Made by a program: the position numbers and the translations under genes
Shown here: positions 1-64,000 of the stretch, piece by piece
Layout of the letters: every line of letters starts with the position of its first letter
Numbering within the stretch: position 1 is the stretch's first letter
Source of the DNA: Halobaculum gomorrense
GTDB lineage: Archaea > Halobacteriota > Halobacteria > Halobacteriales > Haloferacaceae
Length of the DNA stretch: 64,000 nucleotides
Assembly (NCBI RefSeq): GCF_900129775.1
Contig: NZ_FQWV01000009.1
Coordinates: forward strand, 29,804-93,803
Direction: 5' to 3'
The notes under the pieces: model-generated
Told to the model about the DNA's origin: nothing
The model's input: the letters and a program-made list of their open reading frames with translations, nothing else
The model's database searches: none

Positions 1-68
1 AGGACCCGATCGCATACGAGGAGCGCCCCGAGTACACGAGCGACGACGACCCGACAGACGAGGTGTAG
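1..68 (+). CDS. C-terminal end of an unidentified protein (partial)
   Basis: An open frame enters from the left edge and ends at a TAG at 66-68. Only about 21 residues are visible, ending in the acidic tail TSDDDPTDEV. The acidic composition fits a haloarchaeal protein, but nothing in this fragment identifies a family. It could be a chance frame, although the codon choice (GAC, GAG, CCG) matches neighbouring real genes. Confidence 0.5.
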   Translation, partial: DPIAYEERPEYTSDDDPTDEV

Positions 69-339
69 CACCGGTCGGAGACGGACGTACCGCCCGCGTC
101 GGGTATGCGAACGTTCTTCACCAATAACGGGTCCAGCTGTCCCGTGATACCGTGATCTGACGATCGCCCGCGGGCGCACAGCGGTCGTGCGACGCGCCGC
201 CCGCGGTCTCGTCGATCGACGCCCGAACGCGTCGTCGACCGTTCGCGTCGCCAGTCCGCCATGATCGTCGCAGTCGGGACCCGATCGCCGCTCGCGCCGG
301 AACCGCAAGGGATTCCCACCCGCTCGCGTAGCCTCGCGT

Positions 340-1263
340 GTGTCGACGCTCGCCGCCATCGACGCGCTCGAGGAGCGCATGCCTCCGCTGGTCGGACTCG
401 CCGTCGCCGTCGTCGCGGTGTCGACGAGCGCCATCCTCGTCGAGTGGAGCGGCGCGCCCAGTCTCGTGAAGGCGCTCTACCGCGTCGTGTTCACCACCGC
501 GCTACTCCTCCCGGTCGCGTTGGTCCGCCCGAGCGACCGCGCTGCCTTCGGCGATATCGGCGGCCGTGATCTCCTGCTCGCGGCCGTCTCGGGGGTCGCG
601 CTCGCGGTCCACTTCGCGTCGTGGTTCGAGAGCCTGCGTTGGACGAGCGTCGCCGCGAGCGTGACGCTCGTCCAGGCGCAGCCGCTGTTCGTCGTCGCCG
701 GTGCGTGGGCGCTGCTCGACGAGCGCGTCGGTCGCAGAACGGTCGTCGGGATCGGCGTCGCGCTCGCCGGAATGAGCGTGATGAGCGTCGGCGACGCGCT
801 CGTGGGCGCCGAGCCCGCGATCACCGGACCGGACCCCCTGTACGGAAACACGCTCGCGGTGCTGGGCGCCGCGGCAGCGGCCGCGTACGTGCTGCTCGGT
901 CGGTCGCTGCGTCAGCGGCTCCCGCTGCTGCCGTACGTGGTGGTGGTGTACACGACGTGCGCGCTCGCGCTGCTCGCGGCGACGCTCGCTCGCGGACACC
1001 CCCTCCTCGGCTACGGCACCGAGGAGTGGCTACTGTTCCTCGCGATGGCCGCCGGACCGGGCGTGTTCGGCCACACCGTGATCAACTGGGCGCTCGCACA
1101 CGTCGAGTCCAGCGTCGTCTCAGTCTCGCTGCTCGGCGAGCCGGTCGGGAGCACCATCCTCGCGATGGCGCTGCTCGCCGAGTACCCGTCGCTGGTCACG
1201 GTCGGCGGCGGCGCAGTGGTGCTGGCGGGCGTCATCACGACCGCGCGCGCTCGCAAGTCGTAA
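340..1263 (+). CDS. DMT-superfamily (EamA) transporter
   Basis: The 307-residue protein is almost wholly hydrophobic, with about ten membrane segments in two EamA-type halves. The first half carries the family-typical stretch around FASWFESLRWTSVAAS, followed by VTLVQAQPLFVVAGAWALLDER. The second half ends with SVVSVSLLGEPVGSTILAM. EamA proteins export metabolites or amino acids in the plasma membrane; the substrate cannot be read from sequence. The start taken is GTG at 340. An in-frame ATG at 379 begins closer to the first membrane segment and is a plausible alternative. The gene stands alone on its strand. A second EamA gene lies at 39243. Confidence 0.9.
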   Translation: MSTLAAIDALEERMPPLVGLAVAVVAVSTSAILVEWSGAPSLVKALYRVVFTTALLLPVALVRPSDRAAFGDIGGRDLLLAAVSGVALAVHFASWFESLRWTSVAASVTLVQAQPLFVVAGAWALLDERVGRRTVVGIGVALAGMSVMSVGDALVGAEPAITGPDPLYGNTLAVLGAAAAAAYVLLGRSLRQRLPLLPYVVVVYTTCALALLAATLARGHPLLGYGTEEWLLFLAMAAGPGVFGHTVINWALAHVESSVVSVSLLGEPVGSTILAMALLAEYPSLVTVGGGAVVLAGVITTARARKS

Positions 1264-1316
1264 CGGCCGTGAGTGCGGTCGCGACTGCATCGCGAGAGTC
1301 GCGCGTTCAGCGATCG

Positions 1317-1802
1317 CTACTCGAGCAGTTCGCGCGTCTTCCGGTGGCGGAACCGAAACATCGGCTCGAAGCCGACCCACCCCAGCGGCGACGCCCTCCT
1401 CCCGAGCGCGCCGCCCGGGAGCTCGTACCGCACCTCGTCGTCGACGACCGTTTCGGCGCCGCGCTCGTAGAAGCGATGAGTGTGGCGCCACGTGGGAAAG
1501 GGGCCGCCGTCCATCGTGTCGACGAACCGCGCCCGTCCTGCATCGGGATCGGCCTCTCGCTCCTCGATGCGCGAGGTCCACGACTGCCGCGGGCCGACGC
1601 CGAACGGGCGGGCGCTCATCTCGATCGCCGTCCCCGCCGCGAGCACCCCGGGGTCCTCCTCGCCGTCGGGGCCGACGACGCGGTCGACGCGGAGGTTCAT
1701 GAATCCGGGCGTCAGGGCTTCGAGCCCGCCGATGTCGGAGTGGAACTCCCACACCTCGTCGAACGGCGCCGCGACTCGCACGCGTCGTCGGTACGTCGCC
1801 AT
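1317..1802 (-). CDS. SRPBCC (START-like) family protein
   Basis: 161 residues from ATG at 1802 (MATYRRRVRVAAPFDEVWEF). The opening strand plus 'APFDEVWEFHSDIGGLEALTP' is the typical start of polyketide-cyclase/SRPBCC ligand-binding proteins. The later region 'FVDTMDGGPFPTWRHTHRFYE' and the C-terminal helix rich in FRHRKTRELL fit the same helix-grip fold. Such proteins bind hydrophobic ligands or act as cyclases/dehydratases; the ligand here is unknown. The frame can be extended ten residues upstream, but the internal Met matches family starts. It stands alone, convergent with the transporter gene to its left. Confidence 0.85.
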   Translation of the reverse strand: MATYRRRVRVAAPFDEVWEFHSDIGGLEALTPGFMNLRVDRVVGPDGEEDPGVLAAGTAIEMSARPFGVGPRQSWTSRIEEREADPDAGRARFVDTMDGGPFPTWRHTHRFYERGAETVVDDEVRYELPGGALGRRASPLGWVGFEPMFRFRHRKTRELLE

Positions 1803-1877
1803 GTCCGATCCAAGGGACGCACAGTGAAACACGCATCGACGGCGGCGGCCATCGGCGAGCGCGCGAGCGGTCCGGCG

Positions 1878-2048
1878 TCACCGCGCGGCGGCGACGCCGA
1901 CGGCGCCGGCGACCGCGCCGACGAGGAAGGCCGGCTCGGCGAGCGCGAACAGTGTCAGCGGGACCTCGGCCGCGACGGCGAACGCCGTCGCGAGATCCGT
2001 CGGAGGACGGTACGTGTCGTCGTGCCGGACCTGAGCCAGCGGTCGGGG
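1878..2048 (-). other. possible small hydrophobic protein frame lacking a standard start codon
   Basis: On the minus strand a frame is open from just after a TAG at 2051-2049 to a TGA at 1880-1878. Its translation begins with a polar stretch RHDDTYRPPTDL and continues as one or two Ala/Val/Leu-rich membrane-like segments (TAFAVAAEVPLTLFALAEP, then FLVGAVAGAVGVAAA). The residue pattern looks like a real membrane peptide, but no ATG, GTG or TTG lies inside the frame. The only candidate is a CTG at 2039, about 25 nt after an AT-rich element near 2064. It may be a short gene with an unusual start, a decayed gene, or chance. Confidence 0.3.
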
Positions 2049-2194
2049 CTACATCGTCCTGTATGGTGTCGGTTTGCTTGTCGAACCGGGACTCGACGCC
2101 CCTCGGTATTGTCAGTAGCGGAGGAGCACTTGAACGTGGGCAAGCCGTGTCAACATACCCCGCGACTACCGGCGACACACGGCCGTATCGGTGG

Positions 2195-2200
2195 CTTTTA
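2195..2200 (+). promoter_or_regulatory. TATA-like element of fumC
   Basis: The sequence CTTTTA lies 27 nt upstream of the fumC ATG at 2227, in a locally AT-richer stretch. This distance fits a leaderless haloarchaeal transcript starting at or next to the ATG. No Shine-Dalgarno-like sequence is seen before the start. Confidence 0.5.
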
Positions 2201-2226
2201 CGACCGCTCCCACCGAGGCATCGCGT

Positions 2227-3651
2227 ATGAGCGACGACACCGGCGAGCGTCAGGAGTTCCGCACCGAGTCCGACAGCCTCGGCGAGATGCAGGTGCCGGC
2301 GGACGCCTACTGGGGCGCTCAGACCCAGCGCGCCGTCGAGAACTTCCCCATCAGCGGCGCCACGTTCGGGCGGCGCTTCGTCCGCGCGCTCGGCGTCGTG
2401 AAGAAGGCCGCCGCCCAGGCCAACCGCGATCTGGGCCACCTCGAGGCGGACACCGCCGTGGCGATCGTCGAGGCCGCCGACGAGGTCATCGCCGGCGAGC
2501 ACGACGACCAGTTCCCCGTCGACGTGTTCCAGACCGGGTCGGGCACCTCCTCGAACATGAACGCCAACGAGGTGATCGCCAACCGCGCCGCGGAGATCTC
2601 CGGCGCCGAGATCGGCGACCGCGTCATCCACCCGAACGACCACGTCAACTTCGGCCAGTCGAGCAACGACGTGATCCCGACGGCGATGCACGTCGCCGCG
2701 CTGGAGGCCGTCGAGAAGGACCTTCTGCCCGCGCTGGAGGAGCTTCACGCCGCGCTGGAGGAGAAAGAGGCGGAGTTCGACGGCGTCGTCAAGACCGGCC
2801 GCACGCACCTGCAGGACGCGACGCCCGTCCGGCTCGGACAGGAGTTCGGCGGCTACCGCGCGCAGGTCCGGAAGGGGATCAAGCGCGTCGGCGACACCCG
2901 CTACCACCTCCGTGAGCTGGCCCTCGGCGGCACCGCCGTCGGGACGGGGCTCAACACCGACCCCGAGTTCCCCGAACTCGCCGCGGAGTACATCTCCGAG
3001 GAGACGAACACGCAGTTCCGCGAGGCCGACAACCACTTCGAGGCGCAGGCGGCCCACGACGCCATGTCGGAGGCCCACGGGGCGCTCCGAACCGTCGCCG
3101 GGAGCCTCAACAAGATCGCCAACGACCTCCGCCTGCTCGCCTCCGGCCCGCGCAACGGCATCGGCGAGATCGAACAGCCCGAGAACCAGCCCGGCTCGTC
3201 GATCATGCCCGGGAAGATCAACCCCGTCGTCGCCGAGGCGGTGAACCAGGTCCACAAGCAGGTCGTCGGCAACGACGCGGCGGTGTCGGCCGGCGCCGCC
3301 GAGGGGCAGATCGACCTCAATCTCTACAAGCCGGTGCTCGCGCACAACTTCCTCCAGTCGGCCGAGCTGCTCGCGAACGCGAGTTCGGTGTTCAGCGAGC
3401 GGTTCGTCGCCAAGCTGGAGGCCAACGAAGAGTTCGCCGCCGAGCGGGTCGAGCAGTCGATGGCGCTGGCGACGGCGCTCAACCCCGCGATCGGCTACGA
3501 CAAGGCCAGTGAGGTCGCCAAGACCGCGCTCAAGGAGGACAAGACCGTCCGCGAGGTCGTCCTGGAGAAGGGCTACCTCACCGAGGCGGAGGCCGACGAG
3601 GTGCTCGACCCAGAGGCGATGACCCACCGCGGCATCCTCGGCGAGGAGTAG
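2227..3651 (+). CDS. fumC: class II fumarate hydratase
   Basis: 474 residues, the usual length for class II fumarase, which interconverts fumarate and malate in the citric acid cycle (cytoplasmic homotetramer). Visible family motifs are TGSGTSSNMN (about residues 103-112), HPNDHVNFGQSSND (about 135-148) and the superfamily signature GSSIMPGKINPV (about 323-334). The N-terminal AYWGAQTQRAVENFPISG is typical of fumarase rather than aspartase or argininosuccinate lyase. Aspartase is the closest alternative, but the fumarase reading is the better fit. The start is ATG at 2227, placed by the TATA-like element 27 nt upstream. The gene is convergent with the Lrp-type regulator that follows. Confidence 0.95.
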   Translation: MSDDTGERQEFRTESDSLGEMQVPADAYWGAQTQRAVENFPISGATFGRRFVRALGVVKKAAAQANRDLGHLEADTAVAIVEAADEVIAGEHDDQFPVDVFQTGSGTSSNMNANEVIANRAAEISGAEIGDRVIHPNDHVNFGQSSNDVIPTAMHVAALEAVEKDLLPALEELHAALEEKEAEFDGVVKTGRTHLQDATPVRLGQEFGGYRAQVRKGIKRVGDTRYHLRELALGGTAVGTGLNTDPEFPELAAEYISEETNTQFREADNHFEAQAAHDAMSEAHGALRTVAGSLNKIANDLRLLASGPRNGIGEIEQPENQPGSSIMPGKINPVVAEAVNQVHKQVVGNDAAVSAGAAEGQIDLNLYKPVLAHNFLQSAELLANASSVFSERFVAKLEANEEFAAERVEQSMALATALNPAIGYDKASEVAKTALKEDKTVREVVLEKGYLTEAEADEVLDPEAMTHRGILGEE

Positions 3652-3681
3652 GCGCTCTGTATCCCGTTGGGCCGCGATCGG

Positions 3682-4284
3682 TCACCCCGACTCCGCGGCG
3701 CCCTCCTCCATCCGCTCGTAGCGGTCCGCGAACGTCGACTCGCAGGTGGGACAACAGAAGTGGTACAGGGTCCCGCCGATCCGGCTCGCGACGCCCTCGC
3801 TGGTGACGCTGTTGCCGCACTCGGCGCACTCCAGCGCGAACTCCGTCGCCGTGACACTCGGGTTCCAGTCGACGCCCGAGACGAGTTCGACCGCGTAGTC
3901 GTCGATCGCGTCGGCGCCGACGACCGCAGCGACCCACTCGTCGACCGCGTCGCCGGCGATGCGCGCGAACGCCACCACGTCGCCTTCGGCGGTCGTGAAC
4001 ACGTGCTCGACCGCCTCGCGCTCGCGCAGCGCCCCCAGCACCTCGACGGCGCCTCCGGGCGGGAGTTCGAACCGGAGCAGCACCGGCGTGCCCGCGCGGA
4101 GCGTGGACCGGTCCACGTCGATCGTGAACCGCCTGATGACGCCCGCCTCGCGCAGCCGCGAGACGCGGTCGGACACCGCCGGCGCCGACAGGTCGACCGC
4201 CTCACCGATGTCGCTGTAGGAGCGCCGGCCGTCGGCCGAGAGCATCCGCAGGATCTCCATGTCGGTCTCGTCAAGGTCTCGCAT
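3682..4284 (-). CDS. Lrp/AsnC-type regulator with C-terminal TRASH metal-binding domain
   Basis: 200 residues. Residues 5-55 form an AsnC-type winged helix-turn-helix (DETDMEILRMLSADGRRSY, then SAPAVSDRVSRLREAGVI). Residues 65-140 resemble the Lrp effector-like fold. The C-terminus (about 150-190) is a TRASH-type domain with Cys153, Cys156, Cys177, Cys178 and Cys181. The same architecture is known from archaeal copper regulators (CopR, and VNG1179C of Halobacterium), which control copper-efflux ATPases. A copper-sensing role is therefore inferred. No P-type ATPase or copper chaperone is in this window, so the target is elsewhere. The start chosen is MRDLDETD at 4284; a longer frame upstream lacks the acidic haloarchaeal composition. 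Confidence 0.88.
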   Translation of the reverse strand: MRDLDETDMEILRMLSADGRRSYSDIGEAVDLSAPAVSDRVSRLREAGVIRRFTIDVDRSTLRAGTPVLLRFELPPGGAVEVLGALREREAVEHVFTTAEGDVVAFARIAGDAVDEWVAAVVGADAIDDYAVELVSGVDWNPSVTATEFALECAECGNSVTSEGVASRIGGTLYHFCCPTCESTFADRYERMEEGAAESG

Positions 4285-4475
4285 CGGTCGAAGCGTCGCG
4301 CGGGGCGGTGAAAAACGACTCCCCGTCTTCCCGGTACCGTGGCACCGGACCACCAGAACGGAACGGAACGACGGGACCCCCGCGCCGACTGCCGGTTCGG
4401 TACACGTCGGTGTCCGGCCGGCTACCGCCGGAACGGACCGGTACGTTCAATCTCTCCCGCTCGAAGGTATCGGGT

Positions 4476-4643
4476 ATGCCTCAGCTCACAGCGAGAGCGA
4501 CCGGTCGGGATCTCCTGCGTTGTCGACGATGCGGCACGGAGTTTCCGGAGGGACGAGCGACGGAGGACGGCTGGCACTACGCGTGCCCGACTGACGGCTG
4601 CGACGCCGCCGGCATCGGCGACGGGCTGAAGCGCGTCGAGTAG
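4476..4643 (+). CDS. small zinc-finger protein (55 aa)
   Basis: 55 residues starting at ATG 4476 (MPQLTARATGRDLLRC). It has two cysteine pairs, CRRCG near residue 16 and CPTDGC near residue 38, with a spacing compatible with one zinc ribbon. Tiny Cys-pair proteins of this kind are abundant in haloarchaea and mostly uncharacterised; some have been linked to stress, swarming or biofilm traits. It is divergent from the TRASH regulator, sharing a 191-bp intergenic region, and precedes gatE by 92 bp. A regulatory or protein-binding role is a guess. Confidence 0.75.
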   Translation: MPQLTARATGRDLLRCRRCGTEFPEGRATEDGWHYACPTDGCDAAGIGDGLKRVE

Positions 4644-4703
4644 CGGCGATCGCACTGTGTCGGGACGCGAGTTCGAGCGACGGTTCGCCCCCGACTCACA
4701 CCC

Positions 4704-4709
4704 TTTTTT
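4704..4709 (+). terminator. T-run between the small zinc-finger gene and gatE
   Basis: A run of six T residues follows a C-rich stretch, 27 nt before the gatE ATG. Archaeal transcription commonly ends at such T-runs, so it could terminate the upstream small gene. Its distance to the gatE start also fits a degenerate TATA-like promoter element, and the two readings cannot be separated from sequence. Confidence 0.35.
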
Positions 4710-4735
4710 CTCCCCGGCCGCCGCAGGTTCGCGCA

Positions 4736-6610
4736 ATGACCGACCGCTCGTTCGACCCCGAGGAGCTCGGCCTCGTCGCGGGGCTGGAGATCCACCAGCA
4801 GCTCGACACTGCGACGAAGCTGTTTTGTGACTCGCCGACGACGCTGCACGACCCCGAGGAGTCGCAGCGGACGATCACGCGCTACCTCCACCCGACCAAG
4901 TCGGAGCTGGGCGAGATCGACGAGGCCGCCCTGGAGGAGTCGCAGGTGGACCGCACCTTCGAGTACCTCGCGTACGACACGACCTGCCTCGTCGAGGAGG
5001 ACGACGAACCGCCCCACGAACTCGACGGGGAGGCGCTCGAGGTGGCGATGCAGATCGCCGACCTGCTCGACATGCACGTCGTCGACCAGGCGCACGTGAT
5101 GCGCAAGATCGTCATCGACGGCTCGAACACCTCCGGCTTCCAGCGCTCGACGCTGCTCGCACAGGAGGGCGAGATCGAGACCGAGGACGGTCCCGTCGGC
5201 ATCGAGGACCTCATGCTTGAGGAGGAGTCGGCCAAGCGCGTCGAGGAGACAGACGAGGGCGTCCGCTACTCGCTGGACCGGCTGGGGATCCCCCTCGTGG
5301 AGATCGGCACGAAGCCGGACATCTCGACGCCGGCACAGGCCCGCGAGGCCGCCCAGCGCATCGGCATGCTGCTGCGCTCGACGGGCACGGTCAAGCGCGG
5401 GCTCGGCACCATCCGCCAAGACGTGAACGTCTCGATCGCCGAGGGCGCGCGCGTCGAGATCAAGGGCGTGCAGGCGCTCGACCAGATCGCCGAGATCGTC
5501 GAGACCGAGGTACGGCGCCAGAAGGAGCTCGTCGACATCGCCGCGGAGCTCGACGAGCGCGGCGCCGCCGCCGGCGACCCGGTCGACGTGACCGACGCGT
5601 TCGCGGACACCGACTCCGGCGTCATCGCGGGCGCGCTGAACTCGGGGGGCGTCGTGCACGCGGTCCGCCTGGCGGGCTTCGACGGTCTCGTCGGGACGGA
5701 GATCGCACCCGACCGCCGCCTCGGCACGGAGCTGTCCGATCACGCGAAGCGCCACGGCGCCGGCGGCATCTTCCACACCGACGAACTGCCCGCCTACGGC
5801 GTCACCGACGCCGAGGTCGACGCGCTGCGGGAGGCCGTTGACGCCGGCGAGGACGACGCGGTCGCGCTCGTCGCCGACGACCCCGAGACCGCCGAACTCG
5901 CCATCGAGGCGGCCGCCGAGCGCGCGGAGACGGCGATCGACGGCGTCCCCGAGGAGACCCGCGGCGCCAACGACGACGGTACGACCCGCTACATGCGGCC
6001 GCTGCCGGGGGCCGCTCGGCTGTACCCCGAGACGGACGTGCCGCCCGTCGAGCCGGATCCGAGCGAGGTCGAGACGCCCGAACTCCTCACCGAGAAGGTC
6101 GACCGCTATCAGGCGGAGTACGGCCTCGGCGCCGGACTGGCCGAGCAGGTCGCGTACGGCCGCCGGATGCCGCTGTTCGAGTCGGTCGTCGCCGACGGCG
6201 TCGACCCCACCTTCGCGGCGACGACGCTGGAATCGACGCTGACGGAACTGCGCCGCCACGACGTGCCGGTCGGTGAGCTGACCGACGACCACCTCCGTGA
6301 CGTGCTCGGGCTCGTCGAGGACGGCGATCTCGCGAAGGAGGGCGTCGGCGACGTGTTGACGGTGCTCGCGGAGGATCCCGGGCTGTCGGCACCCGAGGCC
6401 GTCGAGGAGGCGGGGCTGTCGGGCGTCAACGAGGACGAAGTTCGTGAGGCGGTCGCCGAGGTCGTCGAGCGCAACGCCGAGCAGGTCGACGCCGAGGGGA
6501 TGGGCGCCTTCTCGGGACTGATGGGCGAAGCGATGGGCGCCCTGCGGGGCAAGGCCGACGGGGAAGTCGTCAGCGACGTGCTCCGCGAGGAGATCCAAAA
6601 GCGCGCCTGA
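4736..6610 (+). CDS. gatE: Glu-tRNA(Gln) amidotransferase subunit E
   Basis: 624 residues. GatE with GatD converts Glu-tRNA(Gln) to Gln-tRNA(Gln), the archaeal indirect route to glutaminyl-tRNA. The N-terminus GLVAGLEIHQQLDTATKLFC and the later PLVEIGTKPDISTPAQAREAA are GatB/GatE kinase-domain motifs. The middle (about residues 280-390) carries the GAD-type insertion that separates GatE from GatB. The C-terminal helical YqeY-like tail ends with a basic residue cluster. The partner gatD is not in the window. The genes for its substrate pathway, gltX (54612) and tRNA-Glu (11525), are present but unlinked. Confidence 0.95.
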   Translation: MTDRSFDPEELGLVAGLEIHQQLDTATKLFCDSPTTLHDPEESQRTITRYLHPTKSELGEIDEAALEESQVDRTFEYLAYDTTCLVEEDDEPPHELDGEALEVAMQIADLLDMHVVDQAHVMRKIVIDGSNTSGFQRSTLLAQEGEIETEDGPVGIEDLMLEEESAKRVEETDEGVRYSLDRLGIPLVEIGTKPDISTPAQAREAAQRIGMLLRSTGTVKRGLGTIRQDVNVSIAEGARVEIKGVQALDQIAEIVETEVRRQKELVDIAAELDERGAAAGDPVDVTDAFADTDSGVIAGALNSGGVVHAVRLAGFDGLVGTEIAPDRRLGTELSDHAKRHGAGGIFHTDELPAYGVTDAEVDALREAVDAGEDDAVALVADDPETAELAIEAAAERAETAIDGVPEETRGANDDGTTRYMRPLPGAARLYPETDVPPVEPDPSEVETPELLTEKVDRYQAEYGLGAGLAEQVAYGRRMPLFESVVADGVDPTFAATTLESTLTELRRHDVPVGELTDDHLRDVLGLVEDGDLAKEGVGDVLTVLAEDPGLSAPEAVEEAGLSGVNEDEVREAVAEVVERNAEQVDAEGMGAFSGLMGEAMGALRGKADGEVVSDVLREEIQKRA

Positions 6611-6654
6611 GGCGGCTGCGGTCTCGGCGCTCCGACGGCGACCCGCGACCCGTA

Positions 6655-6662
6655 CGATTATT
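6655..6662 (+). promoter_or_regulatory. TATA-like element of the uracil-DNA glycosylase gene
   Basis: GATTATTC ends 26 nt before the GTG start at 6688, in otherwise GC-rich sequence. The spacing supports a leaderless transcript and supports GTG 6688 as the real start. Confidence 0.45.
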
Positions 6663-6687
6663 CTCGCCCGGACCCGACACGCCGACA

Positions 6688-7320
6688 GTGCCCCACCAGG
6701 AGGAACTCTCGAACCCCTACGGGATGGACACCGACTGCCAGCACTGTCCCGCGCTGGCCGAGTGCCGGGATCGGGTCGTCCACGGCTACGGCGACGCGGA
6801 GGCGGAGGTGCTGGTCCTCGGAGCGGCGCCCAGCGCCGGGGCCGAGCGCACGGGCGTTCCGTTCACCGGCGACGAGCCCGGCGAGCGCATCCAGCGCGTG
6901 CTCGGTGATCTAGGCCTCTCGCGCTCGCCGGCGGACGCCGACGAGCCCGACCTCCAGAACGTCTACACGACCTACCTCACGCGGTGTCGACACCCGGAGC
7001 GCGGTCCGACAGACGAGGAGGTGCGCAACTGCGACGCCTTCCTCACCGCCGAGGTCCGAATGATCAACCCCGAGCTGATCGTCCCCGTCGGCCAGCGGGC
7101 GCTGGAGGCGCTCGCGATCGAGTACACCACCCGCGCGCCCGACTCCTTCGACGCCGACGCCGAACATGCGACCACGGTCCGCGGCAGGGGGTTCGAGCTC
7201 CTGCCGATGAAGGCGCTCGGCGACCTTACTGACGCGGACGCCGACCGGTTCGTCGAGCACGTCAGGGAGAACGTCTTCTCACGCGACTACCGGCAGACGA
7301 AGGGGCGGCGAAGCCGCTGA
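6688..7320 (+). CDS. uracil-DNA glycosylase family protein (type 4-like, Fe-S)
   Basis: 210 residues from GTG 6688. Cys17, Cys20, Cys100 and Cys115 have the spacing of the four cluster ligands in type 4 uracil-DNA glycosylases. Motif A appears as GAAPSAGAERTGVPFTGDEP (about 45-64), in place of the commoner GEAPG form. The conserved NVYTTYLTRCRHP segment precedes the third ligand. Such enzymes excise uracil from DNA for base-excision repair. The altered first motif could mean a different substrate preference. The protein ends with a basic tail (QTKGRRSR) that may help DNA binding. It is a single gene 77 bp after gatE. Confidence 0.82.
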   Translation: MPHQEELSNPYGMDTDCQHCPALAECRDRVVHGYGDAEAEVLVLGAAPSAGAERTGVPFTGDEPGERIQRVLGDLGLSRSPADADEPDLQNVYTTYLTRCRHPERGPTDEEVRNCDAFLTAEVRMINPELIVPVGQRALEALAIEYTTRAPDSFDADAEHATTVRGRGFELLPMKALGDLTDADADRFVEHVRENVFSRDYRQTKGRRSR

Positions 7321-7360
7321 GCCGGCGGCGAGGGACCGAACGCCGCCGGCCGGCCCCGCT

Positions 7361-7579
7361 TCACCAGTACGGTGTCTCCCACCGAGCGAGCGCGTCCCGA
7401 CGCCCCCTTACGATCGCGGCGACGACGGCAACGACGAGCAGTCCGAGCGTCGCGACGACTCCGGCGGGCGCGACGGCGCCGCCGGCGACCCCGTCGACGA
7501 GCAGCAGGGCGAGGGCGGCAGCGCCGACGAACACGGACAGCAGCGAGCCGAGGCGGACGAGGAGCGCGGTCGGGTCCAT
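7361..7579 (-). CDS. small two-helix membrane protein (72 aa)
   Basis: 72 residues from ATG 7579 (MDPTALLVRLGSLLSVFVG). It contains two hydrophobic segments (about 9-30 and 38-58) joined by a Gly/Ala-rich turn, then a short basic-aromatic tail ending WETPYW. No family is recognised. It is divergent from the gene at 7640 and shares a symmetric promoter with it, which supports it as a real, co-regulated gene. Confidence 0.65.
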   Translation of the reverse strand: MDPTALLVRLGSLLSVFVGAAALALLLVDGVAGGAVAPAGVVATLGLLVVAVVAAIVRGRRDALARWETPYW

Positions 7580-7602
7580 GCCGAGGCTGCAGCGCGGCGT
7601 TT

Positions 7603-7618
7603 GATAAATCCCTTTATC
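7603..7618. promoter_or_regulatory. symmetric divergent promoter (inverted TATA boxes)
   Basis: GATAAA and TTTATC form a perfect 6-bp inverted repeat around TCCC. Read leftward the TATA-like hexamer ends 24 nt from the ATG at 7579. Read rightward it ends 22 nt from the ATG at 7640. Each arm therefore sits where a leaderless haloarchaeal promoter box should be for one of the two divergent genes. Confidence 0.55.
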
Positions 7619-7639
7619 GCTCGCGCCCCACCTCGCGGT

Positions 7640-8386
7640 ATGACCGTCGTCGCCGTCCTTGCGGACCCGCCTCGCCCCGGACTCGCCTTGCCCGATATCG
7701 CCGAGACGACGCCGCTGTCGGCCGCGGGGGCCGCTGACCTGTACGCGGCAAGCCTCAAGGACACGTTCCGCGCCGTCGAGCGCTCGGGCGGTGACCTGCT
7801 CGTCAACTACCGTCCGGACGAGCTCCTCCCCAACGAGTACGTCACCGACACCGACAGCGAGGCCGAACTGCGTGCGCTCGCCGGCGATGCACTCGACGAC
7901 GTGACCGAGGCGCGCTTCGAGCCGCAGGTCGGCTCGACGCTGTCGGCGCGCGCGGGCAACACCGCGACCCACCTCCTTCGCGAGGAGGGCGTCGACTCGG
8001 TCGCGGTGGCTCGCGGCACCGCCCCCCTGCTCACCCGGACGGTGATAGACTCGGCGGCCATGAAGCTCCGGCAGAACCAGACCGTCCTCGGCCCGTCGAC
8101 GCGCGGGCGGACGTACTACGCGGGCTTCACCGCGCCTATCGACTACGCCGACGCCTTCGAGGGGGCAGAACTGAAGACACTCGTCGACCGCGCGAACGAC
8201 GCCGGCCACCGCGTCGAGTTCCTCTCGATGCACGTCAGCGTCGAGACCGCAGCCGACCTGCGCGACCTCCTGCCGGTGGTGTGGAGCCGGATCGAAACCG
8301 AGCGGGTCGTGCCCGAGCACACCGCGACGTTCGTCCACGAGCACGGGCTGCGCGTGCGCGACGGCGCGGTCGTCGTCGACGGGTGA
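7640..8386 (+). CDS. DUF2064-like (GT-A / nucleotidyltransferase-fold) protein
   Basis: 248 residues from ATG 7640. The N-terminal strand MTVVAVLADPPRPG, the middle QVGSTLSARAGNTATHLLREEG followed by VAVARGTAPLL, and the later VLGPSTRGRTYYAGF resemble in order the conserved blocks of DUF2064 proteins (QGDLGERM-like, then GSDxPxL-like, then GPAxxGGYYLLG-like). These are small GT-A-fold proteins related to MobA/CofC nucleotidyltransferases and glycosyltransferases. Several acidic metal-binding positions are replaced here (RGTAP instead of SDxP), so catalytic activity is uncertain. It is divergent from the 72-aa membrane protein. Confidence 0.6.
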   Translation: MTVVAVLADPPRPGLALPDIAETTPLSAAGAADLYAASLKDTFRAVERSGGDLLVNYRPDELLPNEYVTDTDSEAELRALAGDALDDVTEARFEPQVGSTLSARAGNTATHLLREEGVDSVAVARGTAPLLTRTVIDSAAMKLRQNQTVLGPSTRGRTYYAGFTAPIDYADAFEGAELKTLVDRANDAGHRVEFLSMHVSVETAADLRDLLPVVWSRIETERVVPEHTATFVHEHGLRVRDGAVVVDG

Positions 8387-8450
8387 GCCGGCGTCGGCGC
8401 CGGCGGCCGACCGTTAGGACTTAGATGCAGACCGCGAAAGGACGACTCGT

Positions 8451-8532
8451 GGTGGGGTGGCAGAGTGGCCTATTGCGTCTGCCTTGAAAGCAGATGGCGC
8501 AAGCCTCCTGGGTTCGAATCCCAGCCCCACCG
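8451..8532 (+). tRNA. tRNA-Ser (anticodon UGA)
   Basis: 82 nt. The acceptor arm pairs GGTGGGG (8451-8457) with CCCCACC (8525-8531), followed by discriminator G, the serine identity base. The anticodon arm has the loop CTTGAAA between TCTGC and GCAGA, giving TGA. A long variable arm (GGCGCAAGCC region) and a T-arm with loop TTCGAAT complete a class II tRNA. CCA is not encoded and no intron is seen. Confidence 0.96.
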
Positions 8533-8590
8533 AACTTCTCGACGGCGACGAGGTCCGATGCGCGACGACGTGTGAGCGGTGCGACCGCCG

Positions 8591-9025
8591 CTACAGGAAC
8601 TGCCCGGCGACATACCGCCAGAGGCCAAGCGACACCGAGCCGACGACCAACATCACGACCGCGAAGGTGATCGCGACGCCGCCGTCGACGATCGGCGTCG
8701 CGCGGATGATCAGACCGATGACGGCCGCGGGGATCCACGACCGGACCGCCAGCGGCACCGACGCTTTCGCCGATTCGACGGCGCCGGCGGAGTAGGCGCC
8801 GATCAGCGGCGCGGCGACGACCCAGCCGAGGAGGAACGGCGCCGCCACGGTCAGCAGCGCGAGCACGTCGCCCGCGCCCGACGGGGGGAGCGGGACGGTT
8901 CCGTGCCGGAGCGTGCCGACGTAAATGAACGCGACAATAATGAGCAGGTCGCCGACCGCGAGCGGGAGCGCGGCGCGGTCGAGCCGGTTCGCGAGGAACG
9001 AGTCCGAGCCCGTGTCCGTTGCCAT
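8591..9025 (-). CDS. DUF3054 family membrane protein
   Basis: 144 residues with four predicted membrane segments. The start LPLAVGDLLIIVAFIYVGTLRHGTVP matches the DUF3054 hallmark (a GDL motif followed by an FxxxGxxxHG-like motif), and the second half has PFLLGWVVAAPLIGAY and AVRSWIPAAVIGLIIR. The function of DUF3054 is unknown; bacterial and archaeal members are small integral membrane proteins. It lies between tRNA-Ser and the methyltransferase gene, both separated by ordinary short gaps. Confidence 0.85.
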   Translation of the reverse strand: MATDTGSDSFLANRLDRAALPLAVGDLLIIVAFIYVGTLRHGTVPLPPSGAGDVLALLTVAAPFLLGWVVAAPLIGAYSAGAVESAKASVPLAVRSWIPAAVIGLIIRATPIVDGGVAITFAVVMLVVGSVSLGLWRYVAGQFL

Positions 9026-9086
9026 ACCCGCCCGTTCGTCCGGTCCGGCTTAACGCCCGCGTTCCGCGGTCGGCCTCACGTCGGCG

Positions 9087-9671
9087 CTATGCACTCGGCT
9101 TCACGCCGGCGGCGGTGTACCCGAATCCCGGGTCGACGACGTGGCCGCGCAGTCCCGCGTCGTCGAACACGGCGGCGAGCGCGTCCGCGGCGAAGAACCG
9201 CGAGTCCATGCCCGCGACCGACTCCAACGCCGCAAGCGCCCGCCCGCGGCGCGTCGACGGGTCGAACTCGCGGACGACGAGCACGCCGCCCGGCGCCAGC
9301 GTGCGGGCGACCTCCCGGACCGCCGCCTCAGGGTCGGGGAAGTGGTGGAGCGCGTCGGTGACGACGACCGCGTCGACGCCCGCGTCGCGGACCGGGAGGG
9401 TCGCGGCGTCGGCCCGCACCGCCGCGAGCCCGTCGTCGCGGGCGCGCCGGAGCATCCCCGCGGAGTAGTCGACGACGGTCGCGTCGATCCCCAGATCCCG
9501 GAGCGTTCGACTCGCGCGCCCGGTCCCGCCGCCCAGGTCCACGACGCGTTCGATCGGGCGGTGCGCGAATGCCAGCCCCGCGCGCAGGTCCTCGGCGTGG
9601 GCGGGCGGCATAGCGGCGTCGTACAGGGGGGCGATACGGTCGAAGAACCCCACGTCGCCGTGACCGAACAT
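9087..9671 (-). CDS. class I SAM-dependent methyltransferase
   Basis: 194 residues from ATG 9671 (MFGHGDVGFFDRIAPLYD). Motif I is VVDLGGGTGRASR (about 43-55), motif II region ATVVDYSAGML, and VVTDALHHFPDPEAAVREVARTL is the post-I/motif IV-V block of UbiE/COQ5-like methyltransferases. The N-terminal 'FFDRIAPLYD' is also typical of that group. The substrate is unknown. It is divergent from the GNAT gene, with starts 67 bp apart. Confidence 0.9.
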   Translation of the reverse strand: MFGHGDVGFFDRIAPLYDAAMPPAHAEDLRAGLAFAHRPIERVVDLGGGTGRASRTLRDLGIDATVVDYSAGMLRRARDDGLAAVRADAATLPVRDAGVDAVVVTDALHHFPDPEAAVREVARTLAPGGVLVVREFDPSTRRGRALAALESVAGMDSRFFAADALAAVFDDAGLRGHVVDPGFGYTAAGVKPSA

Positions 9672-9737
9672 GCCCGGATCGAGAGGATGCGAGGGGTTAG
9701 TCGTGGCGCTGAAGTCCCAGCCGCACGTAGTCGACGT

Positions 9738-10391
9738 GTGGAGTTTCGACTGCTCGGGTGGCCCGAGGACGGCGTCGTCGTCCGCCTCGACCACCGGGAG
9801 TACGCCTACGCCGGGAAGTTCGTCATGTCGAGCACTGGAAAGGTCGTCGCGATCGACGGCGAGGACGGCGATACCGACGACAGCACCGACGGCCGCGCCG
9901 GCGACGGCGATACGGTCGACGGCACTGGCGACGGGTCCGCGGAGTTCCGGATCCCGGACGACCCGAAGCGCGAGTACGTCGAACCCGCCGGCGCGGTGGC
10001 GTTCAACGAGGACCGCAGCGACGCGGGCGCGCTGTGGCTCCGCTACGTCACCGTCCGCCGCGAGCGACGCGGCGAGGGGATCGGCCCGCGGCTGTGCGCG
10101 TTCGTCGTCGCCCGCGCCGCCGACCGCGGCTACGAGCGCGTCCGCATCGCCGTCAACAACGCCTACAGCTACGAGGCGCTTCACAAGGCCGGCTTCGCGT
10201 GGACCGGCCGCGAGACGGGCATCGCGGAGCTCGTGTTGGAGCGACCCGCTCGCGGGTCCGCGACCGTCGATCCGACCACCTACTGCGAGGGGCTAGCGAC
10301 CATCGGCGCCCGCGACGACGTGGACGACGACGAGCGGGCGTTCGCCGAGCGGAAGCGCGATCGCGGGCCGCCACCGGTCGACCTCCGCTGA
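9738..10391 (+). CDS. GNAT family N-acetyltransferase
   Basis: 217 residues from GTG 9738. The acetyl-CoA-binding motif A is clear: LRYVTVRRERRGEGIGPRL (R-x-x-G-x-G/A form), followed by the helix and the strand RVRIAVNNAYSYEALHKAGF that closes the GNAT fold. An Asp/Gly-rich low-complexity insert (about residues 40-70) lies between the first strands. Substrate unknown. The fen gene follows 60 bp downstream on the same strand. It shares a 66-bp intergenic region with the divergent methyltransferase. Confidence 0.85.
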   Translation: MEFRLLGWPEDGVVVRLDHREYAYAGKFVMSSTGKVVAIDGEDGDTDDSTDGRAGDGDTVDGTGDGSAEFRIPDDPKREYVEPAGAVAFNEDRSDAGALWLRYVTVRRERRGEGIGPRLCAFVVARAADRGYERVRIAVNNAYSYEALHKAGFAWTGRETGIAELVLERPARGSATVDPTTYCEGLATIGARDDVDDDERAFAERKRDRGPPPVDLR

Positions 10392-10451
10392 GCGACCGCG
10401 AATCGCGCTTGACTCGGGAGCTTCAAACGCCGCCGCCTCCATGCCCCGACA

Positions 10452-11429
10452 ATGGGAAACGCGGACCTGCGTGACATCGCACACATCGAGGAGGTCGCGT
10501 TCGAGGACCTCTCCGGGGTGGTCGCGGTCGACGCCCACAACTGGCTGTACCGCTACCTCACGACGACGGTCAAGTTCACCAGCGACCGCCGCTACACCAC
10601 CGAGGAGGGCGAGGAGGTCGCGAACCTCATCGGCATCGTGCAGGGCCTCCCGAAGTTCCTCGACAACGACCTCACGCCGGTGTTCGTCTTCGACGGCGGC
10701 GTCACGGACCTGAAGGACGACGAGGTGGCAAAGCGCCGCAAGGCGCGCGAGCGGGCCCAAGAGCGCAAGGAGGAGGCCGAGGAGCGCGGCGACGCTGTCG
10801 AGGTCGCGCGCCTGGACGCGCGCACCCAGCGGCTCACGGACACGATTCACGAGACCTCCCGGGAGCTGCTGCGTCTGCTCGACGTGCCGGTCGTCGAGGC
10901 GCCCGCGGAGGGGGAGGCCCAGTGCGCGTACATGAACCGCGTCGGCGACGCCGACTACTCGGGCAGCGAGGACTACGACACGATGCTGTTTGGCGGCCCG
11001 CGCACGCTCCGACAGCTCACCTCGAAGGGGAGCCCCGAGCTGATGGACCTGGAGGCGACGCTCGCGGACCACGACATTACCTACGAGCAACTGGTCGACG
11101 TGGCGATGCTGTGCGGCACCGATTTCAACGAGGGCGTCCGCGGAATCGGCCCGAAGACGGCGCTGAAGGCGGTGACGGAACACGGCGACCTGTTCTCCGT
11201 GCTTTCGGCGCGCGACGCCGAGATTCCGGACGCCGAGCGCATCCGCGAGTTCTTCCACTCGCCGCCCGTCTCCGACGACTACGAGGTCGACACGACGATC
11301 ACGCCCGACGTGGCCGCCGCCCGCGCGTACGTCGTCGACGAGTGGGAGGTCGACCCCGACGAGGTCGAACGCGGCTTCGAGCGCATCGAGGGGGCGCTCA
11401 CGCAGACCGGACTCGACGACTGGACGTGA
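10452..11429 (+). CDS. fen: flap endonuclease 1
   Basis: 325 residues. FEN-1 removes 5' flaps during Okazaki-fragment maturation and base-excision repair, working with PCNA. Metal-ligand motifs are present: Asp27 in VVAVDAHNW, Asp81 in FVFDGG, Glu153/Glu155 in [12 protein letters not shown], Asp174/Asp176 in [12 protein letters not shown], and a further Asp in [18 protein letters not shown], which is also the helix-hairpin-helix. The last residues QTGLDDWT resemble a PCNA-interacting peptide (Q-x-x-L-x-x-W-x), cut short after the first aromatic. The start is ATG 10452. Confidence 0.96.
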
Positions 11430-11524
11430 GCGAGCCCTCGCGACCCCGAACGCTCGCAGACAGGGACGCCGCCCGCGGTCGGATCCGATGGCATTAACAC
11501 ACCGCGCCGGGTAGCTGGTGATGC

Positions 11525-11599
11525 GCTCGGTTGGTGTAGTCCGGCCAATCATGTTGGCCTTTCGAGCCGACGACCAGGGTTCAAATCCCTGACCGAGCA
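11525..11599 (+). tRNA. tRNA-Glu (anticodon UUC)
   Basis: 75 nt. Acceptor GCTCGGT (11525-11531) pairs with ACCGAGC (11592-11598), discriminator A at 11599. The anticodon stem TTGGC/GCCGA encloses CTTTCGA, giving TTC. The T-arm is CAGGG-TTCAAAT-CCCTG. CCA is not encoded. A TATA-like CATTAA at 11492-11497 lies about 28-33 nt upstream of the 5' end. Confidence 0.96.
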
Positions 11600-11781
11600 C
11601 TACAGCGAGCGTCGAAGACGCGAGCGAAGCGCGCAGGGAGGGATTCTGAAGTAGACGGGACGCAGCGACCGAGCGGAGCGAGGGCGACCGTCTCGGCGTG
11701 GTGCACATCCCTGCCTGAGCGAGCATCCGCGTTCTCGCCGCCGGCCCAACCCGATCCGACCAGAGCCGCGCGGTCACCGAG
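11600..11781. other. GC-rich spacer after tRNA-Glu with GAGCGAAGCG-type repeats
   Basis: 182 bp without a gene. It holds repeated motifs of the GCGAGCGAAGCGCG and CCGAGCGGAGCGAGG kind, common beside haloarchaeal genes, and a short stretch at 11707-11724 (ATCCCTGCCTGAGCGAGC) that partly resembles the tRNA 3' end. No coding potential is seen. Confidence 0.4.
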
Positions 11782-13212
11782 CTACAACCGGACCATCGGC
11801 TCCGGGTAGTCGACGCCGAGCTCCACCCCGTGTTCGGCCTGTTCCTGATCACTCAGCGTCCACGGTTCATGCACACGGTCGGCCGGCAAGTCGCCGAGCT
11901 CCGGAAGCCAGTGCGTGACGTACTCGCCCTCCGAGTCGTACCGCCGCGCCTGGCTCACCACGTCGAACGAGCGGTCCCGCGAGTCGTTCCCGACGCCGGC
12001 GATGTACGCCCAGTTGCCGTAGTTGGAGGCGGCGTCGTAGTCGACCAGCTGCGTCTCGAAGTAGGCGGCCCCGCGGCGCCAGTCGACCCGGAGGTCGTTG
12101 GCGAGAAACGAGGCGGCGTTCTGCCGACCCCGGTTGCTCATGTAGCCCGTGGCGTTCAACTCCTGCATGTTGGCATCGACGAACGGGACCCCGGTCTCGC
12201 CGGCGGCCCACCGCTCGAACGCCGACTCGTCGTCCCGCCAGTCGATGTCCTCCCGCTCGCGGATGCCCTCCCTCGCGAAGTACTGGCCGCCGTGTTTTGG
12301 CACCTGGAACTGGAAGAAGTCGCGCCAGCGGAGCTCGAACAGCAGCCAGTACGTCGAGTCGTTCGACACGCGCAGGTCCTCGTAGCGGTCCACCTCCGCG
12401 GCGACTCGGCGGGGAGACAGACAGCCCTCGTTGAGCCACGCCGAGAGCTTCGAGGAGTACCCCTCCCCCAGCAGGCCGTTGCGCGTCTCCTTGTACTCGC
12501 GGAGCCGGTCGGCCTCCCAGACGTACCGCTCCAGGCGGTCGAGTCCGGCCGCCTCGCCCCCCTCGAACGTGAGTACGCCCCGCTCGTCCGGGCGCCTCGC
12601 CTCGACGCCGAGCGTCTCCGGGTCCGGGAGCTCGCCCGCGCCGACGGCGTCGACGGGCCCAGCCGGGAGCGCGGGGGTACCGAGGGTGTCGCGGACGGTC
12701 GAGTCGGCCTCGACGCGCTTGCGGAACGTCGTGTACGTGTCCGGCACCTCGGTGTACGCCATCGGGAGGTCGTTGATGTGGTGGAGCGTGTGCCCCCAGT
12801 GCCGCCTGGCGGCCACGTCGAGCGCCGCGAGCTCGCGCTTCACAGCGTTCTCGACGGCCGTCTCCTCGGGCGCCGGGACGGTGTGGAAGTGGACCGAGTC
12901 GGCGTCGACCGCCGACGCCACCGCCGGCACCACCCGCTCGGGGCGGTCGTGACGGACGACGAGGTCGGACCCCCGCTCGCGGAGTCGCTCTCGGAGGTCG
13001 GCGACCGACTCCAGGCGGAAGCGCGTCCGGTGTGGTCCCGTCTTCTGGAATCGGAAGGAGCCGCGTCCGCCGTACTCCCGCTCGTCGTAGTCGTCGGGAG
13101 CGAACGCGTACACTGGGAGCACCTCGTCGGCTACGGCGGCCTCGGTCAGCGCCTCGTTGTCGTGGACGCGGAGGTCCCGGCGAAACCAGACGACCGCGGT
13201 GGAGTGGGTCAC
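11782..13212 (-). CDS. DASH-family cryptochrome / photolyase
   Basis: 476 residues, soluble flavoprotein of the photolyase/cryptochrome family. The N-terminal half is the Rossmann-like photolyase domain (WFRRDLRVHDNEAL). DASH-specific blocks follow: YKETRNGLLGEGYSSKLSAW, RVSNDSTYWLLFELRWRDFF, the FAD-binding NATGYMSNRGRQNAASFL, and DYDAASNYGNWAYIAGVGND. DASH proteins bind FAD and usually repair cyclobutane dimers in single-stranded or looped DNA; some are thought to act as light sensors. The family assignment is secure, the physiological role is not. A canonical CPD photolyase is also in the window at 59106. Confidence 0.93.
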   Translation of the reverse strand: MTHSTAVVWFRRDLRVHDNEALTEAAVADEVLPVYAFAPDDYDEREYGGRGSFRFQKTGPHRTRFRLESVADLRERLRERGSDLVVRHDRPERVVPAVASAVDADSVHFHTVPAPEETAVENAVKRELAALDVAARRHWGHTLHHINDLPMAYTEVPDTYTTFRKRVEADSTVRDTLGTPALPAGPVDAVGAGELPDPETLGVEARRPDERGVLTFEGGEAAGLDRLERYVWEADRLREYKETRNGLLGEGYSSKLSAWLNEGCLSPRRVAAEVDRYEDLRVSNDSTYWLLFELRWRDFFQFQVPKHGGQYFAREGIREREDIDWRDDESAFERWAAGETGVPFVDANMQELNATGYMSNRGRQNAASFLANDLRVDWRRGAAYFETQLVDYDAASNYGNWAYIAGVGNDSRDRSFDVVSQARRYDSEGEYVTHWLPELGDLPADRVHEPWTLSDQEQAEHGVELGVDYPEPMVRL

Positions 13213-13291
13213 GGATACAGCAGGGGCGCCAGCGGCAAGAACTCACGGGCCGGACGGGGAGTCACTGTGGGGACCGTCTGCGACGGCGCGG

Positions 13292-15283
13292 TCAGGCCAG
13301 CCACTCCTCGGGCGTGGTGTCGTAGTCGACATCGTCGGCGGCGATCTGCTCGGCCAGATCGGGCTCCAGCGCGTGCCGCTCGACCGTCTCTCCGTCGTAG
13401 CGGAGCCGGATCGGCACCTCGTCGCCGCGGGGCTCGCGGCCGCGGCGGCGGGCGACCTCGACCTCGTGGTCGTCGTACTCGGTGACGATCGTCGCGAGGT
13501 TCACCGGCCGTCCCCACAGTTCGAACACACGTTCGAGCGTCCGTTTCGCCTGCTCGATATCGAGCGCGACGCCGTTGTAGCGGTGCCCAAGCAGCAGCTC
13601 GCCCCGGTTGTCGTAGTTGCCGTCGTACACCGCGACGGTCGGCTTCCCGAAGTTGGTGAACCGCAGGAGGAGCTTGCGCTTCACGTCGTCGGGGTCGACG
13701 CTGGCGACCCGGTACTCCTCGGCGGCCTCGGAGTACTCGTAGGTGAAGTAGTTGCCCTCGACGACGAACTCCTCGGTGAGGAACTCGTCGATGAACGTCA
13801 CGTCGTTGTGGCTCTCGCGCACCTCGCGCATGCGCGCCCAGCCGGCACCGTAGTCGACGTCCGCGAGCGCCGATTCCACGTCCGGATACACCTCGTCGTC
13901 GAACATGTACCGGGCGACCCGCTCTAGCTCACCGCGACCGATCCGTTCGAGGAAGCCGCGGTTGGCGGGCTTGGCCAGCGAGAAGTGGCGCTCGCACAGC
14001 CCCTCGTAGGTGAGGACGGCCCACGGGTACGCGTCGGCGTCGAGATCGCCCGCCGTCGCCCGCGCGAGCGCCTCGGCGTCGACGCGGGGGTCCTCGGGGT
14101 CCATGTCATCAAGCGTGTCCCCGGTGACGCCCGCGATCTCCGGGTCCGGTTCGAGTGTCGCCGCGACCTCGTCGAAGTCGATCACGTCGTGGAAGTTGCG
14201 CCACGTGACCCCCTCGACGCGCAGCAGCTTGTCGACGACCTCGCGGCGGTTCGCGCCGTTCTCGACGTACCGCCAGATCTCGAACCCCAGCTTGTAGGGA
14301 TTGAGCCCCGGCGACCCCAGCACCCGCGCCATGTGGTCGGCGTAGGTGACGAACTCGTCGTCGCCCGCGAACCGCTCGTCGCCCATCATCAGCGACTCGA
14401 AGTAACTCGCCCACCCCTCGTTCATCACCTTCGTCATGCGCTGGGGCGCAAAGTAGTACGCCTCCCGGCGTAGGACCTCGATCACCTCGTCCATCCACGG
14501 TTCGCGCTCGACGGCCTTCCCCTCCGACTCGTCGAACCGCGTGCCGTGCTCGCGGAGGTACGCGAGCACGTCCGGGCGCGGCTCGGGCAGGGGCTCGCGG
14601 TCGCGCTGGTCGTCGACCCACTCGGGGTCGAACACCTGGTCGCGCACCTCCGCGGACAGCCCGAGCCGGTCGAGGCGCTCCTCGATGTCCGTCAGTTCCT
14701 CCGCCAGGTCCTCGTCGCCGCCGCGCTCGGCCGCAAGCGCGCGATGCTGGTCGATGGTGTCCTCGACGCACAGCACGGCGTCGATGAGTCGCTCGACGTC
14801 CTCGCGGTCGATCTCGGGGTCCGCCGCGTACCCCGCGATCGTCTCGGCGTGCTGTTCGAGCATCGCGGCGGCGTCCGGGTCCTCGCGGTCGCCGGCGAAG
14901 CGGCCGAACCACTCGTTGTTGCGGAAGAAGTCCGCGTGCGCCTCGACGTGGGTGATGACGGCCTTCTGGTCGGCCGGCGCGTTCGACTCCTGGAGGAACG
15001 CGTGACAGGGGTTGTCGTTGTTGACGATCTCGAACGCCTTCCCCATCCCGAAGGTGTCCTGCTTGCGCTGGCGGTCGTACTTCATCCCCCACCGCCAGTG
15101 CGGGTACCGCGTCTGGAACCCGTCGTAGGCGATGAGCTCGTTCATCTCGTCGTGGGTCACGACCCAGTAGTTCACCGGGTACGGGCGGAGCCCGAGCCTC
15201 TCGGCCAGCTCTCTGGCGCGCTCGGCTGGCTCCGCCAGTTCCGCGGCGACGCGGCGGGTCGCGACTCTGTCGTCATGGATCAT
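13292..15283 (-). CDS. SpoVR family protein
   Basis: 663 residues. SpoVR (E. coli YcgB) is named for Bacillus spore cortex formation, but its biochemical function is unknown. Family hallmarks are visible near the N-terminus: YPVNYWVVTHDEMNELIAY, YPHWRWGMKYDRQRK, KAFEIVNNDNPCHAFLQES and HVEAHADFFRNNEWF. Further on, 'PQRMTKVMNEGWASYFESLM' is a strongly conserved block. The length is longer than many bacterial members (about 470-520 aa), with an extended acidic C-terminal part. It is the last gene of the operon, 4 nt after the DUF444 gene stop, and follows two PrkA-type kinases. Some family members have been suggested to be metal-dependent because of the conserved His residues. Confidence 0.93.
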   Translation of the reverse strand: MIHDDRVATRRVAAELAEPAERARELAERLGLRPYPVNYWVVTHDEMNELIAYDGFQTRYPHWRWGMKYDRQRKQDTFGMGKAFEIVNNDNPCHAFLQESNAPADQKAVITHVEAHADFFRNNEWFGRFAGDREDPDAAAMLEQHAETIAGYAADPEIDREDVERLIDAVLCVEDTIDQHRALAAERGGDEDLAEELTDIEERLDRLGLSAEVRDQVFDPEWVDDQRDREPLPEPRPDVLAYLREHGTRFDESEGKAVEREPWMDEVIEVLRREAYYFAPQRMTKVMNEGWASYFESLMMGDERFAGDDEFVTYADHMARVLGSPGLNPYKLGFEIWRYVENGANRREVVDKLLRVEGVTWRNFHDVIDFDEVAATLEPDPEIAGVTGDTLDDMDPEDPRVDAEALARATAGDLDADAYPWAVLTYEGLCERHFSLAKPANRGFLERIGRGELERVARYMFDDEVYPDVESALADVDYGAGWARMREVRESHNDVTFIDEFLTEEFVVEGNYFTYEYSEAAEEYRVASVDPDDVKRKLLLRFTNFGKPTVAVYDGNYDNRGELLLGHRYNGVALDIEQAKRTLERVFELWGRPVNLATIVTEYDDHEVEVARRRGREPRGDEVPIRLRYDGETVERHALEPDLAEQIAADDVDYDTTPEEWLA

Positions 15284-15287
15284 GAGT

Positions 15288-16622
15288 TCACTCCTCGGTC
15301 CCCTCCGTCGAGAGGATCGTTCGGATCGCGTCGGTCACGTCCTCGGGGCCGCCGACGCGCGCGACGACGACGTCGTCGCGGTCGGCCAGCTCCCGCTCGA
15401 TCTCCTCGGCGTGGGTGGCGTTGATTGTGTTGCCGCCGGGCTGGGTCTCCACGTAGGCGTGGAGGTTCGCCGGGATCTCCCGCATCAGCGGGACGACGTT
15501 CTCGACGGTGTCGTTGCTGGAGTTCTCCGAGTCGCCGGCGGCGAACACGTAGCGGTTCCAGTCGCTGAACGGGTACTCCTCGAGGATCTCGGCGGCCAGC
15601 TCGTAGGCGCTGGAGATGCGCGTGCCCCCGCCCGAGCGGATGCCGAAGAACTCCCCGCGCTCGACCTCCCACGCGTCGGCGTCGTGGGCGACGTAGCGGA
15701 ACTCGGCCTCGTCGTACTTCCCCGTGAGGTACCAGTCCAGCGGCGTGAACGTCCGCTCGACCAGCTCGCGCTTCGTCTTGCGCATCGAGCCGGACACGTC
15801 GCGGATGTTGACGACCACGACGTTCTTCTGTTTCTTTTCGATCACCTCCGGCTGGCGGTAGCGCTCGTCCTCGCGGCGGAACGGCACGTCGCGCAGGCCG
15901 TCCCGCCGGATGCGCGCGCTGACGGGGTCGCGCTCGACGCGCTCGGCGAACTCGTCGAAGGAGGCGTACTCGTCGAGCGAGACGCCCTCCTCGGCGATGT
16001 CGTTCATCGCCTCGCGGACCCACGCCAGCGAGACGAGCACGTTCTCCGCGCGGCAGAACTCGAACACGTCGCGGGCGTCGGCGCCGGCGACGCGGCACGC
16101 CTCCCGGACGTACGCCTCGTCGAAGTCGGTCGCGAGCTTCCGCTTGAGCCCGCGTTTGAACAGCTGCTCGAAGTCGAGCGTGGAGTTCGGGCCCGCGCGC
16201 GTCAGCTCGGTGAAGTCGCCCTCCACCTCCTCGACGACGCGCTTGCCCTTCGGCTCCAGATCCAGTCCCAGCTCCTCGTCGAGCTCCCGGGCGAACTCCT
16301 CGGGGTCCATCTCGTAGTAGCCGTGCTCGCCGCCCTCCTCGCCGGGGTCGCCCTCCTCGTCGCCCTCGCCGTCGGCGTCCCCGGGGTCGCCAGGCACGTC
16401 AACGGGCTGGCCCGGCTCCGGCGTCCCACCGTCGCCCTGGCCGACGCCGCCCATGTCGCGCCTGTCGTACTCGAACGACGGGAGGTCGACGAGCTTCACC
16501 GGGATGCGGACGGCGTCGTGCGAGGAGCCCGAGAGGTCGCCCTCGCGGATGAACTCCGCGAGGTCGGGGCGCCGCTCGTCGCCGATCTCGCGGAACCGTT
16601 CGAGGTCCTCCCTCAGTCCCAT
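15288..16622 (-). CDS. DUF444 (YeaH/YhbH-like) VWA-domain protein
   Basis: 444 residues from ATG 16622. The N-terminal part has [17 protein letters not shown] followed by an Asp/Gly/Glu-rich linker. The second half is a von Willebrand A-like domain with the MIDAS start [16 protein letters not shown] and the [13 protein letters not shown] block. The family-typical SDGDNW loop is replaced by GDSENSSND. YeaH in E. coli is encoded beside the YeaG (PrkA) kinase and YcgB (SpoVR), and the three act together in starvation and stress responses. The start codon overlaps the end of prkA2 by 10 nt, which indicates translational coupling. Function probably as scaffold or adaptor for the kinases (inference). 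Confidence 0.92.
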
Positions 16623-18916
16623 CGGCCGTTCACCTCGCGCATCACGTGTCTGCTGGTCAACTCCGCGGACGCCTCGCTGTACCCCTGTTCGGTGGTCATG
16701 TGCTCGATGGTGCGCTCCTTCACGCGCGCGGTCTCCGTGTTCGCCGGCGGGTCGTCCCACTGCGACGGGTCCAGGTCCTCGTGAATGCGGCGGACGTCCT
16801 CCCACGAGTGGGCCTCCAGCACCGCGCGGATGACGGGGACCGTCGACAGGTCCACGTCGGCGACGCCGAAGTCGTCGTCGCGGTGCTCCCACGCGTAGCG
16901 GTTCAGCGCCGTTATCACGGTGTCCCTGCGGAACGTCTCGACCTCCCCGCCGGGCTCGTTGCCGTGGTAGTCGTCCTCGTCGAACCGGCCGAGGTGCTCG
17001 GTCTCGAACACCTTCATCAACAGCGGGTCCGGATCGACGGCGCCGCGGTCGGTCTCCACCTGCTCGTCGGCGTTCCACGCGAACACGTGCGCGACGTACT
17101 CCTCGACGGTCTCCTCGGCGACGCCCTTGTCCGCGAGCACCGCGTCGAGCACGTCCGCCTCCTGTAGCTCGAACACGTGGTCTTTCACCGTCGCCAGCCG
17201 GTTCTCGTACTCCGCGACCTCCGCGCGCGAGAACACCGGCGCCGCCGACAGCCCCTCGGCCATCGCGTGGAGCACGTCCTCGGGCGTGAGCACGTCCTCG
17301 ACCGGGAGGTCGGGGTGCGCGCGGTCGGTCTCGCCGTGGAGCAGGTCCGCGATCGTGTCGCGGGTGTACGTCACGGGGATCCCGTGGGCGCCGTCGTCGC
17401 CGTCGAAGTCAAACTCGTCTGCGGCGACGCGCTCTTCGCCGTCGCGGACCGCGCCGCGATCGAACAGCAGCGCCTTGTCGACCAGCCCGATCGAGGCGGG
17501 CAGGTCCTCGGCGTCGAGGCGCGTCACGACGGCGTACGTCGCCGCCGCCTCCAGCGCGTGCGGCGCCAGCTCCCGCGTCCGCACCCGTCCGTCGTCGTCG
17601 CGCAGTCGGATCGACAGCGGCGCGGCCATCCGCTCGCGCAGCCGCTCGTGTTCGGTCTCGGGGTCGGCCGCATCGACCGCGGCGGCCCAGACGCCCGTCT
17701 CGTCGGTGAGCTCGCGGTGGATCAGCTCCGTCTCCAGCGAGACGCTGGTGAGGTAGCGGAACTCGTGACGGTCGAGCCGGCGCTTGAGCGCCTTCAGCGG
17801 GTCGCGGTCGTTGCGGTCGGCGAACTGCTCCAGCTCGGCGTCCAGATCCGGGTTCGAGATGACGACCAGCTGCGTGTCCAGGTCCATCCCGATGCCCTTG
17901 TCGAGCTTCACGCGCTTCTCGTCGGGCACGTTCAGCAGCTTCCGCAGCAGGTCTGCGTGCTGGCTGGCGTCCTCGACGACAGTGAGCAGGCCGTTACCTT
18001 GCGAGAGCACGCCGTCGTAGCTGAAGGCGCGAGGATCCTTTCGACCGCGGGCGTCCAGCTCGCGGAGCATCCCCGGCATCCACGAGCCGACGAGCCGCTC
18101 CTTCGGCGAGCCGTCGTCCTCAGCGTGGAGGACGCCGATCCCCTTGCCCACATCGACGACGTAGTTCTTCACCCGCAGGTGCCGGCGGTCGGTCACCGCC
18201 GAGAACAGGTCGCGGCGGCCGGTCCGGCGGTAGCGCTCCTCCAGGATATCGAACGCCTCGCGGCTGAACGGGTCGAGATCCGACTCCGCCCGGATCGGGA
18301 TGTGGTCGTCGTGTTCCGCGTTTAGCGCGTCGACGAGGTCGGCGCGTACCTCCGGGGGGAACACCGACAGCGGGTTCGCTTGCACCGGCGACTCGTACCA
18401 GTCGTCGTCCGCGTCGTCGTCGGGGGCGTAGCTGAGGCTCCGCTCGTCGTCGCGGGCGGCGATGTTCCACTCGACGGTGTAGCGCCGTCCCGCCTCGGTC
18501 TTCGAGTACGCGCGCAGCCCGTTGATCAGACAGCGCTTCAGCTCCGATTTCCCGGTCGCGGTCGGCCCGTCGAACCAGTGGATCTTCTCTTCTTTCCCGC
18601 GCCCGGCCGCGACGGTGCGGAGGTCGTCGACGAAGGCGTTGAGCACGCCGGTGTTGCCGAGGACGGCGTGCTCGCCGTCGTTCGCTGGGTCGTCGAAAAA
18701 GCGGTAGCGCTGGCGCTCGACGCCCTCCTCGACGACGGTTCGGGTGCCCATCGATTCGATCGCCGACAGCACGTACCTGGCGGCGTGGCTGGCGACCGCC
18801 GGGCGCTCGAACGCCAAGTCAACGAACTCCGCGAGCGACCGCGGCGGCTCGTAGGCGCCCTCGAGCGCCTCGTCCGCGCGCGCAAGGTAGTCCGTTGAGT
18901 CGGTGGTGTCGGTCAT
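16613..18916 (-). CDS. PrkA-family serine protein kinase, second copy
   Basis: 767 residues from ATG 18916. The N-terminal AAA-type module has Walker A GPTATGKS (about 117-124), differing from the usual GPVGxGKS. A segment [23 protein letters not shown] matches the PrkA block near the AAA second region, and the C-terminal half is the PrkA-specific region. PrkA (YeaG) proteins are AAA-containing serine kinases, some reported to have protease activity. This copy is clearly diverged from the first copy, which starts upstream and ends 1 nt before it, so they are paralogues and not a recent duplication. A specialised or partner role in a hetero-oligomer is inferred. Confidence 0.88.
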
Positions 18917-18917
18917 C

Positions 18918-21032
18918 TCAGTCCTCAAGCTCGCTTTTGGCGACCTCCGCGCCGGCGAACTCCAGCACCTCACGGGCGCCCTCAGCGGAGTAGCCCTGCT
19001 CGGTCAGGGCGTCGACCCACGCGGCACGCTCGTCGTCGTCGAGCTCCCCGGCCGACACCAACGCGGAGAAGTTGATGTTGTGCTTCTTGTCTTCCCACAG
19101 CTTCCGCTCGAGGGCGCGGCGCAGGCGGTCGTTCTCCTGGGGGTCGAAGCTCGACCCCTCGCGGGCGCGGCGGCTGACCCAGTTGGCGACCTCCTGGCGG
19201 AAGTCGTCCTTGCGGTCGCCGGGCACCTCCAGCTTCTCCTCGACCGACCGGAGGAACGTCTCGTCGGGCTCCTGCTCGCGCCCGGTGAGGTCGTCCTCGA
19301 CGGTCGTGTCGTCGATGTACGCCATCACGTGGTCCATGTACTTCTCGCCCTGCCGCCGGATCTCGTCCACGTCGTACGCGAGCGCGTGGCGCACGTCCTC
19401 GATGGCGCGCTCTTTGTACTCCTCGCGGACGAGCTCAAGGTAGCGGTGGTAGGTGTCGAGCTTCTCCTCCGGGATCGACCCGTGGTTCTCCAGATTTCCC
19501 TCGAAGTGCTTGAACACCGCCAGCGGCGACAGGTAGCCGCGGCCGCGGTGCCGGGAGTCCATGATCGCCTCGGCGATCTCGTCGCCGATGAACCGGGCGG
19601 AGACGCCCTCCATCCCCTCGGCGATGTCGGCCGCACGGTCGCCGTTCTCCCTGAGCTTGCGCTCGTCGATCTCGTCGGTCTCGTCGATCTCGCCGTTGTA
19701 CGCCTTCGCCTTCTGGACGAGCGAGACGGACTCGTCGGTCGGCTCCTCGACGCGGGTGAGCACGCCGAACAGGCCGGCCATCTCCATGGCGTGGGGCTCG
19801 ATGTGGATGTCGGGCACGTCGGCGTTGCGCAGCATCTTCCGGTAGATCTCCGCCTCCTGCTCGTACTCGAGGACGTACGGGTAGTCGATCCGCTTGGTGC
19901 GGTCGTTGAACGCCTCCATCTTCTCGTCGCCCTTCTTGTCCCGGTACTCGGGCATGTTCGTCCGGCCGACGATCACCTGGTCGATGTCGATCCGCGGGTT
20001 GTTGCGCGGCTTGATCGTCTGCTCCTGGCTGGCGTGCAGGAAGTCGTAGAGGAACTCCCGCTGGAGCTTCAACAGCTCCTCGCCCGAGAAGATGCCGCGG
20101 TTGGCGTTGCAGAACGCGCCCGCGTAGTCGAACGCCCGCGGGTCGTTCTCCCCGTACACCGCGAGCTTCGAGTAGTTGACATCGCCGGTGAGCTCCGTCT
20201 CGTCCTGATTCTTCTTATCTTTCGGCTCGAACGTCTCGATGCAGCGTCGCTGGTTCTCGTCGGCGACGAGGCGGATCACCTCGACGTGGTTCTCCAACAC
20301 CGCCTGGAGGTCGTCCTCGTAGTGGGCGAGGAGTTCGTCCATGTAGAAGCCCGACGCCGGATCGAGGCTCTGCTCGTTGCGGATCGTGTACGGCGCGTCG
20401 AGCCGCTCGTTCAGGTCGGCGATCACCTCGTCGCGCTGTTCCTGCGGGAGCAAGACAATCGGGTCCTGGTTCATCGCCGACCGGACCGTGTCGTCGCCCG
20501 GGTCCTGGTCCTCGATGACCGAGCAGAGGTCGGTCCACCGGAAGGTGTACATCCGGCCTTCGTCGCTGCGGGTGTAGTCCTCGAAGTAGCGCCGGACGAG
20601 CCAGTCGAAGTGGCTCTTGCCGGAGCCGACGGGGCCGAGCAGGAGCTTGATGCGCTTTTCGGGACCCAGCCCGCGCGCGCCCGACTTCACCTTGTTGACG
20701 AACTCGTGGATGGACTCGTGGACCTCTCGGCCGTAGAAGGCGTTCTCGCCGTCGTGGAGTGGGTCTTCCGACGCGAGGAAGTACTCCACGACCCCGGCGT
20801 CCTCGTCGTAGCGCGTGCCGTAGTGGTCGAACATGTCGGCGACGCGCTGGTGGGCGTTGCGCGCGACGCGCGGGTCGGACACCAGTTCTTCGAGGTACCA
20901 CTCGAAAGACTTGGCTTCCCGGAGGTCAGCCGGGACGGACCGCTCGTACTCCCGGCTGAGCTCCGCGAGCGTGTGCGTCCTCGATGCCTCCCCCGGCGTG
21001 GGGCTGGTCGCGTTGTCGGTCTGATCACTCAT
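18918..21032 (-). CDS. prkA: PrkA-family serine protein kinase, first copy
   Basis: 704 residues from ATG 21032 (MSDQTDNATSPTPGEASRTH). Walker A is LLLGPVGSGKSHFDW (about 131-145). The block FDYAGAFCNANRGIFSGEELLKLQREF and VGRTNMPEYRDKK match canonical PrkA/YeaG sequences, and the C-terminal kinase-like region is complete. It is the first gene of the operon prkA1-prkA2-DUF444-spoVR. A longer frame opens at 21155, but its extra 41 residues lack haloarchaeal coding character, so 21032 is preferred. The 200-plus nt upstream hold TATA-like elements and a palindrome. Confidence 0.93.
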   Translation of the reverse strand: MSDQTDNATSPTPGEASRTHTLAELSREYERSVPADLREAKSFEWYLEELVSDPRVARNAHQRVADMFDHYGTRYDEDAGVVEYFLASEDPLHDGENAFYGREVHESIHEFVNKVKSGARGLGPEKRIKLLLGPVGSGKSHFDWLVRRYFEDYTRSDEGRMYTFRWTDLCSVIEDQDPGDDTVRSAMNQDPIVLLPQEQRDEVIADLNERLDAPYTIRNEQSLDPASGFYMDELLAHYEDDLQAVLENHVEVIRLVADENQRRCIETFEPKDKKNQDETELTGDVNYSKLAVYGENDPRAFDYAGAFCNANRGIFSGEELLKLQREFLYDFLHASQEQTIKPRNNPRIDIDQVIVGRTNMPEYRDKKGDEKMEAFNDRTKRIDYPYVLEYEQEAEIYRKMLRNADVPDIHIEPHAMEMAGLFGVLTRVEEPTDESVSLVQKAKAYNGEIDETDEIDERKLRENGDRAADIAEGMEGVSARFIGDEIAEAIMDSRHRGRGYLSPLAVFKHFEGNLENHGSIPEEKLDTYHRYLELVREEYKERAIEDVRHALAYDVDEIRRQGEKYMDHVMAYIDDTTVEDDLTGREQEPDETFLRSVEEKLEVPGDRKDDFRQEVANWVSRRAREGSSFDPQENDRLRRALERKLWEDKKHNINFSALVSAGELDDDERAAWVDALTEQGYSAEGAREVLEFAGAEVAKSELED

Positions 21033-21454
21033 GTGTGGGGCCACGTGTGCGGGGACGACCGCGAACGGTCCCGCTGTGCAGGCACCCGGCGTCGGTTCCG
21101 ACGCCCGCCCCATCGGAGCCGACTCAAGCGCCGCTGGACCGTCATGGCTACTCATACCACGCGACCGCGTGTGACCGGCGCTGCTCGTCTCCTACAGAAC
21201 TCGTCGTGAGGGCGGCCGGTGGGGGTCGTTGCCTCCGTCCCGTGGTGGACCGAGACTATATGTTGTGGTGGGTGTTAACACACATAAACCTGTCGGCAAA
21301 TGACACCGGTACCGTCACGCCCTCGATCGGTTCGGGATCGCGCCGAGACGCGGAATACCGTTTTCACAGCCACGAACGCGGCGGATCCCCCGCACGCGGC
21401 GACGGTCGGTGCGCCGAGCGTGGTGCCTAAGCCGTCCGGCCGACAAGGGCCGCT
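21033..21454. other. 422-bp intergenic region upstream of the prkA operon
   Basis: No convincing gene. The left part is ordinary GC-rich sequence. An AT-richer core at about 21250-21300 holds TATA-like elements readable in both directions (ACATATAG and GTTTATG on the minus strand, ACTATATG on the plus strand) and the palindrome GTGTTAACAC. This is the likely control region of the prkA operon, and possibly also of the divergent gene at 21455, whose nearer candidate element is GTTTTC near 21360. Confidence 0.5.
21272..21281. promoter_or_regulatory. 10-bp palindrome GTGTTAACAC in the prkA operon upstream region
   Basis: A perfect palindrome in the only AT-rich core of the intergenic region, next to TATA-like sequences for the minus-strand operon. 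It could be an operator for a dimeric regulator. Evidence is positional only. Confidence 0.4.
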
Positions 21455-21862
21455 ATGACCGACGAGTCCGCAGGCGAATTGCCCGAAGACACGCTCGGCG
21501 AGGGGTGGCGGCTGTGGACCGAAGAGCCGAACGGCCGGGCGATCGTCGTGTACCGACCGGACGTGTTCGACGCCGACCGGTTCCCCGCGCCGTGTCTCCC
21601 CACGGTGTACCTCACCGACGGCTCGCGCCGCGCGCGGCCGGGCGCCGGCCAGCGGCGGACCGACGAGTGGCACGTGACGCTGTTTCTCGAACCGGAGGTG
21701 GAGGGAGCGTCCGCGACGTTCGACGACCGCGCGGCCGCGCTCGACGGCGTCGTCGACGTGACCGAGCGGTTCGCCGGCGGCGAGATCGACTACCGCGGCG
21801 CCTATCAGGTACCGCGCGAGGCGTACCTCGACAAACTCGACGACCTGACCGGCAGAGAGTGA
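21455..21862 (+). CDS. conserved haloarchaeal protein of unknown function (135 aa)
   Basis: 135 residues from ATG 21455 (MTDESAGELPEDTLGEGW). The sequence has acidic haloarchaeal composition, central strands GRAIVVYRPDVF, PTVYLTDGS and EWHVTLFLEPEVEG, then a helix and a C-terminal YLDKLDDLTGRE. No catalytic motif or Cys cluster is seen. The mixed alpha/beta pattern suggests a small soluble domain. It resembles haloarchaea-restricted hypothetical proteins (possibly the DUF5820 group, not verified). It is divergent from the prkA operon and 118 bp before the UPF0179 gene. Confidence 0.75.
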   Translation: MTDESAGELPEDTLGEGWRLWTEEPNGRAIVVYRPDVFDADRFPAPCLPTVYLTDGSRRARPGAGQRRTDEWHVTLFLEPEVEGASATFDDRAAALDGVVDVTERFAGGEIDYRGAYQVPREAYLDKLDDLTGRE

Positions 21863-21979
21863 GGCGGCGGAGTCGCCCGCGGCGACGACCGCCGCGCAGG
21901 CGACCGCGACGGCCGCACCGCCGGCCGTGCGGATCGCGCCGGCGACGGCGTTATCATCGGCGCGTGGGAACCAACGGGC

Positions 21980-22435
21980 ATGTCCACCGTCACCCTCATC
22001 GGAACGCGCCTCGCGGAGGCAGGAACCGAGTTCGTCTATCAGGGCGAGGCCAGCGCCTGCGAGGGCTGCCCGTACCGCGCCCAGTGCCTCAACCTTGAGG
22101 AGGGGCGCCGCTACCGCGTCACCGACGTGCGCGACGGGACGCAGGCGCTCGACTGCGCTGTCCACGCCGACGAGAGCGTCCGCGCGGTCGAGGTGGAGCC
22201 GGCGGCTGTCACCGCGAACGTCGCCTCGCGGGGCGCGTACGCCGGATCGCGGGCGTCGCTGGAGGGACCGTGTCCGCACGTCGACTGCCCGAGCCACGAG
22301 CTGTGCGAGCCGCTGGGCGCTGAGTTCGACGAGGAGTACCGCATCGCCGAGGTCGACGGCGACCCGCCCCACGAAGTGTGTCACCTGGGCCGCGACCTGA
22401 CGACGGTGACGTTCGAGCCCGAGGACGGGGCGTAA
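21980..22435 (+). CDS. UPF0179 family protein
   Basis: 151 residues. The family signature is visible: VTLIGTRLAEAGTEFVYQG, then CEGCPYRAQCLNL, which is a Cys-rich cluster (C-x2-C-x5-C), then GRRYRVTDVR, and a second cluster CPHVDCPSHELCEPLG. UPF0179 is an archaeal family of unknown function. The two Cys clusters, plus a further Cys in VCHLG near the end, could bind Zn or an Fe-S cluster. Start at ATG 21980. It is convergent with the next gene, with only 29 bp between. Confidence 0.9.
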   Translation: MSTVTLIGTRLAEAGTEFVYQGEASACEGCPYRAQCLNLEEGRRYRVTDVRDGTQALDCAVHADESVRAVEVEPAAVTANVASRGAYAGSRASLEGPCPHVDCPSHELCEPLGAEFDEEYRIAEVDGDPPHEVCHLGRDLTTVTFEPEDGA

Positions 22436-22464
22436 GCGCCACGGGACAAGTCGCGCGCGCTGTG

Positions 22465-23160
22465 CTACTCCCCGCCCTCGGGGGTCCGGGTGCCGCTGGC
22501 GTTGACCGCGGCGAGCTCGGCGCTGTCGAGCTCCCGCATCGGGTCCGGCAGGTGCTCGGCGGCGCGGTCGAGGTCGGTCATCGCCTCGCGGACGGCGTCG
22601 GACTGCGGCCCGTCGCCGAGGTTGAGCTGTCGGAGGTAGCCCCGGGCAAGCGCGACGTAGACGCCCGCCTCCGCCAGGTACGAGCAGCCGAGCATGTTCG
22701 CCCACACGTGGCCGGGGCGGTTCACCGTCCGGTGGAAGGCGTACGATTCGCCGAGGCCCCCCTCGACGGCCGCGACCGCGAGCGTCGAGAGGCGGGACTT
22801 CGCCTCGACCCACAGGTCGAGGTGGTCGCCCCAGTAGCCGCGGAGGCGCTCGGCGTCGTACGCGAGGTCGACGTCGTAGTCGTCGTCTGTCAGTCCTCGT
22901 CGGTCGAGTGCGTCCGCGACGGCCGCGCCCGCCTCAGCGGGGTCACCGACCGCGCCGCAGACGACCCGGAGCGTCGGCACCTCATAGCGGCCGGCGGCGT
23001 CCCAGAAGGAGTGGAACCACAGCGACACCGCTCCCTCGGCGGTCGCCTCGCGCATCGCGGGCGCGACCGTCCTCGTGAGCACGCGGTGCTTGCCGGCGAG
23101 CGAGCCGTCGGAGTCGGCCGCGAGGTCGCGCCAGCGCACCGCGACGGCGAGATAGTCCAT
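22465..23160 (-). CDS. unknown protein resembling the SpaB_C / thiopeptide-dehydratase C-terminal domain
   Basis: 231 residues from ATG 23160. It is soluble and acidic. Two blocks recall the SpaB_C domain of lanthipeptide and thiopeptide dehydratases: an early WFHSFWDAAGRYEVPTLRVV segment (compare the RYxDPxxHLRLR-like block), and a late FHRTVNRPGHVWANMLG segment followed by a helix (compare the HMxxNRxxG block near the end of SpaB_C). This similarity is by eye and weak. No precursor peptide, cyclase or transporter of a peptide biosynthesis cluster is nearby, so a stand-alone role is likely. It is divergent from the Dna2-like gene. Confidence 0.55.
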   Translation of the reverse strand: MDYLAVAVRWRDLAADSDGSLAGKHRVLTRTVAPAMREATAEGAVSLWFHSFWDAAGRYEVPTLRVVCGAVGDPAEAGAAVADALDRRGLTDDDYDVDLAYDAERLRGYWGDHLDLWVEAKSRLSTLAVAAVEGGLGESYAFHRTVNRPGHVWANMLGCSYLAEAGVYVALARGYLRQLNLGDGPQSDAVREAMTDLDRAAEHLPDPMRELDSAELAAVNASGTRTPEGGE

Positions 23161-23335
23161 GCGCGGACGTGCGTGTCCGAGGCCGATAAACACCGATGGG
23201 TGCACCGGATCGTCGGGCATCGTGGGTCGTCGTCGGGACGGCGGTGCGAGTCGCGGCGACGACGGCCGGTGCGGCGACCCGGTCGTCCCGGATCGCACCG
23301 ACACCGTTTTTCCCGAGTACCCGCCCGTTTCGGTA

Positions 23336-26095
23336 GTGAACGTTCGCGGTCCCCTGGTGGCGGTCGGCGAGGTCCGGCAGGTGAGCACGCGCTACGGCGA
23401 GCGCGACCTCGCCGAGTTGACGGTTCGCCCCGACGGCGAGGCAGGCGAGCCGGTGACGGTGACCCTCTGGGGGAAGTGGACCCACACCGCCGAGCACGCC
23501 GAGGTCGGGATGGAACTGCTCGTCACCGACGCCGAGCGCGACGACTACGGCGACCGCGAGGGGTACACCACCTCATCGGAGTCGTACGTCGTCCTCGAGC
23601 CGGACTTCCTCGTCGACGTGACCGATGTCCGCTCGTGGGTGCAGTGCCCGCGGATGTACTACCTGAACAAGCTCTCGGGCATCCCGCTGAACTACCCTGT
23701 CGTGAAGGGGACGGTCGTTCACGAGGTGTTCGGCGACCTGTTGCGCGGGGTCGACCTCGAGGAGTCGATCGACGACCGCGTCGCGGAGGCCGGCCTCGAA
23801 CTCGGCCTGCTCGGGATGGAGCGCGAGGAGGTAAAAAACGAGGTGCGACGCAACGCCGCGGCGATCGAGGGGTGGCTGAACCAGGGGACGCTCGCGACCG
23901 GTGACGACGCCGCCGGGGCTGCCGCCGGCAGCGCGAGTGACGACGCGACCGCGGACGACAACGCGACCGCCGCGCGCTCGGAGTGGGACGGCGGTCCCGA
24001 CGAGTCGGAGTGGCGCTCGGAGTACACCCTCATCTCGCCGACCTTCGGGATCAAGGGCCGCGCCGACGCGCTCCGCCGGGGGCAGCCGGTCGAGCTCAAG
24101 ACGGGGAAGAACACCAACCGCGAGCCCCGGTTTCAGGACAAGATCCAGGCGGCCTGCTACGCGCTGCTCCTGCGCGAGCGCGGCGGCGACGCCGACACCG
24201 GCACCCTGCTGTACACGAAGAACACCGCCCTCGACCGCGGCGAGGCGTCGGGCGACCTCTCGCCGGCCAAGGAGTTCTCCGTCGGGAAGGGGCTGCTCGA
24301 ATTCGTCGTCCGCCAGCGAAACGAGATCGCCGCCGCGGAGTTCGACATGTCCGTCCCGACGGGGTACGAGGCCGACGCGACGTGCGAGTACTGCTTCGAG
24401 CAGGACGCGTGCATGGTGGTGTCCGGGCGCCTCGACCAGGAGTCGAAAGCCGGCCAGATCGGAACGGCGCTCCCCGAGGAGGAGCGCGAGTACTTCGAGG
24501 GAACCTACCGCGCGCTGGAGGAGGAGCGCCGCGAGACCCACGCCGAGTACCGCAAGCTCTGGGAGCAGACCGCCGAGGAGCGCGCGGCCGACGACCGCGC
24601 GCTCATCGATCTGGAGCCGATCTCGGAGGCGCCGATCGGCGACGGCCGCTGGCGGCTCACCGCCCGCAAGACCACCGACGCCGTCTCGAAACTGCGCGAG
24701 GGCGACGTGGCGCTCGCCTCCGACGGCGACCCGGCGTCGGGGCACTCCGAGCTGGGGCGCATCAAGCACCTCGGCGGGGAGGTCGTCGTCGAGACGGACG
24801 AACCCGTCGAGCTGCATCGCCTCGACGTGTACCCCTCGGAGCTGTCGGTCTCGCGGATGCACACCGCCGTCCACGACTTCGTGCTCAAGGGCGACCCCGA
24901 CCGCAAGGACGTGCTGTTCGGCCGCCGCGAGCCCGAGTTCTCGGCGCGCGCCGGCGACGCGGCGCCGTTCATCGACAACAACGAGGCGCAGAACGCCGCC
25001 GTCGAGAAGGCCGTCACCGCCGAGGACTTCGCGCTCGTCCACGGGCCGCCGGGGACGGGCAAGACGTACACCATCGCCCGCATCGTCCGCGCGCTCGTCG
25101 AGCGGGGCGACCGCGTGCTCCTGTCGGCGTTCACGAACCGCGCGGTCGACAACGCCCTTGAAGCCCTGCGCGAGCAGAGGTTCACAGACGCGCTGCGCGT
25201 CGGCACCGAGACGGGCGTCCGCGGCGACATGCAGGACATCCGCCTCGTGGCGCGCGGCGAGCCGAACGACCGCGCGGCGACACTGAACTCGGCGTCGGTC
25301 GTCGCGGCCACCACCTCCTCGTGTGGGTCGCGGACGATGCGCGAGCAGACGTTCGACGTGGCGCTCGTCGACGAGGCGTCCCAGCTCACCGAGCCCGGCA
25401 CCCTCGCGGCGGCGAACCTCGCCGACCGGTTCGTGCTCGTTGGCGACCACGAGCAGCTTCCGCCAGTCGTGCGCGCGGAAAACCGGCTCCGGGAGTCGCT
25501 GTTCCAGCGCCTCATCGAGGCCCACCCCGACGCCGGGGTGCTGCTCGACCGCCAGTACCGAATGAGCCAGCGCATCCAAGCGTTCTCATCGCGGGAGTTC
25601 TACGACGGGAAGCTCCGTCCGGCAACGCCCGAGGTGGCCGGCCAAACGCTCGCGGACCTGGGCGTCGACACCGACGACCTCCCGCCGGATCTGCGCGACT
25701 CCGTCGCCTTCGTCGACCCCAGCGGCGCCCGCGAGGGCAACGCCAACCCCATCGAGGCGGACCGCGTCGCCGAGGTGGTCGACGCGTACGTCGCCGCCGG
25801 CGTCGACCCCGACGACATCGGCGTCATCGCGCCGTTCCGCGCGCAGGTGGCGGAGATCGGCCGCCGGACGGACGTGACCGTCGACACGGTCGACCGCTTT
25901 CAGGGATCGAGCAAGGAGGTGATCGTCGTCTCGTTCGTCGCCACCGGGGACCTCTCCTCGCCCATCTTCGAGGACACCCGCCGCGTCAACGTCGCACTGA
26001 CGCGGGCGAAGAAGGCGCTGTGTCTCGTCGGCGACGCCGAGGCCCTGGGCTCCGAACCGTTCTACGCGCGGATGCTCGACTGGGCGCGACGGTAG
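23336..26095 (+). CDS. Dna2-like nuclease-helicase (OB fold + Cas4-like nuclease + SF1B helicase)
   Basis: 919 residues from GTG 23336. Residues 1-75 look like an OB fold (RGPLVAVGEV, LAELTVRP, VTVTLWGKW). Residues about 95-365 form a Cas4/RecB-type nuclease: VRSWVQCPRMYYLNKLSG with Cys104, the GRADALR and PVELKTGK catalytic blocks (about 240-255), and CEYCFEQDAC (about 350-359) giving the other three Fe-S ligands. A low-complexity Asp/Ala linker interrupts this domain. From about 560 an SF1B (Upf1/Dna2-like) helicase follows: GPPGTGKT, VDEASQ, GDHEQLPP, RQYRMS and VALTRAKK. Known Dna2 proteins process flaps and resect DNA ends. The start is set by GTG 23336, with TATA-like sequence (CGTTTTT) about 28 nt upstream. 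Confidence 0.93.
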   Translation: MNVRGPLVAVGEVRQVSTRYGERDLAELTVRPDGEAGEPVTVTLWGKWTHTAEHAEVGMELLVTDAERDDYGDREGYTTSSESYVVLEPDFLVDVTDVRSWVQCPRMYYLNKLSGIPLNYPVVKGTVVHEVFGDLLRGVDLEESIDDRVAEAGLELGLLGMEREEVKNEVRRNAAAIEGWLNQGTLATGDDAAGAAAGSASDDATADDNATAARSEWDGGPDESEWRSEYTLISPTFGIKGRADALRRGQPVELKTGKNTNREPRFQDKIQAACYALLLRERGGDADTGTLLYTKNTALDRGEASGDLSPAKEFSVGKGLLEFVVRQRNEIAAAEFDMSVPTGYEADATCEYCFEQDACMVVSGRLDQESKAGQIGTALPEEEREYFEGTYRALEEERRETHAEYRKLWEQTAEERAADDRALIDLEPISEAPIGDGRWRLTARKTTDAVSKLREGDVALASDGDPASGHSELGRIKHLGGEVVVETDEPVELHRLDVYPSELSVSRMHTAVHDFVLKGDPDRKDVLFGRREPEFSARAGDAAPFIDNNEAQNAAVEKAVTAEDFALVHGPPGTGKTYTIARIVRALVERGDRVLLSAFTNRAVDNALEALREQRFTDALRVGTETGVRGDMQDIRLVARGEPNDRAATLNSASVVAATTSSCGSRTMREQTFDVALVDEASQLTEPGTLAAANLADRFVLVGDHEQLPPVVRAENRLRESLFQRLIEAHPDAGVLLDRQYRMSQRIQAFSSREFYDGKLRPATPEVAGQTLADLGVDTDDLPPDLRDSVAFVDPSGAREGNANPIEADRVAEVVDAYVAAGVDPDDIGVIAPFRAQVAEIGRRTDVTVDTVDRFQGSSKEVIVVSFVATGDLSSPIFEDTRRVNVALTRAKKALCLVGDAEALGSEPFYARMLDWARR

Positions 26096-26213
26096 CGCCG
26101 GAGGCGAGCGTCCCGTCGCCCGGTCCGGAGCTTCGGCGCCGACCCGCGTCCCCGCGACCCGGTCGCCGACCGCCCGGACCGTTTTCACGCCCCGCCGCCT
26201 CCGCCCACACGCC

Positions 26214-27437
26214 ATGGCCGACCAGGAGTTCTCCCTCCCGCTCGGGGACGGGTCGATCGCCGTGTCGCTTCCGGACTGCGAGGTGGACGTCGCGGTCCCG
26301 CCCGGCGGCGAGGCGGTCGACCCGCGGGCGGCCGCGGAGGCCGCGCTGGACGACCCGCACGGGCCGCCCCTCCGGGAGGTCGTCGACCCCGAGGATGAGG
26401 TGTGCGTCGTCGTGACCGACGTGACGCGCGCGACGCCCGACGAGGCGCTGGTGGGCGCGATGCTCGACCGCCTCCCGGTCAGCCGCGACGGGGTGACGGT
26501 TGTGCTCGGGCTGGGTCTCCACCGCCCGATGACCGACGCGGAGGTCGAGTCGGGGCTGGGCGCGTTCGCCGACCTCGCCGCGAACCACGACCCCGACGCC
26601 GCCGTCGAGGTGGGGAGCGTCGACGGCGTCCCGGTCGAGGTGAACCCCGCGGTCGCGGAGGCCGACGCGGTGCTCTCGACGGGGATGGTCGAGCCCCACC
26701 AGTACGCCGGGTTCTCGGGGGGCGCCAAGACGGTCGTGGTCGGCGCGGGCGGCGAGCCGCTGATCCGACACACCCACGGGCCCGAGTTGCTCGCGGAGTT
26801 CGGCGTCCGCCTCGGCCGCGTCGCGGACAACCCGTTTCGGGCGTTCCTCGACCGGGCGGGCGACGTGGCGGGGCCGGAGTTCTGCGTCAACGTCACCCAC
26901 GGTCCCGCCGGGATACTGGACGCCGCCGCCGGCGAGCCCCGCGCGGTGGTGCGCGACCTCGCGGACACGGCCCGCGGGGCGCTCTCTGTCGAGGTGGCCG
27001 GCGGGTACGACGCCGTGCTCGCGGGCGTCGGCGCGCCGAAGGACGCGAACCTCTACCAGGCGAGCCGCGCGGCGACGTACGTGATCCTCGGGGCGAGCAA
27101 CCCCCTCCGCGGCGACGGCCGGGTGGTCGTCCCGGCGCGGCTCCACGAGGGCGCCGGCGACGGCCGCGGCGAGCGGCGCTTCCGCGACCGCCTCGCTGCC
27201 GGCGAGTCGGCGGCGGCCGTCTACGAGGAGATGCGCGAGGGGTACGAGCCGGGCGCCCAGCGGGCGTTCGTCCTCGCGCGGGCGCTCCGGGACCACGAGG
27301 TGTGGATCACGAACAGCGCGCACCCGGCGCTCGTCGAGGAGTGTCTCATGCACGCGGCGGCGTCGCCGGTGGAGGCCATCGAGCCGGGAAGTCGCGTCCT
27401 CGTCGTCCCGGACGCGCTGAACACGCTGCTGGTGTGA
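26214..27437 (+). CDS. larA: LarA-type lactate racemase family protein (nickel-pincer enzyme)
   Basis: 407 residues. The LarA active-site set is preserved with exact spacing: Arg72 in TDVTRATP, His103 in GLHRPMT, His162 and Lys172 in HQYAGFSGGAK (10 residues apart), and His188 16 residues after the lysine. In LarA the lysine carries the nickel-pincer nucleotide and the histidines act in 2-hydroxyacid racemisation. The substrate here may be lactate, malate or another 2-hydroxyacid; family members vary. No larB, larC or larE cofactor genes are in the window, so the cofactor must be made from elsewhere. The gene stands alone between dna2-like and PH-domain genes. Confidence 0.85.
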   Translation: MADQEFSLPLGDGSIAVSLPDCEVDVAVPPGGEAVDPRAAAEAALDDPHGPPLREVVDPEDEVCVVVTDVTRATPDEALVGAMLDRLPVSRDGVTVVLGLGLHRPMTDAEVESGLGAFADLAANHDPDAAVEVGSVDGVPVEVNPAVAEADAVLSTGMVEPHQYAGFSGGAKTVVVGAGGEPLIRHTHGPELLAEFGVRLGRVADNPFRAFLDRAGDVAGPEFCVNVTHGPAGILDAAAGEPRAVVRDLADTARGALSVEVAGGYDAVLAGVGAPKDANLYQASRAATYVILGASNPLRGDGRVVVPARLHEGAGDGRGERRFRDRLAAGESAAAVYEEMREGYEPGAQRAFVLARALRDHEVWITNSAHPALVEECLMHAAASPVEAIEPGSRVLVVPDALNTLLV

Positions 27438-27463
27438 CGGCTGGTCGGACGCGACGGTGACCG

Positions 27464-29278
27464 CTACCCGTCGCGGGAGTCCTCGGGGTCGTCGCCGCCG
27501 GCGTCCACCCACTCGAAGGAGCGACCGTCGGCGTCTGCGTCCGTCCTCGTGTCTCGGTCGCCCTCGGGGCCGTCCGCGACCGCGTCCCGCCCGTCGCCGG
27601 TCGGTCCGCGTCGTCGCGCCTCCCGCCGGTGGCTCGCACGCCGACGGGCCGCGAGCGACTCGCGGAGGCGCTCCAAGAGCTCGCCGCGCAGGTCCGCCGC
27701 GTCGTCGTCGTCGAGGTCGTGGGCGACCGCGTCGCCCCCGAGCAGCCCCGACGACGACGCCGAGTCCGCCACGACGGACGCGAGATCACGCCGGCGCTGG
27801 AAGACGGTTCGCGAGACGAACACCGTCTGGAGCCGAAAGTACGGGACCAGCCGGGTGTGTCTGCGGATCGCTCCCGTGCGGGTGACCAGGCCGTCGTCGA
27901 CGGTCGCGCGCCCGCGGTTCGCCCACGTGAGGTGGCCCGCGAGCGGCGCCAGCGCGACGCCGACGAGCGGGAGCAGCGGGAGGTATCGGGGGAGGTCGAA
28001 CGCCAGCCGGTCGACGCCGACCGCGACGCCCGCGAGCGCCAGCGCCGCGAGCGCATAGCGAGCCACGTACCGCCGGCGTGCGCGCAACGGCGGCCGCTCG
28101 ACCGCGTCGACGCCGAAGGCGTCTTCCGGGGTGACTGCCTCCCCCTCCGCGTCGGCACCCAACTCCGCGCGGACGGCGTCGGCGAGCGCGACGACGCGCT
28201 CGCGTGTGTCCAGCGGGACCGCCGTCTCGACGCCGGCGTCTCCCCCGCCTCCCGACCCGGGCGCGTACCCCGCCGTGTCGACCGTCAGGCTCGCGTAGCC
28301 GAGGCGGCGCAAGGCGGCGTTCTCGGACACGGTGACGGTCTGGACCTTCGAGAGCGGCACCGTCCCGCTGTAGCGGCCGAGGAGGCCGCGCTCGTACCGG
28401 AGTTCGTCGCCGACGCGCTCCAGCCGGAACCCGTAGTAGCGGACGAACGTGAGCGCGGCGCTGACGAGCCACACGACCAGCAGGAAGCCGACGGCGCCCA
28501 CCACGGCCAGTGGCAGCAGGTCGCCGGACCCAAGCGACGGCACGTCCCCCGGGCCGACATCCACGTCGACGATCCCGTAGCGCACGAGCAGTCGCCCGCC
28601 GTCGAACAGCAGGTCGTCGAAGACGCTCGCGCCGACGAACGGCGCGATCACCGCGCTCGGCCGGAAGGATACCGCACACAGCGTCGCGAATCGCCGCCCC
28701 GACAGCTCGTAGAGCGTCTCCGAGTCGGGCGGGGATCCGCCGGCACTCGCCGCGTCGGTCTCCGCGCCCCGGTCGGCTGCGGTCTGTTCGCCTGCGGTCC
28801 GTTCAGCCGTGGTCTGTGCAACCCCGGTATCGCGCCGACGACCCGGCCGACCCAACTCCTCGCGGAGGCGGTCGGCCTCGTCGCGCCCGACCGCGTCGAG
28901 CGTCGCCTCCGTCGATCCCCCGCCGGCCGTCTCGACAGTGACGGTCGCGAGCCCGAGTGCGCGCTGGAGGACGCTCCGTCGCACGTCGACGTTCTGGACG
29001 CGATGGAGCGGGATCTCCCGCTCCTGGCGCGAGAGGACGCCCGAGCGGACGACCAGTCGGTCGCCCAGCACCTCGTACTCGAATCGGTACCACCGCGCCA
29101 GCGAGCCGCCGGCGCCGAGGAGGAACGCCGCGGGGACGGCGAACGACACCTGGGGCGCCGGGGCGCCGCCGCCGCCCATCCCTGCGAGCGCGGTGCTCGC
29201 GAACAGCGCGAACACCGCCAGCTGGCCGCCCGAGCGGAGCGCGCTGACGGCCGCGGAGGTAGGGTGGAGTCGGGCCAT
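27464..29278 (-). CDS. PH-domain membrane protein, YdbT-like
   Basis: 604 residues with several pairs of membrane segments, each followed by a bacterial PH (DUF304, bPH2) domain. The repeated signature is visible: RFEYEVLGDRLVVRSGVLSRQEREIPLHRVQNVDV, then a second copy FRLERVGDELRYERGLLGRYSGTVPLSKVQTVTV, and a third around VDDGLVTRTGAIRRHTRLVPYFRLQTVFV. YdbT in Bacillus has the same architecture. The C-terminus is an Asp/Arg-rich tail. Role unknown; bPH2 proteins are membrane-associated and have been linked to resistance to lantibiotics or surfactin-like compounds in bacteria. It overlaps the upstream ydbS-like gene by 1 nt (TGATG). Confidence 0.88.
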   Translation of the reverse strand: MARLHPTSAAVSALRSGGQLAVFALFASTALAGMGGGGAPAPQVSFAVPAAFLLGAGGSLARWYRFEYEVLGDRLVVRSGVLSRQEREIPLHRVQNVDVRRSVLQRALGLATVTVETAGGGSTEATLDAVGRDEADRLREELGRPGRRRDTGVAQTTAERTAGEQTAADRGAETDAASAGGSPPDSETLYELSGRRFATLCAVSFRPSAVIAPFVGASVFDDLLFDGGRLLVRYGIVDVDVGPGDVPSLGSGDLLPLAVVGAVGFLLVVWLVSAALTFVRYYGFRLERVGDELRYERGLLGRYSGTVPLSKVQTVTVSENAALRRLGYASLTVDTAGYAPGSGGGGDAGVETAVPLDTRERVVALADAVRAELGADAEGEAVTPEDAFGVDAVERPPLRARRRYVARYALAALALAGVAVGVDRLAFDLPRYLPLLPLVGVALAPLAGHLTWANRGRATVDDGLVTRTGAIRRHTRLVPYFRLQTVFVSRTVFQRRRDLASVVADSASSSGLLGGDAVAHDLDDDDAADLRGELLERLRESLAARRRASHRREARRRGPTGDGRDAVADGPEGDRDTRTDADADGRSFEWVDAGGDDPEDSRDG

Positions 29279-29736
29279 CAGACCGCGTCGAACTCTGATT
29301 CGGTCGCGAGCTCGCGCAGGCGCTCGCGCAGGTCGCTCGCGCGCGCCGGCGTCAGCCCGGGGATCGTGATGTCTGCGCCGCGGGAGCCGGCCGTGTACAC
29401 GACGACGGAGGCGAGCCCGAGCCCGCGCTCGATCGGTCCCCGCCGGGTGTCGACGTGCTGGATGCGCACGTACGGCACGGAGGTGTCAACGCGGGTGAGC
29501 ACCCCGCGAACGAGGTACAGCGAGTCGTCGCGCACCTCGAAGCGCCACACACGATACCGGAAGAAGACGGCCGCGAGGCCGAGCGCGACGACGGCGACCG
29601 CGAGGCCGGCGGCGGCCGCGGGCGGAACCGGAAGACCAACCCGGTCGGCGATCAGCCCCGCGACGAGGATCACCGTGCCGGGGACGAGCGCCCCGGCCAC
29701 CCACGCGAGTCGGACCCGCGGATTGAGCGATTCCAT
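29278..29736 (-). CDS. PH-domain membrane protein, YdbS-like
   Basis: 152 residues with two membrane segments (about 10-30 and 38-60) and one C-terminal bPH2 domain: WRFEVRDDSLYLVRGVLTRVDTSVPYVRIQHVDTRRGPIERGLGLA. It is the small partner of the YdbT-like protein, whose start codon overlaps this stop codon, so the two are translationally coupled. The same two-gene arrangement (ydbS-ydbT) occurs in Bacillus, which suggests a conserved two-subunit membrane complex. The function is not known. Confidence 0.9.
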   Translation of the reverse strand: MESLNPRVRLAWVAGALVPGTVILVAGLIADRVGLPVPPAAAAGLAVAVVALGLAAVFFRYRVWRFEVRDDSLYLVRGVLTRVDTSVPYVRIQHVDTRRGPIERGLGLASVVVYTAGSRGADITIPGLTPARASDLRERLRELATESEFDAV

Positions 29737-29800
29737 ACCGGGCGTTCGGCCGCCGGCGGTAAACGATGTGGGGTCACACCACCGGCCGACCGTCGCCCGG

Positions 29801-32644
29801 TCAGTCGGGATCCGAGTCGACCGTTCCCTCGGAGTCGGCGAGGACGCCGCCCACGCCGGTCCCCTCGGGACCGCCGCCGACTGTTCCCGGCTCGTCGTCG
29901 CCCAACTGCTCCATCACGCGGGCGTGGAACTCGGCCAGCGCCGCGTCTTCGTCCTCGGCGAGCACCGTGTCGCTGGCCGACAGCGTCGCCAGCCCGAACG
30001 CCCGCGGGGAGGGGGCGTCGACCTCGCGGCTCACGACCTCGATGTCGCCCGCCCGGATCGACCCGAGCACCTCGCGGATCCCCGCGAGGTTCAGTTTGTC
30101 CTCGACGATCTCCCGATACGTCTCCTCTAGCACCGCGAAGGAGTCCAGGTCCTCGGCGAACGAGACGAGCATCTCCGCGGACACCTGCTGTTGGGCGGCG
30201 GACTTCTCGTGGCCCTTGTAGCGCTTCAGGATCATCAGCGACCGCGTGGCGTTGATCCGGAAGTACCGCTTCAACAGGTCGGTCCCCTGCAGCGCCTCGC
30301 GGAAGTCGGAGGCGGCGTCCTCGGGGTCGATGGAGGCGATCACGTCGCCCACGTCGACCTTCCGATTCAGCGGCATCGAGACGGTGAAGCCGTTGTCCGC
30401 GACGGCGACCTGGACGTTCGCGTTCGCCCGCCGGGTGCAGCGGTACGCGACCAGCCGCGAGAGGCCGTCGTTGAACTCGCGGCCGTAGGCGCTGTGGACG
30501 TGGTAGCGGCGGCGGTACTCGGCCCGATCGAGCACCTGCTCGACGACCAGCCGGTCGGGCGTGGAGACGCCCTCCGGGCCGAGGTAGCGCCGTTGTTCGT
30601 CGAACATCCGGGTGATCGCGCGCACGGCGTTCTCGTCGAGCGGGAGCCGCCTGAGCCACCGACGGGCGTCGGCCGGGCCGCCGGCGCCGAGGCGCTTCAT
30701 CACCTCCGCTTGGAACGCGAGGATTTCCCGCCCGAGGTCGTAGCTGAGCGGGAGGCGCTCGGAGAACCACGAGGGCACCGTCGGCCGCTGGCTGGAGGGG
30801 TCGACGTACACCTTCGAGCCGCGGCGGTAGCTGTACTGGTACGTCGCCCCGCCGAGGCTGAACACGTCGCCCGGCTCCAGCGTGTCGAGGTACGCCTCGT
30901 CGAGCTGGCCGACCCACTCGTCGCCGCCGCGCGTGACCACGTCGATCGTGAACGAGTCCGGGATGGTGCCGACGTTCGTCATGTAGATGACGCGCGCCAG
31001 CCGGCCCCGCTTGCCGATCAGCGGTTCGCCCACGTCGAACGCCTCGTGGTGGTGCTCGCCGTCCGGCGGGTCGTTCGTGTCGCGCCACACCTTCGCGTAC
31101 GCGTTCTTCTCTTCCATCCCCTCGTGGTCGGCCGTCAGGTACCGCATGAGCTGCTCCCACTCGGTCCCGGAGTAGTTCCGGTACGGATACGCCGAGGCGA
31201 GAGTGTCGCGAACGTCGGCCTCCCGCTTCACGCCGTTGATCGCCATCCCGTACACCTGCTGTGCGGCCACGTCCTGCGCGTTCTCGGGGACGAACACGCG
31301 GTCGACGAACCCCTCCTCGGCCTTCCGGAGCATCACCGCACACTCCACGAGTTCGTCCCGGTCGAGCGCGATCACCCGCCCCTCGACCGTCTGTCCGAGT
31401 CGGTGGCCCGCGCGGCCGACCCGCTGGAGCAGCGAGGCGACCGACTTCGGCGACCCCACCTGCACCACGAGGTCGACGTGGGGCATGTCGATGCCCAGTT
31501 CCAGCGACGTGGAGGTGGTGACCACGTCCACGTCGCCGGACTTCAGCTTCTCCTCGACGGCCTCGCGGTGTTTCGTGGACATCGACCCGTGGTGGCACCC
31601 GGAGTCGGCCTCGTCGTAGCCGTAGCGCTCGCGGAGCGTCGCCAGCACGCGCTCGGCGCCAGAGCGCGTGTTCGTGAACACGAGCGTGTTCTCGTGGCCG
31701 TCGATCAGCTCGTGGAGGCGGTCGTGAAAGCGCTCGTTCACCACGTCGCGGGGCGTGTCGATCAGGTCGTCGGTGGGACACTCCAGCCGGAGGTCGAAGT
31801 CGCGGACGAACCGGGTGTCGACGATCTCGCAGTCGCGGGGCGTCCACTCGCCGTCGTCCCCCGTGTCGCTGTCCGCCGTCGTTCCGCCCACGAGGAAGTT
31901 CGCCATCATCGACAGCGGTTCGATCGTCGCCGAGCAGCCGACCCGCGTCGGCGACCCCTCACAGAGCCGTTCGAGCCGCTCCAGCGAGACGGCGAGGTGG
32001 GTGCCGCGCTTGGCGTCCGCCAGCGAGTGGATCTCGTCGACGACGATGTACTCCACGCTGGCGAGCTTCTCGTTGAACTTCGGCGAGTTCAACAGGATGG
32101 CGAGCGTCTCCGGCGTCGTGTTCAGGACGTGCGGCGTCTCCGCCAGCATCTTCCGGCGCTCGCTGTCGGGCGTGTCCCCGTGACGGATCGCCTGCCGGAT
32201 CTCGGTGTCATGGCCGCGGGCCGCGAGGTTCTCAGCGATGCCCTCGATCGGCTCGGCCAAGTTGCGGGCGATATCGTTCGCGAGCGACTTCAGCGGTGAG
32301 ACGTACAGACAGTAGACGGCGTTGTCGAGGCCGTCGGGATCCTTGCGCTCGCGACGGAACAGGTCGTTGAGGATCGCGGTGAACGCAGAGAGGCTCTTTC
32401 CGGACCCCGTCGGCGACGCGACCAGGCAGCTCTCGCCCTCGTCGATGAGCGGGATCGCCTCGCGCTGGGGCGGCGTGAAGAAGCCGCCGTTGCCGTCGAC
32501 GTACGCGCCGAACCGCTCGACCCACCACTCGCGGACGCTCGGCTCCAGGCGGTCGAACACGTCGCCGTCGGCGATGTCGACGGTCGCGGGGTCGAACTCG
32601 TAGTCGGCGTCGGTCGCGGCCAACAGGGCACGACCGTCAGTCAT
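29801..32644 (-). CDS. lhr: Lhr-type superfamily 2 DNA helicase
   Basis: 947 residues from ATG 32644 (MTDGRALLAATDADYEF). Walker A is SPTGSGKS (about 77-84) and motif II is VDEIHS, with SATIEP for motif III and QRVGRAGHRLGQ for motif VI. The region after the second RecA domain has the Lhr-specific winged helix and core domain (RVIYMTNVGTIPDSF, DEAYLDTLEPGDVFSLGG). Archaeal Lhr (core form) unwinds DNA-RNA hybrids and forked DNA, acting 3' to 5' in repair and transcription-linked stress. The 5' extension of the frame beyond 32644 lacks coding character. The gene is divergent from the isomerase gene. Confidence 0.93.
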   Translation of the reverse strand: MTDGRALLAATDADYEFDPATVDIADGDVFDRLEPSVREWWVERFGAYVDGNGGFFTPPQREAIPLIDEGESCLVASPTGSGKSLSAFTAILNDLFRRERKDPDGLDNAVYCLYVSPLKSLANDIARNLAEPIEGIAENLAARGHDTEIRQAIRHGDTPDSERRKMLAETPHVLNTTPETLAILLNSPKFNEKLASVEYIVVDEIHSLADAKRGTHLAVSLERLERLCEGSPTRVGCSATIEPLSMMANFLVGGTTADSDTGDDGEWTPRDCEIVDTRFVRDFDLRLECPTDDLIDTPRDVVNERFHDRLHELIDGHENTLVFTNTRSGAERVLATLRERYGYDEADSGCHHGSMSTKHREAVEEKLKSGDVDVVTTSTSLELGIDMPHVDLVVQVGSPKSVASLLQRVGRAGHRLGQTVEGRVIALDRDELVECAVMLRKAEEGFVDRVFVPENAQDVAAQQVYGMAINGVKREADVRDTLASAYPYRNYSGTEWEQLMRYLTADHEGMEEKNAYAKVWRDTNDPPDGEHHHEAFDVGEPLIGKRGRLARVIYMTNVGTIPDSFTIDVVTRGGDEWVGQLDEAYLDTLEPGDVFSLGGATYQYSYRRGSKVYVDPSSQRPTVPSWFSERLPLSYDLGREILAFQAEVMKRLGAGGPADARRWLRRLPLDENAVRAITRMFDEQRRYLGPEGVSTPDRLVVEQVLDRAEYRRRYHVHSAYGREFNDGLSRLVAYRCTRRANANVQVAVADNGFTVSMPLNRKVDVGDVIASIDPEDAASDFREALQGTDLLKRYFRINATRSLMILKRYKGHEKSAAQQQVSAEMLVSFAEDLDSFAVLEETYREIVEDKLNLAGIREVLGSIRAGDIEVVSREVDAPSPRAFGLATLSASDTVLAEDEDAALAEFHARVMEQLGDDEPGTVGGGPEGTGVGGVLADSEGTVDSDPD

Positions 32645-32804
32645 TGGGATCGCCAGGGGCCGCGCGGGTAAGTGGGTTTGGGCACGACCGCCCCGACCGG
32701 AACGCGACCGACGGGGTCGAGACGCGCCGGCCGCCGGGCTATTGAACGCTCGAGATCGCCACCGAACGCTTGGGACCGCTCCGAAGACGTATTGAGAAAC
32801 CGTC

Positions 32805-33626
32805 ATGTTCGCGCGCCTCGCGACTGTACGCGTGCGACCGACACTCGGCTTCGTGACGCAACTGGGTATCGACCTGGACGACTGCATCCGCTTCGCGGGG
32901 AGGGAGGGGTTCGACTACGTCGAGGTGCTGATGGACGGCGACAACCGTCGGGGGAGCCTCGCCGAGCGGGCCGGGGACGTTCGCTCGTCGCTCGCCGCCA
33001 CCGACCTCGACGCGGCGGTCCACCTACCGTTCCCGATAGACCTCGGGTCGCCCCACGACCGTCAGCGCGAGGGCGGCGTGGCGGAGCTTCGCGCCTGCCT
33101 CGACGTGGCCGCGGACCTCGGGGCCGGGACGGCGGTCGTCCATCCGACGGCGACGGCGTGGGACGCCGCCTGGGACGGCGACCGCCTGCGCCCGCTCGTG
33201 TACGACTCGCTCGACCGGCTCGCCGACCACGCCGGTCCGCTGGGGATCGAACTGTGCGCGGAGAACATCTTCGGAAGCGTCCACACCGTCGCGGAGATGC
33301 CGGCCCTGCTGGAGGAGACGACGGTCTCGATGACGCTCGACACGGGCCACGCCCGGGTGTCGGGGTACGACGAGGCCGACACCGCGGCATTCGTCGCCGA
33401 CCACGCCGACCGCGTGCGGCACGTCCACCTCAACGACACTCGGCGGCCGGCCGACGAGCATCTCCCGTTCGGCGCCGGAACGATCGATTTCGAACCGATC
33501 CTCGGGGCGTTCCCGGAGGGGTGGGACGGCTCGCTCTCCCTGGAGGTCGGCACGCGCGACCTCGACTACATCGGCGAAAGCAAGCGCCGTCTGGAGACGG
33601 TGCTGGAGCGGGTCGACGCCCGATAG
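32805..33626 (+). CDS. sugar phosphate isomerase/epimerase (xylose isomerase-like TIM barrel)
   Basis: 273 residues from ATG 32805; GTG 32832 (VRPTLGFVTQLG) is a likely alternative start because homologues begin near there. The AP_endonuc_2/xylose-isomerase TIM-barrel pattern is seen: FDYVEVLMDG, AVHLPFPIDLG, AVVHPTATAW, IELCAENIFGS, MTLDTGHARVSG and VRHVHLNDTRRPADEHLPFGAGTIDFEPIL. Conserved Glu, Asp and His residues would bind a metal. The substrate is unknown. It lies 175 bp upstream of the glycerol-3-phosphate-type ABC transporter operon but has its own spacing, so a functional link is only suggestive. Confidence 0.8.
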   Translation: MFARLATVRVRPTLGFVTQLGIDLDDCIRFAGREGFDYVEVLMDGDNRRGSLAERAGDVRSSLAATDLDAAVHLPFPIDLGSPHDRQREGGVAELRACLDVAADLGAGTAVVHPTATAWDAAWDGDRLRPLVYDSLDRLADHAGPLGIELCAENIFGSVHTVAEMPALLEETTVSMTLDTGHARVSGYDEADTAAFVADHADRVRHVHLNDTRRPADEHLPFGAGTIDFEPILGAFPEGWDGSLSLEVGTRDLDYIGESKRRLETVLERVDAR

Positions 33627-33763
33627 CTCCGGCGAGTCGAGCCCGACTCGACACCGCCTCCAATCGGTTGGATCCCGCTCAATACCGCTCCCGATCGGTC
33701 GGGTGCGCTCGCTCGACCACGGGTGCCCTCCGACGACTACGTGACAGCACGGAGTACTCTTAG

Positions 33764-33771
33764 CAACGTTG
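33764..33771. promoter_or_regulatory. palindrome CAACGTTG in the ugp operon promoter region
   Basis: An 8-bp palindrome lies 31 nt upstream of the binding-protein ATG, directly downstream of an AT-rich TACTCTTAG element at about 33755-33763. This places it where an operator could block initiation. Short palindromes arise by chance, so confidence is low. Confidence 0.3.
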
Positions 33772-33785
33772 ACAGCGGGCCACTC

Positions 33786-33790
33786 GGAGG
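33786..33790 (+). promoter_or_regulatory. Shine-Dalgarno-like GGAGG before ugpB
   Basis: GGAGG is 11 nt upstream of the ATG at 33802 and fixes this start. It implies a leadered transcript, unlike most genes in the window. Confidence 0.45.
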
Positions 33791-33801
33791 ATCCGACCGC
33801 A

Positions 33802-35190
33802 ATGAGCCAGCAAGACGGCGGTTCGGGTGTAGGTGTACGTGGGCGGCGTGGATACCTCGCGGGCGTGGGGGCGGCGGCCTCCCTCGCGGCGGCGGGGTGT
33901 CTCGGTGTCGGCAGTAGCACAGGCAGCGGCGGCGCCAACCAACTCGGCGGGAACGTTACCATCGACTGGTGGCACGCGATGGGCGGGAACCTCGGGCAGA
34001 CGGTGAACGAACTCGCGTCAGAGTTCTCGAAGCAGTCGGACTCCGTGACCGTCGAGCCCAGCTACAAGGGGAGCTACTACGAGACGCTGAACGCGACGAC
34101 CTCGGCGATCAAGGCGGGCAAGCCCCCGACGGTCGCGCAGATCGTCGACCTCGGCTCGCGGCTCGCCATCGATAGCGGGGCGTTCGCGACCATCGAGGAC
34201 GTAATGGGCGACACGGTCGACTGGAGCCGGTATCACGACCCGGTGATCGACTACTACACGTGGAACGGGAAGGTGCAGTCGCTACCGTTCAACTCCTCGA
34301 ACCCGATCCTCTACATCAACACCGACGCGTTCGAGGCGGCGGGGCTGGACCCGTCGAACCCGCCCGCCAATTTCGCGGAGGTCAAGCGGGCCGCGCGGGC
34401 GCTCGTCGACGAGGGGGTCACCGAGAAGGGGATCACCTTCGCGAACGTCTCGTGGTTCCCCGAGCAGTGGTTCGCGGAGGCGAACGAGACGCTCGTCAAC
34501 CACGGCAACGGCCGCAAGGACGACCCCACGGAGATCCACCTGGACAAGCCCGTCGCGAGCGACATCTTCTCGTGGTGGACGGAGATGTACGACGAGGGGC
34601 TGTACCTCCACGCGGGCAAGGGCGGCTGGGGCGTCGCGAGCCAGGCGTTCCAGAACGAGAAGACGGGGATGTACATCTCCTCGACCGCGGGCGTCGCGGG
34701 CACAACCAAGGGCGCAGCGCAGAACGGCTTCGGGCTCGAGACGGCGTACTATCCCGTGCCCGCCTCGACGCGGACGGGCGTGGTCATCGGCGGGGCGTCG
34801 CTGTGGATGGTCGACTCCGTCTCCGACGAAAAGAAACGGGCCGCGACGGAGTTCTTCAACTGGCTTTCCGAGCCCGAACAGCAGGCCAAGTGGCACCGCG
34901 GGACGGGCTACTTCCCGATCACGAAGGACGCCGTGACGCTGCTGGAGAAGGACGGCTGGTTCGAGAAGAATCCCAACTTCCGGACGGCCTTCGAACAGCT
35001 CGACGACACGGAGACGACGCAGGCGACGAAGGGGTTCCAGTGCGGCCCCTCACAGAAGGTCCGTGACATCGTCAGCGAGGCGTACATCACGATGATCAAC
35101 TCCGACCGGGCGGTCGACGACGTGCTCGCCACGGCGAAGGGGAACGCCGACGACGCGCTCCAGCAGTACATCGAGAGCAAGGGGAACTGA
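33802..35190 (+). CDS. ugpB: glycerol-3-phosphate-type ABC transporter, substrate-binding lipoprotein
   Basis: 462 residues. The signal region has twin arginines Arg15-Arg16 (GVRGRRGYLAGVGAA) followed by a hydrophobic stretch and a lipobox AAGC with Cys33, so a Tat-exported lipoprotein is expected. The mature part has the UgpB-type opening TIDWWHAMGGNLGQTVNELASEF. Other family blocks are VAQIVDLGSRLAIDSGAF, NSSNPILYINTDAFEAAGLDP and EFFNWLSEPEQQAKWHRGTGYFP. UgpB binds sn-glycerol-3-phosphate or its diesters. Substrate assignment rests on family similarity. It heads a tight operon; ugpA starts 2 nt after this stop. Confidence 0.88.
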   Translation: MSQQDGGSGVGVRGRRGYLAGVGAAASLAAAGCLGVGSSTGSGGANQLGGNVTIDWWHAMGGNLGQTVNELASEFSKQSDSVTVEPSYKGSYYETLNATTSAIKAGKPPTVAQIVDLGSRLAIDSGAFATIEDVMGDTVDWSRYHDPVIDYYTWNGKVQSLPFNSSNPILYINTDAFEAAGLDPSNPPANFAEVKRAARALVDEGVTEKGITFANVSWFPEQWFAEANETLVNHGNGRKDDPTEIHLDKPVASDIFSWWTEMYDEGLYLHAGKGGWGVASQAFQNEKTGMYISSTAGVAGTTKGAAQNGFGLETAYYPVPASTRTGVVIGGASLWMVDSVSDEKKRAATEFFNWLSEPEQQAKWHRGTGYFPITKDAVTLLEKDGWFEKNPNFRTAFEQLDDTETTQATKGFQCGPSQKVRDIVSEAYITMINSDRAVDDVLATAKGNADDALQQYIESKGN

Positions 35191-35191
35191 G

Positions 35192-36094
35192 ATGAGCGCG
35201 TCGATCGACACGAACCTCCCGTACGACAGCTCGCTCGGCGCGTACCTGCTTCTCGCGCCGACGCTCGTCGTGATCGGGCTGTTCCTCTATTACCCGACGG
35301 TACAGACGCTCCGATTCAGCTTCTTCCGGACGTTCCTGTTCGGCCAGCGGAGCCAGTTCGTCGGGCTGCAGAACTTCACGACGCTTCTCACCTCCGCGGC
35401 CTACCAGCACAGCCTCGCGGTGACGTTCCTGTTCGCGGGCGCCGTCGTGGTCGCGAGCCTCTCGATCGGTCTGTTCGTCGCGCTCCTGTTGCACGAGGTG
35501 TCGGTCGCCGAGTCCGCGTACCTCGTCGCCGCCATCTGGCCGTACGCGCTCCCGACGGCGGTCGCCGGCATCGTCTTCCTGTTCCTCGCGAACCCGAGCG
35601 TCGGCGTCTACACCGTCGCCGTCGAGTCGACGCTCGGCGTCGACGTGGACTGGTTCACCGACGGGCCGCAGGCGCTGGCGGTCGTGACCGTCGCCGCCGT
35701 CTGGAAGCAGATCGGCTTCAACGTGATCTTCCTGCTCGCGGCGCTCAGCGGGGTGCCGGAGTCGCTCGAGGAGGCCTGCCGGCTCGACGGCGTCGGCCGC
35801 CTCGCGAAGCTCCGGCGGGTGTACCTGCCGCTGATCTCGCCGACGCTCGTGTTCCTCGTCGTGATGAACACGATCTTCGCGTTCTTCGGCGGGTTCGCCT
35901 TCGTCGACCTGATGACGCAGGGGGGCCCCTCCGGTGCGACGAACCTGCTCATCTACAAGCTGTTCAAGGACGCCTTCGAGTACGGCAACCTCGGGCTCGC
36001 GTCGGCGCAGTCGGTCATCCTGTTCGTGATCGTCGCGGCGCTGACCTACGTGCAGCTCCGCGTGAGCGACGAACGAGCACACTACGGGGCCTGA
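35192..36094 (+). CDS. ugpA: ABC transporter permease, UgpA type
   Basis: 300 residues with six predicted membrane segments. The conserved permease loop (EAA motif) is EEACRLDGVGRLAKLRRVYLPLISP. The start MSASIDTNLPYDSSLGAYLLL is followed directly by the first membrane span (LLAPTLVVIGLFLYYP), a pattern usual for UgpA/MalF-like proteins. It forms the membrane channel with UgpE and is energised by UgpC. It lies between ugpB (2 nt gap) and ugpE (1 nt gap), so the genes are co-transcribed. Confidence 0.9.
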   Translation: MSASIDTNLPYDSSLGAYLLLAPTLVVIGLFLYYPTVQTLRFSFFRTFLFGQRSQFVGLQNFTTLLTSAAYQHSLAVTFLFAGAVVVASLSIGLFVALLLHEVSVAESAYLVAAIWPYALPTAVAGIVFLFLANPSVGVYTVAVESTLGVDVDWFTDGPQALAVVTVAAVWKQIGFNVIFLLAALSGVPESLEEACRLDGVGRLAKLRRVYLPLISPTLVFLVVMNTIFAFFGGFAFVDLMTQGGPSGATNLLIYKLFKDAFEYGNLGLASAQSVILFVIVAALTYVQLRVSDERAHYGA

Positions 36095-36095
36095 G

Positions 36096-37070
36096 ATGAC
36101 CGCAGACACACCCACGCGCCGCTCGGGCGACACCGTCGCGAACGCGGCCGGTTCCACGGACGCGACCGGCTCCGGCGCCGTGACCGGCGCGGCGACGGGA
36201 GACGCGACCGCCGTCGGCCGGGGCCCCAACGGACTCGGCGACCGGCTGGCCGTCGGCGCGGTCGACGCCTCGACGATCCTGACGCATCTGAGCCTCCTCG
36301 CGGTCATCGCGCTGATGGCCTCGCCGCTGGTGCTCGCGGCGGTGATGAGCACGCAGACGGTCCCGCAGGTGTACGACGTGTCGTACCTCTGGATCGGCGA
36401 CGCGGGCGTGAGCAAGTACGCCGAGGTGCTCACCGACTACGGCCTGTGGCGGTACATGCTCAACTCTTTCGTCATGTCGGTGATCGTCGTGGTCGGGAAG
36501 CTCGCGCTCTCGCTGCTGGCGGCGATGGCGCTGGTCTACTACGAGTTCCCCTACAAGAACGCGGTGTTCTTTCTCGTGTTGTTCACGCTGATGTTCCCGG
36601 TCCCGGTCCGGATCGTCCCGCTGTTCGAGCTGATGGTCGATCTGGGCTGGTCGAACACGGTCCTCGCGCTCACCGGGCCGTACCTCGCGAGCGCGACCGC
36701 GGTGTTCCTGCTCAGACAGCACTTCCAGTCGATCCCGACGAGCGTGGTGGAGACGGCCAGGCTCGACGGGGTTGGCCCCCTGACGTTCCTCGTCAGGGTG
36801 TTGATCCCGATGTCGAGGGGGATGCTCACGGGGCTTGCCGTCATCGAGTTCATCTACGCGTGGAACCAGTACCTCTGGCCGCTGATCGTCATCAGCGACC
36901 AGTCGAAGCAGGTCGTACAGGTCGGCATGAAGTACCTCCAGGCGGTCGGCACCGCGGGCCAGACCGACTGGGGGCTGATCATGGCGGGCGCGATGCTGAC
37001 GCTGTTGCCGCCGCTCGCGGTGCTCGTCGCCTTCCGCCGCCCGCTGCTCGACACCCTCGGAGTCAAGTGA
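36096..37070 (+). CDS. ugpE: ABC transporter permease, UgpE type
   Basis: 324 residues. A 60-residue polar, Thr/Gly/Ala-rich N-terminal extension precedes the first membrane segment (LSLLAVIALMASPLVLAA); this is longer than the typical bacterial UgpE (about 280 aa). The EAA loop is ETARLDGVGPLTFLVRVLIPMSRG, near the C-terminal half. Six membrane segments are expected. It pairs with UgpA. The ugpC ATPase starts 2 nt after this stop. Confidence 0.9.
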   Translation: MTADTPTRRSGDTVANAAGSTDATGSGAVTGAATGDATAVGRGPNGLGDRLAVGAVDASTILTHLSLLAVIALMASPLVLAAVMSTQTVPQVYDVSYLWIGDAGVSKYAEVLTDYGLWRYMLNSFVMSVIVVVGKLALSLLAAMALVYYEFPYKNAVFFLVLFTLMFPVPVRIVPLFELMVDLGWSNTVLALTGPYLASATAVFLLRQHFQSIPTSVVETARLDGVGPLTFLVRVLIPMSRGMLTGLAVIEFIYAWNQYLWPLIVISDQSKQVVQVGMKYLQAVGTAGQTDWGLIMAGAMLTLLPPLAVLVAFRRPLLDTLGVK

Positions 37071-37072
37071 CA

Positions 37073-38248
37073 ATGGCAGACATCGAACTCTCGAACGTAC
37101 GCAAGCGCTTCGGCGACGTGACCGCGGTCGACGGAGTCGACCTGACCGTCGAGGACGGCGAGTTCCTCACGGTCGTCGGCCCCTCCGGCTGCGGGAAATC
37201 GACTACCCTCCGGCTCATCGCCGGGCTCGAGACGGTGACCGGGGGGCGGATCCGGATCGGCGACCGGGACGTGACCCGAGAGGACCCGAGCGACCGCGGC
37301 GTGGCGATGGTGTTTCAGTCGTACGCGCTGTACCCGCACATGACCGCCCGGGAGAACATGACCTTCGGTGCGTCGACGGCGGCCAGCGAGTCGGTCACCG
37401 ACGCGGAGGTCCGGGAGCGCGCCGAGGAGGCGGCCGCGCTCCTCGACATCGGCGAACTCATGGACCGAACGCCCGACGAGCTGTCCGGCGGGGAGCAACA
37501 GCGAGTCGCGATCGGGCGCGCGCTCGTGCGCGACCCGGAGGTGTTGCTGCTCGACGAGCCGCTGTCGAACCTCGACGCGAAGCTCCGCATCCGGACGCGC
37601 GCGGAGCTGGCCGAGCTCCACGACGAGGTCGGGACCACCACCGTGTACGTCACCCACGACCAGACGGAGGCGATGACGCTCGGCGACCGGGTCGCGGTGC
37701 TGGACGGGGGCGAACTCCAGCAGTGCGCGCCGCCCCAGGAGGTGTACGACCGCCCGGCGAACCGATTCGTCGCGGAGTTCATCGGCGACCCGGCGATGAA
37801 CACGGCGCCAGTCCGCCTGGACGACGGGCCGGGGGACTATGGGCCGACCGCGTCGTGGGCCGGCGGCGAGGTCTCCTTCCCGTCCGCCGGGGACGGCCTG
37901 CCCGGCGGCACCGACGGCTATCTCCTCGGCGTCCGGCCGGAGGACCTCGTCCCTGACCCGGACGGGTCGATCGCGATGGCGGTCGCCGTGACCGAGCCCC
38001 TCGGAGACACGCTGCTGGTGCGTGGCGACGTCGGCGACGCCGAGTGGACCGCGAAGGCCGCCCCGACGGCGAACGTGACCCCCGGCGAGACGGTCACGTT
38101 GCGCGCCGACCGCTCGCGGCTCCACCTGTTCGAGGCGGGGACGGGGGAAGCGGTCCTCCACGCCATCGACGCCGACCCGAACGGCCGTTCGGAGTCGCCC
38201 CCGTCGGACGGGACGGAGCTCACCGCCGACGGGAGCGGACGAGACTGA
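37073..38248 (+). CDS. ugpC: ABC transporter ATP-binding protein, UgpC/MalK type
   Basis: 391 residues from ATG 37073. Walker A is GPSGCGKST (36-44), the Q-loop VFQSYALYPHMT, the ABC signature LSGGEQQRVAIGRAL (about 137-151), Walker B VLLLDEPLSNLDAKLR (about 156-171) and the H-loop VYVTHDQTEAMTLGD. The C-terminal third is a TOBE/OB domain typical of MalK-UgpC (EFIGDPAMNTAPV, LGVRPEDL). An acidic tail follows. It energises the UgpBAE importer. The last gene of the operon; the next gene begins 82 bp later. Confidence 0.92.
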   Translation: MADIELSNVRKRFGDVTAVDGVDLTVEDGEFLTVVGPSGCGKSTTLRLIAGLETVTGGRIRIGDRDVTREDPSDRGVAMVFQSYALYPHMTARENMTFGASTAASESVTDAEVRERAEEAAALLDIGELMDRTPDELSGGEQQRVAIGRALVRDPEVLLLDEPLSNLDAKLRIRTRAELAELHDEVGTTTVYVTHDQTEAMTLGDRVAVLDGGELQQCAPPQEVYDRPANRFVAEFIGDPAMNTAPVRLDDGPGDYGPTASWAGGEVSFPSAGDGLPGGTDGYLLGVRPEDLVPDPDGSIAMAVAVTEPLGDTLLVRGDVGDAEWTAKAAPTANVTPGETVTLRADRSRLHLFEAGTGEAVLHAIDADPNGRSESPPSDGTELTADGSGRD

Positions 38249-38329
38249 GGGGCGGCCCCTGGGTTGCTCCGGCCGTCCCGTCCGGAGCGAACCGCAACCC
38301 CTTCCCGCCGGCCGCGCCGACCCCCGGCC

Positions 38330-39226
38330 ATGCGCGTCACGTTCCTCGGGACCGGCTCGGCGATGCCCGTCGCCGACCGCGTCCAGACCGGCCTGCTCGT
38401 CGAGGCGGCGCCGGGCGACCGCCGCCCGCTACTGGTCGACTGCGGCGCCGGGATCCTCCACCGCCTTTCGCAGACCGACCCCGGCTACGAGGCCGTCTCG
38501 ACGGTTCTCCTCACACACCACCACCTCGACCACGTCTCGGACCTCCTCTCGCTGCTCAAGGCCCGCTGGCTCGCCGGCGAGGAGCGACTCCACGTCGTCG
38601 GCCCGCCGGGGACGAAAGCGCTCGTCGACGACCTGCTGTCGGTCGGCGCCTACGAGTACCTCGACGGCCGCGTCGACGTGAGCGTCCGCGAGGTCCACCC
38701 CGGCGCAGAGTTCTCGCTGGCCGGCCTCGAGATCGAGGCGTTCGAGACGCGCCACTCGACGCAGTGTCTCGCGTACCGGTTCGCGGATCGAGTCGACGAC
38801 AGCGACGCCGACCGCGACACGGCGGACGGCGACCGGGCAGACGGCGGCCGGGCTGGCGGCGACCGGGCAGACGGCGACCGGGCAGACGGCGACCCGGCGG
38901 ACGACGAGTCCGACCGCGGGGCAGACGCCGGCGGCGACTTCGTCTTCTCGGGCGACTCCGAGGCGTTCGCGGGGCTCGCGAACTTCGCCGAGGGTGCGCG
39001 CGTGCTCGCGCACGACTGCTCGTTCCCCGACGAGGTCGACGTGGACAACCACCCGACGCCGACCCAGTTGGGCGAGGCGCTCGCGGGTCGCGACATCGAT
39101 CGCGTCTACCTCACCCACCTGTACCCGCACACCGAGGGGCGCCACGAGGAGATGCTCGACTCGATCGGCCGTCACTTCGAGGGCGACGTGCGGTTCGCCC
39201 GGGACGGCCTTCGGTTCGAGCCGTGA
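38330..39226 (+). CDS. MBL-fold metallo-hydrolase, RNase Z-like
   Basis: 298 residues. The metal site is plain: THHHLDHVSDL gives the HxHxDH motif with His63, His65, Asp67, His68; later FVFSGDSEAF gives the Asp ligand, and LAHDCSF and YLTHLYPH give further His/Asp positions. The N-terminus MRVTFLGTGSAMPVADR and the SGDS block match the RNase Z/ElaC-like branch. An in-frame tract of ADGDR-type repeats (residues about 165-189) is inserted between the hydrolase blocks. It may cleave phosphodiester or sulfate-ester substrates; tRNA processing is possible but not shown, since the typical ElaC exosite arm is not evident. Confidence 0.82.
   Translation: MRVTFLGTGSAMPVADRVQTGLLVEAAPGDRRPLLVDCGAGILHRLSQTDPGYEAVSTVLLTHHHLDHVSDLLSLLKARWLAGEERLHVVGPPGTKALVDDLLSVGAYEYLDGRVDVSVREVHPGAEFSLAGLEIEAFETRHSTQCLAYRFADRVDDSDADRDTADGDRADGGRAGGDRADGDRADGDPADDESDRGADAGGDFVFSGDSEAFAGLANFAEGARVLAHDCSFPDEVDVDNHPTPTQLGEALAGRDIDRVYLTHLYPHTEGRHEEMLDSIGRHFEGDVRFARDGLRFEP
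38822..38896 (+). repeat. in-frame 15-bp tandem repeat tract (five units)
   Basis: Five consecutive 15-bp units, consensus GCAGACGGCGACCGG, lie inside the MBL-fold gene and encode ADGDR, ADGGR, AGGDR, ADGDR, ADGDP. Because the unit is a multiple of three, copy-number change would keep the frame. The tract sits in an Asp-rich loop next to EDESDRGADAGG-like sequence. Confidence 0.85.
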
Positions 39227-39242
39227 GCGGCGGAGGCGCCCG

Positions 39243-40199
39243 GTGAACCGCGACGCGCTCGGTTTTCTGACGCTCGCGGCGCTGTGGGGGACGGCGTTCG
39301 TCGCGACGAAGGCGGCGCTCGCGGAGTTCCCGCCGGTGCTGCTGGCGGCGCTGCGGTTCGACATCGCGGCCGCCGTCCTCGTCGCCGTCGCGGTCGCCTC
39401 GGGCGCGCGGCTCCGACCTGCGGGGTGGGGCGACTTCGCGCCGATCCTCGCGGGCGGGACGTTCAGCATCGGCCTGCACCACGCGCTGCTGTTCACCGGC
39501 CAGCAGTACGTTCCGAGCGCCGTCGCGGCGACGCTGCTTGGACTGATCCCGGTGCTCACGCCGGTCGCCGCGCGCGTCGTGCGGCCGGACGAGCGGATCG
39601 ACACCGTCGGCGCCGTCGGCCTGCTCGTGGGCTTCGCGGGACTGATCCTGATCGCCGATCCGGACGTGAGCCAGCTCGCGCGCGCCGGCGACGGGACGGC
39701 GCGTGCGACGGGGGCGGTCGGCGGACCGGCCCTGCCGGCCGCGAACCTCGGCGCGCTGTTCGTGTTCGCCTCCGCGGTCGCGTGGGTCGCGGGCGCGGTG
39801 ACGACCCGCGAGGACGATGCGACGCTGGGGCCGCTGGCGCTACAGGCGTGGATGGCCGCCGTCGGCGCGCTGTTGCTCCACGTCGCCGCCGGAGCCGTCG
39901 GCCAGTCGGCGCTCGCGCTCGACCCGTCGGCGACCGGGCTCGCGTGGCTCGCGTACCTCGCGGTCGTCCCCGGCGCCGCCGGCTTCCTGCTGTACTTCCG
40001 CCTGCTCGACCGGATCGGCCCGATCCGCGCGGGGCTGCTGGAGTACGCCATCCCGCCGTTCGCCGCGCTGTTCGGGTTTCTCGTGCTCGGCGAGACGCTC
40101 GCCGAGGACACCGTCGTGGGGTTCGCCTGCATCCTCTCGGCGTTCCTCCTCGTCCAGCGGGTGCCGATCCGGGCGGCGCTGCGCCGGCGGCTCGGGTGA
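39243..40199 (+). CDS. DMT-superfamily (EamA) transporter, second copy
   Basis: 318 residues from GTG 39243, with ten predicted membrane segments and two EamA repeats. The first repeat begins NRDALGFLTLAALWGTAFVATKAAL and ends VPSAVAATLLGLIPVLTPVAAR; the second ends RIGPIRAGLLEYAIPPFAALFGFLVLGE. The motif pair FxxxKxxL and the Pro-rich TPVAA segment are typical of metabolite exporters. Substrate unknown. It begins 16 bp after the MBL gene and may be co-transcribed with it. Confidence 0.9.
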   Translation: MNRDALGFLTLAALWGTAFVATKAALAEFPPVLLAALRFDIAAAVLVAVAVASGARLRPAGWGDFAPILAGGTFSIGLHHALLFTGQQYVPSAVAATLLGLIPVLTPVAARVVRPDERIDTVGAVGLLVGFAGLILIADPDVSQLARAGDGTARATGAVGGPALPAANLGALFVFASAVAWVAGAVTTREDDATLGPLALQAWMAAVGALLLHVAAGAVGQSALALDPSATGLAWLAYLAVVPGAAGFLLYFRLLDRIGPIRAGLLEYAIPPFAALFGFLVLGETLAEDTVVGFACILSAFLLVQRVPIRAALRRRLG

Positions 40200-40249
40200 G
40201 CGCCACGTCGACGGCGCCGCTCCAGCGAGGGAGCGCCGACCGCCGAGGC

Positions 40250-40501
40250 GGTCCCGACGTTCGAGGTGGCGGTGCTCACCGGCCGGCGGTCGGTCGATCA
40301 CCTCACCCACTCGACCGGGCTCGGGCTGTGGGTCGTCCAGTGGGCGGCGAAACACGCCGGCGGCACCGTCGCGTTCGACCCACCGACGACGGCGGGAACG
40401 CGGTCACCATGCCGTTCCCGCTGGCGGACGGGCCCGAAGGCGGGGGCGACGAGGGTCCGACCGGTACCGGCGACGGCGGTGGGGACGCGGCCGGCTCGTG
40501 A
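40250..40501 (+). pseudogene. decayed histidine-kinase C-terminal fragment
   Basis: In one frame (from about 40252) the translation reads FEVAVLTGRR, then LTHSTGLGLWVVQWAAKHAGG, which is the G2 box and following helix of a HATPase_c domain. The G1 box (DGPGIP) that should precede it is missing and replaced by unrelated residues. After GTVAF the frame shifts; the final strand DGGNAVTMPFPLAD is in another frame, ending at a TGA at 40499-40501. Upstream domains (HisKA, sensor) are absent. This is a remnant of a two-component kinase, not a functional gene. Confidence 0.75.
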
Positions 40502-40537
40502 GTCGGACGACGCTCGGTTCGACGGCGACCGCCGCAG

Positions 40538-41272
40538 TCACCCGATCCGCGTCCCCGCCTCCTCGCCCGCGAGGAACGACTTCACGTCGTCCGGGCCGAA
40601 CACGCACGCGGGCGAGCCCAGATCGAGCAGTTCCCGCACCTTCGCGGCCATCCCGCCGGTCACGTCGGTGGAGTCACTGACCCCCAGCACGTCTGCCACC
40701 TCGCCGAACGCGTCGATGCGCGGGATCACCTCGTCGTCGGCGTCGAGGACGCCCGGCACCGTCGAACACAGGCCGACGCGGTCGGCATCGAGCGCCGTCG
40801 CCAGTTCGGTGACGAGCTCGTCGCCCGAGAGGACGGTCACGCCCTCGCCGGCGTGGACGACGCCGTCGCCGTGCAAGAGGGGGACGAAGCCCTCGTCGAG
40901 CATCGTCGCGACCTGGTCGGTCATCAGCGAGAGGTCGCCGTCGCCGTCGCGGGCGGCCGCCGAGAACGGATGGACGGGCACCGCGGGCACGTCCGCGGCG
41001 TGGAGCCGCGAGAGGACGAACTGGTTCAGCGTCTTCATCGCCCCGTGGACGGCCATGATTCCCTCCACGTCGCGAATACCGTCGCTCGCGCTCACGCCGC
41101 GCTCGGCGGCGTGGTGATGGCCGAACGAGCCGCCCCCGTGGACGACGACCAGTTCGTCCACGTCGGCGGCCGCGATCGCATCGGCGAGCGCCGCCAGTGC
41201 CTCCCCGTCGAGCGTCTCCGGGCGGTCCTTCTCGGTGATGACCGAGCCGCCGAGCTTCAGGATCGTGACCAT
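40538..41272 (-). CDS. ipk: isopentenyl phosphate kinase
   Basis: 244 residues. This kinase phosphorylates isopentenyl phosphate to isopentenyl diphosphate in the archaeal mevalonate pathway, the source of lipid isoprenoids. The amino-acid-kinase fold is shown by MVTILKLGGSVITEKD (catalytic Lys6 and the Gly-rich strand), LVVVHGGGSFGHHHAAERG (with the histidine characteristic of IPK) and LSGDELVTELATALDADRVGLCSTVPGVLD. It ends with STDVTGGMAAKVRE. The start ATG directly abuts the mevalonate kinase stop codon (0 nt gap), so the pair is one operon. Confidence 0.94.
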   Translation of the reverse strand: MVTILKLGGSVITEKDRPETLDGEALAALADAIAAADVDELVVVHGGGSFGHHHAAERGVSASDGIRDVEGIMAVHGAMKTLNQFVLSRLHAADVPAVPVHPFSAAARDGDGDLSLMTDQVATMLDEGFVPLLHGDGVVHAGEGVTVLSGDELVTELATALDADRVGLCSTVPGVLDADDEVIPRIDAFGEVADVLGVSDSTDVTGGMAAKVRELLDLGSPACVFGPDDVKSFLAGEEAGTRIG

Positions 41273-42289
41273 CTACGCCTCCTCCACGCGGACGCCTTCG
41301 GTCGCTAACTCCGCGCGGAACGACTGTTCGCACTCGGCGGTGTAACCGAGCGCGAGTTCGGTCTCGTCGGTGGGGTCGAGCGCGACGGTGCAACCGCCGC
41401 CGCCGGCGCCGGTGAGCTTCGCGCCGCGTGCGCCCGCATCGCGCGCGGCCCACACCATCGCGTCCAGCGACCGGGCGGAAACGCCCAGTGCTTCGAGCAG
41501 CCCGTGGTTGAAGTCCATCAGCGCTCCCAGCTCCGACAGCAGGTCCTCGCTCGGCTCTCTCGCGGGGTCGGCCTCGGCCAGGAGCCGCTCGCCCTCGCGG
41601 GTGAGATCGCCGATCGTCTCGACGGTGTCGGCGGCGAACGCGTGTTCCTCGCGGAGCGCGCGCACCCCCGCGACCAGCTCGCCGGTGTCGCCGGCGCCGC
41701 CGTCGTAGCCGACGACGAACGGCAGCGGCGGCGCGTCGATCGTCCGCGTGTCGTCGCCCTCCACGCGGACCGCGCCGCCCATGGCCGAGCAGAACGTGTC
41801 CGCGCGGGAGGCCTGGCCGTCCTGAACCTCGTACTCCGCCTCGTACGCGCGGCGCGCGACGACCTCGGGGTCCAGTTCCGTGCCGAGCGCGCGCGTCGCC
41901 GCGTCGATGCCGGCGACGACGACGGCGGCAGATGAGCCGAGCCCCGCCCCCAGTGGGATCGCCGACTCGACGGTAATGTCGAAGCCAGCGTCGGGCGCAT
42001 CCGCGGCGTCGCGCGCCTGGCGAACCGCCGCCTCGATGTACTTCATCGCCGCTTCGACCAGCGGCGCCGGCACGTCGATGTCCGGTCGGTCGTCGATGCT
42101 GCCGCCCCAGGTCACGGTGAAGCCGTCCAACGAGAGATCGGCGGCATCGACGCGGATCCGGCCGTCATCGCGCGGCTCGACGGTCACTCGCGCCCGGCGC
42201 TCGACCGCGCACGGCACCGCCGGCTCGCCGTAGACGACCGCGTGCTCGCCGAAGAGGTACACCTTCCCCGGCGCGCTGCTGGTGGTCAT
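41273..42289 (-). CDS. mvk: mevalonate kinase
   Basis: 338 residues from ATG 42289 (MTTSSAPGKVYLFGEHAVV). GHMP kinase motifs are clear: APGKVYLFGEHAVVYGEPA, PLGAGLGSSAAVVVAG (ATP loop) and the C-terminal KLTGAGGGGCTVAL. It converts mevalonate to 5-phosphomevalonate, upstream of isopentenyl phosphate kinase, which follows immediately. A longer frame adds MLVAG before the start; the chosen start is the usual one. A TATA-like ATATAAT (minus strand) lies about 85 nt upstream. Confidence 0.95.
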   Translation of the reverse strand: MTTSSAPGKVYLFGEHAVVYGEPAVPCAVERRARVTVEPRDDGRIRVDAADLSLDGFTVTWGGSIDDRPDIDVPAPLVEAAMKYIEAAVRQARDAADAPDAGFDITVESAIPLGAGLGSSAAVVVAGIDAATRALGTELDPEVVARRAYEAEYEVQDGQASRADTFCSAMGGAVRVEGDDTRTIDAPPLPFVVGYDGGAGDTGELVAGVRALREEHAFAADTVETIGDLTREGERLLAEADPAREPSEDLLSELGALMDFNHGLLEALGVSARSLDAMVWAARDAGARGAKLTGAGGGGCTVALDPTDETELALGYTAECEQSFRAELATEGVRVEEA

Positions 42290-42372
42290 ACCCGCGACCA
42301 ACACCCCGCGCCTAACAGCCGTTTCGACTCCCGGTGGCTCGTCGTCTCGGGATTGATACGCCGTGCGGTACG

Positions 42373-42379
42373 ATTATAT
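42373..42379 (-). promoter_or_regulatory. TATA-like element upstream of mvk
   Basis: ATATAAT on the minus strand is the only strong AT-rich element in the 346-bp gap. It is about 85 nt from the mvk ATG, so the transcript would carry a leader unless another element closer in is used. Confidence 0.4.
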
Positions 42380-42575
42380 GAGGTGCCGCCCCGTGTCGAA
42401 GCGTGGTGCGGGGAGCCGCGTCTTCCGTGGCGTCCCGTCGCTCCACGCTCGTAGCCGCGGACTGGCGACCCAGGGGAAAGAGGGACGCACGCTATCGCGA
42501 CCGTGTTCCGGTCGGGTCGGTTCCGCGGTGTCGACGTTGCTCCGTGAGCGCCTCGTCTGCGGTGCCCGCTCTCTG

Positions 42576-42593
42576 AGTATCGGTTTCGATACT
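42576..42593. promoter_or_regulatory. 18-bp inverted repeat AGTATCGGTTTCGATACT
   Basis: Perfect 7-bp arms (AGTATCG and CGATACT) around GTTT. It ends 43 nt before the ATG of the small STAS-like gene at 42636 and overlaps an AT-rich patch, the expected region for a promoter and operator. The regulator is unknown. Confidence 0.5.
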
Positions 42594-42635
42594 TCATGCA
42601 GTGGAGTTATCGCCCTCGGAGCCGCACGTGTTCGC

Positions 42636-42983
42636 ATGAGTTCGACGACTCCGCAGGATCCCTCCCCGCACGTGGACCGCAGTCGGGACGGCAGGCTGCT
42701 GCGCGTCGAACTGGTGGGGGAGTTCGAGACGCGGGACGTGCTCGCGGCGATGGCGTGCGCGCGCCACCTCGCCGAGGGGTGTGACGAAGAGTTCGGCGTG
42801 CTCGTCGACGTTCGCGAGTTCGACGCGGCAGGGAGCGCCCTCGCCGCGCTCGGGGAGTGGGAGACGTTCCTCCGGATGGCCGGCGCGACCACCGTCATCC
42901 GCGTCGGCGACGACGACGCCGTCGGCGGCGCTGACCGCCGCGCCGCGTCCGTGGAGGAGGCCGAACGGATGTTATCTGGGTAA
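42636..42983 (+). CDS. small STAS/SpoIIAA-like protein (115 aa)
   Basis: 115 residues from ATG 42636. The pattern LLRVELVGEFETRDVLAAMACARHLAEG, then EFGVLVDVREFDAAGSALAALGEWETFL, then TTVIRVGDDDAV matches a STAS-type or SpoIIAA-like alpha/beta domain (strand-helix-strand with a central LVDVREF strand). No anti-sigma partner is expected in archaea, so the role is unknown; it may bind a small molecule or another protein. It is the only plus-strand gene inside the ribosomal/mevalonate cluster, between rpsB and mvk, and it has an inverted repeat just upstream. Confidence 0.65.
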   Translation: MSSTTPQDPSPHVDRSRDGRLLRVELVGEFETRDVLAAMACARHLAEGCDEEFGVLVDVREFDAAGSALAALGEWETFLRMAGATTVIRVGDDDAVGGADRRAASVEEAERMLSG

Positions 42984-43089
42984 CTCGAGGACTCGCGAGT
43001 CAGCGCCCCGTTGTGCAACTCGACGAGCAACGGCGCAGCCGCTGTCGACGGTGGGGACAAAGGAGTGAACGTGAAATCCAGCCGCCGGC

Positions 43090-43875
43090 TTACAGCTCGG
43101 CCTCGAAGTCTTCGAGGGCGTAGCCGGGCTCGGCACCGCGGTTGTCGAGCGTCTCGTTGGCGAGCAGCCAGTAGACGACCGAGAGGGCGCGGCGACCCTT
43201 GTTGTTGGTGGGGATCACCAGGTCGACGTTGGAGACCTGGTTGTTCGAGTCGCACATGGCGATGACGGGGATGCCGACCGTGATGGCCTCCTTGACCGCC
43301 TGCGCGTCGCCGATCGGGTCGGTGACGACCACGACATCCGGCTCGATGTAGCCGGCGTACTCGGGGTTCGTCAGCGTCCCGGGGATGAAGCGCCCGGTGC
43401 GGGCGCGTGCGCCGATCGCGTCGGCGAACTTCTCGGCCGGGAAGCGACCGTACTGGCGCGAGGAGGTGACGAGCACCTGCTCGGGGTCGTAGTTCGCCAG
43501 GAACGACGCGGCCGTCCGGATGCGGCCGTCCGTCTTGCTCACGTCGAGCACGTACAGGCCGTCGTCGCGGACGCGGTGGATGAACCGCTCCATGTCCTTC
43601 GTCTTCTGCTGGGTCCCGATGTGGACGCCAGCGGAGAGGTAGTCCTCGACGGGGATGAGGAGGTCCGCCTCGTCGTCGGGCATGACGTCCTCGTTGAAGC
43701 GCGGACCCGCGTCCGCGTCTTCGTCCTCCTCGGCAGCCTCCTCGGCCGCCTCGGTCTCCTCGGGCTGTTCCTCTGTCTCGTCGGGCGACTCCTCGGCCGC
43801 GGGCTGGGTCTCCTCGACCTCCTCCTCGGCGTCGGCCGCCTCTTCGGTGTCTGCGTCGTTCTCGCTTTCGCTCAT
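43090..43875 (-). CDS. rps2: 30S ribosomal protein S2 (uS2)
   Basis: 261 residues. The core starts near residue 75 with [27 protein letters not shown] and continues through [45 protein letters not shown] and [29 protein letters not shown], all typical of archaeal/eukaryotic-type S2. About 70 residues at the N-terminus are an extension made mostly of Glu, Asp and Ala, longer than the core family needs. It follows the enolase gene with an ATGA overlap. Confidence 0.96.
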
Positions 43876-45083
43876 ACTGCCTCCTCCGCGATGCGGATGA
43901 GTTCGTTCAGCTTTGCGGTGCGCTCGCCGCCGACCGTCCCCGTCTTGATGAACGAGGCGCCGGTCGCGACGGCGAGGTGTGCGATGGTCGTGTCCTCGGT
44001 CTCGCCAGAGCGGTGGGAGACGACCGCGTCAAGCCCGTTGCGCTGAGCCAGCTCCACGGCGTCGAACGCGTCCGACAGCGTCCCGATCTGGTTCGGCTTG
44101 ATCAGGATGCTGTTGGCCGCGCCCTCGTCGATCCCCCGCGAGAGGCGCTCGACGTTGGTGACGAACAGGTCGTCGCCGCAGATCAGCGTGCGGTCGCCGA
44201 CCCTGTCAGTGAGATCGGCGAACCCGTCGTAGTCGTCCTCGTCGAGCGGGTCCTCGACGTACGCGAGGTCGTACTCGTCGACCAACTCGGCCATGTACTC
44301 GACCTGCTCGGCCGAGGTCCGCTCGGCGTCGCCATAGCGGTAGACGCCGGCGTCGGCGTCGTACAGCTCCGAGGCGGCCACGTCGAGGCCGAATGTGATC
44401 TCGAAGCCGAGCGCGTCCTCGACGCGCTCGGTCGCCTCGTCGACGATCTCGAACGCCTCGGCGTCGGAGACCGCGGGCGCCCACGCGCCCTCGTCTCCCT
44501 TCGCGGCGGCGATGCCGCGATCGGCGAGGATCTCCGCGACCGTGGCGTGCACGTCTGCGTTCGCGAAGACCGCCTCCACGACCGACGGCGCGCCCACGGG
44601 CGCCGAGAGGAACTCCTGGATGTGGGTCGCGTCGGCGGCGTGCTCGCCGCCACCGACAACGTTCCCCAGCGGGATCGGGAACGACCGGTCGGCGTCGCGG
44701 AACGTGCCCCCGAGGTGCTGGAACAGCGGCGCACCCAGCACATCGGCGCCGGCCTTCGACGCCGCCATCGAGATGGCGACCGCGCTGTTGGCGCCGATCT
44801 CCGAGAAGTCGTCCGTCCCGTCGGCCGCGTGTAACGCGGCGTCGACATCGCGCTGGTTGCCCGCGTGAACGGTACCTACGAGCCGCGGCACCGCGTGCTC
44901 GCGGGCCTTCGCGATCGCCTCCGTCGGCGGCAGCTCGATCGCCTCGTACTCGCCCGTCGACGCCCCGGAGGGCGCCGCCGCGCGACCGAAGCCACCCGAC
45001 TGGGTGAGCACGTCCGCCTCGACGGTCGGGTTGCCCCGCGAGTCGAGCACGCGACGCAGCGACACTGAGTCGATCAGGGTCAT
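43872..45083 (-). CDS. eno: enolase
   Basis: 403 residues; archaeal enolase, 2-phosphoglycerate to phosphoenolpyruvate. The N-terminus [20 protein letters not shown] and [15 protein letters not shown] are family landmarks. The barrel blocks [34 protein letters not shown] and [19 protein letters not shown] are present, and [18 protein letters not shown] ends the active site. It lies between rpoK and rps2, the usual haloarchaeal order, and is co-transcribed with them (start abuts the rpoK stop). Confidence 0.97.
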
Positions 45084-45266
45084 CTACTTCCCCTCCCGAC
45101 GGACAGTGAACGGAAGCACCCCGGCGTCGTACTCCTCGGCCGCGATGAGGATCGGCTCGGACTGTTCGCTTTCGATCAGCGCCGGCGCACCGTACGCCAG
45201 CTGCAGCGCTCGTGCGCCGAGGATGCGTGCCTTCTCGTACCGGTTGTACTCGAGGTTCCCGCTCAT
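45084..45266 (-). CDS. rpoK: DNA-directed RNA polymerase subunit K (Rpo6)
   Basis: 60 residues. The RpoK/Rpb6 core is visible: [24 protein letters not shown] and [21 protein letters not shown]. It assists polymerase assembly. The start overlaps the rpoN stop (ATGA) and its stop abuts the enolase start. Confidence 0.95.
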
Positions 45267-45454
45267 TGGTAGGGGGAGACGACGTCGACCAGGTCGGTGT
45301 GACTCACCATCATCCGCCGGCAGCAGTGGCGGTCCACGCCGAGCTCGTCGAGCACCTCGGCCGGGTCCTCTTCGCCCTCGCGGGCGCGGGCTTTGAACTC
45401 CTCCCAGTGTTCACCGATGACGTTACCGCACGTGAAACACCGGACAGGGATCAT
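45263..45454 (-). CDS. rpoN: DNA-directed RNA polymerase subunit N (Rpo10)
   Basis: 63 residues from ATG 45454. The signature [20 protein letters not shown] and [20 protein letters not shown] gives the zinc-binding C-x2-C and CC pair (Rpb10 type). The frame has one extra Met upstream, but [10 protein letters not shown] is the universal start. It overlaps rpoK by 4 nt. Confidence 0.96.
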
Positions 45455-45469
45455 CATGGTCAGGTCACC

Positions 45470-45868
45470 TCAGCGGTACGACTTCTGGTAGCGGGCGCGC
45501 GCGCCGGGCCCGCCCCACTTCTTCGGTTCGCTCTGCCGGGAGTCGTTCACCAGCAGGGAACGGTCGAACTCCATGAACGCGTCACGGAGCTCCGCGTCGT
45601 TGCGGTGCTGCACCAGGCCGCGCGCGATGGCCGTGCGGACCGCGTCCGCCTGCCCGGCGAAGCCGCCGCCGTTGACCGTCACGTCGATGTCGACCTCCGA
45701 GCGAAGCTCCTCGCCGGCGACGCGGAACGGCTCCAGCATCTTCAGCCGGGCCATCTCTGGTTCGACCAGCTCGACGGGCTGGGAGTCGATGCGCACTCGC
45801 CCCTCGCCGTCCGTGACGGTGGCGCGGGCGACGGCGGTCTTCTTCTTACCGGACGTGTTCGTTACCAT
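45470..45868 (-). CDS. rps9: 30S ribosomal protein S9 (uS9)
   Basis: 132 residues. Core blocks: [46 protein letters not shown], and the invariant tail [17 protein letters not shown] that enters the ribosomal P site region. Its start overlaps the end of the L13 gene by 7 nt. Confidence 0.96.
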
Positions 45869-46329
45869 GTGACGTTAGCCCCCAGGTCCTCGGCGATCGC
45901 GCCGAGGGTGGTGAACTTGATATTCGACAGGCGATCGAGGGAGGTGCCGTCGAGCACCTCCGGCTCCGGCGCGTCCTCGTCGGGCGAGGTCGTCTCGGAG
46001 TCGAACGGGTTGCCGACGTACACGCGGACGTTCTCGAACGCCTCGCGACCCTTGGTGGTCTTGTACGGCAGCATGCCGCGAACCGACCGCTTGAAGATGC
46101 GGTCCGGCCGCTTCGGGTAGTACGGCCCCGAGTCGGAGCCGAGGTTCGCGCGCGTGCGGTACTTCTCGAGCGTCGCCTCGGTGTTACCCGTGATGACGGC
46201 TCGCTCGGCGTTGACGATCGCGACGCGCTCGCCGTCGAGCGCCTTCTGTGCGACCTTCGACGCGACGCGACCCATGATGGCGTCTCGCCCGTCGACGACC
46301 ACGTCGGCCTCGAACTCTGCGAGACTCAT
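45862..46329 (-). CDS. rpl13: 50S ribosomal protein L13 (uL13)
   Basis: 155 residues. Family blocks: [65 protein letters not shown]. An acidic insertion ([14 protein letters not shown]) follows. It overlaps L18e upstream (ATGA) and S9 downstream. Confidence 0.96.
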
Positions 46330-46682
46330 CGGATCACCCGCACGTTGGTCCCTTCGGGGTTGTTCGACAGCGCTTCCTCTAGCCGGACGGCCTCGCCGGC
46401 CTGGTCGATCTTCGTCTCGGCGGTGCCGGAGAAGTCGACGGCGGCGACGGTGACGTCCTTGCGGAGCACGCCCGAGCCGAGCACCTTGCCCGGCACGACG
46501 ACGGTCTCGTCCTCGTTTGCGTACCGCTCGATGCGGCCGAGGTTGACCTCCGCGTGCGTGCGCCGCGGCTTTTCGAGCCGGTCGGCGATGTCCTGCCAGA
46601 CGGTGGCATCGGACGAGCGCGCGACCGACTTCAGTTCGGCGATGAGGTTCTGAAGTCTCGGATTAGTCTTGCTACTACTCAT
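46326..46682 (-). CDS. rpl18e: 50S ribosomal protein L18e (eL18)
   Basis: 118 residues. It contains [40 protein letters not shown] and [28 protein letters not shown], the archaeal/eukaryotic L18e core, which has no bacterial counterpart. First gene of the L18e-L13-S9-rpoN-rpoK-eno-S2 transcription unit; tRNA-Leu is immediately upstream. Confidence 0.96.
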
Positions 46683-46802
46683 ACGGTTACCTCCTGAGTG
46701 GGAGTTGTTGGATCGGTCGCCGACCGACCGCGCCGACCACGCGTCGTCGCGTGATCGCCACCGGTGTTCGGTCGCGACCGAGTCGATGTGGGAGAACGGG
46801 AG

Positions 46803-46887
46803 TGCAGGGGGCAGGATTTGAACCTGCGAACCTCTACAGGACAGCGCCCTGAACGCTGCGCCGTTGGCCAGACTGGGCTACCCCTGC
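46803..46887 (-). tRNA. tRNA-Leu (anticodon CAG)
   Basis: 85 nt. On the minus strand the acceptor GCAGGGG pairs with CCCCTGC and the discriminator is A. The anticodon stem CAGCG/CGCTG encloses TTCAGGG, giving CAG. A long variable arm (TCCTGTAGAGGTT region) and a T-arm (GCAGG-TTCAAAT-CCTGC) make it a class II tRNA. No intron is seen. Confidence 0.95.
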
Positions 46888-47029
46888 TCGCGTCCCGTCG
46901 TTTGCCGTCCCACCGGATAACCCCTTCGGTCGGCCCCCTCCGTGCGAGACGGTGACGGCGGGTCCGCTGGCCGGTCGAACCTACCGCAAGGGCGGACGTT
47001 CCGGGGAAGTGGGACGGATGCATTTGTGG

Positions 47030-47779
47030 TTAAACTGCGACTTTCTCTGCCAGTTCGTCCGCGCGGTCGCGAAGCGACTGGACCGCGCGGAGTGTGAGCT
47101 CGTCGACGCTCAGCGAGCCGTCGGACTCGATGTGGAAGACGAACGCGCTGGGCACGTCCTCGATCTCCAGCTCCTTGCCGGGATGTCGGTTGGTGAGGTC
47201 GGCGTCGAACTCCTCGGTGTGGACGAGCTCGCCGTCCTCGGTCTCGATGACGCCCCGGAGGATGTTCGGCTCCTCCTCGTCGAACTCGTCGGCGTCGCCG
47301 ACGACGGTAACGCGCTGCAGGTGGCGGTAGCCGACGGCCACGCCGCCCTGATGTTTCGCGTGTTCCTTCCCGGTGTCGAGCACCGCGTCGGCCTCGAACT
47401 CCAGGCGTTGTCCCTCCTTCAGTTCGATGATGGGGACGTTCTCGTCGGCGGGCTGGACGAGGTCGTCGGACGTCTCGATGTCGCCCGAGTACGCCGTCGC
47501 CGGCCCCTCAACGTCGAGCGCGAGGGTGGCGCTCTCGCCGACCTCGTAGTCGTCGAGGGGCGTCGTCAGGGGGACGAGCCCCAGGCGGAGCCCGACCATC
47601 TCGTCGAACATCACCGACGAGTTCTCGACGAACCGGACGGTGTCGATCGAGAACGTCGGCACTTCCGAGAGCATCGTCCGGCGCAGGCCGTTCGCGACCG
47701 CGGGGGTGAGCCCACGAACGAGCAGCCGCGCGGATCGGTCGTCTCGGGTGACTACCTCGACGTCGAAGTCATCCGCCAT
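47030..47779 (-). CDS. rpoD: DNA-directed RNA polymerase subunit D (Rpo3)
   Basis: 249 residues. Rpo3 is the alpha-like assembly subunit. The dimerisation part is recognisable in [52 protein letters not shown]. No cysteine is present, so the Fe-S-binding ferredoxin-like insert found in some archaeal Rpo3 proteins is absent, as in other haloarchaea. The C-terminus [24 protein letters not shown] is the usual last helix region. It starts 3 nt after the S11 stop codon. Confidence 0.96.
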
Positions 47780-47782
47780 GGA

Positions 47783-48181
47783 TTACAGGCGGTTCTTTTT
47801 GGGCGCTCGAGTGCCGTCGTGCGGGATCGGGGTCACGTCCTCGATGCGACCGATCTCGATCCCGGCGCGGGCGAGCGCGCGGATCGTCGGCTGCGCGCCC
47901 GGTCCGGGGGACTTCTGGGCGTTGCCACCGGGACCGCGGATGCGGACGTGGACGCCCTCGATACCCTGCGCCTTGAGCTGCTCGGCGACACCCTCGGCCA
48001 TCTGCATGGCCGCGTACGGCGACGCCTCGTCTCGGTTCTGCTTCACCACGGCGCCGCCCGAGGACTTGATCAGCGTCTCCGCCCCCGTGATGTCGGTGAC
48101 CGTGATGAGCGTGTTGTTGAACGACGCGAACACGTTCGCGATCGCCCAGCGGCTCTCGTCTGCGTTCTCGGATTCACTCAT
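47783..48181 (-). CDS. rps11: 30S ribosomal protein S11 (uS11)
   Basis: 132 residues. Blocks [49 protein letters not shown] and [31 protein letters not shown] are diagnostic. The basic tail ends [10 protein letters not shown]. Its start abuts the S4 stop. Confidence 0.97.
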
Positions 48182-48706
48182 TTACTGACCCTCCGCGCGT
48201 TCGGGGTGGAGTTCGTCCGCGAGCGGGGAGATCTCGTCGAAGTCGACGAGGTTCTCCTCGACCGTCTCGACCTTGTACGACGGGCGGGTGACGCGGGCGT
48301 CCCCGACGACCACGTGGCCGTGAAGGATGAACTGCCGCGCCTGCTTCGTCGAGTTACCGACGCCGTTGCGGTACGCGACCGTCTGGAGCCGGCGTTCGAG
48401 CACGTCGGTCACGTCGAGCGACAGGACGTCCGTGATGGCGTCGCTGTCGTCGAGGATGCCGAGGCGCTGGAGTCGCGAGACGAAGTCGGCGCCGGCCTCG
48501 TTGGCCGCCTCGACATCGCCCTGCGCCTCGCCGATGAGGCGTCGCGCCTCACGGCGGTAGCGGCGCAGTTCCGACTGCGCGCGCCACAGTTCCTCCTTGT
48601 TCTTCAGGCCGTAGCGGGAGAGCAGATCCGACTCCTCGTCGATGCGCTCGCCCTGATACGGGTGGTTCGGCGTCTCGTAGCGCTTGGTGGAGGTTCCGGT
48701 ACTCAT
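48182..48706 (-). CDS. rps4: 30S ribosomal protein S4 (uS4)
   Basis: 174 residues. It has ESDLLSRYGLKNKEELWRAQSELRRYRREARRLIGEA, the S4 RNA-binding block LERRLQTVAYRNGVGNSTKQARQFILHGHVVVGD and the acidic tail usual in haloarchaea. The start overlaps the S13 stop (ATGA). Confidence 0.97.
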   Translation of the reverse strand: MSTGTSTKRYETPNHPYQGERIDEESDLLSRYGLKNKEELWRAQSELRRYRREARRLIGEAQGDVEAANEAGADFVSRLQRLGILDDSDAITDVLSLDVTDVLERRLQTVAYRNGVGNSTKQARQFILHGHVVVGDARVTRPSYKVETVEENLVDFDEISPLADELHPERAEGQ

Positions 48707-49242
48707 TCGTCGTCATCCTCCGCGGCGGCCGCTTCTTCCTCGGCCTGTTCCTCGCGGATCTCCTCGACGTTGACCCCGATGGTGCCCTCGGTCCGGCCCG
48801 TGGACTTGGTCCGCTGTCCGCGGACCTTCTGCCCGCGCTTGTGGCGGACGCCCTTGTAGGAGTTGATCATCTTCATCCGGTTGATGTCGTGGCGGCGCTT
48901 CTCGTTGAGGTCTCCGCCCACGATGTGGTCGGTCTCGCCGGTGAAGAAGTCCTTCTGCCGGTTGACCATCCACTCGGGGACGTGCTCAGAGAAGTTCTGT
49001 ACGACGTCGACGACGCTGTCGATGTCGTCCTGATCGAGGCGGCCGAACGTGGCTGTCCGGTCCACGTCGGCCTCCTCGGCCACCAGGCGCGCCGTGCGCT
49101 GGCCGATGCCCTTCATGTCGCTGAGACTGCGCTCGACGGTCTTCGTCCCGTCCAGGTCCGTCTGGCCGATGCGGACGAAGTACTGGAGGTCCTCGTCGTC
49201 CTCCTCCGCGTCGGGCGCGTTCTCTGGTTCTTCTGCACTCAT
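48703..49242 (-). CDS. rps13: 30S ribosomal protein S13 (uS13)
   Basis: 179 residues from ATG 49242 (MSAEEPENAPDAEEDDEDLQYFVRIG). The core DLQYFVRIGQTDLDGTKTVERSLSDMKGIGQRTA and IVGGDLNEKRRHDINRMKMINSYKGVRHKRGQKVRGQRTK are typical. A Glu/Ala-rich C-terminal extension follows. The upstream extension of the frame runs into tRNA-Ser and is not used. First protein gene of the cluster. Confidence 0.96.
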   Translation of the reverse strand: MSAEEPENAPDAEEDDEDLQYFVRIGQTDLDGTKTVERSLSDMKGIGQRTARLVAEEADVDRTATFGRLDQDDIDSVVDVVQNFSEHVPEWMVNRQKDFFTGETDHIVGGDLNEKRRHDINRMKMINSYKGVRHKRGQKVRGQRTKSTGRTEGTIGVNVEEIREEQAEEEAAAAEDDDE

Positions 49243-49260
49243 GTCTTGGTGTGTGGTCAG

Positions 49261-49344
49261 CGTTGCGGCGGGGATTCGAACCCCGGAGGCTTGCGCCACT
49301 GAGTTAGCAACCCAGCGCCTTGGGCCAGGCTTGGCTACCGCAAC
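49261..49344 (-). tRNA. tRNA-Ser (anticodon GCU)
   Basis: 84 nt. On the minus strand acceptor GTTGCGG pairs with CCGCAAC, discriminator G (serine-type). The anticodon stem CTGGG/CTCAG encloses TTGCTAA, giving GCT. A long variable arm and T-arm with TTCGAAT loop are present. It lies 18 bp upstream of rps13 on the same strand, the typical haloarchaeal arrangement, so the tRNA is probably processed from the operon leader. Confidence 0.95.
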
Positions 49345-49440
49345 ACCGTGTGCTGTATTGTCGCCTCGCGAGCCGCCGCGGCTCCGGACTCGGGACCTGC
49401 TGCCCCTACAGTGTCTGCGTTCGGTGTAACTCGGAGGCCG

Positions 49441-49450
49441 TACTTAAACA
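49441..49450 (-). promoter_or_regulatory. candidate promoter of the tRNA-Ser/rps13 operon
   Basis: On the minus strand TGTTTAAGTA lies about 100 nt upstream of the tRNA-Ser 5' end, in an otherwise GC-rich 231-bp gap. It is the best TATA-like element there and could start a leader that covers tRNA-Ser and the ribosomal genes. Confidence 0.4.
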
Positions 49451-49575
49451 TCACGAAACCCACGGTCGTCGTGCGAGGGCGTGACGACCGTGTGAACGGC
49501 AGCCACAGTCGTTCCGAGGGTTCGAGGGTACGGTCAAGCGGCCAGCCTGCGACGACGCCCCAACCGCGTCCCGCC

Positions 49576-51114
49576 TCAGGTGTGGTCCTCCTCGACGAAC
49601 TCGAACCGGGCCCCGCCCGTCTCCGAGGCGGTCGCCGACGCGGTCCAGCCGTGGGCCTGCGCGATCTCCCGGACGATGCTCAGCCCGAACCCGGTCCCCT
49701 CGTCCCGGGTCGTGTATCCGTACTCGAACACCTCCTCGTGGTCCGCCTCCGGGATCCCCGGCCCGTCGTCGGCGACGGCGAAGCCGCCTGGGATCGCTTC
49801 GACGACGACGCGCACGTCGTCGCCGCCGTGCTCGACCGCGTTACGAAAGAGGTTCTCCAGCAGCTGCACCAGCCGGCTCCGGTCAGCCATCACCGACGGC
49901 GCCTGCGAGGCGTCGAGCGTCGCGTCGGCGGTGGCGACCGTCGACCACGCCTCCGGTGCCACCACCGAGAGGTCGACCGACTCGGTCTCCTCGACGACGC
50001 TCCCGGTTCGCGCCATCGTCAACACGTCGGAGATTATCCGTTCCATCCGCTCGTGTGCCTGTATTGCCTTCTCGAGGTGTTCGTCGTCGACCGACTCGGC
50101 GGCGAGTTTCGCCTGGCCCTGTGCGATCGCGAGCGGGTTGCGGAGGTCGTGGCTCACGATCGCCGCGAACTCCTCCAGCCGGTCGTTCTGGCGGTGCAGG
50201 TCCTCTTCGACCACCTGTCGCTCCAGCGCCGAGGACACCCACTCGGCCATCAGCTCGACGAGGGCTACCTGCCACTCAGCGAACGGCTGCGTGCGGGGTT
50301 CGCGGTCGTAGAAGCAGAACGTCCCGTACGTCGAGCCGTTCACCCGGACCGGCGTCCCGAGATAACAGGAGATCCCCCAGTCCGCGTTTCCGGCGCGGTC
50401 GGCCAGGTCCGGATGTTCGCTCACGTCGTTGAGCACGAGCGACTCCTCGGTGATGACGACCCGCTCGCAGTTGGTCGTCGACAGGTCGACCTCGTCGCCG
50501 GCGGCGATGCTGTCTTCGGGCGCGTACACGACCTCGAACACGTACCGGTCGTCCCGAATCCGTGACAGCGTCCCGTACTCGGTGCCCAGCATCTCCGCGC
50601 CGACCTCCAGGAGCCGCGACACCCGTTCCTCGAAGGATCGGTCGGCGTCGACGATCGCCTCGGTGATCGCGTGCAGCGTCTCCTCGCGGCTTTGCAGCTC
50701 CCGTACCCGCCGTTTCTCGTCCGTTACGTCCCGGTACAGCACCGAGAGCCCAGACTCCGAGGGGAACGCGCGGACCTCGAGCCACAGCTCCAGCGGCTCG
50801 TAGAAGGTCTCGAACTCCAGCGGATCCTGTGACTCGATCGCCTCGTGGTACCGCTCGTAGATCTCCGTCCCGACCGCCTCCGGAACCACCTCCCAGATGT
50901 TCCGTCCGACGATCTCCTCGGTCGACAGTTCCTCGCCCGCCGCCTCGGAGACGATCCGCCGGGCCCGCTCGTTGAGATAGGTCGTGTTCCACTCGTCGTC
51001 GTACGCGTGGAACCCGTCTGTCATCCGGTCGAGGAGGTCGGTGTCGAGTATGGCGCCCACGTCGCTCCCCGACGACGCTGCCCTCCGCGGGGACTGGTCC
51101 CCGTCCTCGTTCAT
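49576..51114 (-). CDS. PAS-GAF sensor histidine kinase
   Basis: 512 residues, soluble. Residues about 20-135 form a PAS domain (LLDRMTDGFHAYDDEWNTTYLNERAR, ending LSVLYRDVTDEKRR). About 145-300 is a GAF domain (ITEAIVDADRSFEERVSRLLEVGAEMLG, TPVRVNGSTYGTFCFYDREPR). The HisKA box AAIVSHDLRNPLAIAQGQ places phospho-acceptor His322. HATPase_c motifs are present: LFRNAVEHGG (N box), VADDGPGIP (G1) and TGFGLSIVREIAQAHG (G2). It has no membrane segment, so it senses a cytoplasmic or freely diffusing signal. No response regulator is adjacent, so it is an orphan kinase. Confidence 0.92.
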   Translation of the reverse strand: MNEDGDQSPRRAASSGSDVGAILDTDLLDRMTDGFHAYDDEWNTTYLNERARRIVSEAAGEELSTEEIVGRNIWEVVPEAVGTEIYERYHEAIESQDPLEFETFYEPLELWLEVRAFPSESGLSVLYRDVTDEKRRVRELQSREETLHAITEAIVDADRSFEERVSRLLEVGAEMLGTEYGTLSRIRDDRYVFEVVYAPEDSIAAGDEVDLSTTNCERVVITEESLVLNDVSEHPDLADRAGNADWGISCYLGTPVRVNGSTYGTFCFYDREPRTQPFAEWQVALVELMAEWVSSALERQVVEEDLHRQNDRLEEFAAIVSHDLRNPLAIAQGQAKLAAESVDDEHLEKAIQAHERMERIISDVLTMARTGSVVEETESVDLSVVAPEAWSTVATADATLDASQAPSVMADRSRLVQLLENLFRNAVEHGGDDVRVVVEAIPGGFAVADDGPGIPEADHEEVFEYGYTTRDEGTGFGLSIVREIAQAHGWTASATASETGGARFEFVEEDHT

Positions 51115-51211
51115 TGGCGTATCAGGAACTGGCAGGACCGTAAACCGTTCGGCACCGTTCCCGACGGCGTCAAGGGGCGATCGGGCCGTCGGTCGCCTCC
51201 CCGGCCGGTCC

Positions 51212-52681
51212 TCAGTTGTCGGGCCAACGCTCGATGTAGACCGTCTCGTCGGTGTAGAAGCGGACGGCGTCGTCGCCCTGGGCGTGCAGGTCGCCGAAGA
51301 ACGAGTCCTTGTCGCCGCCGAAGTGGAAGAACGCCATCGCTGCGGCGGTGCCGACGTTGACGCCGACGTTGCCGGCGTCGACCTCCAGCCGGAACCGCCG
51401 TGCCTCGCCGCCGTTGCTCGTGAACAGCGACGCCGCGTTGCCGTACCGCGAGCGGTTCACCAGCGAGAGGGCGTCGTCGAAGTCCTCCGCCCGGATCAGC
51501 GCCAGCACCGGCCCGAAGATCTCCTCGCGGGCGATCGTCGCGTCGGGGTCCACGTCGCCGAAGACGGTCGCCCCGAGGTGATAGCCCGCCTCGGGCACCT
51601 CCTGCTCGCGCCCGTCGAGGAGGAGTTCGGCCCCCTCCTCGACGCCGGTCTCGACGTACTCCAGCACCGAGTCGCGGTGTGGACCGGACACGAGCGGCCC
51701 CATGTCCGTCTCCTCCTCCAGCCCGGGACCGATCTCCATCGACTCCGCCTCCGCAACGAGCCGTTCGGCGAACTCGTCGTACACCTCGTCCTCGACGACG
51801 GCGACGGGGTTCGCGAGACAGCGCTGTCCGGCGTTGGCGAACGCCGACGAGCAGGTCTGCTCGGCCGCGAACTGCAGGTCCGCGTTCGCGCTCACGACGA
51901 CGTGGTTCTTCGCGCCGCCCTGCGCCTGGACGCGCTTGCCGGCGCCGGCGGCCGTCTCATACACGTGCTCGGCGATCGGGGTCGACCCGACGAACGACAC
52001 CGCCTCGATCCCGTCGTGGGTGATGAGCCGGTTCACCGTGGCCGGGCCGCCGTGGACGACGTTGACGACGCCGTCGGGGAAGCCCGCCTCGTCGACGAGG
52101 CTCGCGATCCTGTTCGCGGTGAACGGGTCGCGCTCGCTCGGCTTGAGCACGAACGTGTTGCCCGTCGCCACCGCGTACGGGAGGAACCACAGTGGGATCA
52201 TCGCGGGGAAGTTGAACGGTGTCACCGCCACCACGGTGCCAAGCGGCTGGCGCACGGCCGTTTCGTCGATGTTCGGCGCCGCGTGCGGGAGGTGGCCCGC
52301 CTGCATCATCGTCGGGATGCCGCACGCAACCTCGACGTTCTCGATCCCGCGGCGGATCTCGCCCATCGCCTCCGCCTTGGTCTTGCCGTGCTCGGTGACG
52401 AGCACCTCCGCGAGCGACTCCTGGTGCTCCTCAAGCAGCGCCTTCAGTCGGAACAGGGGCTGGATGCGCTCCTCGACGGCGGTCGTCGACCACTCCTCGA
52501 ACGCCTCGTTCGCCAGCGCGACCGCCTCTTCCTCGTCGTCGGCCGAGGAGAACGCGACCGAACCGACACGCTCGCCGGTCGCGGGGTTCTCCACGTCGAG
52601 CGACTCCCCGCCGGTCGCCTCGTGCCACCCGCCGGCGACGTAGTTGTGCGCGGTTTCGCCGTCCCCGATAAGATCTACCAT
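51212..52681 (-). CDS. mmsA: methylmalonate-semialdehyde dehydrogenase (CoA-acylating)
   Basis: 489 residues. An aldehyde dehydrogenase with the MMSDH pattern: TPFNFPAMIPLWFLPYAVATGNTFVLKPSE, the catalytic Cys in ANAGQRCLANPVAVVED, and the C-terminal FFHFGGDKDSFFGDLHAQGDDAVRFYTDETVYIERW. MMSDH forms propionyl- or acetyl-CoA in valine or inositol breakdown. The usual GQRCMA motif reads GQRCLA here. It stands alone; no valine-degradation partner genes are adjacent. Confidence 0.9.
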   Translation of the reverse strand: MVDLIGDGETAHNYVAGGWHEATGGESLDVENPATGERVGSVAFSSADDEEEAVALANEAFEEWSTTAVEERIQPLFRLKALLEEHQESLAEVLVTEHGKTKAEAMGEIRRGIENVEVACGIPTMMQAGHLPHAAPNIDETAVRQPLGTVVAVTPFNFPAMIPLWFLPYAVATGNTFVLKPSERDPFTANRIASLVDEAGFPDGVVNVVHGGPATVNRLITHDGIEAVSFVGSTPIAEHVYETAAGAGKRVQAQGGAKNHVVVSANADLQFAAEQTCSSAFANAGQRCLANPVAVVEDEVYDEFAERLVAEAESMEIGPGLEEETDMGPLVSGPHRDSVLEYVETGVEEGAELLLDGREQEVPEAGYHLGATVFGDVDPDATIAREEIFGPVLALIRAEDFDDALSLVNRSRYGNAASLFTSNGGEARRFRLEVDAGNVGVNVGTAAAMAFFHFGGDKDSFFGDLHAQGDDAVRFYTDETVYIERWPDN

Positions 52682-52815
52682 GTCTATCGGTCACGCACGT
52701 CGTGGCAAAGAGCTACCGTTGCCGGTAGGACGGGCGGGGAACCAGATGGCGAGCGGCGCGCCCGGAAGACGCGACGGCAGGAGGGAAGGGAGGGGAAGCG
52801 ACGGGGTATAGCGAC

Positions 52816-54612
52816 CTACGGGTGAGCGTAGAAGGCGAGATACTCGCCGGGGTCGGCCTCCGCCGCGTCGGTCCCTGGCGCCGCGTCGAACCGGGCGAAG
52901 CCGACGCGTTCGAACTGCACCAGGTCGTCGGCGTCGTAGTCGGCGTAGCCGGGCTCCGCGTAGCCGACCACGTCGCCGTCCATCGTGCGGAGTCGCACGC
53001 GGACGTGCTCGTCGTCACCGGCGCCGACCCAGTGGACCACCGGGACGCCCTCTTCGCGAACCAGATCGATGTCGGTGCCGACCCACGCCAGTCCGTCGCC
53101 CTCGCGACGGAGGCAGCCGAGCCCCTTGAGCCAGATGCGCTCGCCGTCGGCGGGCACGTCCTCCGACTCCAGCAGGACGGCCTCGCTCGCGGGCACGTCG
53201 CGGTCGCCGCGGTCCTCGTGGTTGGGGTGCAGCGGCGGGTGGCCCGCGTCGGGCACGTCGCTGGCGAGGTCGAACGCCTCGGCGGCGCCCGCGGGCAGGC
53301 GCTCGCGGTCGGTCGCGTCGGAGGCGACGCCGTCGCGCACGAGGAACCGCCGATCGGTGTCGTCATCGACGAGGTCGCGGTTGTTCGCGTAGATGCTCGA
53401 CATCGCCAGGTCGACGTTGCTGGTGGAGACGCCCAGGTCGACCATCGCGTCGACGATGGCATGGCCGCGGATGCCGCGGCGCTTCACCGACGCGAGCGTC
53501 GGCGCGCGCGGGTCGTCCCAGCCGGTCAGCTCGCCCGAGTCGACCTTCGCTTTGATCGTCGAGGTGGACATCGCCACGTCGTAGGCGTCGATCTGGACGT
53601 GCCCCCAGTGGACGACCTCCGGGTATTCCCAACCGAAGTAGTCGTAGACGAAGCGCTGGCGCTTCGCAGAGTCCTGCAAGTCGATGCCGCGGATGATGTG
53701 CGTGACGCCCGTGAGGTGGTCGTCGATCCCCGACTGGAAATCGAGCATCGGCCAGGCGCGGTAGTCGGCCGCCTCCTCGCGCGGGTGGGGCGTGTCGACC
53801 ATGCGGAAGGCGACGAAGTCGCGCAGCGCGGGGTTCTTGTGCTCGATGTCGGTCTTCACGCGGAGGACCATCTCCCCGTCGGAGTACTCGCCGTCGACCA
53901 TCGCCTCGAACTCCTCGCGAACGGTCTCGACGTCCTTGTCGCGGTGGTCACAGGGCTCGGCGTCGGCCTTCAGCCCTCGGAAGTGCTCGGCCGGGCACGA
54001 GCAGGTGTAGGCGCCGCCCTGCTCGATGAGTTCGCGAGCGTGGTCGTAGTACGTCTCGACGCGATCGCTCGCCTTCAGCACCTCATCTGGCTCGAAGCCG
54101 AGGTAGCCGATCGCGTCGATGATCTCGTCGTACGCGTCCAGGTCCGGCCGCTTCGTCTCGGGGTCGGTGTCGTCGAACCGGCAGCACATCCAGCCGTCGT
54201 AGATCTTCTTGTACGTGCCGATGACCGCGGGCATGCGCGCGGAGCCGAGGTGCCACGGACCGTTCGGGTTCGGCGCGAGGCGCATGCGGATCTGGTCGTA
54301 CTCGTCGGCGTTCGGGAGGTCGGGGAGGACCTGGTCGTCCTCCTCCGCTTCGGCTTCCAACTCCTCGACCAGCTCGGGGGCGAGTTCGAGCAGGCGCTCC
54401 CGGCGCTCGTCGTCGCTCATCCCCGAGACCTCCGCGACCACCGGCGCGACGACGCCGGGCACCTCGTCGCCGTGCGGTCGGAAGTCGGGGTTCTCCCCCA
54501 TCAGCGGGCCCATGATGGCGCCCACCTCGGGGTCCGAACCGTGCTTCAGGGCGTTGTAGAGCGCGTGCGTCTCAGCCTCGGCTCGCACCCGCTCCCTGAG
54601 ATCGTCGTCCAT
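52816..54612 (-). CDS. gltX: glutamyl-tRNA synthetase (archaeal type)
   Basis: 598 residues from ATG 54612. Class I signature motifs: MRLAPNPNGPWHLGSAR near residue 119 (HIGH-like) and YDVAMSTSTIKAKV near residue 349 (KMSKS-like). A cluster TCSCPAEHFRGLKADAEPCDH may bind zinc. Archaeal GluRS charges both tRNA-Glu and tRNA-Gln; GatE (4736) then amidates the misacylated tRNA. The C-terminal region (AEADPGEYLAFYAHP) is the usual beta-barrel tail. An unusual N-terminal helical stretch of about 110 acidic residues precedes the catalytic core, as in other archaeal GluRS. Confidence 0.94.
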   Translation of the reverse strand: MDDDLRERVRAEAETHALYNALKHGSDPEVGAIMGPLMGENPDFRPHGDEVPGVVAPVVAEVSGMSDDERRERLLELAPELVEELEAEAEEDDQVLPDLPNADEYDQIRMRLAPNPNGPWHLGSARMPAVIGTYKKIYDGWMCCRFDDTDPETKRPDLDAYDEIIDAIGYLGFEPDEVLKASDRVETYYDHARELIEQGGAYTCSCPAEHFRGLKADAEPCDHRDKDVETVREEFEAMVDGEYSDGEMVLRVKTDIEHKNPALRDFVAFRMVDTPHPREEAADYRAWPMLDFQSGIDDHLTGVTHIIRGIDLQDSAKRQRFVYDYFGWEYPEVVHWGHVQIDAYDVAMSTSTIKAKVDSGELTGWDDPRAPTLASVKRRGIRGHAIVDAMVDLGVSTSNVDLAMSSIYANNRDLVDDDTDRRFLVRDGVASDATDRERLPAGAAEAFDLASDVPDAGHPPLHPNHEDRGDRDVPASEAVLLESEDVPADGERIWLKGLGCLRREGDGLAWVGTDIDLVREEGVPVVHWVGAGDDEHVRVRLRTMDGDVVGYAEPGYADYDADDLVQFERVGFARFDAAPGTDAAEADPGEYLAFYAHP

Positions 54613-54992
54613 TACGCCGGCGTTCTCCCCGCGCGCCCAAAACCGGTCCGGATCGAATCCGGATCGAGTGCGGACCTCCCTGGCGACACGCTCCCGAACG
54701 GCGCCACGGACCCGATCGGTGTGGGTCGCGATCGCCGTGCCGCCGGCTCCGTGGCGATCAGAAACGGGTCGCGCCGGCGGGGCCACCCCCTGGTCCGTTC
54801 CCGCCGACGCGACCAGCGGTGTGCGAGTGGCACACGCGGGTAGGGGCGTTCGGAGGCAGGGGACTCGCCGATATATGGGCGTCGACCGTTCACGTCGTTT
54901 TACGCCGGCGCCGACGCGCGAGTGACCGGTAGTCTAAGCGTACCGCGGCCGCCCACACCGGGTTTCATGTGATCGCGAGTGGACTCCCGGCC
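54613..54992. other. 380-bp intergenic region between gltX and the MaoC gene
   Basis: No gene supported. It contains an inverted repeat at 54819-54835, and an AT-rich patch at 54869-54905 (GATATATGG, then GTTTTACG) that could hold promoter elements for either divergent gene. The part next to gltX is ordinary GC-rich sequence. Confidence 0.5.
54819..54835. promoter_or_regulatory. 17-bp inverted repeat GTGTGC-GAGTG-GCACAC
   Basis: Perfect 6-bp arms around a 5-bp spacer, about 35 bp from the AT-rich patch with TATA-like sequence. Position between the divergent gltX and MaoC genes makes it a candidate operator, but no regulator is known. Confidence 0.35.
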
Positions 54993-55439
54993 ATGCCAGT
55001 CTACTACGAGGATGTCGGGGTCGGCGATGTCGAGACGCACGGTGACTACGAGGTGACCCGCGAGGAGGTGCTGTCGTTCGCCGAGCGGTACGACCCGCAG
55101 TGGTTCCACACTGACCCCGATCGGGCGGCCGAGGAGTCGCCCTACGGCGGCGTCATCGCCTCCGGGTGGCACACCGCCGCGATGACGATGCGCCTGCTCG
55201 TGGAGTGCACCCTCGCCGACGCCGCGACCGTCGGCGCGAAGGGCGTCGACGAACTCCGCTGGCTGGTGCCGGTGCGGCCGAGAGACACCCTCCGGATCGA
55301 AAACGAGGTGCTGGAGAAGGAAGCGGAGCGGCCCGACCGCGGCCTGATCCGGGCGCGAACGCGGACGTTCAACGGGGACGACGAGACCGTCTTCTCGATG
55401 ATCGGGAACGTGATGTACCTCCGTCGGGATGACGAGTAA
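54993..55439 (+). CDS. MaoC-like (R)-specific enoyl hydratase
   Basis: 148 residues from ATG 54993. The hot-dog fold MaoC pattern is clear: TREEVLSFAERYDPQWFHTDPDRAAE carries the catalytic Asp and His (D-x4-H), followed by GGVIASGWHTAAMTMRLL and WLVPVRPRDTLRIENEVLEK. Members hydrate (R)-specific enoyl-CoA in fatty-acid or polyhydroxyalkanoate metabolism. Substrate unknown. Divergent from gltX, convergent with trmJ. Confidence 0.88.
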   Translation: MPVYYEDVGVGDVETHGDYEVTREEVLSFAERYDPQWFHTDPDRAAEESPYGGVIASGWHTAAMTMRLLVECTLADAATVGAKGVDELRWLVPVRPRDTLRIENEVLEKEAERPDRGLIRARTRTFNGDDETVFSMIGNVMYLRRDDE

Positions 55440-55492
55440 GCCGCGACTACCCCCGGAAGAGACCCGATGTGTCCGGACGACCCGCCGGCGGC

Positions 55493-55541
55493 GGCGTCCT
55501 CAGCGCGCCCGCGATTGGGCGTCCTCAGCGCGCCCGCGATT
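55493..55541. repeat. 24-bp direct repeat (25-bp period) at the end of trmJ
   Basis: Two identical 24-bp copies, 55493-55516 and 55518-55541, one base apart. The second copy contains the trmJ stop codon (55525-55527) and its last codons (ESRAR). The first copy lies just past the stop. It looks like a duplication of the gene end. Confidence 0.85.
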
Positions 55542-56361
55542 CGTCGTCGCGCGCGCGATCGCTGTGGTCGGCGTGCTCCATGAGTCCGGTCGCCCGTCGG
55601 AACACGCCCGTCAGCGTCGTCACCTCCTTGCTCGTCGGATGCGCGCGCCCGACGAGCCGGCGGATCAGTCGCTCGCTGCGCTCGCGCTTGTGATCGCGCG
55701 ACTCCGCCTCACTGAGGAACGCGCCGAACTGGTCGTAGAAGCGCTCGATCTCGGACTCGGCGGCCCGCTCGTGCTCGACGTCGGGGAGCTGGTACTCGTC
55801 GAGAACCAGCGATCGAAGCTCGTACAGCGTCACCGTCGCCGCCTGTCCGAGGTTCATCACCGGGTAGTCTGGGTTCGCGGGGATGGAGACGAGTTCGTCC
55901 AACTGCGCCAACTCCTCGTTGTTCAGACCGGTGCCCTCGCGGCCGAACACGAGCGCTGTGTCCGTGTCGACGGTCGACAGCGACTCCCGCAGTTCGGCGG
56001 GGGTCTTGAACGGGAACCGGACGTGCCGGCGCGCGTCCTCGCCGGTGATGGCGGTGGTGCCGACGGTGTGGTAGCGCTCGACGACCTCGTCGAGAGTCAC
56101 CGTGTCGGCGTTCGGGAGCACGTCCTCGCGGGCGTGACCCGCAAAGCCGTACGCCTCGCTGTCGCGGTCGATCTCCGGTGGATCGACCAGCTTCAGATCC
56201 GTGAGACCGAAGTTCTTCATCGCCCGCGCGATGGTGCCGACGTTGCCGGGCGTCTCCGGTTCGACCACGACGACGACGAACTCGCGGTCGTCGTGGTCGG
56301 CGTCGGCGGTGCCGTCGACGGTCCCGTCGCCATCGCGGTCGGCGGGGTCCCCGCCGGTCAT
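55525..56361 (-). CDS. trmJ: TrmJ-like tRNA 2'-O-methyltransferase (SPOUT)
   Basis: 278 residues. SpoU-type motifs: FVVVVVEPETPGNVGTIARAMKNFGL, ALVFGREGTGLNNEELAQLDELVSIPANPDYPVMNLGQAATVTLYEL. Archaeal TrmJ methylates the 2'-OH of position 32 in tRNAs with SAM. The N-terminal 30 residues are Asp/Thr-rich and not part of the fold. The C-terminal helical tail ends SRAR, inside a 25-bp duplication. Its start overlaps the stop of the upstream 194-aa gene (ATGA), so they are translationally coupled. Confidence 0.9.
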   Translation of the reverse strand: MTGGDPADRDGDGTVDGTADADHDDREFVVVVVEPETPGNVGTIARAMKNFGLTDLKLVDPPEIDRDSEAYGFAGHAREDVLPNADTVTLDEVVERYHTVGTTAITGEDARRHVRFPFKTPAELRESLSTVDTDTALVFGREGTGLNNEELAQLDELVSIPANPDYPVMNLGQAATVTLYELRSLVLDEYQLPDVEHERAAESEIERFYDQFGAFLSEAESRDHKRERSERLIRRLVGRAHPTSKEVTTLTGVFRRATGLMEHADHSDRARDDESRAR

Positions 56362-56942
56362 GTCGGGTACTCCCGGTCGAGATCCAGGTCGTCCACGGAG
56401 AGCCCGTCGCCCGCGTCGTCGCCCTCGGCGTCTCCCGCGTCGGCGTCAGCCTCGTCGTCGAAGTCCGGCCGTTCGTCCGCGAGGAGGTCCTCGCCCTCAT
56501 ACAGGTCCTCGGGGTCGCGCAGGTCCGGCAGCTCCTCGGGCGCCTCCTCGACGTGCTCCATCCCGCCGTAGCCGTCGGGCGCTCGGTCGCCGTCGTCGAA
56601 CCACTCGTGGAAGGCGTCGCGGAACGTCTCCTCGCCGGCGATCGAGGCGCCGCCGCGCTCGCGGAACCAGAACAGGAAGTCCGCCTCGTGCTCGTCACAC
56701 AGCAGCACCTCGTCGAGCGGTTCGCCGTAGACGATGCTCGCGGGGCGACACTGCCGTTTGTTCTCCTCGCCGTGGATCAGGTAGCAGGCGTCGCAGGGCT
56801 TGTTCATCACGACCTGAAGCCGCACGAGCCGATGGCGGGGCTCCCTCGGGATCTCCTCCAGCGGCTTCCACCCGCCGGCGTCGGTGAATAGCTCGTCCTC
56901 GTCGAAGCGCCAGCCGCGCAGGCCGATGCTCACCTTACCCAT
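56358..56942 (-). CDS. Cys-containing acidic protein of unknown function, coupled to trmJ
   Basis: 194 residues from ATG 56942 (MGKVSIGLRGWRFDEDELF). A short basic-to-neutral N-terminal domain has CDACYLIHGEENKRQC and later VLLCDEHEADFLFWFRERGG, which gives several Cys plus His and suggests a zinc site. The last 90 residues are nearly all Asp, Glu and Ala. No family is recognised. ATGA coupling to trmJ suggests a shared task in RNA modification, possibly as partner of the methyltransferase (inference). Confidence 0.75.
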   Translation of the reverse strand: MGKVSIGLRGWRFDEDELFTDAGGWKPLEEIPREPRHRLVRLQVVMNKPCDACYLIHGEENKRQCRPASIVYGEPLDEVLLCDEHEADFLFWFRERGGASIAGEETFRDAFHEWFDDGDRAPDGYGGMEHVEEAPEELPDLRDPEDLYEGEDLLADERPDFDDEADADAGDAEGDDAGDGLSVDDLDLDREYPT

Positions 56943-57099
56943 TTGGCCGCGTTTACCGCGCGCCGGGGATAAGCGGCGCGTTCTGGGAACCAGCGAACCC
57001 GACCGTCCGTCACCGGCCCGGGGTGTCCGTCCGTCGCCGACCCGCGGCGTCGTCTCCGCGATCACAACACCGAAGCGCGACCGTCCCCTGCAACGGTTC

Positions 57100-58245
57100 A
57101 TGCGAACTGTCGACGCCGCCGGCCTCCCGATCGGCGACGATCACCCGCCGCGGATCATGGGCGTGTTGAATGTCTCGAAGGAGTCCCCCTACGATCCCAG
57201 CGTCTACGACGACCCCGGCGACGCGGCCGCGTACGTCGACGAGGTGCTGATCGGCGAGGGCGCCGACATCGTCGACGTGGGGCTCGAATCGGCCAACAAG
57301 CGGTTCGAGGTGCTCTCGGCCGAGGAGGAGTTGGAGCGGCTCGACACCGCGATCGAGACCATCGAGAGCGTCTCCGGCGACGCCGTCTTCTCCATCGAGA
57401 CGCGCTACCACGAGGTCGCCGACGCGGCGCTCTCGCGCGGGTTCGACATGGTCAACGACATCTGCGGGTTCGCCGATCCCGAGATGCCCGGCGTCTGCGA
57501 GGCCCACGACGCCGCGGTCGCGAAGATGGCGTCGCCGCCGGACTTGGAGCGGCCGGGCGCCGTCGAGGAGGTCGACGACATCTACGAGGCGCTGTCGCTC
57601 AACGGCTTCACCGATAAGACCATCGTCGACCCGGCCTTCGGCGGCTGGTCCGAGGAGAAGACCCTCGCGGACGACCGCGAGACGTTCCGCCGCCTGCGGG
57701 AGTTTCGCGGCTACGGTCGCCCGATCCTCGTGTCGATCAACCGCAAGAACTTCCTCCGGAGCGTCGCCGGCCGCGACACCGACGGGGCGCTGCCCGTCTC
57801 GCTGGCGGCCACCTCGATGGCCGTCGAGCGCGGCGCCCACATCGTCCGCACGCACGACGTGGCCGAGACGCGCGACGCCGCGCTCATCGGGAAAGAGTTC
57901 GCGCGCGACCGCGTCGGGGCCCGGGGCGAGGTGTCCGTCGAGGAGCTCGACGTGGCGACCACGGGAGACGCCCGCAGACACGTCGACCGGCTCGGCGGCG
58001 ACCCCGCCGTCGCTGCGGATGCGGTCGCGCGCGTCTACGAGTTCGACGGGCTCGACTCCGAGGAGCTCGGCGCGCTCCGGGCCGCGACCGCCGACGCGCC
58101 GGCGGTGCTCGTCGCCGACGAACGGGGGTCCACCGCCCTGCTCGTCGGCACGGTCGCCGGAACTGCGACGGCCGCAGACGCCGCCAGCGGGTCCACGGCG
58201 GCGTTGGACGCCGCGCTGTCGTCCGTCGAACATCCGACAGAGTGA
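57100..58245 (+). CDS. dihydropteroate synthase-like protein
   Basis: 381 residues from ATG 57100. The TIM-barrel of dihydropteroate synthase is shown by RIMGVLNVSKESPYDPSVYDD, IVDVGLESANKRFEV, FDMVNDICGFADPEM, TIVDPAFGGWSEEK and LVSINRKNFLRSVAG, then HIVRTHDVAETRDA. The canonical first motif (LNxTPDSFSDGG) reads LNVSKESPYD and the second (DIGGESTRP) reads DVGLESANKRF, so substrate binding may differ. The C-terminal 90 residues are an additional domain. mptE lies 129 bp downstream, which supports a folate/pterin role. Confidence 0.8.
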   Translation: MRTVDAAGLPIGDDHPPRIMGVLNVSKESPYDPSVYDDPGDAAAYVDEVLIGEGADIVDVGLESANKRFEVLSAEEELERLDTAIETIESVSGDAVFSIETRYHEVADAALSRGFDMVNDICGFADPEMPGVCEAHDAAVAKMASPPDLERPGAVEEVDDIYEALSLNGFTDKTIVDPAFGGWSEEKTLADDRETFRRLREFRGYGRPILVSINRKNFLRSVAGRDTDGALPVSLAATSMAVERGAHIVRTHDVAETRDAALIGKEFARDRVGARGEVSVEELDVATTGDARRHVDRLGGDPAVAADAVARVYEFDGLDSEELGALRAATADAPAVLVADERGSTALLVGTVAGTATAADAASGSTAALDAALSSVEHPTE

Positions 58246-58373
58246 GAAAACTTATACCCGATCGCTCGATAGCTGACGGTGGAAGCCGGAAGGGCACCGC
58301 GGGTAGGGGTACTCTGGTGCGCTTTCGGCCCGATCCCGTATTACTGGGAGCCACTGGCCAGAGAGTGACACCC

Positions 58374-59048
58374 ATGGAATTCACCGACTGGGAACCGATC
58401 TACGAGGCGATCCTCGCCGACTTCGGGTTCGACCGCGGCGCCGACGAGGCCGTCCGGGATCGGGCTGCCACGTTCGCCGAGCCGGTCGACCTCGACCGGC
58501 TGGACTGTGCGGGCGCGACCGTCGCCGTCGCCGGCGCGGGGCCGTCGCTGGAGGCGGAGGTCGCCCTCGCCCGCGAGGCGGATCGCGTGTTCGCCGCCTC
58601 GACCGCCACGGACCGACTCGTCGCCGAGGGCGTCGCGGTCGACGCGATGGTGACCGACCTGGACAAGAACCCCGAGACCGGTCTCGAGCGGACCGAGCGC
58701 GGCGCCGTCGTCGTCGCCCACGCCCACGGCGACAACGGGGAACTGATCGAGGAGTGGCTCCCGCGCTACGAGGCCGCGAACACGCTCGTCACGACGCAGG
58801 CGGCCCCGGTCGACGCGGTCGCCAACTACGGCGGCTTCACCGACGGCGACCGCGCGGCGTTCCTCGCCGACCGCTGCGGCGCCGAGCGGCTCGTCTTCCC
58901 CGGGTGGGACCTCGACGACCCCGATGTGGGCGGCATGAAGGCGCGAAAGCTTGACTGGGCCGAGCGCCTGCTGCACCTGCTGGAACGCCGCCGCGGCGAG
59001 CGGTTCGCCGTGCTCGACGGCCGCCGTGGGGGGATCGATCCGCTGTGA
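58374..59048 (+). CDS. mptE: 6-hydroxymethyl-7,8-dihydropterin pyrophosphokinase, MptE type
   Basis: 224 residues from ATG 58374. DUF115/MptE motifs: VAVAGAGPSLEAEVALAREADRVFAASTAT, AMVTDLDKNPE, VVVAHAHGDNGELIEEWLPRY and LVFPGWDLDDPDVGGMKARKLDWAERLLHLLE. MptE transfers pyrophosphate to 6-hydroxymethyl-dihydropterin in archaea, using no FolK relative. The DHPS-like gene upstream would act on its product, so the pair is a likely pterin unit. A TATA-like CGTATTACT lies about 30 nt upstream. Confidence 0.88.
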   Translation: MEFTDWEPIYEAILADFGFDRGADEAVRDRAATFAEPVDLDRLDCAGATVAVAGAGPSLEAEVALAREADRVFAASTATDRLVAEGVAVDAMVTDLDKNPETGLERTERGAVVVAHAHGDNGELIEEWLPRYEAANTLVTTQAAPVDAVANYGGFTDGDRAAFLADRCGAERLVFPGWDLDDPDVGGMKARKLDWAERLLHLLERRRGERFAVLDGRRGGIDPL

Positions 59049-59105
59049 CCGGGCATCGGTTCCGCTCCCCCTGCGCTTACTACCGTCGCGCCCGTGTTCG
59101 GTTTC

Positions 59106-60593
59106 ATGCGCCTATTTTGGCACCGGCGGGACCTGCGCGTCGCCGATAACCGCGGGCTCGCGGCCGCGGTCGAGGCGGCCGACGACGACGGGGCGGTCGT
59201 CCCCGTGTTCGTCTTCGACGACGACGTGCTCGCACACGGCTCGCCACCCCGCGTCCGGTTCATGCTCGATGCGCTCGCGGCGCTGCGGGCCGCCTATCGC
59301 GAGCGCGGCTCGGACCTCGTCGCCGTTCGGGGTGATCCGGCCGAAGTGCTCCCGACGCTCGCCGCCGAGGTCGACGCCGAGTCGGTCGTCTGGAACGAGG
59401 ACTACTCCGGGCTGGCCCGCGAGCGCGACGCCCGCGTCCGGATGGCGCTCGACGACGCCGGCGTCGCCCGCGAGACCCGCCACGACGCCGTCCACCACGA
59501 GCCGGGCACGATCACGACGAACGACGGCGAGCCGTACGCCGTGTACACCTACTTCTGGAAAAAGTGGCGCGACCGCGAGAAGGCCGCCCCGTTCGACTCC
59601 CCCGCGGGCGCCGACCTCGTCGACGGCGACGCCACCGCTATCGGCGAGAGCCTCGACCCGCTCCCCAGCATCGCGGATCTGGGGTTCGACGAGCCCGACG
59701 CCGACGTGCAGGCGGCCGGGACGGCCCCCGCTCGCGACCGCCTCGCTGACTTCTGTGCGGACGCCGTCTATCGGTACGACGAGGACCGCGACTATCCCGC
59801 GAAGGAGGCCACCTCCCGCCTCTCGACCGATCTCAAGTGGGGCACGATCGGGGTCCGGGAGGTGTACGCCGCGACCGAGGAGGCGATGGCGGCGGCCCAG
59901 CAACGCGACGAGGGCGAGGAGGGGACCCCCGCCGCGGATGCCGTCGAGGAGTTCCAGTCCCAGCTCGCGTGGCGGGAGTTCTACACGCAGGTGCTGTGGG
60001 CGACCCCCGAAGTGGTGACGCAGAACTACAAGGAGTACGAACGGCCGATCGAGTGGCGCGACGACGAAACTGCGATGGAGAACCTGGCGGCGTGGAAGGA
60101 GGGGAGAACGGGCTACCCCATCGTCGACGCGGGGATGCGTCAGCTCCGCGAGGAGGCGTACATGCACAACCGCGTGCGGATGATCGTCGCGTCGTTCCTC
60201 ACGAAGGACCTGTTACTCGACTGGCGCCACGGCTACGAGCACTTCAAGCAGCACCTCGCGGACCACGACACCGCCAACGACAACGGCGGGTGGCAGTGGG
60301 CCGCATCGACCGGAACGGACGCCCAGCCGTACTTCCGCATCTTCAACCCCATGACGCAGGGCGAACGGTACGATCCGGACGCCGAGTACATCTCGGAGTA
60401 CGTCCCCGAACTCGGAGGCGTCTCCGCCGAGAACGTCCACTCATGGCACGAGCTGCCCGTCGGGCGGCGCCGACAGCTCGCCCCGAAGTACCCCGACTCG
60501 GTCGTCGACCACTCCGAGATGCGTGAGCGGGCGCTCTCGATGTTCAAGCGCGCCCGCGGCGAGGAGGAAGACGAAAGCGCGAGCGCCGACTGA
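59106..60593 (+). CDS. phr: CPD photolyase
   Basis: 495 residues from ATG 59106 (MRLFWHRRDLRVADNRGLAAAV). Domains: N-terminal photolyase Rossmann domain (residues 1-130, VVWNEDYSGLARERDARV), and the FAD-binding C-terminal domain with FQSQLAWREFYTQVLW, YPIVDAGMRQLREEAYMHNRVRMIVASFLTKDLLLDWR and DTANDNGGWQWAASTGTDAQPYFRIFNP. These are class I CPD photolyase features, distinct from the DASH protein at 11782. It repairs UV dimers in duplex DNA using light. The upstream GTG adds four residues and is not preferred. Confidence 0.94.
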   Translation: MRLFWHRRDLRVADNRGLAAAVEAADDDGAVVPVFVFDDDVLAHGSPPRVRFMLDALAALRAAYRERGSDLVAVRGDPAEVLPTLAAEVDAESVVWNEDYSGLARERDARVRMALDDAGVARETRHDAVHHEPGTITTNDGEPYAVYTYFWKKWRDREKAAPFDSPAGADLVDGDATAIGESLDPLPSIADLGFDEPDADVQAAGTAPARDRLADFCADAVYRYDEDRDYPAKEATSRLSTDLKWGTIGVREVYAATEEAMAAAQQRDEGEEGTPAADAVEEFQSQLAWREFYTQVLWATPEVVTQNYKEYERPIEWRDDETAMENLAAWKEGRTGYPIVDAGMRQLREEAYMHNRVRMIVASFLTKDLLLDWRHGYEHFKQHLADHDTANDNGGWQWAASTGTDAQPYFRIFNPMTQGERYDPDAEYISEYVPELGGVSAENVHSWHELPVGRRRQLAPKYPDSVVDHSEMRERALSMFKRARGEEEDESASAD

Positions 60594-60684
60594 CGCCGGC
60601 CGGACGCGGCCGGGGCGCCCTCCCGGCCGGAGCGGCGACACGCAACAGAACATTGATACTTGATCCGCGAGCAGGCCCGAACGC

Positions 60685-61422
60685 ATGGTGAAGAAGGTCC
60701 TCGCGAGCATCGGTATCGGCAACGCCTCCGTCGACACGGTCCTCGAGGCCGACACCGTCCGGCCGGGCGACACGGTCGGCGCGCGCGTCGAGATCGACGG
60801 CGGCGACGCGGAGCAGGAGGTCGGTCGCATCGAACTGGAACTGGAGACGCGCTACCGGACCGACGACGGGTATCGAGAGACCGACATCGCCCGCTACACC
60901 CTCACCGACGGGTTCACGATCGAGGTCGGCAAGTCGCGGAGCGTCCCGACGGAGATCGAGATCCCCTACGAGACGCCGCTGACGCTCGGTCGAACCGACG
61001 TGTGGGTCGAGACGGAGTTGGACATCGCGATGGCGGTCGACCCGGAGGACCGCGACGCCCTCACCGTCGAGCCGACGCCGCGGCTGTCGGCACTGTTCGA
61101 CGCCGCCGAGGCGCTCGGGCTGTCGTTGCACACCGCCGAGTGTGAGGCCGACTCGTACGGGCGCTACTTCGGCTCCTCCTTCGTGCAGGAGTTCGAGTTC
61201 CGTCCACAGGGCGGGCCGTTCGCGGACGAACTCGACGAACTCGACGTCGTCGCCCGGGACGGTCCCGACTCGCTGACGGCGTTCGTGGAGGTGGACCGCC
61301 GGGGCGGTCTGCTGTCAGAGCTGGCCGACGCCGACGAGTCCCGGACGCGATTCACAGTCGAGTCGACGGACGTGGACGCGGTCGCCGACGAGCTTCGGGA
61401 CGCGATCCGTCAGCGGGTCTGA
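60685..61422 (+). CDS. Spo0M (SpoOM) family protein
   Basis: 245 residues. The start MVKKVLASIGIGNASVDTVLEADTVRPGDTV, the middle TDIARYTLTDGFTIEVGKSRSVPTEIEIPYETPLT and VWVETELDIAMAVDPEDRDAL are the arrestin-like Spo0M fold. Spo0M in Bacillus is a sporulation-control protein; archaeal homologues have no known role. It lies alone, far from the prkA/spoVR operon, but both carry names from sporulation biology and may act in cell-stress physiology. Confidence 0.9.
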   Translation: MVKKVLASIGIGNASVDTVLEADTVRPGDTVGARVEIDGGDAEQEVGRIELELETRYRTDDGYRETDIARYTLTDGFTIEVGKSRSVPTEIEIPYETPLTLGRTDVWVETELDIAMAVDPEDRDALTVEPTPRLSALFDAAEALGLSLHTAECEADSYGRYFGSSFVQEFEFRPQGGPFADELDELDVVARDGPDSLTAFVEVDRRGGLLSELADADESRTRFTVESTDVDAVADELRDAIRQRV

Positions 61423-61491
61423 CCGGCCGCGCGGCGGACAACGACCCCGGGTGACCGGCGGACGCCGACGCGGACGGACTGGGCGACCGCC

Positions 61492-61632
61492 TCAGACGCC
61501 GACGCCGCTGGTCCCGAGGATAGCGCCGCAGTCGACGCACTCCCACACCGTCACGCCGCCGGCGTAGCGGGCGTCGGTGTCGCTCTCGACCAGTTCCCGG
61601 ATCTCGGTGCCGCAGTGCGGACAGTGGCCCAT
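61492..61632 (-). CDS. 46-aa zinc-ribbon protein
   Basis: 46 residues from ATG 61632. MGHCPHCGTEIRELV begins with a CPxCG pair, and the second pair CVDCG lies about 30 residues further, giving a classic C-x2-C ... C-x2-C zinc ribbon. It is like the many small CPxCG-related zinc-finger proteins of haloarchaea, largely uncharacterised. Its frame closes with TGA at 61492-61494. It is convergent with the Spo0M gene and 110 bp from the divergent DJ-1/PfpI gene. Confidence 0.8.
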   Translation of the reverse strand: MGHCPHCGTEIRELVESDTDARYAGGVTVWECVDCGAILGTSGVGV

Positions 61633-61742
61633 GGACCGGAACAGACGGCCGCGGCTGATAACTCCCTGACGTGGCGGGCGTCGACCCGTTCGGCCGCCGT
61701 CACCTGCGGTACGTCTATGCGTCGGGGCGACGACGTACCCCC

Positions 61743-62366
61743 ATGAACATCGCCGTACTGCTGTACGAGGGGTTCGACGAACTGGACGCGATCGGTCCGT
61801 TCGAGGTGTTCCGAACCGCCGAGGCCGCCGGCGCGGACTTCCACACGCGGCTCGTCGCGCTCGACGGGCCCGGACCGGTCACCGCGAGCCACGGGCTGCG
61901 CGTCGAGGCCGAGGGGGATCTCCCCGCCCCAGGCAACGTGGACCTGCTCGTCGTCCCCGGCGGCGGCTGGAACGACCACAGCAGCGTCGGCGCGTGGGCC
62001 GAGTACGAGCGCGGCGCGATCTCGGATTCCGTCGCCGCCCACCACGACGCCGGCGCGACGGTCGCGTCCGTCTGCACCGGGGGAATGCTGCTCGCGAAGG
62101 CGGGCGTGTTCGACGGCCGCCCCGCCGTCACCCACGCCTCCGCGCTCAACGACCTCCGTGACACCGCGGCCGAGGTTCGCGAGGAGCGCGTCGTCGACGA
62201 CGGCGACGTGCTCTCGGCCGGCGGCGTCACCTCGGGGATCGATCTGGCGCTCCATATCGTCGAGCGCGAGGCGGGCGCCGAGGTCGCGGAGTCGGTGGCG
62301 ACGACGATGGAGTACACTCGCCAGCACGACGCCTACGAGCCGGGCGCGATCGCCGGCGCGGAGTAG
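61743..62366 (+). CDS. DJ-1/PfpI family protein
   Basis: 207 residues from ATG 61743. The flavodoxin-like fold starts MNIAVLLYEGFDELDAIGPFEVF; the conserved nucleophile elbow is Cys111 in SVCTGGMLLAKAG, with LLVVPGGGW before it. Family members include glyoxalase/deglycase-like, isonitrile hydratase and protease-type proteins; the LDAIGPFEVF start recalls the isonitrile-hydratase/AraC-like branch. Exact substrate unknown. Convergent with the MFS gene. Confidence 0.9.
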   Translation: MNIAVLLYEGFDELDAIGPFEVFRTAEAAGADFHTRLVALDGPGPVTASHGLRVEAEGDLPAPGNVDLLVVPGGGWNDHSSVGAWAEYERGAISDSVAAHHDAGATVASVCTGGMLLAKAGVFDGRPAVTHASALNDLRDTAAEVREERVVDDGDVLSAGGVTSGIDLALHIVEREAGAEVAESVATTMEYTRQHDAYEPGAIAGAE

Positions 62367-62394
62367 GTCCGGTTGCGACTCGCGGTCCCGCGCC

Positions 62395-63552
62395 TTACTC
62401 CCTGACGAGCGGCACGAGCGCGACCGCCGCCAGCGCCGCACAGCCCGCCAGCGCGTACCAGCCGAGCGCGTAGCCTGCGGTGTCGGCGAGATAGCCGAAC
62501 GCGGGAGGAGCGACGAGGCCGCCGAGGTTGATCGCCGTCTGTCCGCCCGCCGTCGCCGCGCCGACCTCGTCGTCGTCGACGAGCGCCGTGAGGCAGCCGT
62601 AGTACATCCCCGGGAACCCGAGCACGAAGAAGCCCAGCAGCGCGAACGCGGCGGCGGCGACCGGCGGCGTCCCGACGAGCGTGACGCCGATGAAGCCGAC
62701 GACGCTGACGACCGCCTGAACGAGGAGCACGCGCGCGTTCGCGACCGACGCGGGCAGCGCGAGGCGGTCGGCGACGGCACCCCCGCCGAGCCGACCGAGG
62801 CTCCCGGTCACCTGCACGGCAGCGAGCGTTCCCCCGGCGACGGCGGCGGAGGCGAGCACGGTGTCGGTCATGTGGAGGACGACGTAGCCGGTGGTAGTGA
62901 ACACCGCCGCGCCGAGGAAGAAGCCCGCGACGAGCAGGCCGCGGTACCCGGCGCCGGAAAGCAGGCCGCGAACGTCGGGGAGCGAGAGGTCCCCCGAGCC
63001 CACCCGCCCCTCGTAGTCGCGAGCGAACGCCAGCGCGACGACGACCGCGATCGCGGCGGCGACGAGGAAGCCCCTCTCCCAGTCGCCACCGGCGCCGGCG
63101 ACCGTGATCAGTCCCGCCGAGAGCCCGGAGCCGACGGTCACGCCGACCTGTTTCACGTTCATCGCGAGGTTGCGACGGCCCTCTGGAGCGACGACCAGCA
63201 CCGCACGATTGGTCGCCGGCATCGCCGTCGCGTAGGCGAGGCCGAGCAGCACCAGCGACGCGAGCACGAGCGGGTAGGAGGGCACGACCGCGACTGCGAC
63301 GCAGCCGATTCCCATCGCGAGGAGGCCGCTGACCATCGGGAGTCGTTCGCCGTAGGCGTCGACGATCGCGCCCGCCGCGAACAACGACAGCGTGTAGCCC
63401 GCGATCACCGCCGTCACGGCGAGCCCCGTCCGGAATCGCGTGAGGCCGAAGTCCGCGCGGAGGAACGCCGTCGTCGCGAACACCGCGTAAAAGCAGACGC
63501 TCGCCGACACCTGCCAGCCGCTGACCAGTCCAACGCCGCGCCACTCACGCAC
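62395..63552 (-). CDS. MFS transporter
   Basis: 385 residues with twelve predicted membrane segments. It has the MFS loop motif after the second segment (FAAGAIVDAYGERLPMVSGLLA) and the repeated loop in the second half (GGGAVADRLALPASVAN). Substrate is not readable. It is convergent with the DJ-1 gene and its start is 270 bp from sod. Confidence 0.9.
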   Translation of the reverse strand: MREWRGVGLVSGWQVSASVCFYAVFATTAFLRADFGLTRFRTGLAVTAVIAGYTLSLFAAGAIVDAYGERLPMVSGLLAMGIGCVAVAVVPSYPLVLASLVLLGLAYATAMPATNRAVLVVAPEGRRNLAMNVKQVGVTVGSGLSAGLITVAGAGGDWERGFLVAAAIAVVVALAFARDYEGRVGSGDLSLPDVRGLLSGAGYRGLLVAGFFLGAAVFTTTGYVVLHMTDTVLASAAVAGGTLAAVQVTGSLGRLGGGAVADRLALPASVANARVLLVQAVVSVVGFIGVTLVGTPPVAAAAFALLGFFVLGFPGMYYGCLTALVDDDEVGAATAGGQTAINLGGLVAPPAFGYLADTAGYALGWYALAGCAALAAVALVPLVRE

Positions 63553-63777
63553 GCCGCTCCCTTCCCCCCGGACCCGCCTCGGTCCATCGATACCGGCGAA
63601 GAGAACCGCGAGTGTCCTCGGTCCCGGCGCGGCCCGCGTCCGGTCGACCCCGGTCGCTTGCGCACGTGCGGTGGACGCGTCGACCGGCCCTGACTCCGCG
63701 TGCGGACGAAACCGAAAGACTGCACCTACTCGACGGTCGAAGGCTCTTGTGAAGTGCTAGCAGTCACCCTCTCAATC

Positions 63778-63783
63778 TTTAAC
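63778..63783 (+). promoter_or_regulatory. candidate TATA element upstream of sod
   Basis: TTTAAC lies in an AT-rich stretch at about 63772-63800, 39 nt before the sod ATG, preceding a Shine-Dalgarno-like sequence. It is the best promoter candidate in this gap. Confidence 0.4.
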
Positions 63784-63807
63784 AGCTATTACGCCGTTGT
63801 AAGATCC

Positions 63808-63813
63808 GGAGGG
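63808..63813 (+). promoter_or_regulatory. Shine-Dalgarno GGAGGG before sod
   Basis: GGAGGG ends 8 nt before the ATG at 63822 and supports that start. Most other genes in this window have no such sequence. Confidence 0.6.
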
Positions 63814-63821
63814 ATACAATC

Positions 63822-64000
63822 ATGAGCGAGTACGAACTCGATCCGCTGCCGTACGACTACGACGCGTTGGAGCCGCACATTTCCGAGCAGGTGCTGACGT
63901 GGCATCACGACACCCACCACCAGGGGTACGTCAACGGCTGGAACAGCGCCGAGGAGACGCTCGAAGCGAACCGCGAGGCCGGCGAGTTCGACTCCTCGCC
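63822..64000 (+). CDS. sod: superoxide dismutase (Fe/Mn), N-terminal part
   Basis: 59 residues of the start are in the window; the gene runs off the right edge. The sequence MSEYELDPLPYDYDALEPHI and the metal-site region TWHHDTHHQGYVNGWN match the conserved N-terminus of haloarchaeal Mn/Fe superoxide dismutase, with the first metal-ligand histidine in that block. It detoxifies superoxide in the cytoplasm. It has a clear GGAGGG ribosome-binding site, unlike most neighbours. Confidence 0.93.
   Translation, partial: MSEYELDPLPYDYDALEPHISEQVLTWHHDTHHQGYVNGWNSAEETLEANREAGEFDSS

Follow-up and report, generated by a model that had tools for sequence, protein, structure and literature searches.

The window, a stretch of 64,000 nucleotides from Halobaculum gomorrense, carries on its minus strand, at 13292–21032, a head-to-tail run of four open reading frames encoding two PrkA-family ATPases (PrkA1 and PrkA2), a DUF444 protein and a SpoVR protein (Table 1). 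The genes are tightly packed, with gaps of 1 nt (PrkA1/PrkA2), −10 nt (PrkA2/DUF444) and 4 nt (DUF444/SpoVR); the negative value is an overlap between the start of the DUF444 gene and the end of prkA2. An earlier sequence-only reading had given this layout, with all spacings and the single strand, exactly to the base. Upstream of prkA1 lies a promoter-like block, of which the element TAG(T/C)CTCGG is shared by 8 of the 10 rows when the window is aligned with nine loci of the same family. Transcription of prkA1 is predicted to start near 21257, which would leave a leader of about 225 nt. PrkA1 scores 202.6 bits against the Pfam AAA_PrkA model and 241.2 bits against the PrkA C-terminal model, and the two corresponding domains of PrkA2 (40.3 and 93.4 bits) also lie above the curated cut-off of 25 bits for PrkA domains. 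Residues 41–699 of PrkA1 align at 451.8 bits with PDB entry 9xip, which together with 9xiq and 9xir is entered as ‘Serine protein kinase’; the three entries hold one PrkA sequence of 692 aa in 30 chains.

Table 1. Genes and sequence features of the PrkA1-PrkA2-DUF444-SpoVR block in the window.
Feature	Position	Strand	Evidence
PrkA1, canonical PrkA-family AAA+ ATPase, 704 aa	18918–21032	−	PF08298 and PF06798; 451.8 bits to PDB 9xip
PrkA2, diverged PrkA-family AAA+ ATPase, 767 aa	16613–18916	−	PF06798 93.4 bits, PF08298 40.3 bits; 118.6 bits to 9xip
DUF444 (YeaH/YhbH) VWA-domain protein, 444 aa	15288–16622	−	PF04285 337.9 bits (cut-off 27); predicted VWA fold
SpoVR (YcgB) family protein, 663 aa, predicted client/effector	13292–15283	−	PF04293 253.4 bits (cut-off 27), PF24755 (SpoVR_C) 36.1 bits (cut-off 27.6)
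Promoter-like block 5′ of prkA1: TTTATGTG (21288–21281) and TAGTCTCGG (21258–21250)	21250–21288	−	10-row alignment
PrkA1 P-loop GPVGSGKS, residues 133–140	20613–20636	−	64/64 haloarchaeal PrkA1
PrkA2 P-loop GPTATGKS, residues 117–124, invariant variant	18545–18568	−	64/64 PrkA2
PrkA2 acidic insertion, about residues 152–172	18401–18463	−	Variable across 64 PrkA2
DUF444 MIDAS motif DVSGS, residues 275–279; further ligands T334, D364	15786–15800	−	213-row alignment
SpoVR HxxxH motif, H112–H116 (HVEAH)	14936–14950	−	Both His in 182/182 rows
SpoVR NEGWA motif, residues 288–292	14408–14422	−	E289, G290, A292 in 182/182 insertion-free rows

Inheritance of the four genes is all-or-none across 242 Halobacteria genomes: 211 genomes have them and 31 do not, both states occur inside some genera, and none of the genomes searched has only one of PrkA1 and PrkA2. 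The comparison set used below is formed by the window and 63 haloarchaeal loci fetched from 57 genera, together 64 loci. Gene order is constant throughout this set, the overlap of prkA2 and the DUF444 gene is exactly 10 nt in 51 of the 64 loci, and the DUF444 gene is frameshifted in one fetched locus (L068). That all 63 fetched loci agree in gene order and strand is far beyond chance. The proposals of one four-gene unit and of a shared function are supported. The cluster itself is not new and was already in print in 2011: the text available from Anderson et al. (PMC3102087) describes a pair of neighbouring PrkA genes together with DUF444 and SpoVR in every haloarchaeal genome compared there, and in no other archaea. 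The account in that text is one of presence and adjacency; added here are the 242 genomes with their all-or-none pattern, the extent to which the second copy has diverged, the state of its active site, the MIDAS and the SpoVR motif.

The two PrkA copies have diverged widely, as the sequence-only reading held, with a mean identity of 23% between PrkA1 and PrkA2 of the same genome. Their P-loops are exactly as it quoted them, and the Asp-rich insertion that it described in copy 2 is present, but acid content and length differ among species: in the 64 PrkA2 sequences the surrounding stretch (residues 150–178) spans 22–35 aa with an acidic fraction of 0.14–0.34. The P-loop, Walker-B Glu, sensor-1 Asn and Arg-finger Arg of PrkA2 are invariant in 64/64, and at least 90% of the 64 PrkA1 and of 86 other PrkA sequences keep each of the catalytic columns (for the P-loop, its Lys and Ser), whose roles are assigned from general AAA+ architecture, not from a structure. 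Two charge reversals flank the Arg finger of PrkA2, a pattern that could fit an altered subunit interface. That PrkA2 should be a duplicate in decay, or a passive one, riding along with a working three-gene module is very unlikely. Its Pfam scores are lower and it evolves faster than PrkA1 (mean pairwise identity across loci 71% vs 84%), but SpoVR is equally divergent (68%), the catalytic residues are complete, 174 near-invariant columns, K272, K375 and R379 among them, are specific to PrkA2, PrkA1 is alone in no genome searched, and the available text of PMC9684190 has prkA2 in a list of the top 25 genes by expression in a natural Haloquadratum population in winter. Decay and active-site loss, which the earlier reading had named as fatal to its model, were looked for: the catalytic set is whole in 64/64 and neither copy ever stands alone. 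Judged by its residues, PrkA2 is not decaying.

PrkA1 and PrkA2 could be separate homo-oligomeric ATPases of one pathway, with PrkA1 as the ancestral DUF444 motor and PrkA2 serving another step or client, or restraining PrkA1. This is possible, if on the unlikely side. In its favour, the copies are so dissimilar in sequence, each has a full ATPase site, PrkA1 keeps 75 and PrkA2 50 of the 94 columns that are conserved across 86 PrkA from bacteria and viruses, and PrkA of B. anthracis oligomerizes on ATP (PMC13001217). The copies, however, are adjacent, coupled and never apart in 242 genomes, and the charge reversals beside the Arg finger might reflect an altered subunit interface.

The literature on Ser/Thr protein kinase activity of PrkA is in conflict (PMC13001217 vs PMC4664914). 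In E. coli YeaG, K426 was mutated as the kinase lysine, and K426A, R232A and a stop at Y382 all fail to complement (PMC4664914); in vitro kinase activity of YeaG is mentioned in the available text of the same paper as a cited result. PrkA of B. anthracis showed neither kinase activity nor autophosphorylation, and its C-terminal part is without a kinase P-loop (PMC13001217). The K426 position is Asp in 64/64 PrkA1 and 64/64 PrkA2; among 86 other PrkA, only 6 have Lys there. As a counterweight, R232 shows no conservation either, although R232A too abolishes complementation. The name ‘kinases’, which the sequence-only reading used for both copies, is doubtful and poorly supported. Its model of a kinase pair, with PrkA1 and PrkA2 as protein-phosphorylating enzymes, DUF444 as adaptor and SpoVR as phosphorylated effector, can draw on the family name, on the PrkA C-terminal domain present in both copies and on the YeaG experiments, but is improbable given the B. 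anthracis results and the Asp found in all 128 haloarchaeal rows.

DUF444 had been taken for a VWA protein, and its predicted single-chain fold and DxSxS-T-D ligands agree. D275, S277, T334 and D364 are found in 213/213 rows and S279 in 212/213, so that DUF444 is, by predicted fold and aligned ligands, a VWA domain with a complete MIDAS; NorQD chain G is among its structural matches. In SpoVR, 7 haloarchaeal loci have inteins or insertions that immediately follow NEGWA or NEGWS, and 1 viral locus has an insertion immediately following NEGHA. The invariant HxxxH and NEGxA motifs, with these adjoining inteins, lead to a predicted metal site, which suggests that SpoVR is a metalloprotein. The pair HExxH...NExxA is characteristic of gluzincin metallopeptidases (clan MA, M1/M2 like). 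The third-ligand Glu of the NExxA-type motif would correspond to E289 (182/182), and at position 113, where HExxH has its catalytic Glu, all 182 rows carry V, A or C. An ATP-dependent protease, with a PrkA ring that unfolds, DUF444 that selects and SpoVR that cuts as a gluzincin-type peptidase, would explain the resemblance of the motif pairs and the zinc peptidases that come out best among the second-look structural neighbours of SpoVR. It is nevertheless quite improbable: that fold match is weak, the catalytic Glu is replaced throughout, and pure B. anthracis PrkA had no protease activity (PMC13001217).

We favour, with a probability of about 0.5, the reading that the block represents the PrkA-DUF444-SpoVR module in its haloarchaeal form and is likely a remodelling machine driven by ATP: PrkA1 and PrkA2 would jointly act via DUF444 on SpoVR, a predicted metalloprotein. 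Gene order, tight coupling, all-or-none inheritance, ATPase residues, the MIDAS, and the SpoVR motifs with their inteins are direct observations. In the machine proposed, PrkA1 and PrkA2 would share one ring or complex, and DUF444 would dock on the PrkA ring and hold SpoVR through its MIDAS. ATP hydrolysis might then open SpoVR or load its metal, by analogy with the iron loading of nitric oxide reductase by NorQ-NorD. Like its bacterial homologues, the unit may be active under starvation or osmotic stress or in stationary phase. A bolder form is tentative and rather unlikely: an obligate mixed PrkA1-PrkA2 ring would drive the MIDAS adaptor and load metal into SpoVR, a peptidase fold without the catalytic glutamate, haloarchaea would rely on it to survive growth arrest, and phages would carry the single-motor version.

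Stress and sporulation proteins of the PrkA (reportedly cloned in 1996), YeaH/YhbH and SpoVR/YcgB families are widespread. Haloarchaea provide two handles on their molecular function. One is an all-or-none unit in hosts that are tractable and non-pathogenic; Haloferax volcanii, a laboratory species whose genome served as a control, carries all three families. The other is the second ATPase, in which residues specific to that copy might mark the interface at work. Three residues for mutation are offered by the SpoVR motif, which is invariant and independently marked by inteins. Should SpoVR prove to be a metalloprotein that an AAA+/VWA motor activates, a family now classed with kinases would join the metal-insertion and remodelling machines.

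The same three families occur in the same order in 62 of 80 bacterial loci (prkA-yhbH/yeaH-spoVR/ycgB). The B. subtilis counterparts are PrkA, YhbH and SpoVR, in E. coli ycgB is located away from yeaGH (the latter in PMC4664914), and for R. etli the available text of PMC3188799 describes a three-gene operon, by RT-PCR, that is upregulated upon growth arrest. The bacterial loci examined have a single PrkA, whereas haloarchaea place PrkA2 between PrkA1 and DUF444. Phage-borne PrkA-DUF444-SpoVR from IMG/VR contigs, also with a single PrkA, keeps the order in 68 of 80 viral loci; 12 are without one or two of the three genes, 8 of them ending soon after PrkA, and in L132–L135 the sequence continues past PrkA and the missing gene or genes are absent. 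The huge phage LR756511 has all three, and Ralstonia phage RsoM2USA encodes SpoVR and PrkA according to the available part of PMC8504454. No second PrkA was seen in these 160 bacterial and viral loci (80 of each). NorQ-NorD and other MoxR AAA+/VWA pairs (PMC13036017) likewise join an AAA+ ATPase to a VWA partner with a DxSxS-T-D MIDAS, and, as in MoxR-type systems, a VWA partner with a complete MIDAS is here encoded beside the ATPase. A further hallmark of the NorQD type is an ATPase hexamer whose pore takes up the finger of the VWA protein. Neither PrkA1 nor PrkA2 matches any MoxR model in Pfam, only PrkA models being found at E ≤ 0.001. NorQ-NorD acts on a metalloprotein, and SpoVR may be a client in a parallel role. 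Unlike NorQ-NorD, the haloarchaeal block has two ATPases; it is a known module in a two-motor variant.

The four genes of the block share one strand and are spaced 1, -10 and 4 nt apart, as the sequence-only reading had described; ORF coordinates bear out this arrangement, and Pfam confirms the identities of the two PrkA proteins, DUF444 and SpoVR. The closest relatives of PrkA2 belong to Halobaculum, with 92% identity to the protein of Halobaculum sp. EA56.

Positions in the window of the four-gene block and associated features
Feature	Position	Orientation	Remark
SpoVR gene	15283-13292	minus strand	
SpoVR residue 114 (Glu)	14942-14944		
DUF444 gene	16622-15288	minus strand	
PrkA2 gene	18916-16613	minus strand	
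PrkA1 gene	21032-18918	minus strand	
Promoter-like block	21288-21250		prediction
DUF5820 and UPF0179 genes	21455-21862 and 21980-22435	divergent, upstream of the block	conserved neighbours

Each family was searched separately across 242 Halobacteria genomes, and the same number, 211, was positive for the PrkA C-terminal domain, for DUF444 and for SpoVR; every positive genome listed had two PrkA matches and none had one. Positive and negative genomes agree among those listed (a visual comparison; of the 31 negatives, 11 appear in none of the three lists), and no partial gene set was seen among the 242, so that the four genes proposed as one unit co-occur in an all-or-none manner. With PrkA2 as the query, 48 of 59 genomes were positive, every one with both a PrkA2-type and a PrkA1-type match. 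Carriers and non-carriers are both found within four genera (g2, g8, g10 and g23), and the complete block must therefore have undergone more than one loss or gain. Among 295 genomes of the phylum searched, the 49 over the family cut-off all belong to the window's own order and none lies outside it, while weak matches below the cut-off occur in 19 other genomes.

Gene order is uniform. In 63 loci taken from carriers in 57 genera, PrkA1, PrkA2, DUF444 and SpoVR follow each other on a single strand in 63/63, DUF444 being frameshifted in one. With the window included (64 rows), the median spacing between prkA1 and prkA2 is 1 nt and the overlap of prkA2 with DUF444 is exactly 10 nt in 51; DUF444 and SpoVR have a median spacing of -4 nt (57 rows without intein). 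Within a flank of about 2 kb upstream of the module, 55 of the 64 loci have a divergent DUF5820 gene and 47 have a UPF0179 gene.

The two PrkA copies share a mean identity of 23% within the same genome, and across genera of 84% within PrkA1 and 71% within PrkA2. A set of 86 bacterial and viral PrkA proteins has 94 conserved columns, of which PrkA1 retains 75 and PrkA2 50. In PrkA2 the residues assigned to ATP binding and hydrolysis (K123, S124, E315, N355 and R380) are invariant in 64/64 rows, as is its odd P-loop, GPTATGKS, and at 174 near-invariant columns of PrkA2 the commonest residue of PrkA1 is a different one; PrkA2 is therefore a specialised partner and not a relic. Some PrkA2-specific columns are charge reversals, two of which, E373 to K375 and D377 to R379, flank the Arg finger in the primary sequence and may alter the subunit interface. 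In a 58-row tree each copy forms one clade, with long branches and the root unplaced. The flanks of 80 viral and 80 bacterial loci, many of them cut short by contig ends, showed no further PrkA. One PrkA2 (G026:C1:1476023-1478413) is lengthened by about 38 codons that follow residue 413 and keep the frame open.

Whether these proteins are kinases, as the sequence-only reading held, is another matter: its two diverged PrkA copies stand, but the kinase activity that it gave them is weakened. In E. coli, single mutants of yeaG or yeaH and the double mutant are reported to behave alike, and YeaG fails to complement when altered at the Walker-A lysine (K116A), at R232 (R232A), by a stop at Y382 or at K426 (K426A), the last being the proposed kinase lysine (accessible text of PMC4664914). 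K116 is invariant across all 214 PrkA rows. The K426 position is Asp in 128/128 haloarchaeal rows and Lys in only 6/86 others, which speaks against a protein kinase, as does the accessible text of PMC13001217, where neither kinase nor protease activity of B. anthracis PrkA was detected and the kinase P-loop is missing from its C-terminal domain. R232 is likewise not conserved, and therefore failure in E. coli alone does not prove a residue to be key family-wide. The balance favours an AAA+ function over a kinase function.

PrkA is also encoded on at least 301 viral-contig stretches, and PrkA, DUF444 and SpoVR occur in order in 68 of the 80 viral loci kept (IMG/VR contigs, some of which may be bacterial); therefore the module with a single motor is common on viral contigs. 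The huge phage LR756511 also carries all three genes. In Thermus phage phiYS40 (L128 1-4813), SpoVR, a 616-aa protein and PrkA stand in a row; the middle protein has no Pfam match and may be an unrecognised adaptor replacing DUF444. A small plasmid of Haloarcula sp. JP-L23 (L130 9629-10297) carries unannotated fragments of a broken prkA1 gene.

Some viral SpoVR proteins carry insertions, directly after NEGxA in locus L198 and about 22 residues before HxxxH in L188, L196, L197 and L209; of these, L196, L198 and L209 were scanned, and their insertions match LAGLIDADG and intein models. The Glu of HVEAH, at SpoVR position 114, is invariant in 57/57 haloarchaeal proteins and not among the four commonest residues in viral or bacterial rows, a lineage-specific change within the predicted metal site. 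In UniRef or NCBI, four haloarchaeal SpoVR proteins (P0153, P0155, P0179, P0217) bear the name 'AbrB family transcriptional regulator', likely a misannotation.

As far as the accessible text of each source goes, yeaGH has a role in nitrogen starvation in E. coli (PMC4664914); the R. etli operon is up on growth arrest, with no growth defect of a prkA mutant on the nitrogen sources tried (PMC3188799); and in B. anthracis 1 M NaCl induces prkA 13-fold and prkA loss impairs growth under osmotic stress (PMC13001217). To the same extent, in haloarchaea prkA2 is listed among the top 25 genes by expression in a natural winter population of Haloquadratum (PMC9684190), an H. volcanii clone with parts of SpoVR and its neighbour is translated less in exponential than in stationary phase (PMC3225822), and deletion of brz in Halobacterium raises spoVR 5-fold (PMC2253796). 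A role of the module in growth arrest or stress would fit these reports, which are not proof of it.

In the mechanism that we propose, PrkA1 and PrkA2 would be two subunits of one AAA+ motor; DUF444, with a predicted VWA fold, would dock as its adaptor; and SpoVR, likely a metalloprotein, would be the client opened or loaded by the motor. In the open-licence papers searched, neither a functional study of the haloarchaeal module genes nor a proposal that SpoVR has a metal site was found. A pair of neighbouring PrkA-type genes, together with DUF444 and SpoVR, was described as a signature shared by every haloarchaeon in the comparison (Anderson et al. 2011, accessible text of PMC3102087), and the cluster and its haloarchaea-only distribution among archaea have been known since then. 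Set beside the known module, the haloarchaeal block is a real, strictly inherited variant with two motors.
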